DNA from: Planctomicrobium piriforme
Lineage (GTDB): Bacteria; Planctomycetota; Planctomycetia; Planctomycetales; Planctomycetaceae
Length of the DNA stretch: 38,487 bases
Direction: 5' to 3'
Assembly: GCA_945860955.1 (NCBI GenBank)
Contig: CAMATH010000079.1
Coordinates: forward strand, 1 to 38,487
Each line of letters starts with the position of its first letter. The stretch's first letter is position 1. Below are positions 1-38,487 of this stretch, piece after piece. Both the position numbers and the translations under genes were made by a program. The notes under the pieces were generated by a model that was given only the letters and a program-made list of their open reading frames with translations, was not told the origin of the DNA and ran no database searches.

Positions 1-459
1 CTCGGTCGATTCGACCGGGTCGGGCCGGCCTTTTTTGAGCCGGTCCGCCAGCGTGATGCCGTCAATGAACTTAGATACGACAAAACAGGGAAACTGTTCC
101 GTACCGCCGGCATCATACACGGGGACCACATGCGGATTGTCGAGTCCCGCGACCGCCCGCGCTTCCGCAAGATAGGCCACGGCGTCTTCGGGGCGCTGGA
201 TTAGCCGGGCGTGCGGCACTTTCACGGCGACCCGCCGATTCAACTGCTCGTCATACGCCAGATACACCTGCCCGAATCCTCCTTCGCCGAGGAGTCGTTC
301 GACCCGGTAACGGCCGATCCTCTCGGGACATTTCGAATTCGGCCGGGTGGGCGCGGGTTGCGGCTGGTCGTCACCGAAATTCACCTGCACGAATTCGGTC
401 TTTGCCGTTTCTTTTCCGTCCCTTGAGTTGGGGGGAATGCCAAAACGAGATTCGTTCAT
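1..459 (-). CDS. Serine/threonine protein kinase, N-terminal part (runs off left edge)
   Basis: Eukaryotic-like (Hanks-type) protein kinase that would phosphorylate Ser/Thr on partner proteins. The 153 visible codons read from ATG at 459 down to base 1 without a stop. After about 50 residues of variable, Pro/Gln-rich leader comes the start of the kinase fold: the glycine-rich loop GEGGFGQVYLAYD, the ATP-anchoring lysine in RRVAVKVPH, a helix-C stretch with the expected Glu in YLAEARAVAGL, then NPHVVPVYD and the hinge-side strand CFVVSKFIDG. The catalytic HRD and DFG motifs lie outside the window. The ATG at 459 has no strong Shine-Dalgarno sequence; an in-frame ATG at 504 would add 15 residues. 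Kinases of this type are numerous in planctomycetes and often carry C-terminal WD40, TPR or membrane parts, which cannot be seen here. Confidence 0.9.
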   Translation of the reverse strand, partial: MNESRFGIPPNSRDGKETAKTEFVQVNFGDDQPQPAPTRPNSKCPERIGRYRVERLLGEGGFGQVYLAYDEQLNRRVAVKVPHARLIQRPEDAVAYLAEARAVAGLDNPHVVPVYDAGGTEQFPCFVVSKFIDGITLADRLKKGRPDPVESTE

Positions 460-1034
460 GAGCGAAATCTGAGACCGTGCGTCGGTGACAATCTGACGCG
501 GCATAGGATAACCAAGTCACAACCGCGCTCGCTATCGAGCGGCGACCGGCAAGCCCGCGACCGCCAGGGACGGGTTCCCCGGGAGTCGTTTCGGCAATCT
601 CGACCTCCTGTCGCGGCCCTCGGCACCGCAGCGTCGACTCGGCGGTGGCCCCGTACCTCACGACCAGCTTGAGCGGCCTCGATCCCCGACACAGCGGGAC
701 TGTCCGAGCGGCGATGGGTGGAACTTCTCTGGCCGGTCAGTCGTCTGAACTTGCGAAGGAATTGAAGGCCTGATTGGACTCTCGAATCCAGTCGACCGCA
801 ACCCGCCATCGGGAGTCACGAGAATTCCTCTTTGGTTGTACAGTCATTTTTTGGGAGAGACTGTGCTGTCGTGTAAACGCAATGTAAATCCCCAGGAATT
901 TGGACGCGTCACCTGCGAATCGCGATCCAGACGTCGGTGTCAGAATCTGGTCAGTCGCGAATGTGTCTCTGACGGATTGTTCGTACGGTTCACGGCGTCT
1001 GCCTCCGAATCTTCCCGAAACGGGATGGCCCACC
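460..1034. other. Non-coding stretch upstream of kinase
   Basis: About 575 bases without a convincing gene. Several open frames exist on both strands, but their translations are Arg/Ser-rich, resemble no family I recognise and overlap one another. This stretch probably contains the kinase promoter, but no clear -35/-10 pair was identified. Confidence 0.4.
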
Positions 1035-1325
1035 ATGTTTCGATTGGTTTCATGTTCGTTGATTGCCCTGTGGATTTCCCTTCCGGTTCGGGGGGCCGTC
1101 GCATGGGAATCTTCCGAGCCAATGCAGCGAACTCTCCTGACAGCCGAACGGGCTCGCCAATTTTTCAAAGCCCACAACTGCCTCAAGATTCCCCTGAACC
1201 TGGATCAATGGTCTACCGATTCCGCGTCCAACAGGGAACGGGAGTGCGCTGCGGCTGTTTACGAAAGTCAAATTCCCAGACCCCTGTTTTTTTCGAGGAC
1301 ATGTGCGGTTCGGGAATTGCGGTAG
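1035..1325 (+). CDS. Possible small secreted protein, unknown function
   Basis: A 96-residue open frame beginning at an ATG whose first 23 residues look like a Sec signal peptide: a short basic start (MFR), a hydrophobic core (LVSCSLIALWISLP) and a small-residue end (GAVA) before a polar stretch WESSEP. The remainder is polar with three cysteines and no family I recognise. The frame stays open about 45 codons upstream of this ATG, but the signal-peptide-like start is the only persuasive one. There is no good Shine-Dalgarno sequence. The C-terminal third is compositionally dull, so it could be a chance frame or a gene shortened by a frameshift. It lies in the same direction as the porin gene 230 bases downstream. 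Confidence 0.33.
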   Translation: MFRLVSCSLIALWISLPVRGAVAWESSEPMQRTLLTAERARQFFKAHNCLKIPLNLDQWSTDSASNRERECAAAVYESQIPRPLFFSRTCAVRELR

Positions 1326-1556
1326 TTTGGGTTGACCGCATTTTCCTGCCCGCGTCTTCCATACTGGATATGGATGCGTGATCACTCTGTGGGGCATGGA
1401 TCGTTCTTGAGGAGGGGGGTGAAGGGGACTCGATTCGCAGCCATTCGGGAAATGCGGTGAGGCGCCGCGGTTTCACCAAATCTCAATGATTGGGTCTACC
1501 GATAATTACGAATAAGTGGATTTGAGAATCTGTGTCACCCGCGAAACGAGCGTCTC

Positions 1557-3071
1557 ATGATTCGTCGGACCGTCATTTTCGACAGCTTGGCCATTGCGTT
1601 CCTGGTTGTCGGCACCGCATTCTGGTCATTTTCTGAACAAACCGCACGTGGTCAAGAGAGCAGTGAATTCGACGATTCCGAGCCGACGGTCGAAAGTGTG
1701 GCACCAACCACAGAGGAGATCCTTGACCGCCTGAAGCGGACGGAAGACGAAGTCAATCGACTGAAAGAGGCGGCTCCCGTGGAGTCGGATGTACTGTCGA
1801 CATTGAAACAAAAACTGTCACAAGCGAAGGATCCGTCGATCACAACCATTGACGAACAGACTCACAAGTCTCCCGAGAAAAAGGCGGAAGCGAAGGCCAA
1901 GAAGTGGTATGACCGCCTCAGTATTCGTGGCTATGCGCAGTTCCGTTTCAACACCTCGCTGTGGGAAGAAGACGACTCCGCCCCCATTCAGCATACGGGG
2001 GACCGCTCGGTTGGCGACGACCAGAACTTTCTGATTCGTCGTGCGCGGCTCATTCTTTCGGGGGATGTCTCGGACCACCTGTACGTCTATTTGCAGCCCG
2101 ATTTCGCGTCGTCGGTTCCCGGAAGCACAGACGCCAATCTGTACCCGCAGATCCGCGACTGGTACGGCGATCTCTACATTGATCAAGACAAAGTCCACCG
2201 GGTTCGAATCGGACAGTCAAAAGTTCCGTTCGGCTGGGAAAATCTGCAATCCAGCTCCAATCGAATCGCGCTGGATCGTTCAGATTCGATCAACAGCGCC
2301 GTGCGAAACGAGCGCGACTTGGGACTCTTCTATTATTGGACTCCGGAATCGGCGCAAGACCTCTTCAAATTCGTGCTGGACGAAGGACTGAAGGGCTCCG
2401 GCAATTATGGTGTATTCGCATTGGGGGTCTACAACGGGCAGGGGGGATCGCTGGCGGAGCAGAACGATGACCTCCACGCCGTGACCCGGCTTGCGTACCC
2501 GTTTCAGCTTGACGACTGTCAGGTGGTTGAATTGGGTATACAGGCCTATTCCGGCAAATACACTGTCCTCTCGTCGCAGATTCGACCGCTGGGCATTGGC
2601 GCTTTGACGCGACCTGGCGGCACCCTCGAGAATGGCAATCGCGATGGAATTCGAGATGAGCGGGTCGGCGGAACCTTCGTGTGGTATCCCCAGCCGCTGG
2701 GATTTCAGGCCGAATGGAACATCGGCAGTGGCCCCGGACTGAACGACGAGCAGACCGAAGTCGTGGAGCGCTCGCTGACCGGTGGTTACGCGATGGTGTA
2801 CTACCGGTATGTCTCGAATTCGTGGGGGACAATGTTCCCGTTTGCGAAATTCAATTTCTTTCGGGGTGGTTACAAACCCGAACGGAACGCCCCCTACAGC
2901 GATATCAAGGAATTTGAATTCGGGCTGGAGTGGCAATTCAATCCGCAAATGGAACTCACTGCGGAGTATACAATCACCGATCGTACCAACACCATAGCTC
3001 AGACGACCGGCAGATCCTACGGTCAATACGAGGGACACCTTTTGCGCATGCAGTTCCAGATCAACTACTGA
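1557..3071 (+). CDS. OprP/OprO-type phosphate-selective porin
   Basis: Outer-membrane beta-barrel of the Porin_O_P family (phosphate/polyphosphate-selective porins of Pseudomonas are the prototypes), 504 residues, a usual length. Residues 1-33 form a signal peptide. Residues about 50-75 form a short coiled coil (EEILDRLKRTEDEVNRL) typical of planctomycete versions, followed by a Lys/Glu-rich linker. The barrel starts near residue 120 (LSIRGYAQFRFN). Family hallmarks follow: FLIRRARLILSGDV, the turn RDWYGDLYI, the GQSKVPFGWENLQSS segment and NERDLGLF. The protein ends in an aromatic residue (MQFQINY), as barrel proteins recognised by the BAM machinery do. Anion selectivity for phosphate is known only for a few members, so the substrate is an inference. 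It is followed by a transposase remnant, and no phosphate-regulon partner is adjacent. Confidence 0.88.
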   Translation: MIRRTVIFDSLAIAFLVVGTAFWSFSEQTARGQESSEFDDSEPTVESVAPTTEEILDRLKRTEDEVNRLKEAAPVESDVLSTLKQKLSQAKDPSITTIDEQTHKSPEKKAEAKAKKWYDRLSIRGYAQFRFNTSLWEEDDSAPIQHTGDRSVGDDQNFLIRRARLILSGDVSDHLYVYLQPDFASSVPGSTDANLYPQIRDWYGDLYIDQDKVHRVRIGQSKVPFGWENLQSSSNRIALDRSDSINSAVRNERDLGLFYYWTPESAQDLFKFVLDEGLKGSGNYGVFALGVYNGQGGSLAEQNDDLHAVTRLAYPFQLDDCQVVELGIQAYSGKYTVLSSQIRPLGIGALTRPGGTLENGNRDGIRDERVGGTFVWYPQPLGFQAEWNIGSGPGLNDEQTEVVERSLTGGYAMVYYRYVSNSWGTMFPFAKFNFFRGGYKPERNAPYSDIKEFEFGLEWQFNPQMELTAEYTITDRTNTIAQTTGRSYGQYEGHLLRMQFQINY

Positions 3072-3163
3072 AAGAGTTGGCATGCGCCCATGCTCCTCCG
3101 GGCGTGCAATGTCAGCAGTGCGGCAGGGGCGGAAGATGCGGGCCACCCAAAAAACATCAAGCA

Positions 3164-3534
3164 ATGTTTCCCGGCAACACGGCCGATGTCTCGACCGAGC
3201 AGGGAATCGTCACGGAAATGGAGGCATGTTATGGAAAGACGGATCCCGTGTGGGTGATGGATCGCGGCATGGTCAGCCCGAAGAACTTCGAGTTTTTTCG
3301 TGAGGGAGGACGGAAGTATCTGGTCGGACGAGGAACTGTGGAAGACGTACATGCAACTGACGGAGGCGGAAGCCGCTGGGGCAGATCTGTCAGCAGGCCG
3401 GCCTGGGAAATGAACCGCGGCGAGTGCTGGCGGAATTCTCCGAGGTCCAACTCATCAACGTGATCCTGCCGACCCGGGAGGGGCACCCGTTGGGAATTAA
3501 GGACTTACGTCGACAGTTGGGGAAGTTGGGTTAG
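3164..3534 (+). pseudogene. Decayed IS1634-like (IS4 superfamily) transposase remnant
   Basis: Three short blocks resemble consecutive parts of an IS1634-type DDE transposase but lie in different frames with the intervening segments missing. Block 1 (3164-3320) reads FPGNTADVSTEQGIV, then VWVMDRGMVSPKNFEFF and KYLVG, the strand carrying the second catalytic Asp. Block 2 (3327-3374) reads DEELWKTYMQLTEAEAA, which contains the catalytic-Glu region. Block 3 (3376-3534) reads LGQICQQAGLGNEPRRV and VQLINVILPTREG up to a TAG, the usual C-terminal part. Two internal deletions joined these blocks, and the N-terminal half is absent, so no functional protein can be made. I did not find terminal inverted repeats. 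Confidence 0.75.
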
Positions 3535-3733
3535 ATCCGGTCGCGTGACGTATTCAGCGGCAGCTTGATACCGATTCCAAAATTCCCGACATTCCCACCT
3601 ACAGTTGACGCCGGACTCCTGTCGACATAAAAATCAGAGTCTGTTGATGGGTGTCGAGTTTTCCGGATGGACCGGTGGCGACAGGTGTTGCCGCTCCCGC
3701 AACGGTTTCACAGTCGGTGCTGAGGATCAGTCG

Positions 3734-5113
3734 ATGTTGAGAATTCACTCGGGGTCAACCGGTCGCTATTGCGACGGACTGTCGCGACGGAATTTCGTTC
3801 AACTCGGTGTCGCCGGGATGGGAATGGCTGGTCTCCCCGCCATCCTGCAGGCCCGCGAAGAATCGGCCCAGCGGGGCATCACCGGCAAAAAAACGTCCGT
3901 GATTCTGATCTGGCTCGACGGTGGTCCCGGCCACATGGACATGTACGATATGAAGCCGGAAGCGCCGGCTGAATATCGGGGTCTGTGGAATCCGATTCGC
4001 ACCAACGTCGAAGGATTCGAGATCACGGAATTGTTCCCGTTGCAGGCGCAGCGGGCCGACAGGTTTTCAATTGTTCGTTCACTGTATCACAATAACGGAG
4101 ACCATTTTGCCGGCGGCCACCACATGCTCACGGGGCGGGGTGGTGCCAGCGGTGCCGACACGCCGGGGAAATACCCCTTCGTCGGTGCGATGGCGACTGC
4201 CGCCGTTGGGGCACGTCGGCCGGGAATTCCTGCTCATTGCGCAGTTCCCTACGCCTCCAGCATTGGGTTGCGTCCCGGCTATTTCGGTGCGAATTACGTC
4301 GGCATCCAGCACAACCCGTTCGAAACCGACGGCGACCCGAATTCGCCCAACTTTCAGGTTCAGAACATCCAGCTCGCGTCGGGATTGTCGCTGGAACGTC
4401 TGCAAGACCGGCAGGGACTCAGTCAGTTCTTCGATAAACTCCGGCGTGACACCGATTCCCGCGGAACGCTGGCGGCGATGGATCGGTTTGAACAACAGGC
4501 GTACGACATGGTGACGGGCGAACAGGCTCGTCGGGCGTTCGATATCAATTCCGAAGACCCGCGTCTCCGTGACCGGTATGGTCGCAGTAACTGGGGACAA
4601 AGCACGCTGTTGGCCCGCCGACTGGTTGAAGCGGGTTCGACTTGGGTGACCGTTCACTTTGGGGGATGGGATCATCACTGGGATCTGAAATCGGGGATGG
4701 AAAACTATCTCCCGATGGTCGATCAAGCGGTCGCCGCTCTGTTCGATGATCTGACGCTGCGAGGAATGTACGACGACGTACTGGTCGTGCTGTGTGGCGA
4801 ATTCAGCCGCACTCCCCGGATGAATGACGGAGGGAATGGCGGTCCACCATTGAGCAAGGGAACACCCGGCCGCGACCATTGGGGCAACGCGATGTTCTGC
4901 CTGCTGGGTGGCGGTGGCGTGAAGGGGGGCCGGATTGTCGGATCCACCAACCGGCTGGGAGAATCCCCGAAAGATCACCCCCTCAAGCCATCCGACATTC
5001 ACCACACAATTTACCAGGTGCTGGGTGTGGACCCGAACTTGAGTTTCCTCAACCACGCCGGGCGACCAATCACAGCGCTGGAACCGGGCGCGGTGATCGA
5101 ACAACTTCTCTAA
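3734..5113 (+). CDS. DUF1501 family exported protein (Tat leader)
   Basis: DUF1501 protein of 459 residues. The family has an alkaline-phosphatase/sulfatase-like fold and is abundant in planctomycetes; its reaction is not established. A twin-arginine leader is visible near the N terminus (SRRNFVQLGVAGMGMAG, Arg 18-19), so export folded via Tat is likely. Family motifs in order: VILIWLDGGPGHMDMYDMKP, NGDHFAGGHHMLTGR, the YFGANYVGIQHNPF region, VTVHFGGWDHHWD, VLCGEFSRTPRMN and GRDHWGNAMFCLLGGGGVKGG. These hold the His/Asp residues expected to bind metal. The open frame extends 43 codons upstream, but the ATG at 3734 places the Tat motif where it is normally found. Unlike most DUF1501 genes it is not beside a DUF1549/DUF1553 gene; the preceding sequence is the transposase remnant, which may mark loss of a partner. 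Confidence 0.88.
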   Translation: MLRIHSGSTGRYCDGLSRRNFVQLGVAGMGMAGLPAILQAREESAQRGITGKKTSVILIWLDGGPGHMDMYDMKPEAPAEYRGLWNPIRTNVEGFEITELFPLQAQRADRFSIVRSLYHNNGDHFAGGHHMLTGRGGASGADTPGKYPFVGAMATAAVGARRPGIPAHCAVPYASSIGLRPGYFGANYVGIQHNPFETDGDPNSPNFQVQNIQLASGLSLERLQDRQGLSQFFDKLRRDTDSRGTLAAMDRFEQQAYDMVTGEQARRAFDINSEDPRLRDRYGRSNWGQSTLLARRLVEAGSTWVTVHFGGWDHHWDLKSGMENYLPMVDQAVAALFDDLTLRGMYDDVLVVLCGEFSRTPRMNDGGNGGPPLSKGTPGRDHWGNAMFCLLGGGGVKGGRIVGSTNRLGESPKDHPLKPSDIHHTIYQVLGVDPNLSFLNHAGRPITALEPGAVIEQLL

Positions 5114-5215
5114 CCGGTCGAGTCGCCGTGGCGAAGATGCCGATAAGAGAGTGAGTCCCGGGTTCCGCGTATTCCCTCCGAACCGGGAGGCCTCGAATGG
5201 AAGCAGTTCTTCGCC

Positions 5216-6037
5216 ATGAGCGCATCGTCTGACGTCGCCGAGTTGCGCCGCCGCGTCGCCGATCTCGAACGGCAGTTGCTGCAGGCCCAGAAACTCACCA
5301 CCGTGGGGGAACTCGCCTCGTCGATCACCCACGAGTTCAATAACGTTCTCACAACGGTGATCAACTACGCGAAGCTCGGCATGCGCCACAAGGATGATGC
5401 GTCACGCGATAAGGCGTTTGACAAGATCCTGGCGGCGGGCCAGCGGGCGAGTCGCATCACCACGGGGCTGCTTTCCTACGCGCGACGGGGGACAGAACGA
5501 CGGGAAGCGACCGATCTCGTGAAGCTCGTCACCGACGTGCTGATTCTGGTGGAGAAGGATCTGGAACACCACCGCGTGCGATTGGAACTCAAGATCGAAT
5601 CCCAACCGGTCCCCAGCGAGGTCAATGCCGGCCAGATTCAACAAGTGATGTTGAACCTGCTGGTCAACGCACGACAGGCGATGGCCAATGGCGGCGTTTT
5701 GACCGTGGTGGTCCGGGGAGACGCCAAAGCGGGACTGGCCGAGATTTCGGTACGCGATACTGGCCCCGGCATTCCGCCGGATGTTCTCACCAAATTGTTT
5801 CAACCGTTTTTCACCACCAAACAGGCGGATGAAAAAGGGCAGGGGGGGAATGGGCTGGGGTTGTCGCTCTGCCGAGAGGTCGTCGAGTCGCACACCGGTC
5901 GGATCACGGTGCAAAGTCGACTCGGAGAGGGGACGACGTTTAGTGTGACGCTGCCCCTGGCGGCCGCCGCAGTCGAATTGTCTCCCGCGGCGGCAGTTTT
6001 GCAACGGCGCGGTCGGTCGGTGGCGCGTGCGGGCTGA
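5216..6037 (+). CDS. Short soluble sensor histidine kinase (NtrB-like core)
   Basis: A 273-residue histidine kinase made of little more than the catalytic core. Residues 5-28 are a coiled coil (ELRRRVADLERQLLQAQ). The dimerisation/phosphoacceptor domain follows, with H-box ASSITHEFNNVLT (His39). The ATPase domain carries the N-box (QVMLNLLVNARQAM), G1 (DTGPGIP), F-box (LFQPFFTTK) and G2 (GNGLGLSL). No transmembrane segment and no PAS, GAF or other sensing domain are present, so input must come through a partner or the coiled coil. The C-terminal 20 residues are Ala/Arg-rich. No response regulator is adjacent; the upstream neighbour is the DUF1501 gene 102 bases away. The start ATG has only a weak upstream purine stretch. 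Autophosphorylation is well supported, the pathway unknown. Confidence 0.9.
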   Translation: MSASSDVAELRRRVADLERQLLQAQKLTTVGELASSITHEFNNVLTTVINYAKLGMRHKDDASRDKAFDKILAAGQRASRITTGLLSYARRGTERREATDLVKLVTDVLILVEKDLEHHRVRLELKIESQPVPSEVNAGQIQQVMLNLLVNARQAMANGGVLTVVVRGDAKAGLAEISVRDTGPGIPPDVLTKLFQPFFTTKQADEKGQGGNGLGLSLCREVVESHTGRITVQSRLGEGTTFSVTLPLAAAAVELSPAAAVLQRRGRSVARAG

Positions 6038-6055
6038 GTCGGACGAGCGTCCGTA

Positions 6056-6077
6056 GCGTGGATTTTATACTCCACGC
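6056..6077. repeat. Hairpin after histidine kinase gene
   Basis: Inverted repeat GCGTGGA - 8-base loop - TCCACGC, 19 bases downstream of the kinase stop and in the gap between two convergent genes. There is no T-tract, so it is a weak terminator candidate. The same stem sequence occurs at 22048-22067. Confidence 0.5.
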
Positions 6078-6245
6078 AATCATCAAATCGTTCGGCCATT
6101 TGGTGGACGACTTGGCATGGGAGTCATCGGCTGCCCCCAGTGCGTCGTTTTGACGGTGGAGGCACAGCGGGGGCAGTCTTTCGGAGAAAGACGCCTAGGT
6201 TGCGAGAGCGCGGCCCGTTGTGCGAACGGTTGTTGTGGGCCGTCG

Positions 6246-8711
6246 TTATTTTGCTGCCGACGCTGCGAGATCGGCTTCTCCCCAACCCGATGCCAGGCCC
6301 GCATGCACGGCGGCGGCATCGGTGACTTTCATCTGCTTGGGCAACATCGCCTTGACCAGGTTTCCCCGGTCGAGTCGCGCCGCCCGGGCGGCGACCTGGA
6401 ACAGTCCATCCTCGCGCAGCGATTCCAACTGAATCGCGTGGACAAACTGCATCGCCAGCTCCACCTTGCCCGCGTCAACCATTCGACAGGCGATTCGTAA
6501 CGCGTCTTCCTGCATCTCGCCACTCTCGGCGATATGCGAGTTGACCTGTCCTACCGCCTGGACGATGTCTCCCCGTTCACACAATTGTTCAATGACCAAA
6601 GGCAGAACCCGCAACGCTTCGGACGCTTCCGCTTCCCGCGCGCGGTCAGCCTTCTCCGTGCGAATCGACTGGGCTTTCGCCGCGTCTCCGGCCCGTTCGA
6701 ATGCGTACGCTGCCAGTGGAGGAAGCGCGGAACTCAAGAGTGGCGCGCGATCGTTTTCGTCGCTGTTTCCATCCAACGTCAGGATTTCCTTCCAAGCCTC
6801 GACAGGCAGTCCCATATCAATCGCCTGTGCCAGCAGGTCGATTTCCCCGTGGAATCGCAACTTGGCCCCTTTGTCGAGATCCTTCAGCCGTTCGCGGAAC
6901 CTGGCGAGTTCGCGACGTACCTGATCATCATTCTGAAGGTTCAACTGTTTCTTCAAATCCTTTTTCAAGGATTCCAATTGCGGGCCATCCTGGAGAGCGT
7001 TGTTGGACTGCACGACGATCATGCCCGGTCCGACACCCCGCAACAATCGCAATCCCGTGGAAATGGTCTTCCAGGCGTCGGCTGCCTGTTTCTGGCCCAT
7101 CTGAATGCGAGCGATCTCGGCCGCGGCACGGGCTCCCTGGAGTGCGGGAATGCCATCCACAACCTTCGCGTCCAATACCGATTTGGCATTCGTCAACCGG
7201 GGAGCGGTCGTGGCGGGAATCGCCTGCAGCCCCTCGATCGCGCTCGCGAGAAGTTTCTTTCCGGCGTCGACATTTTTCGCATCGAACTGCAACGACGCGA
7301 CCCGCGCGGCATGCCGCACTTTGCCAGCCGACGACAACACCGAAGTCAATTTGTGGATCCGGGCCAGGTCCGCGGCGGGATTCGACGCCAATTCAGTTCT
7401 TCCCCAAGCTTCTGCGAACGCCAAAACCGCCTCGTCCCGCGCGATCGCGTCGGTCGTCTGGGTCGCCCACGATTCGGCGTCGTCCCAGCGGTTCTGGCCG
7501 CAGAGCATCAGGGTGACGCCCGTTTCCAGCGGTGCCTGCCAGTCTCCCGCTGCCCGGCCGGGCAGTTTCGTGTCGACATTGAACGTCCCCGCGAGGTTGA
7601 CCACTTGCAGAACGGCTGAGAGCTGTTCGACGAGGTGAGCCGCCCGGTGTTCGGCGAGCAGTTCACGAGCCGACTTCGCATCACCGGAGGATGCCATCAG
7701 CGCCGCGGCCGCCATGGCCGACTCGGTCGCGAACCGTCCACGTTTTGGCAGCGTGGGCGTCAGTTGTTTGAGTTGAGCGATCGTGCCAGCCAACTCCCCC
7801 TCGCCCTTCGTCCGGGATCTCCAACCATACAGCGCGAGCGGGGGAATCGCCTCGTAGGGGGACTGCGCATTCACCTTTTTGAGCTGTTCGAGCTGGTCTT
7901 TCGTCGCGGCCAAATCCCCGACGTGACCGTAAGCGATCGCCGTCATCCGCCGCCCGTACGCTTTCTTGATGCTCGGTGACTGGAGCGCAGTTTCGATCGA
8001 TTTACTGAGAGCCTCTTTGAGCGCGTCGGCCCGTTCATTACCGGCGACATCGGCTTTGGGGGCTGGCACATCCGCCGGCCCGCGGAAGTCAAGTTCGGCG
8101 CCATCATCCCTCGGCTGGCCTGCCTGTCTCGACCCTGCCACGCCCGGGGGCGGGACCGGTGCAGGCATCGTTGTCGGAGCTTGCAGACTGTTGAGATACC
8201 AAATCGTTCCCCCTGCGGCGGCAAGCACAACCGTCCCAACGGCCGCGTACAACGTCGTCAACGATTTGGGCTTTGGCGGCGGGGGGGGAGGTGCCTCTTC
8301 CTTCTTCGGTGCCTTCACTGTGAATACCGGCACCATACACTGCGGATTGCTGCAGCGGACCGATTGACCGGCGACCTTGGGCGAAGCGTAGCCCACGGTC
8401 TCGCACATCGGACACTTCACTTCGAACGACTTCCCCGCTGTCGGACGAGGGGACAGCGCGATCGCCTTTGCGGCGATCGACGGATCGACACCAAAGGGAT
8501 CGTCATCGGCGGGGGCAGCCGAGCGACCACCCGATTGCCCCGTCGGTTTCCCGGCTCCGGTTCCCGACTTGCCACCGGCCCCTCGTGATCCAGAGGCGGT
8601 CGGTTGCGCCGGGGGCGCGCCCGCCTTCATGGGCGACCCGCAAAACGGGCATTCCGCCGCATCCTCGTCAAGTACCGACTGCTTGCAGGTGGGACAGGTG
8701 AGAAGGTCCAT
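6246..8711 (-). CDS. Zinc-ribbon, single-pass membrane protein with long helical repeat domain
   Basis: An 821-residue protein of unknown function, of a type seen in planctomycetes. The N terminus has a zinc ribbon (CPTC at 6-9, CPFC at 21-24). A Gly/Ala/Pro-rich linker leads to a second Cys cluster (CPMC, then CSNPQC) at about 100-130. A Lys/Pro-rich segment precedes one transmembrane helix at about 150-172 (LYAAVGTVVLAAAGGTIWYL). The remaining 630 residues are Ala-rich helices resembling TPR/SEL1 or HEAT-type solenoids (for example AAEIARIQMGQKQAADAWKT) and would lie on the other side of the membrane from the ribbons. The ATG at 8711 is preceded by GAGG at a suitable distance. It converges with the histidine kinase gene. 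A scaffold role is plausible but unproven. Confidence 0.85.
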   Translation of the reverse strand: MDLLTCPTCKQSVLDEDAAECPFCGSPMKAGAPPAQPTASGSRGAGGKSGTGAGKPTGQSGGRSAAPADDDPFGVDPSIAAKAIALSPRPTAGKSFEVKCPMCETVGYASPKVAGQSVRCSNPQCMVPVFTVKAPKKEEAPPPPPPKPKSLTTLYAAVGTVVLAAAGGTIWYLNSLQAPTTMPAPVPPPGVAGSRQAGQPRDDGAELDFRGPADVPAPKADVAGNERADALKEALSKSIETALQSPSIKKAYGRRMTAIAYGHVGDLAATKDQLEQLKKVNAQSPYEAIPPLALYGWRSRTKGEGELAGTIAQLKQLTPTLPKRGRFATESAMAAAALMASSGDAKSARELLAEHRAAHLVEQLSAVLQVVNLAGTFNVDTKLPGRAAGDWQAPLETGVTLMLCGQNRWDDAESWATQTTDAIARDEAVLAFAEAWGRTELASNPAADLARIHKLTSVLSSAGKVRHAARVASLQFDAKNVDAGKKLLASAIEGLQAIPATTAPRLTNAKSVLDAKVVDGIPALQGARAAAEIARIQMGQKQAADAWKTISTGLRLLRGVGPGMIVVQSNNALQDGPQLESLKKDLKKQLNLQNDDQVRRELARFRERLKDLDKGAKLRFHGEIDLLAQAIDMGLPVEAWKEILTLDGNSDENDRAPLLSSALPPLAAYAFERAGDAAKAQSIRTEKADRAREAEASEALRVLPLVIEQLCERGDIVQAVGQVNSHIAESGEMQEDALRIACRMVDAGKVELAMQFVHAIQLESLREDGLFQVAARAARLDRGNLVKAMLPKQMKVTDAAAVHAGLASGWGEADLAASAAK

Positions 8712-8889
8712 GGGCCTCGGGCGGAAGCGTGTTCCGGATGATTGGTTTTGGGGGTGATCTGCTCACGGGGAGCATATCCCGCGGGGGGGTTGACTGGCTA
8801 GGGCGACCGCGGGTGGAAAGGTGACATGCGGGACGAATCGTGACTAAGAAAACAATGAATTCGACGGTCGTGGAGCGAGTAAAGTTCCC

Positions 8890-10425
8890 TCAGGGAGGGT
8901 TCGAATCGCTAGACGGACTGGAAGGGGCCAGGAGTCGCCAGGCGAAATAGACGGGAACCCCCAATCCTACGAGGACCAGTCCGGGCCATGTCGTGGCAGG
9001 TCGGTACAGCACGAGAATGACTACGATCGCGCTCGCTCCGACGACATACAATGCGGGAATCCAGGGGTACCCCCAGGCACGCACCGGGCGATCTGCGGTC
9101 GGTCGCGTCCAACGCAGACGGACCAGACCGCAAATGGTGACGATATAGAACAACAACGCGGCGCTCACGACATAATCCAGCAGATCTCCGTACAGATTTC
9201 CATATTTGCCCGAACTCTCGTCGAAAGTGCGAGGCAACACCAGCACGATTGCCCACACCGCCTGCAGCGCCAACCCCCAGACAGGAGTCTTCGCCCGCCC
9301 CAGAGTTCCGACCTTTTGGAAAAACAGCCCGTCACGCGCCATTGCGTAGTAGGCCCGCGCTCCCGAGAGGATCAACCCGTTATTGCAACCCAATGTCGAG
9401 ACCATGATCGCGCCGGCCATCAGTTGTGCCCCCACGACCGGAAACACCTTGGCCATCAGGGCCGTACCCACCCGGTCATTCGCCGCTGTTTGAATCTCGG
9501 CCTGAGACAACCCCGCCAGATACGCGAAATTCGCGAGTAGATACAGCCCCGTGACCACAATGGTCCCCAGCGCCATCGAAAGCGGAAGATTGCGACGAGG
9601 GTTTTCCACTTCCTCGGCGGCGAACGAAATCACGTGCCAGGAATCGGCGGAAAACAGTGACCCCACCTGGGCGACGCCCAACGCCGCGATCAACCCCCAG
9701 GTCGACACCGCGGTCAGGCCTTCATCCACAGCGACCGTGGGACTCCTCGTCCAGAATGTCGAGAGATGTTCGCGGACAATGTCGGAATTCCAGCCTAAAG
9801 TCAGTCCCAAGACGATCAGCCCCAGAAGAGCCCCCGTCTTCGCCACCGTGAAGACATTCTGCACGAGTTTTCCGTACCGCAACCCCTGGATATTCGAAAT
9901 CGTGAGCCCCGCGATCAGAACTATCGCGGTCAATTGCGCCGTCGACAGCGAAACCGCGTACTTCGCCGTCAGATGAATCGGCGCGACGAGGTAGTTGGTC
10001 TCCGAAAACCACGGAAACAGCACGCCGGCAAACCGGGCGAACGCGACCGCGACGGCGGCGATCGTGCCTGTTTGAATCACCAGAAACAACGTCCAGCCGT
10101 ACAGAAAACCGCACAACGGGGAATACGCTTCCCGCAGAAAGACATACTGCCCCCCCGCGCGCGGAAACATCCCCGCCAGTTCGCCATAGACCAGTGCGCC
10201 CGCGACCGTCAGCAACCCGGTCAGAACCCAGGCGATCAACAGCCAGCCGGGACTGCCCAACAGTCGACACATATCGGCGGAAACGATGAAGATCCCGGAG
10301 CCGATCATCGATCCGACGACGACCATCGTCGCGTCGAAGAGGTTCATCCCCCGATGAAACTGTGAACCGGGCGGACTGCCATCGTTGGGTGACTGCGACG
10401 TTGTGGGAGTGGTGGCTGTGGGCAT
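8890..10425 (-). CDS. APC superfamily amino acid permease
   Basis: Inner-membrane amino acid transporter of the APC (amino acid-polyamine-organocation) superfamily, 511 residues with about 12 hydrophobic helices. After a 30-residue polar, Thr/Ser/Pro-rich cytoplasmic tail, the first helix contains the family's unwound substrate-site motif (VVVGSMIGSGIFIV). Also typical are VYGELAGMFPRAGGQYVFLR (helix 2-3) and FAAEEVENPRRNLP between helices 6 and 7. The order resembles LAT/y+LAT-like and related bacterial exchangers, but the amino acid carried cannot be read from sequence. The frame can be opened 8 codons earlier at a TTG (10449); the ATG at 10425 is preferred. It is divergent from the cold-shock gene, sharing a roughly 300-base gap that contains a perfect GATTATAATC palindrome at 10523-10532. 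Confidence 0.9.
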   Translation of the reverse strand: MPTATTPTTSQSPNDGSPPGSQFHRGMNLFDATMVVVGSMIGSGIFIVSADMCRLLGSPGWLLIAWVLTGLLTVAGALVYGELAGMFPRAGGQYVFLREAYSPLCGFLYGWTLFLVIQTGTIAAVAVAFARFAGVLFPWFSETNYLVAPIHLTAKYAVSLSTAQLTAIVLIAGLTISNIQGLRYGKLVQNVFTVAKTGALLGLIVLGLTLGWNSDIVREHLSTFWTRSPTVAVDEGLTAVSTWGLIAALGVAQVGSLFSADSWHVISFAAEEVENPRRNLPLSMALGTIVVTGLYLLANFAYLAGLSQAEIQTAANDRVGTALMAKVFPVVGAQLMAGAIMVSTLGCNNGLILSGARAYYAMARDGLFFQKVGTLGRAKTPVWGLALQAVWAIVLVLPRTFDESSGKYGNLYGDLLDYVVSAALLFYIVTICGLVRLRWTRPTADRPVRAWGYPWIPALYVVGASAIVVILVLYRPATTWPGLVLVGLGVPVYFAWRLLAPSSPSSDSNPP

Positions 10426-10721
10426 GTCGTGACTTGAGTCTGTCGGCAACGCGCCGGTTGTGATGGAGTTTTGGGGACCGCGCGGAGGAGGGGGTGCGAA
10501 TCACACCGCAACGGGCGTATTCGATTATAATCAACCTCCCGCTACAACCGCAGAAGGGTGCCACGGCCAGCAACCAACGGGAGTCGGTCTTGCGAGCGTA
10601 CCCGGGCGCTGCCACCGGACAAACCGCCAATTTTGGTACTCTGGTGGGTGGTTGATTCGCATTACCGTCAAGAGAAAATCAGACCCCTGTCCCAAATTCC
10701 CCAACGATGCGGACCCAATCC

Positions 10722-11309
10722 ATGCGACACCAGGGGCGAATCACCAACTGGAAGGACGACAAAGGCTTCGGGTTTATCACCCCGACTGCGGGTGGGCGCG
10801 AAGTGTTTGTCCATATCAGCGCGTTCTCCAACCGGAGTCGCCGTCCCACGGAAAACGACACCGTCACCTTTCGGCCCGACACTGATCCCCAGGGACGTCC
10901 CCGGGCCGCTGATGTGGAATTCGTGGGAGATACTCCTCAGCACACGCCCGAGCAAAAGTCACTTCGCGGAGCGATTGCCGTCGCGACGGCATTTCTCGGC
11001 ATTGTCGCGGTGTTGGTCGTCTTGAAGAAGATCCACGCCCTGGTGCTGGGACTCTACGGCGTCGCGAGCATTGTCACGTTTTGCGCTTATGGATTCGACA
11101 AATCCGCCGCGAGAAAAGGGGACTGGCGGACCGCGGAATCGACGTTGCACCTATTCAGCCTGGTGGGCGGATGGCCGGGGGCGCTGGTCGCGCAGACACT
11201 GTTTCGCCACAAGACCTCCAAGCTCTCGTTTCAGATCACCTATTGGATCACGGTGATCATCAACTGCGGGGTCTTCGCGTGGCTGGTTTCATCGGCAACT
11301 TTGCGATAG
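10722..11309 (+). CDS. Cold-shock domain / DUF1294 membrane protein
   Basis: A two-part protein of 195 residues. Residues 1-65 form a cold-shock (OB-fold) nucleic-acid-binding domain with the two RNP-like motifs KGFGFITP and VFVHIS. After a short linker come about four hydrophobic segments belonging to the DUF1294 family, with the signature YGFDKSAARKGDWRTAE and LVGGWPGALVAQTLFRHKTSK. The fusion is a known arrangement (YdfP-like/CSD-DUF1294 proteins), suggesting a nucleic-acid-binding domain tethered to the inner membrane; its function is unknown. I chose the ATG at 10722 because relatives usually begin a few residues before the QGRIT strand; an in-frame ATG at 10707 would add five residues. 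Neither start has a clear Shine-Dalgarno sequence. Divergent from the permease. Confidence 0.87.
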   Translation: MRHQGRITNWKDDKGFGFITPTAGGREVFVHISAFSNRSRRPTENDTVTFRPDTDPQGRPRAADVEFVGDTPQHTPEQKSLRGAIAVATAFLGIVAVLVVLKKIHALVLGLYGVASIVTFCAYGFDKSAARKGDWRTAESTLHLFSLVGGWPGALVAQTLFRHKTSKLSFQITYWITVIINCGVFAWLVSSATLR

Positions 11310-11391
11310 GACTCAGCGAACAAGACGTGCAAATCCGGCTGCACAGTCATCGCTTGATTGCCGAATAAGGCAGCAACGCCTATTCGAAGCG

Positions 11392-11694
11392 CTAATCATG
11401 GAGTCGCTTGCGCCACTTGACAATCGAGCGAGCCGTGTGGAGGACGCCAAGTAGTCGTAGATCAAGGTCCGTTACATCGAACAGGACCACGTACGGGAAC
11501 CGCTTCAGGCGAACGTATCGACAACCCAAGTCAGTCGTGGCAAATCGAGCGGGATCGTCCATGACTGATTGGACTCTTTGGCGAACCTCGTCAACGAAAG
11601 CGTCACCCAGTCCCATGGAGTGTTGGTCATACCAGTTCGCTGCTTCGCGGACGTCACAATCGAAGCTGGGGTGATACAGAACCCGCCTAGCCAT
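11392..11694 (-). CDS. ParE/RelE-family toxin
   Basis: Toxin of a type II toxin-antitoxin system, 100 residues. It has the compact ParE/RelE fold signature: an N-terminal strand (RRVLYHPSF), two long helices (DVREAANWYDQHSMGLGDAF and EVRQRVQSVMDDP), then strands with basic residues (CRYVRLKRFPYVVLFDV, LRLLGVLHTARS) and a basic C-terminal segment (KWRKRLHD). The HTARS-x-W-x-x-R ending is typical of ParE-like members. Whether the target is gyrase (ParE) or ribosome-bound mRNA (RelE) cannot be decided here. The start ATG at 11694 overlaps the end of the antitoxin gene, implying translational coupling; longer in-frame starts would read back through the antitoxin gene. Confidence 0.85.
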   Translation of the reverse strand: MARRVLYHPSFDCDVREAANWYDQHSMGLGDAFVDEVRQRVQSVMDDPARFATTDLGCRYVRLKRFPYVVLFDVTDLDLRLLGVLHTARSIVKWRKRLHD

Positions 11695-11914
11695 TGCGAC
11701 GCTCGATCCGTCGCCAGACTTCGTCATGCGACAAACCCAGAGTCGCGTCACTCCTCATTTCGTCCCGACGCCTGTCCGCTTCAACTGCCACCCAGTCAGG
11801 AAGTGGTATCGAGGCATCGCGTTCGCCCAGATCGTCCCAAAGCATCTCGACGAGTTCGAGCTTCTGGGCCGGTGTCAGAGCGCGCAATTCCGCAGTGTAG
11901 ATTGGCATCGCCAT
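11687..11914 (-). CDS. Antitoxin, putative addiction module component family
   Basis: A 75-residue antitoxin that should neutralise the toxin encoded immediately downstream. It matches the short 'addiction module component' family: a helix rich in Leu and Glu (LTPAQKLELVEMLWDDL), the centre PLPDWVAVEADRRRDEM and a C-terminal segment with an amphipathic helix (SHDEVWRRIER) likely to wrap the toxin. The stop codon region overlaps the toxin start (its TAG lies just after the toxin ATG), the usual antitoxin-first order. An in-frame second ATG two codons later (11908) is an equally possible start. Autoregulation by the complex is typical but no operator was identified. Confidence 0.85.
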   Translation of the reverse strand: MAMPIYTAELRALTPAQKLELVEMLWDDLGERDASIPLPDWVAVEADRRRDEMRSDATLGLSHDEVWRRIERRNG

Positions 11915-12132
11915 GCTCCAAGATGTCGAGTCAGTTGAATTCCAACGAACTCAAGTATCGGTGAGACCGGATCGGCAAGTCAACATCGCCCCGCCTGATT
12001 CGGATGCGATTCAGTCCCGCAAAACACGTGAGCCGGGCCCGTCCGGAAGCTGCCGACGACGAACGCTTCCTGACTGGCGCGGCTCTGCGTCATATCGAGC
12101 GCGCCAGCAGTTGAGACATTTCAAACTCGAGA

Positions 12133-12174
12133 CCCCTGCCCCCTTGAGGGGAAGGTGAATGAGATCGGAGGCTA
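12133..12174 (+). repeat. REP-like hairpin element, copy A (outer, + orientation)
   Basis: A short GC hairpin (CCCC TTGA GGGG at 12140-12151) followed by the flank AGGTGAATGAGATCGG and GGCTAAC. The flank matches that of copy D on the opposite strand at about 22 of 26 positions. Confidence 0.65.
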
Positions 12175-12200
12175 ACATCGGGTGCCCACTCGCGGCGCAG

Positions 12201-12247
12201 CCCCCTTGCCGGCTCGCCCGGCAGGTGAATCAGATCTGCGCTCAGGT
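12201..12247 (+). repeat. REP-like hairpin element, copy B (inner, + orientation)
   Basis: Hairpin TGCCGG - CTCGC - CCGGCA (12207-12223) followed by AGGTGAATCAGATC and CGCTCAGGT. The hairpin with its immediate flanks is identical to the reverse complement of copy D, and the downstream flank matches copy C. Confidence 0.7.
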
Positions 12248-12341
12248 GCGTGTCGATGGCGCTCGTGCGCATCTCTGCCATTCGAGTCCTGAGTCTTTCT
12301 GGTACGTTCAGCCGGCTGCACCATCCGCGTCAATCGCAGTA

Positions 12342-12387
12342 CCTGAGCGGCGATCTGATTCACCTGCCACGGGACGTGGCAGGGGTC
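12342..12387 (-). repeat. REP-like hairpin element, copy C (inner, - orientation)
   Basis: Hairpin with 9-bp stem CCTGCCACG - GGA - CGTGGCAGG (12363-12383), flanked on the left by GATCTGATTCACC and ACCTGAGCG, the reverse complement of the copy B flank with two substitutions. The stem bases differ from copy B but pairing is kept, i.e. compensatory change. Confidence 0.7.
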
Positions 12388-12411
12388 TGAGCCGCGATCG
12401 AGGCGTGTCGG

Positions 12412-12456
12412 ATTAGCCACCGATCTCCTTCACCTGCCGGGCGAGCCGGCAAGGGG
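12412..12456 (-). repeat. REP-like hairpin element, copy D (outer, - orientation)
   Basis: Hairpin TGCCGG - GCGAG - CCGGCA (12435-12451) preceded by ATTAGCCACCGATCTCCTTC, the reverse complement of the copy A flank. Lies about 80 bases beyond the 3' end of the htrA-like gene. Confidence 0.7.
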
Positions 12457-12532
12457 TCGCCCAATGAATGCGGGATTATACCTCACGCGCGGTATACTAC
12501 TCCGCTTGTCACGGCGTGTGATATCTCGAGTC

Positions 12533-13936
12533 CTACCGCCGGGTTGTCTCGCCACTCGCGATCGACGGTTTCACTTCCAGACTGCCAAACACCTCCTCGC
12601 GGCCGCGAATCACGCGGAATCGCATCGCTTTGGCGTCCGTTGCCCCTCTGTTGATGATGTAATCGATGTCGCGCAGCGATTTCGTTTCAAACTCATGCAG
12701 GCCGACCAGAATGTCCCCCTTTCGAATCCCGTTCTGGTGCGCGATGCTGCTGCCGCGAACGTCAACAATCTTCATTCCGCCGTTGTACTTGTCGCGGACC
12801 TGACGCAACTCGACGTCGGAAACCGGTGCCAGTTTCAATCCCAGCAATTTCCAACTGCGGGCCGCGACCGGATCCTCAATCGTGATCGGCCGACTCTTGG
12901 TGGAGCCGGTCGGGCGGCGTACGATCGACGCTGTCTTGCCCTCGAACGCTGCCAGAGACATTGTCAGCGACAGCGGTACCCCCTCGCGGGTGACGGTCAC
13001 CGTGATCGGCTCGCCGGGGGCGATCCCCAACAGCGCACGTTCCAGATCAACACCATCTTCGATTGGTGTCGCGCCAATTTGAGTGATCCTGTCGTCGGCG
13101 GCGAATCCGGCCTGCGCGGCCGGACTGCCCGACTCGAACCCGACGACAACCAGGTGACGTTGCTTGTGATTCTTGACGTCACGGGTGAACAATCCATGCC
13201 ACGTCCGACTGCGGCGGCGGATATCAAGCAATTGAGCCGTATACTGGCGGGCGTCGTCGATCTTAATGGCGAACCCGATTTTCTGGGCGTTCGCCCGAAT
13301 CGCCACGTTGATCGCGATCACCTCGCCATCGAGGTTGATCAAGGGTCCCCCGCTGTTCCCCGGATTGATCGCCGCGTCTGTCTGGAGGAGGTTGCGATAC
13401 GACTGATTCTCGGCTTCGACATCGCGAACCAGCGAGCTAATGATCCCCACAGTGACGGTGTGTTCGTAACCCAGCGCATTGCCGATCGCGATTACGGTTT
13501 CCCCCAGTTTCAGATCCGATGAGGTTCCCAGGGGGGCGACGGTGAGTGGCCGCGGGGTTTCAATTTTCACGATCGCCAGATCATGAACCGGGTCGACGTC
13601 GACGATCGTCGCGTCGTAGCTCGCTCCGTCGTGCAGCGTCGCCCGCAATGTCTCGACCTTCGCGACCACATGATGGTTCGTGAGGATGTAGCCTCGTTCG
13701 TCAATGATGACGCCCGTCCCCATTCCGTTGAGCTTCTTCTCAGACCCCGACTCGAACTGTGTCTCACGGACGTGTTGCGTCCGTTCGCTGTGGATGTTGA
13801 CAACGGCGTTCTGAGCCCGGTCGACCGCCCGCACGATGGGCGTCAGGCGGAGTTCCGAAGCGACAGACATTCCTCCCGCCAGCGTCAACGCCAGCGTGAG
13901 ACAGAGCGACCAGGTGTTCCGAACGGTGATCGACAT
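12533..13936 (-). CDS. HtrA/DegP-like periplasmic serine protease with two PDZ domains
   Basis: Exported trypsin-like serine protease of the HtrA (DegP/DegQ) family, 467 residues, for degradation or quality control of envelope proteins. A signal peptide covers residues 1-27 (TWSLCLTLALTLAGGMSVAS). The protease domain has all three catalytic residues: His89 in LTNHHVVAKV, Asp119 in HDLAIVKIE and Ser195 in AINPGNSGGPLINLDG. A first PDZ domain follows at about 265-345 (VGFESGSPAAQAGFAADDRI) and a second at about 375-460 (GSSIAHQNGIRKGDILVGL). The ATG at 13936 places the signal peptide at the N terminus; the frame stays open 55 codons upstream with no ATG that looks better. It stands alone, transcribed towards the hairpin cluster, which may act as its 3' end structure. 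Confidence 0.92.
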   Translation of the reverse strand: MSITVRNTWSLCLTLALTLAGGMSVASELRLTPIVRAVDRAQNAVVNIHSERTQHVRETQFESGSEKKLNGMGTGVIIDERGYILTNHHVVAKVETLRATLHDGASYDATIVDVDPVHDLAIVKIETPRPLTVAPLGTSSDLKLGETVIAIGNALGYEHTVTVGIISSLVRDVEAENQSYRNLLQTDAAINPGNSGGPLINLDGEVIAINVAIRANAQKIGFAIKIDDARQYTAQLLDIRRRSRTWHGLFTRDVKNHKQRHLVVVGFESGSPAAQAGFAADDRITQIGATPIEDGVDLERALLGIAPGEPITVTVTREGVPLSLTMSLAAFEGKTASIVRRPTGSTKSRPITIEDPVAARSWKLLGLKLAPVSDVELRQVRDKYNGGMKIVDVRGSSIAHQNGIRKGDILVGLHEFETKSLRDIDYIINRGATDAKAMRFRVIRGREEVFGSLEVKPSIASGETTRR

Positions 13937-14384
13937 ACCGGGATCTTTCAGTGACAGGTCGTCCGGCCGAGGCAAAGCCACCACGGTCCCGTCGCTTGTG
14001 TGAATCGGTTCCTCATCGGCAACCGGACCATGGCCCGAATGCCACGATCCGAATGAGCAAATCGTCTGACCCGCCGAAATCGCTTGAAGCCCCCCCAGCA
14101 CTCGCGCACAGCTTGCCTAGAGCGAACTCGGGTCGGGATGTGCGGATTGTGCCACAATTCGTGGGCTTTTCCGGTATTTCGACAACGCGAATCGCATGAA
14201 TTCGGTCAAGCGGGATCCGCCCGCGGCGTGAAAAATTGCCGCCGCCACGTTTCCGGCCGTAGGGAATCCGGCACAGGCGTTACAGATTACCCGGCTTGCC
14301 CGGCCGCAAAGTCGTTGTGAGTGCCACACCCAGCATTCCCCGCAGGTCTTGCCATCTTGGGATTTCGCGGTAAAACTGACCGGC
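13937..14384. other. Divergent intergenic region between protease and TPR genes
   Basis: About 450 bases. It must hold promoters for both divergent genes but no convincing sigma-70 pair was found. A minus-strand frame across it encodes a Cys-containing peptide that has no start near it and no recognisable family. Confidence 0.35.
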
Positions 14385-14693
14385 ATGACACGCCGAGCCA
14401 AGATCGAAGCCCAACTGGTGGATTCACCAGACGACACCTTTCTCAACTACGCCTGGGCGCTCCTGGTCGCAGGAGAAGGTGAGACCGAAGCGGCCATCCA
14501 ACGCCTGGAATGGTTGCTGACGAAAGATGAGACGTACGTGGCCGCCTGGTTTCAGTTGGGTCAACTCCTGGCGAAATCGGATGCGACAGCCAGGGCGAAA
14601 GAAGTACTCACTCGGGGAATCGCCGCAGCGCGACGGGCGGGTGATTCCCACGCCGAAGGGGAAATGCGCGGGTTCCTGGAAAGCCTGGGGTAG
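14385..14693 (+). CDS. Small TPR-repeat protein
   Basis: A 102-residue soluble protein made of about two tetratricopeptide repeats: DTFLNYAWALLVAGEGETEA followed by AIQRLEWLLTKDETYVAAWF and QLGQLLAKSDATARAKEVLT, with the TPR pattern of small residues at positions 8, 20 and 27. The N terminus (MTRRAKIEAQLVDSPDD) resembles the cap found in small bacterial TPR proteins. It is likely a protein-binding adaptor; the partner is unknown. The ATG at 14385 was preferred over an in-frame ATG at 14349 because the repeat cap begins there; neither has a strong Shine-Dalgarno sequence. Confidence 0.75.
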   Translation: MTRRAKIEAQLVDSPDDTFLNYAWALLVAGEGETEAAIQRLEWLLTKDETYVAAWFQLGQLLAKSDATARAKEVLTRGIAAARRAGDSHAEGEMRGFLESLG

Positions 14694-14845
14694 TCCCTGC
14701 CTACGGACCGGTTCGGAATGTTCCGCGTCGTTCGGGGACTGTGGTGGTTTTCGCACGCGGACCAGAGTGCTGGCAATGGGAGTTGCTACGTCGTAGGCAG
14801 AGTGTCCAACGTGCTGGTTGGCAGACGGAGTGAGGAAAAACGAAA

Positions 14846-14901
14846 GGCGGGAACGAGTTCCGCGCACTCCATGCCTTGGAGTGCGGGGCCTTGTCCCCGC
14901 C
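14846..14901. repeat. Compound hairpin repeat
   Basis: Nested inverted repeats between two convergent genes: outer GGCGGG (14846-14851) with CCCGCC (14896-14901); inner GGAAC-ga-GTTCC (14850-14861) and a 9-bp stem CGCACTCCA - TGCCT - TGGAGTGCG (14863-14885); GCGGGG (14883-14888) can alternatively pair with CCCCGC (14895-14900). It looks like a mobile REP-type element and may terminate both genes. Confidence 0.6.
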
Positions 14902-14941
14902 ATTCCTTCATCCTCCCTCGGCAATCAGCCAGCACACCAAC

Positions 14942-17332
14942 CTACCGACCTGCCGCTCCCGCCTGCTCCTGGCTGCCAGAACGCGGTTCCAACTCCCGGT
15001 TGGCTGTCGTGACCGCGATGTCCGTCACCAACCGTCGGATGCTGTATCCGTTCGCTGCGAAGGCGGTGGTCAGGTTTGAGTGTATCTGCGGTCCGTAGGC
15101 CGACGGGGATTGTTGAATCAAGTGATGGAACAACTGCGTGGTGAACGACGCGCTCGGCTCATCACTTCCGACCAGAAACTTCGCCAGCTCCTGGCTTCCA
15201 ATCATCTCGACAACCTCGCCTGTGCGTGTGTGATATTCCCCCGCGGCGTTGACCGGTTTGCCACGGTCGAGATCTCGAAATCGGCCGACGGCGTCAAAAT
15301 TCTCAAGGGTGAAGCCCAGAGGATTGATAATCGCGTGACAGGTAGCGCAGGCCTGCGCTTCGGTCTGCAATGTGACCCGTTCCCGGGTCGACAGTTCCGG
15401 ATGGACGTCGACCGGAAGCGGGGTGACAGCCTCCGGCGGCGGTTTCAGCATTCGCCCCAGAATCCCGCGCGCCAGAAAAACCCCGCGATGGATAGGGGAA
15501 CTTTCGTTGGTCCGGGCCAGTCGCGACATCAGATACGGGTGGGTCAGCACTCCCGCGCGGCGATCCGCGTCGCGGCGGACTGACTGAAAGTCGCCGCCGG
15601 GGGGAATCTCGACTCCGTAGAATTTGCCGAGCCGGTCGTTCAGATAAAGTTCGTCCGCCGTCAATAGTCGACGATAATCGGAACTCCCCGACCAGACCAC
15701 GTCATCCAGAAACAGCTCCAGCGAGGTGCGAAGGTCGGCCACCAGCGACTCGTCGAATTCGGGATAGAGTTGTTTGTCCTTGATCAACTCGGCCGGCTGG
15801 TCGGCCTTGACCCAGACCAATAGAAAGTCTCTCAATTTCTGTTTGGCGCGGGGATCGGCAAGCATCCGGTCGGCGTGTTGGGCGAGTTGCTCGCGGTTCG
15901 CCAGTTGGCCAGCGGCGGCCGCCTCTCGCAATGGAGCGTCGGGGAGGGCATCCCATAACGCGAAGGCCAGTCGCGCCGCGACGTCGTGGGGCTCGTTCTT
16001 GGCACCGAATTCTCGATACAAAAACTGGGGAAACTTGAGAACCCGCACGACGACACGCCGGACCGCCCCCGGCAGGTCATCTCCCCGCTCAAACTGTTTA
16101 GCCACCAATTGCTGAAACTGTTCGTCGGTCAGTGGTCGTCGAAACGCCCGATCGGCGAAATTGCGACAGAACTGTTTCACCTTGTCTTTCCGATCGGGAG
16201 CATCCTCTTTTGTTCCCGCGAGTTCATCGATCCGGGCCGCCACGTAGTCGGCGGTTTCGATCGCGGCGTTCGTCGTCGCCTGATCCCAGCTCTTGGAAAC
16301 GGCGTTCCCGCGTTCCCAGCCATAGCTGCGGTCGTCGGGTGGGAACGGGGTCGCACACAAAAAGGACTCGGGTGCGTCGGCGGTCGAAAGGTAGCGTGCC
16401 GCGATTGGTTCGACGGCACCGCTGGTGGGACGCTTCCACGCCAGCGTGATGGACGATGGCTTCGACGCGGGCTTTTCCTTTTGATTCTTCGAATCGTCGA
16501 CCCCTTGTTTCGCCTTGGTGTATTCGAGCTTGATCGGGTAGATCCGGCCAGCGATCAGAAACAGGGGCGCGCGATATTCGGTGTCGGACCCGGACTTCAC
16601 CCAAGCGTCAATCAAGGGACGCTGTTTGTCATTCAACCACAGCCGGACCGAGTGTTCCGTCCGCACGACCAATTCGTATTCCCCGGTTTCCGGTGCCAGA
16701 CACGAACCTTCCCAGCGGATCGAAAACTCATGCGGTTCGGTGATCTCCGGGACGGGTGCGTCGGTGCCGAAGTTGAACTGGATGCTCGCGTCGACACGCT
16801 CCGCCGCGCGGTTCTTTCTGCCACCCAACCGGCGTCCGCTGAAGTAGTCGCCATGCAGGCCCCGCTGTTCACCCCACGTCGGTTGCCAGCGGAAGCCCCC
16901 CACCAGGTCGGCTACACAGTGTCGGTATTGGCGCGCGGTGAGACGCGACAGCTCGATGCGCGCCGGCCGATTGCGCTCGCGGGCGATTGGTGAATAGAAC
17001 GCCTCGTGAATGTAACTGGCGACCGCCTTCGACTCTTCCGGCGAAAGGGTTCCCGGCGCATCCTCGGGCATCGTCTTACCAATGACGTCGGCCAGTTGCG
17101 CCACCGAACGGTCTCCTTCGAGCCGGCGTTTGTTGTCTGCCGACCCTTCGCCCATGGGACCGTGACAATTTGCACACCGGGTCGCGAAGAGTTTCTCACC
17201 CGAGATCGGTTCGTCGGCGAATGACCGCGTGGTCGTGAACAACCCCAGTGCCAGCATAGCGAATTCCACCGCGAAAAGTGGATTCTTCATCCGAATGCGT
17301 CGGGATGACTCGTGGATGTTTTTGGAAGGCAT
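14942..17332 (-). CDS. Exported DUF1592/DUF1588-type protein with c-type heme motifs and PA14-like domain
   Basis: A 796-residue exported protein of a planctomycete-specific type. After a signal peptide (hydrophobic stretch LFAVEFAMLALGLF) comes a mono-heme cytochrome c domain with CANCH (Cys53, Cys56, His57). A PA14-like segment lies around 165-310 (HEFSIRWEGSCLAPETGEYE and LVVRTEHSVRLWLND). The C-terminal half has the DUF1592, DUF1588 and DUF1585 regions: FADRAFRRPLTDEQF, LYLNDRLGKFYGV, RAGVLTHPYLMSRLA, SSPIHRGVFLARGILGR and a second heme-like motif CATCH followed by INPLGFTLENFDAVGRFR. Known families, unknown reaction; electron transfer coupled to periplasmic carbohydrate chemistry has been guessed. 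The ATG at 17332 was chosen; an ATG at 17290 gives a more compact signal peptide, and a TTG at 17344 is less likely. Confidence 0.88.
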   Translation of the reverse strand: MPSKNIHESSRRIRMKNPLFAVEFAMLALGLFTTTRSFADEPISGEKLFATRCANCHGPMGEGSADNKRRLEGDRSVAQLADVIGKTMPEDAPGTLSPEESKAVASYIHEAFYSPIARERNRPARIELSRLTARQYRHCVADLVGGFRWQPTWGEQRGLHGDYFSGRRLGGRKNRAAERVDASIQFNFGTDAPVPEITEPHEFSIRWEGSCLAPETGEYELVVRTEHSVRLWLNDKQRPLIDAWVKSGSDTEYRAPLFLIAGRIYPIKLEYTKAKQGVDDSKNQKEKPASKPSSITLAWKRPTSGAVEPIAARYLSTADAPESFLCATPFPPDDRSYGWERGNAVSKSWDQATTNAAIETADYVAARIDELAGTKEDAPDRKDKVKQFCRNFADRAFRRPLTDEQFQQLVAKQFERGDDLPGAVRRVVVRVLKFPQFLYREFGAKNEPHDVAARLAFALWDALPDAPLREAAAAGQLANREQLAQHADRMLADPRAKQKLRDFLLVWVKADQPAELIKDKQLYPEFDESLVADLRTSLELFLDDVVWSGSSDYRRLLTADELYLNDRLGKFYGVEIPPGGDFQSVRRDADRRAGVLTHPYLMSRLARTNESSPIHRGVFLARGILGRMLKPPPEAVTPLPVDVHPELSTRERVTLQTEAQACATCHAIINPLGFTLENFDAVGRFRDLDRGKPVNAAGEYHTRTGEVVEMIGSQELAKFLVGSDEPSASFTTQLFHHLIQQSPSAYGPQIHSNLTTAFAANGYSIRRLVTDIAVTTANRELEPRSGSQEQAGAAGR

Positions 17333-17605
17333 GATGCGAACCAATGGTTCGAATGGGGACTGCCGGGGTCTCGAAGGCTCATTTGCGACGAACGCATTGG
17401 AGCCTTCGACGCGGTGAAATCCGGGACAAGAGTCTCTTTCCTTCGATTCTCCCCAGCCACCCGGCCAATTCCAAGTCTGTCGCGATGAATTGTTGTCCCG
17501 CCGGGATCAACCGGACTGTCCACCTGGGCTTAGGTTCGCTTCAGTGATCCTGCGGTAAAGCGACCAGCACTAACAGTCGGCGGGCAGACCGACCTTCCCG
17601 GGCGT

Positions 17606-17634
17606 GTGAACTTGCCGCAGTCCGCCGCTATAAT
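17606..17634 (+). promoter_or_regulatory. Candidate promoter for sugar-isomerase-like gene
   Basis: A perfect -10 hexamer TATAAT at 17629-17634, 17 bases downstream of a poor -35 (GTGAAC, 17606-17611). Transcription would start near 17641 and leave a 70-base leader before the ATG at 17713. Confidence 0.4.
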
Positions 17635-17712
17635 CGTGGGGTGTTCGAAGATTCCGGTTCAGTCAAACCGGCTGTTTCTCCCCATTCTCCCGTTGTTTGA
17701 GGCGTGTTCTCC

Positions 17713-18630
17713 ATGTCGCAGATCCTTCCCCGTCGCGAGTTCCTGACACAATCCGCCCTGCTGGCCGCCGCCGCGGCATTCGCACCCGCGGTGTTCGCCG
17801 CCGAAGAAAAGCCGCTGTTCGAAATCTCTCTCGCGGAATGGTCGCTGCACAAGGCGTTGTTCGCCAAGAAGATCGATAACCTCGATTTCGCGAAAGTCGC
17901 AAAGGAAGAATACGGGATTCACGCGGTCGAATTCGTCAATCAATTCTTCAAGGACAAGGCGAAGGACACGAAGTATCTGGATGAATTGAAAAAGCGAGCG
18001 GGAGATCTTGGCGTCAAGCTGCTGCTGATCATGTGTGACGGCGAGGGAAACCTGGGGGACGCGAGCTTGGCCAAGCGGAATCAGGCGGTTGAGAATCACT
18101 TCAAGTGGGTCGAGGCGGCCAAACACCTGGGGTGTCACTCGATTCGGGTGAACGCCGCGTCGGCTGGCTCGTACGAAGATCAGGTTCACCGTGCCGCCGA
18201 CGGACTCCGCGCTCTGACGGAATTCGCCGACCCGCATGGCATCAATGTGATCGTCGAAAACCATGGTGGCCTCTCTTCGAATGGCGAGTGGCTGTCGACG
18301 GTCATCAAGAAGGTCAATCATCCCCGGTGCGGCACCCTCCCCGATTTCGGCAACTTCAATCTCGGTGACGGGAAGCAATACGACCGTTACAAGGGGGTCA
18401 CCGAGCTGATGCCGTTCGCCAAGGCGGTGAGCGCCAAGTCGCACGACTTCAACGACGCGGGAGACGAGATTCACACCGACTACAAGAAGATGATGAAAAT
18501 CGTTCTCGACGCCGGCTACCATGGCTATGTCGGCATCGAATACGAAGGGGGCAAGATTGGTGAGTCCGAAGGGATCATCGCCACAAAGAAACTCCTCGAA
18601 CGGGTCCGGACCGAATTGGCCAAAAAGTAG
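17713..18630 (+). CDS. Sugar phosphate isomerase/epimerase-like TIM-barrel protein, exported
   Basis: A 305-residue member of the xylose isomerase-like TIM-barrel superfamily (AP endonuclease 2 family), which includes hydroxypyruvate isomerase and sugar epimerases. The N terminus is a twin-arginine-type leader ([20 protein letters not shown]) ending near AVFAAEE, so the enzyme probably acts outside the cytoplasm. Barrel strands with metal-ligand candidates: [33 protein letters not shown] (Glu182), [17 protein letters not shown] and YVGIEYEGG. These acidic and His residues fit divalent-metal-dependent aldose-ketose isomerisation. The substrate is not deducible. The ATG at 17713 has GAGG ten bases upstream and places the leader correctly; a GTG three codons earlier is in frame. 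A strong hairpin follows the stop. Confidence 0.87.
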
Positions 18631-18643
18631 GCGTGGCGTAAAC

Positions 18644-18679
18644 CGTCAGAAAGCGGTTCTCCGCGACCGCTTTCTGACG
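18644..18679 (+). terminator. Stem-loop terminator candidate
   Basis: Perfect 14-bp inverted repeat (CGTCAGAAAGCGGT and its complement) with an 8-base loop, 14 bases after the isomerase-like stop. The following sequence is only modestly T-rich (CTCTGTTTCC), so termination may be weak or Rho-assisted. Confidence 0.6.
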
Positions 18680-18767
18680 CTCTGTTTCCGGCCTTTTCGT
18701 GTCCGCCGGACTGTTGTCTCTCGTTCCCCTTCCATCCTGCAATCGATCTAAGGCGACTGGTGCGACC

Positions 18768-19010
18768 ATGTCGGATTTTCAGCCGTGTCCAGAATGTGAA
18801 TCAGACAGTGCCGAACGGGTCAAATTCACCTGGTGGGGGGGCCTGCTCGGGCCGAAACTGTTCACCCACGTGAAGTGTGGTGAATGCGGGACCACCTACA
18901 ATGGCAAGACGGGGAAATCGAACAACGTGGCGATCGCGCTGTATCTGATCATTCCCGGGGTGATCGCGTTCGTCGCCGCTTTTCTGTTCGTACTCAAGGG
19001 GCAGAATTGA
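18768..19010 (+). CDS. Small zinc-ribbon membrane protein
   Basis: An 80-residue protein with two CxxC pairs, CPEC (Cys7, Cys10) and CGEC (Cys37, Cys40), predicted to bind one zinc ion, followed by a single transmembrane helix at about 54-76 (IALYLIIPGVIAFVAAFLFV). The section between the pairs is aromatic and Gly-rich (FTWWGGLLGPKLF). Small proteins of this kind occur widely in planctomycetes and other bacteria, with no established role. The start ATG is preceded by AAGGCGA, a modest ribosome-binding site. The gene lies 36 bases upstream of the large PVC-type cytochrome gene in the same direction, so co-transcription is possible, though a functional link is only an inference. Confidence 0.78.
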   Translation: MSDFQPCPECESDSAERVKFTWWGGLLGPKLFTHVKCGECGTTYNGKTGKSNNVAIALYLIIPGVIAFVAAFLFVLKGQN

Positions 19011-19046
19011 TCGACCGTCCTTTGTAACTCTCTGGAGAGACTTCCC

Positions 19047-22000
19047 ATGCCGGCACGTTGGACCTCGTGGATCGTGTTCTGCGCCTGTTGCGCGACGACC
19101 GTTGTCGCTCAGGATCGTCCGCTGGATGGGCCGCTCTCACCCCATCAGGCGCCGTTGTCGTTTCGCCTTGAACCCGGCTTGCGAATTGAACTGGTCGCGT
19201 CGGAGCCGATGATCGAAAGCCCGGTCGCGATGGCGTTCGACGAACGGGGACGGTTGTTTGTCGCCGAGAATCGAGGGTATCCCACCGGACCCTCCGAAGG
19301 GGCGGCTCCTCCGGGGCGGATCGCGCTGTTGACCGATACCGACAGCGACGGCGACATGGATACTCGCACCACGTTCGCTGAGGGCTTGTCGTATCCCAAC
19401 GGACTGCTCCCCTGGAATGGGGGGCTGATTGTCACCTGCGCTCCCGAGATCCTGTTTCTGCGCGACACCGACGGAAACGGAAAGGCGGATGAACGGGAAG
19501 TCTGGTTCATAGGCTTCTCCACTGCGGGCAGCACGCAGTTGCGCGTGAGTCACCCTACGTTTGGTCCCGACAACTGGATCTATGTGACCAGCGGATTGAC
19601 AGGTGGCAAGGTGACCAATCCCCAGGCACCCGATCGACCGGCGATCGAATTGGGCCGGACCGATTTCCGCTTTCGCCCCGATCGCACCGCCTGGGAGGCG
19701 ATTGATGGGGGTGCCCAATTCGGGCAAACGTTTGACGACTTTGGCCGTCGCTTCATCTGCTACAACCGCGTCCAGGCGCAGCACGTCGTTCTGACGTCGG
19801 CGATTCTGCGGAGGCAGCCGAAGCTGACGTTCTCCGAAACCGTGCAGAACTGTCCGGCAGACATGGTCGCTGAGCCCTCCCGGGGGCATGGCACCGCCGC
19901 CCGGCTGTATCCGATCAGCAGCAATGTGACGACCGCCGACTCGCACGCGGGAACATTCACCGCGGCTTGCGGCGTGACGGTGTTTCGGGGGGACAAGCTT
20001 CCCCCGGGATACCAAGGGGGGATCTTTTCGTGTGATCCGACCGGGAATCTGGTGCATTTCGACCGGTTGGAACCGAACGGCGCGACCTTCGCCGCCCGCC
20101 GGGCGCGCGATGGTCAGGAGTTTCTCGCGAGTACCGACAACTGGTTCCGACCGGTCTATCTGGCTCACGGACCGGATGGGGCTCTGTACGTCTGCGACAT
20201 GTACCGCAAGACGATTGAACATCCCGACTACCTGCCGGTCGAAGTCCGCAAACATACCGACTTCAACAGCGGCAAAGACAAGGGACGAATCTGGCGGGTC
20301 GTGGCGAGCGACGCGACACCCGCCGCATTGACCGCGCGCCGGCGGCTGCCCCTCGCGGAACTGCCTGTCGGTGGGCTATTAGCGATCTTGGAAGAACAGA
20401 ACGGCTGGCGACGCGAAACCGCGCGTCGGCTGCTGGCGACGAAGACTGATGACGGTTCGGGCGAGGCGTTGCGCAAGGCGGCGACCGACCCCGCTGCCGC
20501 CGGTCCAGCGCTGGTGTGCGCGGTCTCACTTCTCGACGCGGGAAACGCGGTCGACGATGGTGTCCTCGATTTTTTGATCGCGCATCCGGAACCCGCGATT
20601 CGGGAGTTTGCGCTGCGACTTGCGGAACCGCGACTGGTGGACAATCCGCATCTGCTGGAACACGCACTGACGCTCACCGGCGATGAGAATCCCCGCGTCC
20701 GTTTTCAGTCGGCGATCGCGCTGGGAGCATGCGCCGCCAACAAAATCGACCAAAACGAACGATTGCGTCGGGATCAGATTCCGTCGCGCATTTCGGTCGC
20801 GTTGGCGAAACTGGGAGCGCGCGATGGGGCGGATCGTTGGACCCGGGCCGCCGTCCTCAGCGCCACCGCTGGCCGGGAGGAGGTAGTTTTTGTCGCCCTG
20901 CTGGCGATCGCGCGAGACGAGGCGACCGTTTCGGAAGCGTTCTTGTTCGATCAGTCCCGCTTGACGGCGGCGGCCAGCTCGCCGGAGCAGGCGGCGCGTC
21001 TGGCCACGGAGCTGGTCGATAAGCCCGTCCGCAGGCGGTTGGACGAGTTCCGCATGGTGGCTGGCTTTGCGCAGTCGTTTCGTCAACGGGGGGAGATCCC
21101 CGAGGATGGCAATGTGCTGCGCGCGATGTTGAATGCGGCTGCGGGAAACGTGCCACTCGCGAGTCTGATCGACGTGGCACTTCACGAATCACGCGATTCG
21201 AATGCGGCGATCGCTGACCGGAAAGCGGCGGTGGAGATTCTGGGACATGCCGGGTGGGACATATCGAGTCAGACGCTGTTGACGCTGTTGGATCAACCTG
21301 AACCCGTGGAGGTGCAACTCGCGGCGGCCCGGGCGCTGGCGACATTGCGACGCCCCGAGGTCGCGAGGGAACTGCTGGCCACCGAACGGTTCTCGCGCTA
21401 CTCACCCGCCTTGCGCGATGAGGTCTTCGGTTCGCTGCTGGCACTTCCCATCCACGTTCGCGGGCTATTGACCGCGGTTCAGGAAGAGCGTGTCCCCGCG
21501 ATTGCCATCGACGCGTTTCGGCGTCGACAGCTCACAGGACATTCCGATCCCGAACTGCGCGCCGCCGCACAAAAGATCTTCGGCACCGTGACTGGAGATC
21601 GCGCGAAGGTCTACGAAAGCTACAAGGATGTTGTCGATCTGAAATCGAACGCGACGAACGGCAAGGTGGTGTTCAAGCGGGTCTGTGCCAACTGCCATCG
21701 ACTCGATCGGGAAGGGTACGCGGTTGGCCCGGATTTGTTTTCGATTCGCAATCAGCCGAAGCCGACGATTTTGCTGCACATTCTTGTTCCCGATCACGAG
21801 ATCACCGAAGGGTTCACCTCGTATACAGTCCTCACCCGTGATGGCCGCACGCTCTCGGGACTGATCGCCGCCGAGAACCCAACCAGCATCACCCTGCGGA
21901 TGCAGCAGGGGAAAGAGGAGGCGTTGTTGCGGAGCGATCTGGATGAGATTGTGGCGTCGAAGGTCTCTCTGATGCCCCAGGGAGTCGAGAAGGATGTCAC

Positions 22001-22058
22001 CCGGCAGGAATTTGCGGATCTGTTGGCGTATTTGAAGGGGGAAGCGGGCGTGGATTGA
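19047..22058 (+). CDS. PVC-type heme-binding membrane-bound dehydrogenase-like protein
   Basis: A 1003-residue exported protein of the planctomycete/verrucomicrobial 'putative membrane-bound dehydrogenase' type. Residues 1-22 form a signal peptide. Residues about 30-415 form a beta-propeller resembling sorbosone/glucose dehydrogenases (PVAMAFDERGRLFVAENRGY, GPDNWIYVTSGLTGG, HGPDGALYVCDMYRKTIEHP). Residues about 420-850 are HEAT-like helical repeats (NPRVRFQSAIALGACAANK). The C-terminal PVC-type cytochrome c domain has CANCH at 880-884 (FKRVCANCHRLDREGYAVGP) and a probable distal Met in SLMPQGVE. The likely job is oxidation of a periplasmic substrate, possibly a sugar, with electrons passed to the heme; the substrate is unknown. 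GGAGAG precedes the start. The stop codon lies inside a short palindrome. Confidence 0.9.
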   Translation: MPARWTSWIVFCACCATTVVAQDRPLDGPLSPHQAPLSFRLEPGLRIELVASEPMIESPVAMAFDERGRLFVAENRGYPTGPSEGAAPPGRIALLTDTDSDGDMDTRTTFAEGLSYPNGLLPWNGGLIVTCAPEILFLRDTDGNGKADEREVWFIGFSTAGSTQLRVSHPTFGPDNWIYVTSGLTGGKVTNPQAPDRPAIELGRTDFRFRPDRTAWEAIDGGAQFGQTFDDFGRRFICYNRVQAQHVVLTSAILRRQPKLTFSETVQNCPADMVAEPSRGHGTAARLYPISSNVTTADSHAGTFTAACGVTVFRGDKLPPGYQGGIFSCDPTGNLVHFDRLEPNGATFAARRARDGQEFLASTDNWFRPVYLAHGPDGALYVCDMYRKTIEHPDYLPVEVRKHTDFNSGKDKGRIWRVVASDATPAALTARRRLPLAELPVGGLLAILEEQNGWRRETARRLLATKTDDGSGEALRKAATDPAAAGPALVCAVSLLDAGNAVDDGVLDFLIAHPEPAIREFALRLAEPRLVDNPHLLEHALTLTGDENPRVRFQSAIALGACAANKIDQNERLRRDQIPSRISVALAKLGARDGADRWTRAAVLSATAGREEVVFVALLAIARDEATVSEAFLFDQSRLTAAASSPEQAARLATELVDKPVRRRLDEFRMVAGFAQSFRQRGEIPEDGNVLRAMLNAAAGNVPLASLIDVALHESRDSNAAIADRKAAVEILGHAGWDISSQTLLTLLDQPEPVEVQLAAARALATLRRPEVARELLATERFSRYSPALRDEVFGSLLALPIHVRGLLTAVQEERVPAIAIDAFRRRQLTGHSDPELRAAAQKIFGTVTGDRAKVYESYKDVVDLKSNATNGKVVFKRVCANCHRLDREGYAVGPDLFSIRNQPKPTILLHILVPDHEITEGFTSYTVLTRDGRTLSGLIAAENPTSITLRMQQGKEEALLRSDLDEIVASKVSLMPQGVEKDVTRQEFADLLAYLKGEAGVD

Positions 22059-22067
22059 AATCCACGC
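22048..22067. repeat. Palindrome spanning the stop codon
   Basis: GCGTGGATT - GA - AATCCACGC, a 9-bp inverted repeat whose centre holds the TGA stop of the preceding gene. The stem shares GCGTGGA/TCCACGC with the hairpin at 6056-6077. Confidence 0.55.
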
Positions 22068-22149
22068 GGCTGACCCTCATGCAAGCGGAGTCGGGGCTCC
22101 CTTGGACTACGGGAGTGGTCGCTTGGGAACCTTGATCATGAACAGTTTC

Positions 22150-24519
22150 TTACCGTTTCCCATCGCCCGACTCAACCAACTCGATCTTCGCCTCAGCGAC
22201 AAACGGCACGTCGCCATTCTTTAACACTGTCGCCCGCAGCAGCAACGGCTGGTTGTACGGCCCGCCGCCGTCGGGGGAGAACCGGAGTACCAGTTCGCCA
22301 TTTTCGGAATTGGCGGGCAGCGTGATTGTCTCAGCAGCGACTCCGCGGATATGCCGGGGGACGACCAGTTCCACTTTCGCCTCACCGGTCACGCCGGTGC
22401 CGCGCCCGACGCGCACGGGGATTTTCACCGACTCGCCTGCCCGAACCATCGCGGTTTTCCGTGACAGGTCGAGACTGAGCTGGCCGGGATCGACCAACGC
22501 GACAATCTGCTCATTTTGCTGGAGCGAGGTGAAGCTGACCTTGTGCTTTGTTCCATCGGGGTCGGCGACCTCTCCCACCGCCATCACCACCGTCCGGCTT
22601 GTTCTACCGATCTCCATCCACGGGGGGAGAAACACCGGATATTCGAACTGGGTGGCACCGGCGGGAACCGAGATGGCTGGCCCCGTCACACCTTGCAGGT
22701 GGCGGGTCTGCTTGTCGGCGAGTCGCACCTCCAGCGGTCCCTCGTAGCTCCCGCGATCGAGGGCGAATTGCCGGACGAATCGGCTGCCGCGCTGGGCGTA
22801 TTTCACTTCGTAAACCCCCTTCACTTTGAACGGGGTGGGAACGGTCACTGCGCACAGCACCGAGTCCACCTCCGGCCTCCCCGCGAGTCCCAGGGTCAAT
22901 TGGGCGACACGGAACACCTTCTGATCACCGATCATCGCCGTCCCGCGAATTTCGAATCGCCCCGCGGCGACTTTGGCGAGCGCATCGGTTTTCAAACTGA
23001 TTTGCAGCTCGTTCCCATTGGCGGCGATCGGAGGGGCTGTGATGGCCACTCCTTCCAGATTCCCAATGATTTCCGGAGTGATCTCGCCGGCGAATCCGCC
23101 CGTTCGCTCGACTCGCACCTTGAGTTTGACTTCTCCGCCCCGCGGGAGCGCGATGGCGTTTTCGGTGAGAAACAGCCGGAAATCGGGTCGGCTGGCGCTT
23201 GCCATGCGCAAGCGGTAGGCGAACGCCGGTCCGCCGCGATCGGGATCGCGCTCTGTGACGCGAACAAAGTAAACGCCCTCTTCGGGCGCGGTGAACTGCA
23301 ACGCGGAATCCGAGATGCCCCCCGCCAGGTCGTCATTCTGCGCGAGTTCCTTCCCGGCCGCGTCGGTGATCGACACGACCGTATCGATGGGTGCCCCCAA
23401 TCGGGCCGCGCGGGTCTCCAGTTGAACGGCTTCCCCCTTTTTCAGCGAGATCGGCCAAACATCAGCCTCGCCTGGCGTAGCAATTCGACCATTCGCGACG
23501 AACGGAATAGCTTGTGGCGTGGTCGCTGGCTCTATTCCCGCACGATCCGCGCGTTCGACAATTTCGGGGAATTCGTCGAGATCCAGGGTGACCCGATTGG
23601 AATTCCCCGTCGGCAGGGAAAACAGCGCCTGAGTCTGCGAACCTTCCACGGGAAGCTCCAGCGGAATTGGCAGGTCAGGTACCTTCTGGCCCGTCAGGTG
23701 GAATTCGGTCGTGGTGCCACGACGTCCGCCGAGCGGAAAGATGCGATCCACATGTGGGCCATTCGTGATCGTCAATCGATAGACGTAGTGTTGCAAGCCG
23801 CCGAACCGCAGGTCGTGAATTCGAACCGAGTACTTCCCCGCCACCGGAGTGACAAAGCGAACCGACGCGTCGCAGTCGGGCAGCGGGACGGCACCACTCT
23901 CGACGATCGCCAGCCCGTTCGGATCGCGGACCTCAAGCCTCACTTCCAAGGGAGAACCCAGGCTCACCCCCAGCGCGGTGCAGGTGAACGATTCCCCTGG
24001 TTTCGCGTTAATCGACCAGACATCGACATCTTCGCGGGGAAAAACTCGTCCGTTGATTGTGATCGGTGCGACAACAGGGACCGCGACGGGACGTCCGTCG
24101 ATTTCTTCTTCCACGATTTCAGGTAAATCCCCCAGCACAAACGTGCGTGCCGGTGTCGCTCCCTGGGCGGTCCAAACGCGCCAGGCGCGAGCGGCCGCAG
24201 TCGCGTTGGGCTCAATCCGAATCGTTCCCAGGTAATCTTTGGGATAGTCTTCCGACTGTTGCGAATCGGGGAGCGGGATGACCGGTCCTTCAAACCAGAT
24301 CGTCTCGGTTTGCGCGAGTCGCGGCGAAGCGGTCACTCCCGGTCCCAGCACTTCCCACGGAGCCGACTCGTGGAGATACATCCCCCCGACCCGGACTTTG
24401 ACTTCCGTTCCGCGCTGCCCGCCAGCCGGAAAGATGTACATGGCCGCGGGCGGGTCGGCCAGCGCCGGTGTCGCCACGAATCCCACCAGCAAAACGCACC
24501 ACGTCAAATGCCGTCGCAT
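22150..24519 (-). CDS. Exported protein with pre-peptidase (PPC)-type beta domains
   Basis: A 789-residue secreted protein, third gene of a three-gene minus-strand operon. Residues 1-21 are a signal peptide (LTWCVLLVGFVATPALAD). The body is beta-rich and repeats an Ig/jelly-roll unit: IFPAGGQRGTEVKVRVGG near the N terminus, IFPLGGRRGTTTEFHLTGQ around 265, and two PPC-like units with the pattern DVWSINAKPGESFTCTALG and DVWPISLKKGEAVQLETRA, each followed by GKYSVRIHDLRFGG or GVYFVRVTERDPDRGGPAFA. The C-terminal 350 residues are Ig-like strands without recognised motifs. PPC domains are usually non-catalytic binding or secretion modules. It often accompanies DUF1501 and DUF1549/1553 proteins in planctomycetes, suggesting a cell-surface complex. 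ATG at 24519 was preferred over 24534. Confidence 0.82.
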   Translation of the reverse strand: MRRHLTWCVLLVGFVATPALADPPAAMYIFPAGGQRGTEVKVRVGGMYLHESAPWEVLGPGVTASPRLAQTETIWFEGPVIPLPDSQQSEDYPKDYLGTIRIEPNATAAARAWRVWTAQGATPARTFVLGDLPEIVEEEIDGRPVAVPVVAPITINGRVFPREDVDVWSINAKPGESFTCTALGVSLGSPLEVRLEVRDPNGLAIVESGAVPLPDCDASVRFVTPVAGKYSVRIHDLRFGGLQHYVYRLTITNGPHVDRIFPLGGRRGTTTEFHLTGQKVPDLPIPLELPVEGSQTQALFSLPTGNSNRVTLDLDEFPEIVERADRAGIEPATTPQAIPFVANGRIATPGEADVWPISLKKGEAVQLETRAARLGAPIDTVVSITDAAGKELAQNDDLAGGISDSALQFTAPEEGVYFVRVTERDPDRGGPAFAYRLRMASASRPDFRLFLTENAIALPRGGEVKLKVRVERTGGFAGEITPEIIGNLEGVAITAPPIAANGNELQISLKTDALAKVAAGRFEIRGTAMIGDQKVFRVAQLTLGLAGRPEVDSVLCAVTVPTPFKVKGVYEVKYAQRGSRFVRQFALDRGSYEGPLEVRLADKQTRHLQGVTGPAISVPAGATQFEYPVFLPPWMEIGRTSRTVVMAVGEVADPDGTKHKVSFTSLQQNEQIVALVDPGQLSLDLSRKTAMVRAGESVKIPVRVGRGTGVTGEAKVELVVPRHIRGVAAETITLPANSENGELVLRFSPDGGGPYNQPLLLRATVLKNGDVPFVAEAKIELVESGDGKR

Positions 24520-24567
24520 TGAATCGCACCACATGTTGAACGACGGAAATGGGACCGCGCGGATCCC

Positions 24568-25902
24568 CTACAGCAACTCGGAAATCACCCGATTGCTCGC
24601 CGCGATTTTCACCGGTCGGCCTTCGGGGGTATAGAACTCATCGTTGGGATCGACTCCCAGGAGACGGAACATTGTCGAAGACAACTCTTCGGGTCCGTAC
24701 GCGGGACCGTCGGGCTTTTCGGCACGGGGATCCGATTTTCCCACGACCCGCCCGCCTTGAATCCCGCCCCCCCCCATCGCCACGGTGAACGAAGGTCCCC
24801 AATGATCGCGACCGGAATTCTGATTGATTCGCGGCGTGCGACCGAATTCGCCCGTCACGACAACCAGAGTCTTTTTCAACATGTCGCGTTCCGACAGGTC
24901 GGCGAACAGCGTCGACATGCCACGATCGAGCAATGGCAACAGGTCGTTTTTCAGGACGCTGAAGTTGTTGTCGTGGGTGTCCCAGTTCGTGTGATCGATC
25001 GACACACAGCGAACGCCCGCTTCCACCAGTCGGCGAGCCATCAGACAGGCCTGTCCCAGCGAGTTGCGACCGTAGCGGTCGCGCATCTCGCCCGACTCGG
25101 CGGAGATGTCGAACGCCGCCTTGGTCGCCGACGAGGTCATCAGGTCAAACGCTTTGCGCTGAAACGTGTTGACCGCGTTCGCACCGCGGTTGGCGGCGAT
25201 CTCCCCCGATTTCTGAAATCGGTCCACCACCCCCAGCAACTCCTTGCGGTTTTCAAACCGACCAGGGTCGACGACAAGTGGCGGCAACAGATCGGGGACG
25301 GCGAAACTGGGAGAGTTGGGATCCGCCTCCACCACAAACGGCGCGACCGAGGCTCCCAGATAGGCCGGCCCTGCGCTGGCGTGCATTCGCGGGAGGCAAA
25401 CGTAGGGGGGAACAGAGCCACGCGGCCCGAGTTTGCGGGAGATGATCGACCCGTGCGCCGGCCGTTGGTTGTTGGGACTGAGATTCGGATTGAATCCGGG
25501 AATCGGGTGGTAGCCGGTCAGCATGTAGTGGTCGGCGGGACCATGATCGGAATTGCGGTGACCGAAATTGCGGATCAGCGAGACCTTGTCCATCTGCCCC
25601 GCGAGCATCGGCAGATGTTCACAGACTTCAATCCCCGGAATGTTGGTGGCGATCGGCGCAAACGGCCCGCGAAACTCGCTCGGAGCGTTGGGCTTCATGT
25701 CCCAGGTGTCGATCGTCGACAAGCCCCCTTTGAGGAACAGGAAAATGACCGACACATCGCTCGGAGGCGACGTTTCGGCGGCGATTGACTGCCGAGAGAG
25801 GAGCTGACCCAGTCCCCAGCCCGCTCCGAACAGGCTGGCCGACCCGACGCGTAACGCGTCGCGACGCGTGACCCGGTCGCAAAAATGATTCGCTGTCGCC
25901 AT
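24568..25902 (-). CDS. DUF1501 family exported protein (Tat leader), operon member
   Basis: Second DUF1501 protein of the window, 444 residues, second gene of the minus-strand operon. The twin-arginine leader is clear (TRRDALRVGSASLFGAG, Arg13-Arg14). Family motifs: VIFLFLKGGLSTIDTWDMKP, NSDHGPADHYMLTGYHP, PAYLGASVAPFVVEADP, CVSIDHTNWDTHDNNF, VVTGEFGRTPRINQNSGRDH and AMGGGGIQGGRVVG. They place the same His/Asp set as in the other copy at 3734-5113, but overall the two are diverged subfamilies. The gene starts 14 bases after the DUF1549/DUF1553 stop, and its ribosome-binding site AAGGGAGAA abuts that stop, strong evidence of co-transcription and probably translational coupling. The enzymatic role is unknown. 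Confidence 0.9.
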   Translation of the reverse strand: MATANHFCDRVTRRDALRVGSASLFGAGWGLGQLLSRQSIAAETSPPSDVSVIFLFLKGGLSTIDTWDMKPNAPSEFRGPFAPIATNIPGIEVCEHLPMLAGQMDKVSLIRNFGHRNSDHGPADHYMLTGYHPIPGFNPNLSPNNQRPAHGSIISRKLGPRGSVPPYVCLPRMHASAGPAYLGASVAPFVVEADPNSPSFAVPDLLPPLVVDPGRFENRKELLGVVDRFQKSGEIAANRGANAVNTFQRKAFDLMTSSATKAAFDISAESGEMRDRYGRNSLGQACLMARRLVEAGVRCVSIDHTNWDTHDNNFSVLKNDLLPLLDRGMSTLFADLSERDMLKKTLVVVTGEFGRTPRINQNSGRDHWGPSFTVAMGGGGIQGGRVVGKSDPRAEKPDGPAYGPEELSSTMFRLLGVDPNDEFYTPEGRPVKIAASNRVISELL

Positions 25903-25916
25903 CGACGGGTTCTCCC

Positions 25917-28088
25917 TTAGTGATTGAACACGAATTCGACTGTGTTGAGCAGGCTCCAGGCCAAGTCTTCCACCGCCCCACGGCGGTTGTCCGGCCGTTT
26001 CTTCAAGTACGCCGCCGAAGCTGTTCGCTCTTCCAGCGACGGATAGCGGCTGAAGAATGTCAGAAACAGTTCATCGACGACGACTCCATCATCCGAGACA
26101 TCCCGCTCCAATTGCGCGACTCGTCCCCCGTCATGCGAGAGCTTGTCCTGAATCTCGGGCGAATTGAGGACATGCAGCACCTGCGCCACACTGGGTTCAA
26201 TCGTCCGCTCACATTCGCACGAGGTGACCCGTGAGGGGCGGCCAAACAGTTTCAGGAAATAGTGGGGCACCTGGCTGTCCCATAACTGCACCGCGCGGTA
26301 GCCGGCCGGCGTCCCCGCGAACTTCTCTTCGACACCGGTCACCTGACAGACGGCGTCAAACAGCACCTCCGCCGACGGTCGCTTGAGCAGCGCCCGCGAG
26401 TAGTTTTGGTCGTCTTTGCGATTGGTGTCGTTGGGTGTCGAAGAGGTCTGGTAGACTCGCGAGGCGCAGATCGTCCGCACGAGCTGTTTGACGTCGTATT
26501 CCGATTCCACAAAACTCTTGGCAAGCGCGTCGAGCAACTCGGGGTTGCTGGGGGGATTGGTCAGCCGCATGTCGTCGATCGGCTCCACCAGACCACGCCC
26601 CATAAAGTGCGCCCACATGCGGTTGACGAAGTTGCGGGCGAACCACGGATTGTCGTCGGCGGTCATCCAGTAGGCCAGCAATTGTCGTCGGTCCCCCGCC
26701 GGGTTCCCTGTCGGGTTTTCGGTCCCCAACGGATGGGCGAAGACCTCCTGACCAGTCCGCGGATGTGTGACCGCCGCACCGGGGTTTGAAATCAACACTT
26801 CTCCGCCCAAGACGGTTTTGAACGCCATCTGGGTGAAGTGCGCCTGCATGCCGAGGTAGTCGGTCTGGCTCCAGCGGTCAAACGGGTGGTGGTGGCATTG
26901 AGCGCACTCGATCCGGACTCCCAGAAAGACTTGCGACAGCGTACTCGCCATCGTCCCCGGGTTCGTCACGACCTTGTAGAAGCTGCCGCCCGGCTGTTCA
27001 GAAAGCGGGCCCCGCGCCGCGACGATTTCGCGACACAAGCGGTCGTACGGCTTATTCGTCGCGACGCTGGTGCGGAGAAACTGGTAATACTCGTAGGCGC
27101 GCCGATGGCCCAGTGCCTGCCGGTCGACTCGCAAAACGTCGGCCCACTTCAATGCCCAAAAGTCGGCATATTCGGGGCGAGCCAACAACGAGTCCACGAG
27201 CAGGCGTCGTTTGTCGGTTCGATCGTCGGCGAGAAACTGTCGCGACGCTTCCGCAGTCGGAAGGGTGCCGATCACGTCGAGAGACACCCGCCGCAGAAAG
27301 TCGGCGTCTGACGCCGGCCCGGACGGGAGAATGTTCAGCGTCCGGAGTTTGCGATAAACCGGGCCGTCTAGAAAATTGAATTCGGGCAGATCGGGGTAGT
27401 TGGCGATTGGCTCGGACCGCGGGACCAGTGCCCGGAAGACATCAACCTGCCCCATGTATGAGGCCATGACGGCGACTTCTCCCGGGACTTCGCCCGCGGT
27501 GACGAGTCCCGTGTCATCGACGGCCGCAAGTCCTTCGTTGTTCGATTGAAACTTCGTCAGCCGGGTTACATCAACCACCCGGCCGTCCGAATACGTGGCG
27601 GCCACGGTGAGCTGTTGCTTCGACTGAACGGCGAGTTGCCGTTCCCGGGGTTCGACGGCGATTGAGACCACCTGGGGATCATCGGGCGATCCGAACGGCA
27701 GTCCCCGTTCGATCCAGTCGCGCAGCGTCTGGTAAAACTCGCTCTGGCGGTCGATGCGCACGCCCCCGCCGTGGGGAACAACACCCGACGCTTTCGACAG
27801 CAACAGACTCTGGTCGGGAAGAGTCGGGACAACCCGGCGTCCCCGTCCCTCCTGGGTCAGGGCAAGGTAGTCTCCCGGCGGGTCGAAACCGAAGACCGAA
27901 AGTTTGAAACCGTTTTGCCCCTCGGCTTTGCCATGACATCCCGACGTGTTACAGCCGAACCGCGTCAGGATCGGCAGAATGTCGTTCTCGAAATTCAACG
28001 ACCGCACCGTGTCGTCGGCACCGGCGGAAACCGAGCCGACGAGACAGAACGCGACAACCAGCAGTGGGATTCGGAGCGAAATCTGCAT
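25917..28088 (-). CDS. DUF1549/DUF1553 exported protein with cytochrome-like and Ig-like N-terminal domains
   Basis: First gene of the minus-strand operon, 723 residues. A signal peptide (IPLLVVAFCLVGSVSAGAD) precedes a planctomycete cytochrome-like domain whose heme-type motif is CNTSGCH (Cys46, Cys51, His52), i.e. CX4CH rather than CX2CH. A bacterial Ig-like (BIG2) domain lies at about 145-225 (QLTVAATYSDGRVVDVTRLT). DUF1549 spans about 235-440 (LLVDSLLARPEYADFWALKW, IECAQCHHHPFDRWSQ). DUF1553 spans about 470-715 (FARNFVNRMWAHFMGRGLVE, LFGRPSRVTSCECERTIEPS, FFSRYPSLEERTAS). These domains are almost exclusive to Planctomycetota and relatives and have no proven reaction. A candidate promoter lies at 28134-28163, 40-75 bases upstream of the start. 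Confidence 0.92.
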   Translation of the reverse strand: MQISLRIPLLVVAFCLVGSVSAGADDTVRSLNFENDILPILTRFGCNTSGCHGKAEGQNGFKLSVFGFDPPGDYLALTQEGRGRRVVPTLPDQSLLLSKASGVVPHGGGVRIDRQSEFYQTLRDWIERGLPFGSPDDPQVVSIAVEPRERQLAVQSKQQLTVAATYSDGRVVDVTRLTKFQSNNEGLAAVDDTGLVTAGEVPGEVAVMASYMGQVDVFRALVPRSEPIANYPDLPEFNFLDGPVYRKLRTLNILPSGPASDADFLRRVSLDVIGTLPTAEASRQFLADDRTDKRRLLVDSLLARPEYADFWALKWADVLRVDRQALGHRRAYEYYQFLRTSVATNKPYDRLCREIVAARGPLSEQPGGSFYKVVTNPGTMASTLSQVFLGVRIECAQCHHHPFDRWSQTDYLGMQAHFTQMAFKTVLGGEVLISNPGAAVTHPRTGQEVFAHPLGTENPTGNPAGDRRQLLAYWMTADDNPWFARNFVNRMWAHFMGRGLVEPIDDMRLTNPPSNPELLDALAKSFVESEYDVKQLVRTICASRVYQTSSTPNDTNRKDDQNYSRALLKRPSAEVLFDAVCQVTGVEEKFAGTPAGYRAVQLWDSQVPHYFLKLFGRPSRVTSCECERTIEPSVAQVLHVLNSPEIQDKLSHDGGRVAQLERDVSDDGVVVDELFLTFFSRYPSLEERTASAAYLKKRPDNRRGAVEDLAWSLLNTVEFVFNH

Positions 28089-28133
28089 GCGGCGGCGAAC
28101 AACCGATGGGGACAGGACACATCAACACGGTTG

Positions 28134-28163
28134 AATATACCCGCGCTGGTGAACGTGCGCCAA
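28134..28163 (-). promoter_or_regulatory. Candidate promoter of the DUF1549-DUF1501-PPC operon
   Basis: Minus-strand -35 TTGGCG (28163-28158) and -10 TATATT (28139-28134) with an 18-base spacer. Transcription would begin near 28127, giving a leader of about 40 bases. It separates the trio from the asparagine-synthase-like gene upstream. Confidence 0.45.
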
Positions 28164-28191
28164 GACCGGAGGGGTCGCCGGGTCGCGCGAA

Positions 28192-29523
28192 TTATGCGGT
28201 GTATTGTTCCAGGAAGATCTTGCGGTATTCCAGTGGCGTGCCGGCAAACTGCGTGTCGAACGTGGCGCGTTCGACGGCACCGTGCTGGAACCGCCGTTTC
28301 GGAAACGTGGGCATCGTCAGGCCGGTCACCGATTCCACCCCCAGCCGAACGATTTCCCCTTTCAGTGCGTAGAGGCGATCGTGCTTCCAATCGGTCAGTT
28401 CGATGAACGGAATCCCCTCGGCGACCTCGATCACATTCGGGAGCGCGAAGGGACTGAAGCCTTCGAAACCCAGAGCGCGCGCGGGGGCCGACGTACGGAC
28501 ATGTCCGCGCGACTGACCCCCCGTGTAGGTGAGCGAGTGCTTGATCGCCCCAACGCCCCAGCCTTCCTGATACAGCATGGTGTTGTTCAACACGCTGCGA
28601 ATGGTCAGTTCGGGATTCTCTTCGATCGGGTAATCTTTTAGGTTTTCGTCACCGCCATCGCCGTCAATCAGGTATTTCCAGTCCGGATAGCGGGCGCGGA
28701 TTCCCTGACAGAGCGCCAGGCCGGCGGCGGCCGACTGCACGTCGAGCGGTTTGTAGTCCTCGATCACGCGGATTGTGGCGCGGACATCCAACTGGTCGGC
28801 GGGAACCTCGATCGTTTCGAGAAACAGCCCGAGATCGAGCGCCTCGAGAAACTGCCGCGCCTGAGCCGCGTCTTCGCCCCGACCATCCACCGAGAGCGTG
28901 AACGCTTTCAATCGGCCGAGGTTTTCCCCCCGGCTCAACAGGCGGTGATACAACGTCAGAAAGACGGCACCGCTGTCGATCCCGCCCGAGAACATCACCC
29001 CAATGGGGGACTGTTTGTCGATGCGATCAAGCCAGCGGTCCAGTTCCTGTGCGAGCGCCCCGATATACGCGGCCCCAATCGCGGCGGGATCGGCCGGCAG
29101 GCGATTGCGCTGGGGGGCGAAAAACCGCGTGTAGGTGGGATTGGGGTCAGGGCAACCAACGAGCGCGACCTCGGTCAGGTAGTGAGCCGGCACCATCCGG
29201 CTGTAGGAGGGATGAAACTGTCCATCGAGTCCCTCGCTTTGCAAAAAGCGGTGGATTTCGTCGATGCGCTCGGCGGTGATCAGACAGGGCCCCTCGGCCC
29301 GTTTGGCGATGAAGTACCGCAAGGGGCGACCGATCGAGCGGGCCATCCGCACGATGCGTCCCTGTTTGTGGACAAGGGCGAACTGACCGTCGATTTCGCG
29401 GACCTGGGCCGGATCGCCCGAGGCGACGCGTGCGAGCGCCTCGGCAGGAGACATGTTCAGAATGACATTGGCCGCCGGATCCACCAGATCGACCAGTCGG
29501 TCAATCGTCGCGACAGTGTGCAT
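28192..29523 (-). CDS. Asparagine-synthase-like ATP-dependent amide ligase lacking the glutaminase cysteine
   Basis: A 443-residue member of the asparagine synthase/PP-ATPase family. The C-terminal synthetase domain is well kept: the PP-loop VMFSGGIDSGAVF (Ser179-Ser184), LKAFTLSVDGRGEDA, the second nucleotide-site motif YLIDGDGGDENLKDYP, and SPFALPNVIEVAEGIPFIEL plus a C-terminal basic loop (FPKRRFQHGAVERATF). It should adenylate a carboxylate with ATP. The N-terminal glutamine-hydrolysing domain is shortened and has no Cys2: it begins MHTVATIDR and keeps only the later part (DGQFALVHKQGRIVRM, GRPLRYF). Ammonia or an amine substrate rather than glutamine is therefore expected, as in beta-lactam synthetase and carbapenam synthetase. 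No biosynthetic partner is adjacent. ATG at 29523 has AAAGGAAC upstream. Confidence 0.85.
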   Translation of the reverse strand: MHTVATIDRLVDLVDPAANVILNMSPAEALARVASGDPAQVREIDGQFALVHKQGRIVRMARSIGRPLRYFIAKRAEGPCLITAERIDEIHRFLQSEGLDGQFHPSYSRMVPAHYLTEVALVGCPDPNPTYTRFFAPQRNRLPADPAAIGAAYIGALAQELDRWLDRIDKQSPIGVMFSGGIDSGAVFLTLYHRLLSRGENLGRLKAFTLSVDGRGEDAAQARQFLEALDLGLFLETIEVPADQLDVRATIRVIEDYKPLDVQSAAAGLALCQGIRARYPDWKYLIDGDGGDENLKDYPIEENPELTIRSVLNNTMLYQEGWGVGAIKHSLTYTGGQSRGHVRTSAPARALGFEGFSPFALPNVIEVAEGIPFIELTDWKHDRLYALKGEIVRLGVESVTGLTMPTFPKRRFQHGAVERATFDTQFAGTPLEYRKIFLEQYTA

Positions 29524-29724
29524 GAGTCAAGTTCCTTTCGACAGGTGGAGCGGGTAGTGAGGTGAAGGAGAGTACGTTGATCGGCAAAGAGAAGTTGGAG
29601 GCAGGAGCAACAAAAGTGTCGTCACCATTCGCAAATCCTCGCAGATATCGGGACGAGTCTTTCCCCGTCAAGAGTACCAGATCCAGGTCGGTCCGGCGGA
29701 TCCGCGAAAAGTACGGGTGTTTTA

Positions 29725-29752
29725 GACAGGATTACAGGATTTGCAGGATTAG
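29725..29752. repeat. Short imperfect tandem repeat (CAGGATT units)
   Basis: Three imperfect copies of a CAGGATT unit (ACAGGATT, ACAGGATTT, GCAGGATTA), followed by a purine-only run to about 29779. CAGGATT tandems like this recur in intergenic DNA of many bacteria; they look like a dispersed repeat. Confidence 0.5.
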
Positions 29753-29943
29753 AAAAGAAAGGAAGAAAGGAGGGGGGGGGACGCATACCGAGTGGAGAAC
29801 TGATCGGCCAGAGGAAGCCGTCTGATCTCGGATCGACTCCAGGGACCGTCGCCGATCGGTGTCGAAACGACAGTTCGCGGTTTGACGTCTCCGTCGCGAC
29901 CGTCCGGATCGCCGCAAACTGGAACTGTCCAGTGATTGTCCAT
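29749..29943 (-). CDS. Doubtful small open frame upstream of the asparagine-synthase-like gene
   Basis: A 64-codon frame from an ATG at 29943. The middle part (VPVCGDPDGRDGDVKPRTVV, then STPIGDGPWSRSEI) has codon use similar to the real genes nearby, with C or G in most third positions, but the last residues run into the purine-rich repeat and look non-coding. No family was recognised. It may be the eroded N-terminal piece of a former gene. There is no clear ribosome-binding site. Confidence 0.2.
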   Translation of the reverse strand: MDNHWTVPVCGDPDGRDGDVKPRTVVSTPIGDGPWSRSEIRRLPLADQFSTRYASPPLLSSFLF

Positions 29944-29961
29944 CGATCCCTGGCAGTGTTC

Positions 29962-30165
29962 TCAATTGTTCACGGCTTCAGCGCGTTGGATTCGAGCGGC
30001 CGGAGCCTTACCATTCGTCGAAGTCGGCCGCCCACTCTCCTGGGAATGATGACAGGCCTGGGCCATGCGGATCACCTCGTCGACGTCGATATTCGGGTCG
30101 CTGCGATCTTCGAGGATTTTTTTCACCAACCGCACGCTACGGCGCAGGACCGCCTCGTCAACCAC
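29962..30165 (-). CDS. Doubtful small helical protein, GTG start
   Basis: A 67-residue frame beginning with GTG (VVDEAVLRRSVRLVKKILE) that looks like a real amphipathic helical protein for its first 40 residues (DRSDPNIDVDEVIRMAQACH) and then becomes Ser/Thr/Ala-rich. It is transcribed opposite to the GNAT fragment and its start lies 21 bases from that fragment's ATG. Without a good ribosome-binding site or known homologue it could be a small gene, a gene fragment or chance. Confidence 0.3.
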   Translation of the reverse strand: MVDEAVLRRSVRLVKKILEDRSDPNIDVDEVIRMAQACHHSQESGRPTSTNGKAPAARIQRAEAVNN

Positions 30166-30185
30166 ATCGTTCAGGCGAAAGTGCG

Positions 30186-30488
30186 ATGTCAGGGGACTAT
30201 GGGGAGTTTCTGCCCGACTGTTCAGAGATCATCGAACGGGACGGCAAGCCCGTCAGCGCGACCCTGGTCACACGGTATCAGGGCAAACCGCTTCTGGCGT
30301 TCTCGTTCACCGCGCCGGACTGGAAGCGGCACGGGCTGGCTCGGGCCGGGCTGCTTCGCGCGATGGACCGGCTCTGCGAGTTGGGAGAAACTGAGCTCGG
30401 GATTGTGGTCACACGTGGCAACGAGCCTGCGGAAGCGTTGTATGCGAGTCTGGGGTTTCGGGCTCATCCAGGGCAAGCTCCCGGATAA
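30186..30488 (+). pseudogene. GNAT acetyltransferase, N-terminally truncated
   Basis: A 100-residue frame covering the C-terminal two thirds of a Gcn5-related N-acetyltransferase. Visible: a strand pair VSATLVTRYQGKPLLAFSF, then the acetyl-CoA-binding turn KRHGLARAGLLRAMDRL (the R-x-x-G-x-A loop and helix), the strand TELGIVVTRGN and the final NEPAEALYASLGFRAHP. Full-length relatives have 60-90 additional residues before the segment YGEFLPDCSEII, with which this frame begins, and no such sequence exists upstream in any frame. The ATG at 30186 is probably just an internal Met codon. I read this as a gene fragment left by a deletion or insertion; a functional mini-GNAT is less likely. Confidence 0.6.
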
Positions 30489-30525
30489 CACATCATGGTT
30501 TCACCCGCCTGATACTGGAACGCAA

Positions 30526-30816
30526 CTACGCGTCAGTCGGTCGCGGGGGAAATTTTCGCGCCGGCCGCGGAGGAGCGACCTTGGGAGCGGCGGGCTTCGG
30601 TGGCTGCACAGGCGGGGGAGCGATCGTTTCTTTCGCCGAGTCGGGTAATGATTTCCGTTGCCGTTTGATCTTGGCGATTTCGTCGGGGGCGAACAACAGT
30701 CGCCCCTTTTTCATCATGCCACGGACCTTTTGCAGTTGGACCATGGCCTTGATCTCGGGCTCGGGGATTCCCAGCTCGACCGAGACTTCCTGCAGCGTCT
30801 TCAATTGCAGCGGCAT
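30526..30816 (-). CDS. Small basic protein with proline-rich tail, planctomycete hypothetical
   Basis: A 96-residue protein. Residues 1-58 form a compact helical part reminiscent of a winged-helix or helix-turn-helix module (LKTLQEVSVELGIPEPEIKA, then MKKGRLLFAPDEIAKIKRQR); the remainder is a Pro/Ala/Lys-rich tail (PPPVQPPKPAAPKVAPPRPA) likely disordered. The helical part may bind nucleic acid, but this is only a resemblance. ATG at 30816 has GGAGG ten bases upstream, the clearest ribosome-binding site nearby, which supports it as a real gene. It is 180 bases from the 3' end of the hybrid kinase gene, on the same strand. The product is unknown. Confidence 0.7.
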   Translation of the reverse strand: MPLQLKTLQEVSVELGIPEPEIKAMVQLQKVRGMMKKGRLLFAPDEIAKIKRQRKSLPDSAKETIAPPPVQPPKPAAPKVAPPRPARKFPPRPTDA

Positions 30817-30940
30817 GTATTCGCCTCCGGGTGCGACTTCGCCATGTCGGGCGAAGGAATTGATCGTGGGGAGTTTATCAAGTGGTGGTTTTTTCGACTA
30901 TGTGTCGGGCGTGGGGTTCGTGAAAGGGGGGCCGGGGTTT

Positions 30941-30975
30941 GTCAGTTGCCAGTGGTCAGTGGTCAGTGGTCAGAC
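30941..30975. repeat. Tandem 7-base repeat (CAGTGGT)
   Basis: GTCAGTTGCC followed by three copies of AGTGGTC, then AG. A simple tandem repeat just after the hybrid-kinase stop codon; similar CAGTGGT tandems are common intergenic repeats in planctomycetes and cyanobacteria. Confidence 0.6.
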
Positions 30976-30995
30976 CCATGGGCTTGCTCACAGTG

Positions 30996-33900
30996 TCAAC
31001 TCCGGTTGGCGATCGGGCTGTCGAGTGTGTCCCGGACTTTGCGCGTCAGACTCATCATTTCCAGCGGTTTTTGCAGGAATTGATCCTGGGCGTGCATGAC
31101 GCCGTGCCGCACGACTTCGTCGTCGGTGTACCCGCTCATGTAGATCACCCGCAGGTCAGGCTTCCGGGCGCGCAGCAGATCCGCGACCTGTCGACCGCTC
31201 ATTTCAGGCATTACTACATCAGTCAGCAGCAGGTCGATGCCACCGTTGCGCGCGGTGAAGATCTCAATCGCCTGGGTGCCGGCCCCCGCTTCCAACACGT
31301 TGTAGCCCTGCCTTTGCAACACGGTCCGGGCGATTTCGCGGACCCTCGGCTCATCTTCCACCAGCAGAATCGTTTCGGAGCCGCGAGTGGGAACGGACAG
31401 GGGATTGGCAACTGCGACGTGCGCCGGTTCGGTGACTGCCGGGAGCAGAATCCGAAAGGTGGATCCGTGCCCTGGTTCGCTTTCGACATCGATCTGTCCG
31501 CCGCTCTGGTGGATGATTCCGTGAACAACCGCCAGGCCTAAGCCGGTTCCTCGGGCGAGTTCTTTGGTGGTAAAGAACGGTTCGAAGATCTGGCTGCGCA
31601 CTTCGGGTGTCATGCCAACTCCCGTATCGGTCACCGTCAACTCGATAAAGTCACGCTCGCACTGCGGATCGGAAAGATCGGAGTGAGCGGACGGCGAAGG
31701 GACCAGCGTGACGTTGCGGGCCCGCACAATCAGTCGACCTCCGGTGGGCATCGCGTCGCTCGCGTTGATCGCCAGATTCAACAGAACCTGTTCCATCTGG
31801 CGTTCGTCGATTTTCACGAACCCCAGATCGGGCGCGATGTCGGTCGACAGGACAATATGTTCCCCAATCAATCGCCGCAAAAATACCGCACTCTGGCGGA
31901 TGACTTCGTTGAGATCGAGAACGACAGGATTGAGGATCTGTTTGCGGCTGAACGCCAGAAGCTGCTGGGTGAGCTTTGCCGCCCGTTCGCCGGCGTCGCG
32001 AATAATGGCGATCTCGGCGAGAATCGGATTCTCGGGAGCTTCAAGCTGCGCCAGGTCGCAATGCCCCAAAATCACCGTGAGGATATTGTTGAAATCGTGG
32101 GCGATCCCGCCGGCGAGCAGCCCGACCGCGTTCATCTTTTGTGATTGCCGCAGTTGCTCTTCCAGTTGCCGGCGGAGCGTGACATCTTGCGTGATGCCAA
32201 ACACCTCCCGCAAACCACCATTCGAGTCCCGTTGGGCCACCGCATGGACGTCGATCCATTTGGGTTGGCCATGGACGACCATCCGCAATTCCACGTCAAA
32301 AACTCCACCCGCCAAAATCGACTCCCAGGCATTGGTGAGCAGGTGGCGATCTTCGGGATGCACCAGATTGTAAAAATCGATAGGCGCGAGCGTGCCCGAT
32401 TCCCTCCCCATGATCCGCAGCCCCTCTTCGGATCCCGTCAGGACACCCGCCGCCAAGTCATAACGCCAGTTCCCGACCTGCGCGATCGCCTGCGCGTGCC
32501 GCAGCGAGTTTTCGATCCGTTTGCGTTCCGTGATATCGGACCCGATCCCACACAACGCGTACGGTTTTCCGCTTTCGTCGAGAAGCGGGAAAACCACCCA
32601 GAGAATCGTCAGTTCCGTGCCGTCCTTTAGCGGGATCGGTCCCTCACCATGTTCCGGTATCAAGCTTTCGAGAATCCGCCGATCACGCACTGTGTATTGG
32701 TCCGCCACATCGCGTGAAAACAAATCGTGACAGGTTTTTTCCAACCAATCGTCTTGAGCGGTGTTGTGGACTTCCGCCATTCGATGATTGACGAACAGGT
32801 ACCGCCCCTCCAGATCTTTCAAAAAGACGATGTTGGGTGACGTGTCGAGAACGCTGCGGAACCGCCGTTCGCTTTGCCGCAGTTTGGCCGACACCGCATC
32901 GCGTTCAATCGCGACGCCGGCGAGATCGGCGGCGCTCGTCAGAACCTCGTTCGACCGCGACGCCGGCTCCCCCGGCTCTTTGCGATACATCGCCAGCGTT
33001 CCCAACACGTGGACCGGCGCGTCGGGTCGCGTTTGGCTGCCTCCGTCAAAAATGGGAACCGACCAGCACGAGCGCAGTCCATACCCCAAAGCCAGTTCGG
33101 CGAAGGCCGCCCATAACGGATCGGTCGTGATGTCGGTCACCACCACGGGTTTCCCGAAATACGCGGCCGTACCGCACGAACCAACAGTGGGACCGATCTT
33201 AATGCCGTCGATCGCCTGATTGTACGCGGCCGGTAAAGACTGTCCCGCCCCCATTCGCAGCGATTGCGTCTCATGGTCCAGCAGCAGGATAGAACACAAA
33301 CAACCGGGAAGCTGCGTTTCGACAAATTCGACGATGGTTTTCAGGATCACGGCGAGTGGATGTTCCGCGGCGATTTCCTCCAGAACGCGATTCTGCCCCA
33401 GGACCGCCAGTTCCGCCAGTTTTCGATCGGTGATATCGACCAGCACTCCGCGAACTCCGGTTAACTTCCCGTCGACCGAAACCACGTTCACCACGTCGTG
33501 AATCCAGATCTCGCGTCCGTCGGCATGCACCATGCGATACTCAAAACTGTGGCCCTCCAAGGCGGCGGTTGCCGCGAGGCAGAAATCAAACGCGTACGTG
33601 CGGTCATCCGGGTGAAGGTGGGCGGCCCAGAATCCCGATTCGTACCAGGTGTCGCGCGGATACCCCAACAGTTCCTCACAAAATTCACTGACATAGCTGA
33701 AATCGAACGATCCCAGTTTTCCTTCCCACGCGACCACCCGATTGCGTTCGATCAATTGGCGATAACGCAGCTCACTCGCCAGGAGCGCCGCCTCGTTGTC
33801 CTTTCTTCGCGTGATGTCGCGAACGGTTCCAATGACCCGCCGCGGTGCTTCCCCCGGAAGAACTTGAGTCTGCGCCCGATTGGAGACCCAGCGAATCGCG

Positions 33901-34967
33901 CCGTTCGGTTGAACAATCCGCAACTCGCTGTCAAAGTCCGTTCGGTTCCGGATCGCCGACTCAAAAGCCAAACGGATCGCTTCGCGGTCGTCGGGATGAA
34001 TCAATTGGTGGAATGTCTCGCGTTTCCCATCAAACGAATCGACACCGAAGATCAGGTAACACTCGGGAGACCAGACAATCGTATCCGTCTCCAGATCGAG
34101 ATCCCAAACCCCCATTCGGGAGGCGGTCAGCGCCAGCGACAACTTCGCCGCGTTGTGGGAGACTTCCTCCGCGGCCAACTTGCGCTCGGTGATGTCCGTA
34201 TGCGAGATCACCGCTCCGGCCGCGTGGTTGCCGCGGGGCGTCACGCAGACAGAAAAACACTGCCGCGCCCCTTTCGAGCCGAAGCAGAATTCGTACTCGA
34301 AGCGCTCGGCCGACCGGTCCAGAATCGACAACAGCCCTGCGCGAACCTCTCGCGTCCAGTCCTCTCCACGAGAATTCAAAACGGCCAGATAATCGTCTCC
34401 GACACGGGCATGGGCGGGACCGAAGACCGTAGAATCGGCCGCAGTCTCAGTCGCCTTGACCCAGGCGCGATTCACCGCGCGAATCTCCCCCGTGGCGTCC
34501 AGCACCGCGACCAGCGCGGTCATCGAGTCCAAAACCGCACGCTCCACATCCTTTTGCGCCCGGACAACCTCCTCCGCGCGAATCCTCGCATCGATGTCTT
34601 TGATCGCAACGGCGAATCCGCCCGGGACCCTCGGTTCTCCAATCGGCGTCCAGGTGACGTGGACCCAAATCCTGGTACCGTTGCGGCGCTGAAACGACCG
34701 TTCCACCTCTTGTGGAACGGAATGGCCACGGTTCGATAACTGGGGTTCCCGTTGTCCGTCATCAGTCCCCGAGGAATTCCAAATCCAGCCCCACGTCCGT
34801 CCCACGACCTGATCCGCGTCGTAGCCCGTAATCCGTTCCGCCCCAAGATTCCAACTGAGAATGGTCAGATCATTCCCCAGGAGAAACAACCCGACATCTT
34901 TCGTCGATTCCACCAATCGCCGAAACATGTCGCTGGAAATCTGAGGTGCCACCACCGAATTCGACAT
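30996..34967 (-). CDS. Multi-PAS/GAF hybrid sensor histidine kinase with receiver domain
   Basis: A 1323-residue soluble hybrid kinase. Order from the N terminus: PAS (about 12-130, SWNLGAERITGYDADQVVGR), PAS (about 150-260), PAS (about 275-400, LIHPDDREAIRLAFESAI), PAS (about 410-530, LHPDDRTYAFDF), GAF (about 545-710, IGPTVGSCGTAAYFGKPVVV), PAS (about 720-840, FLKDLEGRYLFVNHRMAEVH), PAS (about 845-935), then HisKA with GIAHDFNNILTVI (His957), HATPase_c (VLLNLAINASDAM, DTGVGMTP, IFEPFFTTKELARGTGLGLA) and a receiver domain (ILLVEDEPRVREIA, phosphoacceptor Asp1250 in LLTDVVMPEMSG, Lys in FLQKPLEMM). No transmembrane helices. ATG 34967 was chosen over a GTG at 35057. No output regulator is adjacent; the kinase probably signals by phosphotransfer to an unlinked protein. 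Confidence 0.93.
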   Translation of the reverse strand: MSNSVVAPQISSDMFRRLVESTKDVGLFLLGNDLTILSWNLGAERITGYDADQVVGRTWGWIWNSSGTDDGQREPQLSNRGHSVPQEVERSFQRRNGTRIWVHVTWTPIGEPRVPGGFAVAIKDIDARIRAEEVVRAQKDVERAVLDSMTALVAVLDATGEIRAVNRAWVKATETAADSTVFGPAHARVGDDYLAVLNSRGEDWTREVRAGLLSILDRSAERFEYEFCFGSKGARQCFSVCVTPRGNHAAGAVISHTDITERKLAAEEVSHNAAKLSLALTASRMGVWDLDLETDTIVWSPECYLIFGVDSFDGKRETFHQLIHPDDREAIRLAFESAIRNRTDFDSELRIVQPNGAIRWVSNRAQTQVLPGEAPRRVIGTVRDITRRKDNEAALLASELRYRQLIERNRVVAWEGKLGSFDFSYVSEFCEELLGYPRDTWYESGFWAAHLHPDDRTYAFDFCLAATAALEGHSFEYRMVHADGREIWIHDVVNVVSVDGKLTGVRGVLVDITDRKLAELAVLGQNRVLEEIAAEHPLAVILKTIVEFVETQLPGCLCSILLLDHETQSLRMGAGQSLPAAYNQAIDGIKIGPTVGSCGTAAYFGKPVVVTDITTDPLWAAFAELALGYGLRSCWSVPIFDGGSQTRPDAPVHVLGTLAMYRKEPGEPASRSNEVLTSAADLAGVAIERDAVSAKLRQSERRFRSVLDTSPNIVFLKDLEGRYLFVNHRMAEVHNTAQDDWLEKTCHDLFSRDVADQYTVRDRRILESLIPEHGEGPIPLKDGTELTILWVVFPLLDESGKPYALCGIGSDITERKRIENSLRHAQAIAQVGNWRYDLAAGVLTGSEEGLRIMGRESGTLAPIDFYNLVHPEDRHLLTNAWESILAGGVFDVELRMVVHGQPKWIDVHAVAQRDSNGGLREVFGITQDVTLRRQLEEQLRQSQKMNAVGLLAGGIAHDFNNILTVILGHCDLAQLEAPENPILAEIAIIRDAGERAAKLTQQLLAFSRKQILNPVVLDLNEVIRQSAVFLRRLIGEHIVLSTDIAPDLGFVKIDERQMEQVLLNLAINASDAMPTGGRLIVRARNVTLVPSPSAHSDLSDPQCERDFIELTVTDTGVGMTPEVRSQIFEPFFTTKELARGTGLGLAVVHGIIHQSGGQIDVESEPGHGSTFRILLPAVTEPAHVAVANPLSVPTRGSETILLVEDEPRVREIARTVLQRQGYNVLEAGAGTQAIEIFTARNGGIDLLLTDVVMPEMSGRQVADLLRARKPDLRVIYMSGYTDDEVVRHGVMHAQDQFLQKPLEMMSLTRKVRDTLDSPIANRS

Positions 34968-35085
34968 GGCCCTGCATCGCGTAGGGACTAACGCACCGCA
35001 AACCGCTCTCAGTGTCCGCGATGCGCTGCGGATTGTTTCGAGACACCAGTCTACCACAAAACAAAGGCTGTTGAAATCGGCGGAA

Positions 35086-36303
35086 CTACTTGGGGATCTC
35101 TGACAGTTCCAATTCCTGTCTCAAAATCGCCACCGCGCGTCGCCAAGCCTCCGCCTGCCGCGGTTGTCCGAGTTTTTCACAGATCTCCGCCAACTCCTCC
35201 CGCAACGCGAGATCTTTTGGCCGGGCGGTCGCCTGGGTGTTCAACTCGGTGAAGCGATCTGTCAGCAAATCCAGGGCGGCGAATTTCGCCCTTTCCGCTT
35301 CCGCCAACTCCGCCTGCCCCAACGCGGAATACGCCAGCGTCAATTGAAACTGGCAATCGCGGTCATTCGGCGTTTCCTTCAGTTGCGCCACGAGTGGCTC
35401 GACCGCGTCGGTGGGCCTTCCCCGTTGCAGCGCGAGCCGCGCGGTCGCCAGCCGGACCATGCGATTTTTTCCATCCAATTTCACCGCCCGCGCGAGGCAC
35501 TCATCGGCCTCGTCCGCCTGTCCCAAAGCCTCATAAGACTCCGCCCGCACCGCTTCCCCCAACGCGCTGGGCCGAGCTTCGGCCAAGGTTTCCACCGCCC
35601 GGTCATAATCATGCTGCTGGAAATACGATTGCCCCAGCTCCAGCAAAATCTCTTGCCGCGGCTCCGTGGGGGGGGCACACCGCAGCGCCTGGTCGAGGTA
35701 TTTGATCGTGTCGGCATAACGGGAAAAGTCGAACGCGTAACCCCCCAGTCCGCGCCATGCCCGATAATCGTCCGGCGCGACCTGAGTGATCCGTTCCAGT
35801 TCACTCATCGCGCCCGACACGGAACCCCGTTCGTGCCAGTACCGAACCATGTGGAATCGCGCCAGGAGATTTCCCGGGTCGAGTACGATCACTTCGTAAA
35901 ACAGCCGCGCCGCCTCGTTGGGTCGCCCCGCTCCAAACAGCGCCTGGCCGATCACCAGCATCGACGCCTCGCGGGTCGAATCTCCCGGTTCGCGCTGATT
36001 CAACTCGAGAATCGCCGCGTCGTATTCGCGGTTGGCCACGTGCAGTGCCGCGGTGAACAACGGTTTGAACGAGGCAAATCGTGGAGTGGATCCACTGATC
36101 CGGACCGCTTCCTCCAACGCCGCTCGATCGGCGCTCCCCGTTTCGATTTGCCGGAGAATTTCGGTGAGTCGCTCATCGGACCGTTCCAAAGGCGGCTGCT
36201 TTGACGTAAACCACCAGGCGGTCGCAACGACGGCAACCAGCGTCAGTCCGCCGACAAGCCACCAGCGGAACGGAGACGATTTCGACGGGACGGGTTCTGA
36301 CAT
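35086..36303 (-). CDS. Membrane-anchored TPR protein
   Basis: A 405-residue protein with a short cytoplasmic N terminus, one transmembrane helix at about 14-32 (WWLVGGLTLVAVVATAWWF) and a periplasmic array of about nine tetratricopeptide repeats (for example PNEAARLFYEVIVLDPGNLL, and SRYADTIKYLDQALRCAP). TPR arrays bind other proteins, so it may scaffold an envelope complex. Start ATG at 36303 follows AGCGGA. It is divergent from a second TPR protein of nearly the same size and layout (36479-37738), and its 3' end is 118 bases from the hybrid kinase start; co-transcription with the kinase is possible because both are on the minus strand. Confidence 0.85.
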   Translation of the reverse strand: MSEPVPSKSSPFRWWLVGGLTLVAVVATAWWFTSKQPPLERSDERLTEILRQIETGSADRAALEEAVRISGSTPRFASFKPLFTAALHVANREYDAAILELNQREPGDSTREASMLVIGQALFGAGRPNEAARLFYEVIVLDPGNLLARFHMVRYWHERGSVSGAMSELERITQVAPDDYRAWRGLGGYAFDFSRYADTIKYLDQALRCAPPTEPRQEILLELGQSYFQQHDYDRAVETLAEARPSALGEAVRAESYEALGQADEADECLARAVKLDGKNRMVRLATARLALQRGRPTDAVEPLVAQLKETPNDRDCQFQLTLAYSALGQAELAEAERAKFAALDLLTDRFTELNTQATARPKDLALREELAEICEKLGQPRQAEAWRRAVAILRQELELSEIPK

Positions 36304-36478
36304 TCCGCTGGGTCTTCGGGATTCTGCGCGTCAAGCAATCGGGAGAATTCCCCCGGCGGGGCGATTCTTGCCGTATTATATCGCAATCGGCCCGTGGTGC
36401 GAGAACCGGCGTCACACGGCGAGCCTGGAGGGGGACGCACTTTCCTATTTCTCCGCCAGATGGTTGAATGCACCTTCC

Positions 36479-37738
36479 ATGAACGCTCCCCATCCTCCGC
36501 GCCGTCGTCTTTGGCTCACCCTGGGTCTGCTTGGACTCGCCGCGATCGCAGTACTATTCGCCTGGCCACGGATTCAACTGTGGCTGACACTGTCGGCGGC
36601 GAGAACCGCGATCGCCGAACGAGACTATGACACCGCCCTGGTTCATCTGGAGCGTGCGCGTGACCAATCTCCCAATGAAGCCGAACCGTATTTCCTGCTG
36701 GCCCGCGTCTACCGCCATCAGGGAAAACCGGACCCGCTGCGTAAATCGCTCGAGCGAGCTCGCGATCTGGGATTCTCCAACCGTCGGATTCGCCTGGAAG
36801 AGTACCTGGCCCTGGCACAAAACGGCCAAATGACAGAGGCTCTCCCTCAACTCGCACCGCTCCTGATCGAATCGTCGGCAGACGAAGGCCAGGAAATCTG
36901 CGAGGCGTACGTCAGTGGTTTTTTCGCGACGTACAAATTCGCTGAGGCGTTTGACTTGATGGAAGTCTGGCAGAAGGACTATCCCAAAGACCCTCAGCCG
37001 TATTTCAGTCGCGGTCTGTACGAAGCCCACGCCGGCAATCATCAAAAGGCAATTGCCGAACTGAGCAAAGGGGTGGAGTTGGCACCGCGGCGCGACGACA
37101 TTCGGCGGACCCTGGCGAAATCGCTGCTCGCAACCCAGCAGTTTGACGAGGCTGAAACCCGGCTTCGTGACCTCCTCCGGCGGCAACCCCGGCACGTGGA
37201 ATCTCTGACCCTGTTGGGAAGCTGTCTCCTGGAGCAGGGTCAGCTCGACGAGGCCCGGACCACGCTGGCGAAGGCGCTGGAAATCGATTCCACCGACCGC
37301 CAGGCGCGGCTCCTGACCGGTCGCGTCGAATTGAAAGCGGGCCATCCCGAGCGGGCCATCGAATGGCTGGAACCAGTTGTCAAAGAACTTCCCTACGAGT
37401 TCGATGCCCGGTTTCAATTCGGGACCGCGCTCCAGCAGGCGGGGCGGGGAGACGAGGCTGTGGAGCATCTGCAATTCGTCGCTGCGGCTCAAACGGCACT
37501 CGCCCGGGTCCGCAACCTGATGATCGACGCCCGGAATGATCCCGACAACGCGGCCGCCCGATTGGAGATCGGCTTAACCCTCCTCAAATACGAATCACCC
37601 GAAGCGGGCGCGAACTGGTTAAGGAATGTGCTGGAACTCGACCCCGACAACGCCAAGGCCCACGCGGGACTGGCGGAGTACTACGACCAGCGCGGTGACC
37701 ACGACCGGGCGGCACTTCATCGGGAAAAGGCGGAGTAG
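36479..37738 (+). CDS. Membrane-anchored TPR protein
   Basis: A 419-residue protein with a basic N terminus (PHPPRRR), one transmembrane helix at about 10-28 (LWLTLGLLGLAAIAVLFAWP) and about nine tetratricopeptide repeats in the remainder (DYDTALVHLERARDQSPNEA, FDEAETRLRDLLRRQPRHVE, QLDEARTTLAKALEIDSTD). The frame is open 149 codons upstream, crossing the other TPR gene, but the ATG at 36479 begins the basic/hydrophobic anchor and is the only sensible start. It mirrors the divergent TPR gene at 35086-36303 and may be its paralogue or heterotypic partner. A candidate small-RNA promoter begins 10 bases after its stop. Confidence 0.87.
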   Translation: MNAPHPPRRRLWLTLGLLGLAAIAVLFAWPRIQLWLTLSAARTAIAERDYDTALVHLERARDQSPNEAEPYFLLARVYRHQGKPDPLRKSLERARDLGFSNRRIRLEEYLALAQNGQMTEALPQLAPLLIESSADEGQEICEAYVSGFFATYKFAEAFDLMEVWQKDYPKDPQPYFSRGLYEAHAGNHQKAIAELSKGVELAPRRDDIRRTLAKSLLATQQFDEAETRLRDLLRRQPRHVESLTLLGSCLLEQGQLDEARTTLAKALEIDSTDRQARLLTGRVELKAGHPERAIEWLEPVVKELPYEFDARFQFGTALQQAGRGDEAVEHLQFVAAAQTALARVRNLMIDARNDPDNAAARLEIGLTLLKYESPEAGANWLRNVLELDPDNAKAHAGLAEYYDQRGDHDRAALHREKAE

Positions 37739-37748
37739 TTCGAGGATC

Positions 37749-37777
37749 TTGTCTTTTTCAATTGCACTTGTTACAAT
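37749..37777 (+). promoter_or_regulatory. Strong sigma-70-type promoter
   Basis: -35 TTGTCT (37749-37754) and -10 TACAAT (37772-37777) separated by exactly 17 bases: 4/6 and 5/6 matches to consensus. Predicted start near 37783. It is the best promoter in the window and does not directly precede any protein start. Confidence 0.65.
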
Positions 37778-37782
37778 GACAG

Positions 37783-37962
37783 ACGTTGAGTTGAGATTTG
37801 AACGTCTGCCTCCTCAACGTGTGTGTTAAGGAATTGATTGTCGGATGACTCACTAGAGAGCAACCTTAACGGCCTAATGTAGGTCGGTGAGGTGGCTCAA
37901 TAAGAAGTAAGCCGGCGTGCGGGAGATCCCATTGAGGGATTTCTCGCATGCCGGCTTTTTTT
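37783..37962 (+). ncRNA. Candidate small RNA or structured 5' leader, about 180 nt
   Basis: A non-coding transcript bounded by the promoter at 37749-37777 and the terminator at 37909-37962. Near its 5' end two helices compete for the same bases: CAGACGTT (37780-37787) with AACGTCTG (37801-37808), or ACGTTGAG (37783-37790) with CTCAACGT (37813-37820). A second stem is GTTAAGG (37825-37831) with CCTTAAC (37864-37870). The segment CCTCCT (37809-37814) is complementary to a Shine-Dalgarno sequence and is single-stranded in the first fold but partly paired in the second. It resembles none of the common RNAs I checked by eye (6S, SRP, tmRNA, RNase P, common riboswitches). It could be a trans-acting RNA or an attenuating leader for the small gene at 38084. 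Confidence 0.5.
37909..37962 (+). terminator. Intrinsic terminator
   Basis: A 22-base left arm (37909-37930, starting AAGCCGGC and ending AGATCCC) pairs with 37936-37957 (GGGATTTC...GCCGGCTT) through a 5-base loop, with a few mismatches or wobbles, and is followed by a T-rich run (TTTTTTTG then TTTTTG). This is the strongest Rho-independent terminator in the window. Confidence 0.9.
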
Positions 37963-38083
37963 GTTTTTGTCGATACCGGTCATTCCGAAATCTGACCGAA
38001 AACCGGTGTCAACGGGATGGAGTTGGAGGCGTGTCGCCTCCGATAGTTGATCCGCGTACCTCGTTTTCTGAAAGTCACTTCTG

Positions 38084-38342
38084 ATGTGGAATCGCACGCT
38101 TTCTCTCGCCCTGTTGTCGTTGGTGATGCTGGCGGGTGGCCCCGCCTTCGCGGCCAAGGAGGCCAAGGAGTCTGACGAACCGATGCACGACGGCAAGGTC
38201 GTCAGTGTGTCGGGACACGATCTCGTCATGACCAACAAAGATGGAAAGGAACACACGCACACGCTGACAAAGGACGCCAAAGTCACGTGTGACGCCAAGG
38301 CCTGCAAGCTCAGCGATCTGAAAGAAGGCCTGAAGATCCGAG
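38084..38342 (+). pseudogene. Small secreted protein, interrupted near the C terminus by an insertion element
   Basis: An 86-codon intact stretch. Residues 1-23 are a signal peptide (LSLALLSLVMLAGGPAFA), followed by AKEAKESDEPMHDGKVVSVS and a beta-rich part (GHDLVMTNKDGKEHTHTLTK, then DAKVTCDAKACKLSDLKEGL). Small planctomycete secreted proteins with this pattern (DGKVV..., HTHTL, CDGKACKLEDLK) normally continue with a few more strand residues after LKIR. Here the frame runs from codon 87 into Arg/Pro-rich sequence with no stop before the window edge, and the DNA switches to what looks like a mobile-element end (GTAACTGCTCAATAACCC at 38343). I read this as a gene broken by insertion, losing the last part of the protein. 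Function unknown; it lies downstream of the structured RNA. Confidence 0.55.
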
Positions 38343-38487
38343 GTAACTGCTCAATAACCCCTCGGAAACTGGTATTTACTCAAAGTCGGTTTTTCGGGGA
38401 ATGTATGGCGCATGAGCCAGTCAGACCCCCAGCCAATCCAACCGATCGTCATCGCGGGAATCGAGATCCCGGCGGCGGAGCAGACGC
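38343..38487 (+). mobile_element. Probable left end of an insertion sequence (IS66-like?), runs off right edge
   Basis: From GTAACTGCTC (38343) the sequence no longer fits the interrupted secreted-protein gene. After about 70 non-coding bases a new frame opens at ATG 38412 (MSQSDPQPIQPIVIAGIEIP) and runs to the edge. A GTAA end and a transposase-type N terminus fit IS66-family elements, which are common in planctomycetes, but only 25 codons are visible, so the family is a guess. The right end and target duplication lie outside the window. Confidence 0.4.
38412..38487 (+). CDS. N-terminal piece of a putative transposase (partial)
   Basis: Twenty-five codons from ATG 38412 to the window end, beginning MSQSDPQPIQPIVIAGIEIP. 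The start lies about 70 bases inside the putative element end, the usual spacing for a transposase gene. It overlaps, in another frame, the run-on reading frame of the interrupted gene. Too short for firm assignment. Confidence 0.35.
   Translation, partial: MSQSDPQPIQPIVIAGIEIPAAEQT

Follow-up and report, generated by a model that had tools for sequence, protein, structure and literature searches.

Is the short structured transcript near the end of this planctomycete contig an RNA that acts on its own, or the leader of the gene that follows it? An earlier note on the window (the whole stretch of DNA that was analysed, 38,487 nt) had proposed a free-standing small RNA, perhaps a switch worked by two competing helices. 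We consider it likely, with a probability of about 0.8, that the stretch is one copy of a repeated cis-acting transcription attenuator lying before stress-type genes in many planctomycetes, a reading drawn from sequence comparison. To our knowledge, how planctomycetes coordinate their stress responses is largely open. The features of the locus are collected in Table 1.

Table 1. Features of the window discussed in the text (positions are those of the window).
Feature	Position	Strand	Basis or details
Promoter-like site	37749..37777	+	-35 TTGTCT, 17-nt spacer, -10 TACAAT; 9/12 consensus matches
Copy-specific 5' hairpin region with two alternative 8-bp helices	37780..37820	+	Inverted repeats
Conserved element (antiterminator plus terminator), 125 nt	37839..37963	+	Covariance-model hits; 97-copy alignment A7
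Antiterminator hairpin	37842..37914	+	CGG/CCG 37842-37844 with 37912-37914; ACU/AGU 37848-37850 with 37906-37908; family middle pairs 37854-37856 with 37900-37902; GAGC/GCUC 37858-37861 with 37895-37898
Intrinsic terminator	37909..37962	+	22-nt arms 37909-37930 / 37936-37957, then T7 (U tract); 5' strand begins AAGCCG, common to antiterminator
Presumed target gene, start of small secreted-type protein	38084..38343	+	Interrupted at ~38343 by repeated mobile element; no Pfam family

The promoter with 17-base spacing that the earlier note described is present. By itself it is non-significant, one TTGTCT-17-TACAAT site being found against 0.4 ± 0.7 expected. Upstream of 96 copies of the conserved element, a -35-like CCTTGCYTT and a -10-like TAnaAT occur, in 82 of the 96 at two neighbouring spacings. 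A similar pattern is thus seen upstream of the other copies. Over the 96 copies this motif scores 9.5, against 6.5 in shuffled leaders treated alike, in a search seeded with a CTTGC / TANAAT guess and with shuffles that preserve single-base composition only.

Two perfect 8-bp pairings follow the promoter, as had been claimed. The first joins CAGACGTT (37780-37787) to AACGTCTG (37801-37808) and the second ACGTTGAG (37783-37790) to CTCAACGT (37813-37820), so that bases 37783-37787 are common to both. Since the first helix begins two bases past the end of the -10 box, part of it may fall upstream of the transcription start. Among 1000 dinucleotide shuffles of 37778-37905, 7 contain at least two 8-bp inverted repeats, as do 19 of 600 real 128-base tiles from the window, which makes the pair of helices uncommon, yet not extreme. 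Overlapping alternative 8-bp helices occur together in a single one of 97 copies, that of the window, if two further copies are excluded in which the overlapping repeats are single long hairpins read in several registers. The region 37783-37962 folds with z = -7.3 (0 of 200 shuffles as good), and by inspection much of this energy belongs to the terminator stem. In the 52 nt before the core, 94 leaders have a mean folding z of -1.19 compared with -0.04 in control stretches, and 41% of leaders fall below -1.5 compared with 10% of control stretches (Mann-Whitney p 1.2e-7). This shift suggests that a 5' hairpin is a common habit of the copies, without conserved sequence. The CCTCCT of the earlier note is likewise found in the window's leader; CCTCC occurs in 5 of 97 leaders and is not conserved.

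The conserved part of the stretch sits just 3' of the two 8-bp helices. When 37749-37970 was compared with 99 genomes, 11 matches were obtained in five genomes, the window included, with four in its own genome; the other ten all start at query base 85 (37833) or beyond, 3' of those helices. On the correct strand, all 11 share a common core, in which CGGA[T/A]GACT is followed by a GCAACC-type strand, a hairpin, a GGNGGC-type strand, GTA[A/G]GCCG, the terminator and a T run. Genome searches were made with a covariance model, R1, and then with its successor, R2. The window's own genome holds 12 copies of the element. Of the 21 model matches in that genome, nine are weak hits (27-41 bits) that read the same palindromic terminators on the opposite strand, and because of such echoes totals are stated per genome and not per copy. 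With at most 24 or 13 candidates scored per genome, and counting the window's genome each time, the element is present in 46 of 150 genomes of the window's family, in 72 of 297 genomes of its class, across 12 families (some of the 72 depend on weak matches, and four have a best E above 1e-5), and in 10 of 294 genomes of its phylum (three of them weak, under 30 bits). Among its carriers are the culturable Bythopirellula polymerisocia Pla144, which has two copies in L050, and several MAGs, labelled Pirellulales, Planctomycetaceae and Phycisphaerales. One genome (G182) has 51 raw matches, opposite-strand echoes included, and at least 26 at 60 bits or more among the matches listed. With 150 candidates scored in each, no element was found in two genomes of the window's own genus (G001 and G003) or in the eight genomes chosen as negatives.

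The alignment used below, A7, holds 97 copies. The model searches gave 113 rows, of which 101 were distinct, and two opposite-strand copies and one partial copy were then removed; A7 is without the repeated loci L003, L014, L015, L016, L019 and L064 and the non-repeated loci L041 and L043. Among 18 pattern hits, one (L044) has a 24-bit model hit only and one (L054) has no model hit. In one genus (g35; L062, L063 and L070), several elements cluster within 15-20 kb, with divergent pairs about 200-400 nt apart.

Pairing and computed energies support two mutually exclusive folds in this element, an antiterminator and a terminator. The near-invariant strands CGGANGACU and AGUAAGCCG, with the conserved pattern CGGA-GACU opposite AGUAAGCCG, can pair and close a long irregular hairpin. 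Read inwards along A7, this antiterminator consists of CGG/CCG, a 3x3 loop, ACU/AGU, a second 3x3 loop, a 3-bp middle helix, A.G, GAGC/GCUC, an A-A/N-G loop, CCC/GGG and a variable end loop. The columns of the middle helix (17-88, 20-87 and 21-86) are paired in 84, 85 and 67 of 96 copies, the helix having been picked post hoc from the data, with one of its three pairs non-standard in the window. The 3' strand of the antiterminator, AAGCCG (37909-37914), doubles as the 5' strand of the 22-bp intrinsic terminator, which a scan of 36500-38487 confirmed where the earlier note had placed it.

Across the 97 copies, antiterminator pairs are formed in 94.2% of cells, compared with 86.0% in shuffles, and two-sided changes occur in 9 of 13 pairs (0 of 500 shuffles as high). 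Terminator pairs are formed in 94.7%, with two-sided changes in 17 of 22 pairs; 3 of 500 shuffles were as high on this last measure and 0 of 500 on the others. The outer CGG/CCG is nearly invariant and is also needed by the terminator, and consequently gains no independent support from covariation. Among the inner P1 pairs, one is invariant and two have two-sided changes in 2 and 3 of the 96 rows; the last pair is disrupted in 11. When the RNA is cut ahead of the 3' arm of the terminator, the mean pairing probability of the closing helix has a median of 0.95 and exceeds 0.5 in 93 of 97 copies. For the full core, all 97 copies are more stable in the terminator form, by 4.9-16.6 kcal/mol. The antiterminator is therefore favoured while only the 5' part exists and the terminator once the RNA is complete, which we read as an ON switch that would need a stabilising factor. 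The idea of a switch by competing helices thus stands as to a structured RNA with a promoter, a terminator and mutually exclusive helices, and fails as to the helices chosen. The leader sequence is not conserved, and the conserved competitors are the antiterminator (37842-37914) and the terminator (37909-37957). A start-stop peptide within the core (AUG-ACU-NNN-UAR) was considered and rejected, column 8 being T in 45 of 100 rows, A in 35 and C in 18.

Gene order speaks to whether the element acts in cis. With one rule for both strands (ORFs of at least 90 aa), 75 of 92 copies are followed by a same-strand ORF and 17 by one on the opposite strand, which indicates a 5' leader and not the free-standing RNA that had been suggested. 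The median distance to the downstream ORF is 53 nt, and 57 of the 75 same-strand ORFs lie within 150 nt; upstream, the nearest ORF shares the strand of the element in 50 copies and lies opposite in 42. Other length cuts gave 74, 73 and 66 same-strand downstream ORFs. A rule that trimmed same-strand ORFs overlapping the core and dropped opposite-strand ones gave 81 versus 11 of 92 and is biased to the same strand. ORFs were taken by a longest-ORF rule, by which some picks are surely wrong, and five of the 97 copies of A7 were left out (four with a short flank, one duplicate). The 17 opposite-strand cases count against an attenuator, as does the interruption of the target gene in the window itself.

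Could these copies instead be a family of trans-acting small RNAs that merely happen to precede genes? A promoter-like site in most copies and a strong terminator would suit such RNAs, but we regard them as improbable, given the orientation of the downstream ORFs (from orientation alone) and the use of one conserved strand by two alternative helices. Further, elements can stand in tandem before one gene, 15-17 nt apart (L064 4329-4435 and 4453-4560; L069 9195-9304 and 9320-9427), leaving no space for a second promoter. A mobile or duplicated promoter-terminator cassette, spreading as an unregulated passive repeat, would produce many similar copies, clusters and a patchy distribution such as the absence from the eight chosen negatives. 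Compensatory changes in both antiterminator and terminator pairs, together with the biased orientation and the short distance to genes, make this very improbable.

We therefore return to the attenuator, in which RNA polymerase would start about 7 nt past the -10 box and make the short 5' leader first. Judged from the order of transcription, the antiterminator hairpin could then form ahead of the terminator. If nothing stabilised it, the stronger 22-bp terminator would take over the shared AAGCCG strand and transcription would end before the gene. Binding of a factor would hold the antiterminator, the terminator would lose its base and the downstream gene would be read. The many copies would place stress-, dormancy- and envelope-type genes under one signal.

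RAT antiterminators are shorter than 73 nt. The element hairpin, at 73 nt, is thus longer, and it precedes stress-type genes, whereas RATs serve sugar-use genes. Like the RAT of BglG/LicT, the antiterminator of the element shares a strand with its terminator, a likeness in pairing and energies only; the RAT of BglG, SacY and LicT is a hairpin with internal loops, exclusive with a terminator and held by a protein, as described in PMC3369936. As a partner of the element, the RAT-type domain CAT_RBD (PF03123) was rejected, since none of the 20 genomes tested, 12 of which carry the element, contains it; among 14 control genomes it was found in 4. Leaders read by ANTAR-domain proteins such as AmiR and NasR, according to PMC3369936, also work by antitermination, with a hairpin that excludes the terminator, as in the element, and with loops P1 and P2. 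Apparently in contrast to this P1 and P2 arrangement, the element conserves a single long hairpin whose end loop varies in length; its leaders, for their part, often carry a 5' hairpin. ANTAR (PF03861) was rejected as a partner too, since it occurs in 5 of the 12 element-positive genomes and in 3 of the 8 negative ones.

Transcriptional ON riboswitches usually share a P1-type helix with the terminator and occur in many copies per genome. The element resembles them in both its shared closing helix and its copy number, and differs in belonging to no Rfam class. Within the attenuator reading it is possible, though we hold it tentatively, that the irregular hairpin is the aptamer of a metabolite or second-messenger riboswitch for an alarmone-like ligand. 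The usual riboswitch layout, the conserved purine-rich internal loops (A7, G9, A22.G85 and A27.G79) and the strong copies ahead of unrelated genes in G182 argue for this, while a single long hairpin with no conserved branched junction or terminal loop argues against it. Rfam gave 0 matches above the gathering cut-off across the whole window, which agrees with the earlier impression of an RNA outside the common classes and also counts against a riboswitch. At permissive thresholds (37700-38090, and L050 1860-2080), hits lie far below the family cut-offs, mostly on the long terminator stem, and none is a riboswitch.

The orphan Rhodopirellula-1 motif could be an earlier sighting of the same RNA; in Table 1 of a 2010 survey (PMC2864571), it is listed as ambiguous as an RNA, probably cis-regulatory, present in Proteobacteria and Planctomycetes, and without an Rfam number. 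By that table entry the two agree in being probably cis-regulatory and in occurring in Planctomycetes, and differ in that Rhodopirellula-1 is also in Proteobacteria. That motif aside, no such leader was described among the matches listed by a literature search.

If the switch is right, its factor may be a small ligand or, with equal probability, another protein or a physical signal; after these two broad classes comes MpsC-a (DUF2294, about 125 aa), the best single candidate and a candidate RNA binder. It is possible, again tentatively, that MpsC-a is an RNA-binding antitermination regulator of the whole regulon, encoded divergently from its own target. MpsC-a proteins form a distinct group within PF10057, found divergent beside an element, and are 52-94% identical to the L052 protein. 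When loci were fetched by the protein alone (30 loci, the best one from each of 30 genomes, out of 49 with a match among the 150 family genomes searched), 24 carried a strong element, all 24 divergent and about 120-450 nt off, one being cut by a contig end. The six without one are L146, L149, L158, L171, L173 and L174; in two of them, L158 and L173, the contig ends within 30 nt. Across the 150 family genomes, at a cut of 1e-33, 31 have both element and MpsC-a, 15 the element alone, four MpsC-a alone and 100 neither (Fisher 1.3e-16); one of the four, G122, does carry the element. MpsC-a is in 23 of 25 genomes with at least five raw element matches. In a chosen set of 20 genomes, 12 element-positive and 8 negative, MpsC proteins were found in 11 of the former and one of the latter. 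In a genome of another family (G440), a weak element of 29.8 bits is also divergent to MpsC-a (L087:1501-1605 and 1789-2154, 184 nt apart), and the family is therefore probably more widespread than the model indicates.

Several results weigh on the other side. Fifteen element-positive genomes are without MpsC-a at the 1e-33 cut, the table changes to 34/12/15/89 at 1e-20 and 27/19/1/103 at 1e-43, and G180, with 16 element matches and no MpsC at all (89% complete), counts against MpsC-a being required. Joint inheritance in one island could account for the association, and MpsC proteins are often targets themselves. The predicted structure of MpsC-a (pLDDT 87.5) has no clear match to any solved structure, with no Foldseek relative at E <= 0.001 and a best VIA-align Z of 7.2, to FtsK, in the range that the VIA-align note calls common. 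A literature match for the name DUF2294 was a fungal secretome study.

Judged from family names, many of the genes behind the element appear to be of stress or dormancy type, and stress, redox, envelope and regulatory families are all represented. The scan covered 78 of the 79 distinct downstream proteins, one paralogue being omitted, and 25 of the 78 have no family at E <= 0.001. The most frequent families are MpsC (9), Ice_binding (4), sigma-70 (2), YflT (2) and cation ATPase (2), and singletons include Usp, phosphoketolase, acetate kinase, CsrA, KaiC, DUF4142, ferritin, PRC and ArsD. The nine MpsC genes are a lower bound because those of L042 and L045 follow an element where the ORF rule took another frame or gene. 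CsrA stands behind an element in L064 and L030, and sigma-70 in L049 and L051; with such global regulators behind it, the regulon may extend into control by CsrA and sigma factors. At L043, DnaK-like and slipin-like proteins were recognised by eye downstream. One protein downstream of an element (L037:523-1455) combines MpsC (DUF2294) with a ferritin-like domain, and other MpsC frames of about 300 aa are present in several element-bearing genomes.

We speculate, as a broader claim that is more doubtful still, that the general-stress regulon of planctomycetes is run at transcription termination and not at initiation, by one leader RNA family that reaches two dozen copies or more in certain genomes and is switched by DUF2294/MpsC as a new kind of RNA-binding antiterminator. 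If this were true, the present annotation of DUF2294/MpsC (sodium translocation) would be misleading. One leader RNA before phosphoketolase, acetate kinase, universal stress, sigma factor, CsrA, KaiC and DUF2294 genes makes stress coordination directly testable, and the covariance model provides a tool to find the regulon and points to a possible function for DUF2294.

The presumed target protein in the window gave no family in a Pfam search. It appeared by eye to resemble an L070 protein, a likeness that was rejected when BLASTP returned no match (best E 0.049). The last bases of the window, 38343-38487, are a repeated mobile-element end that breaks the gene starting at 38084. Counting the window, and with 40 of 147 candidates scored, this end has at least 40 matches at 97-100% identity in the window's own genome, and 18 of the 40 lie within 6 bases of a contig start.
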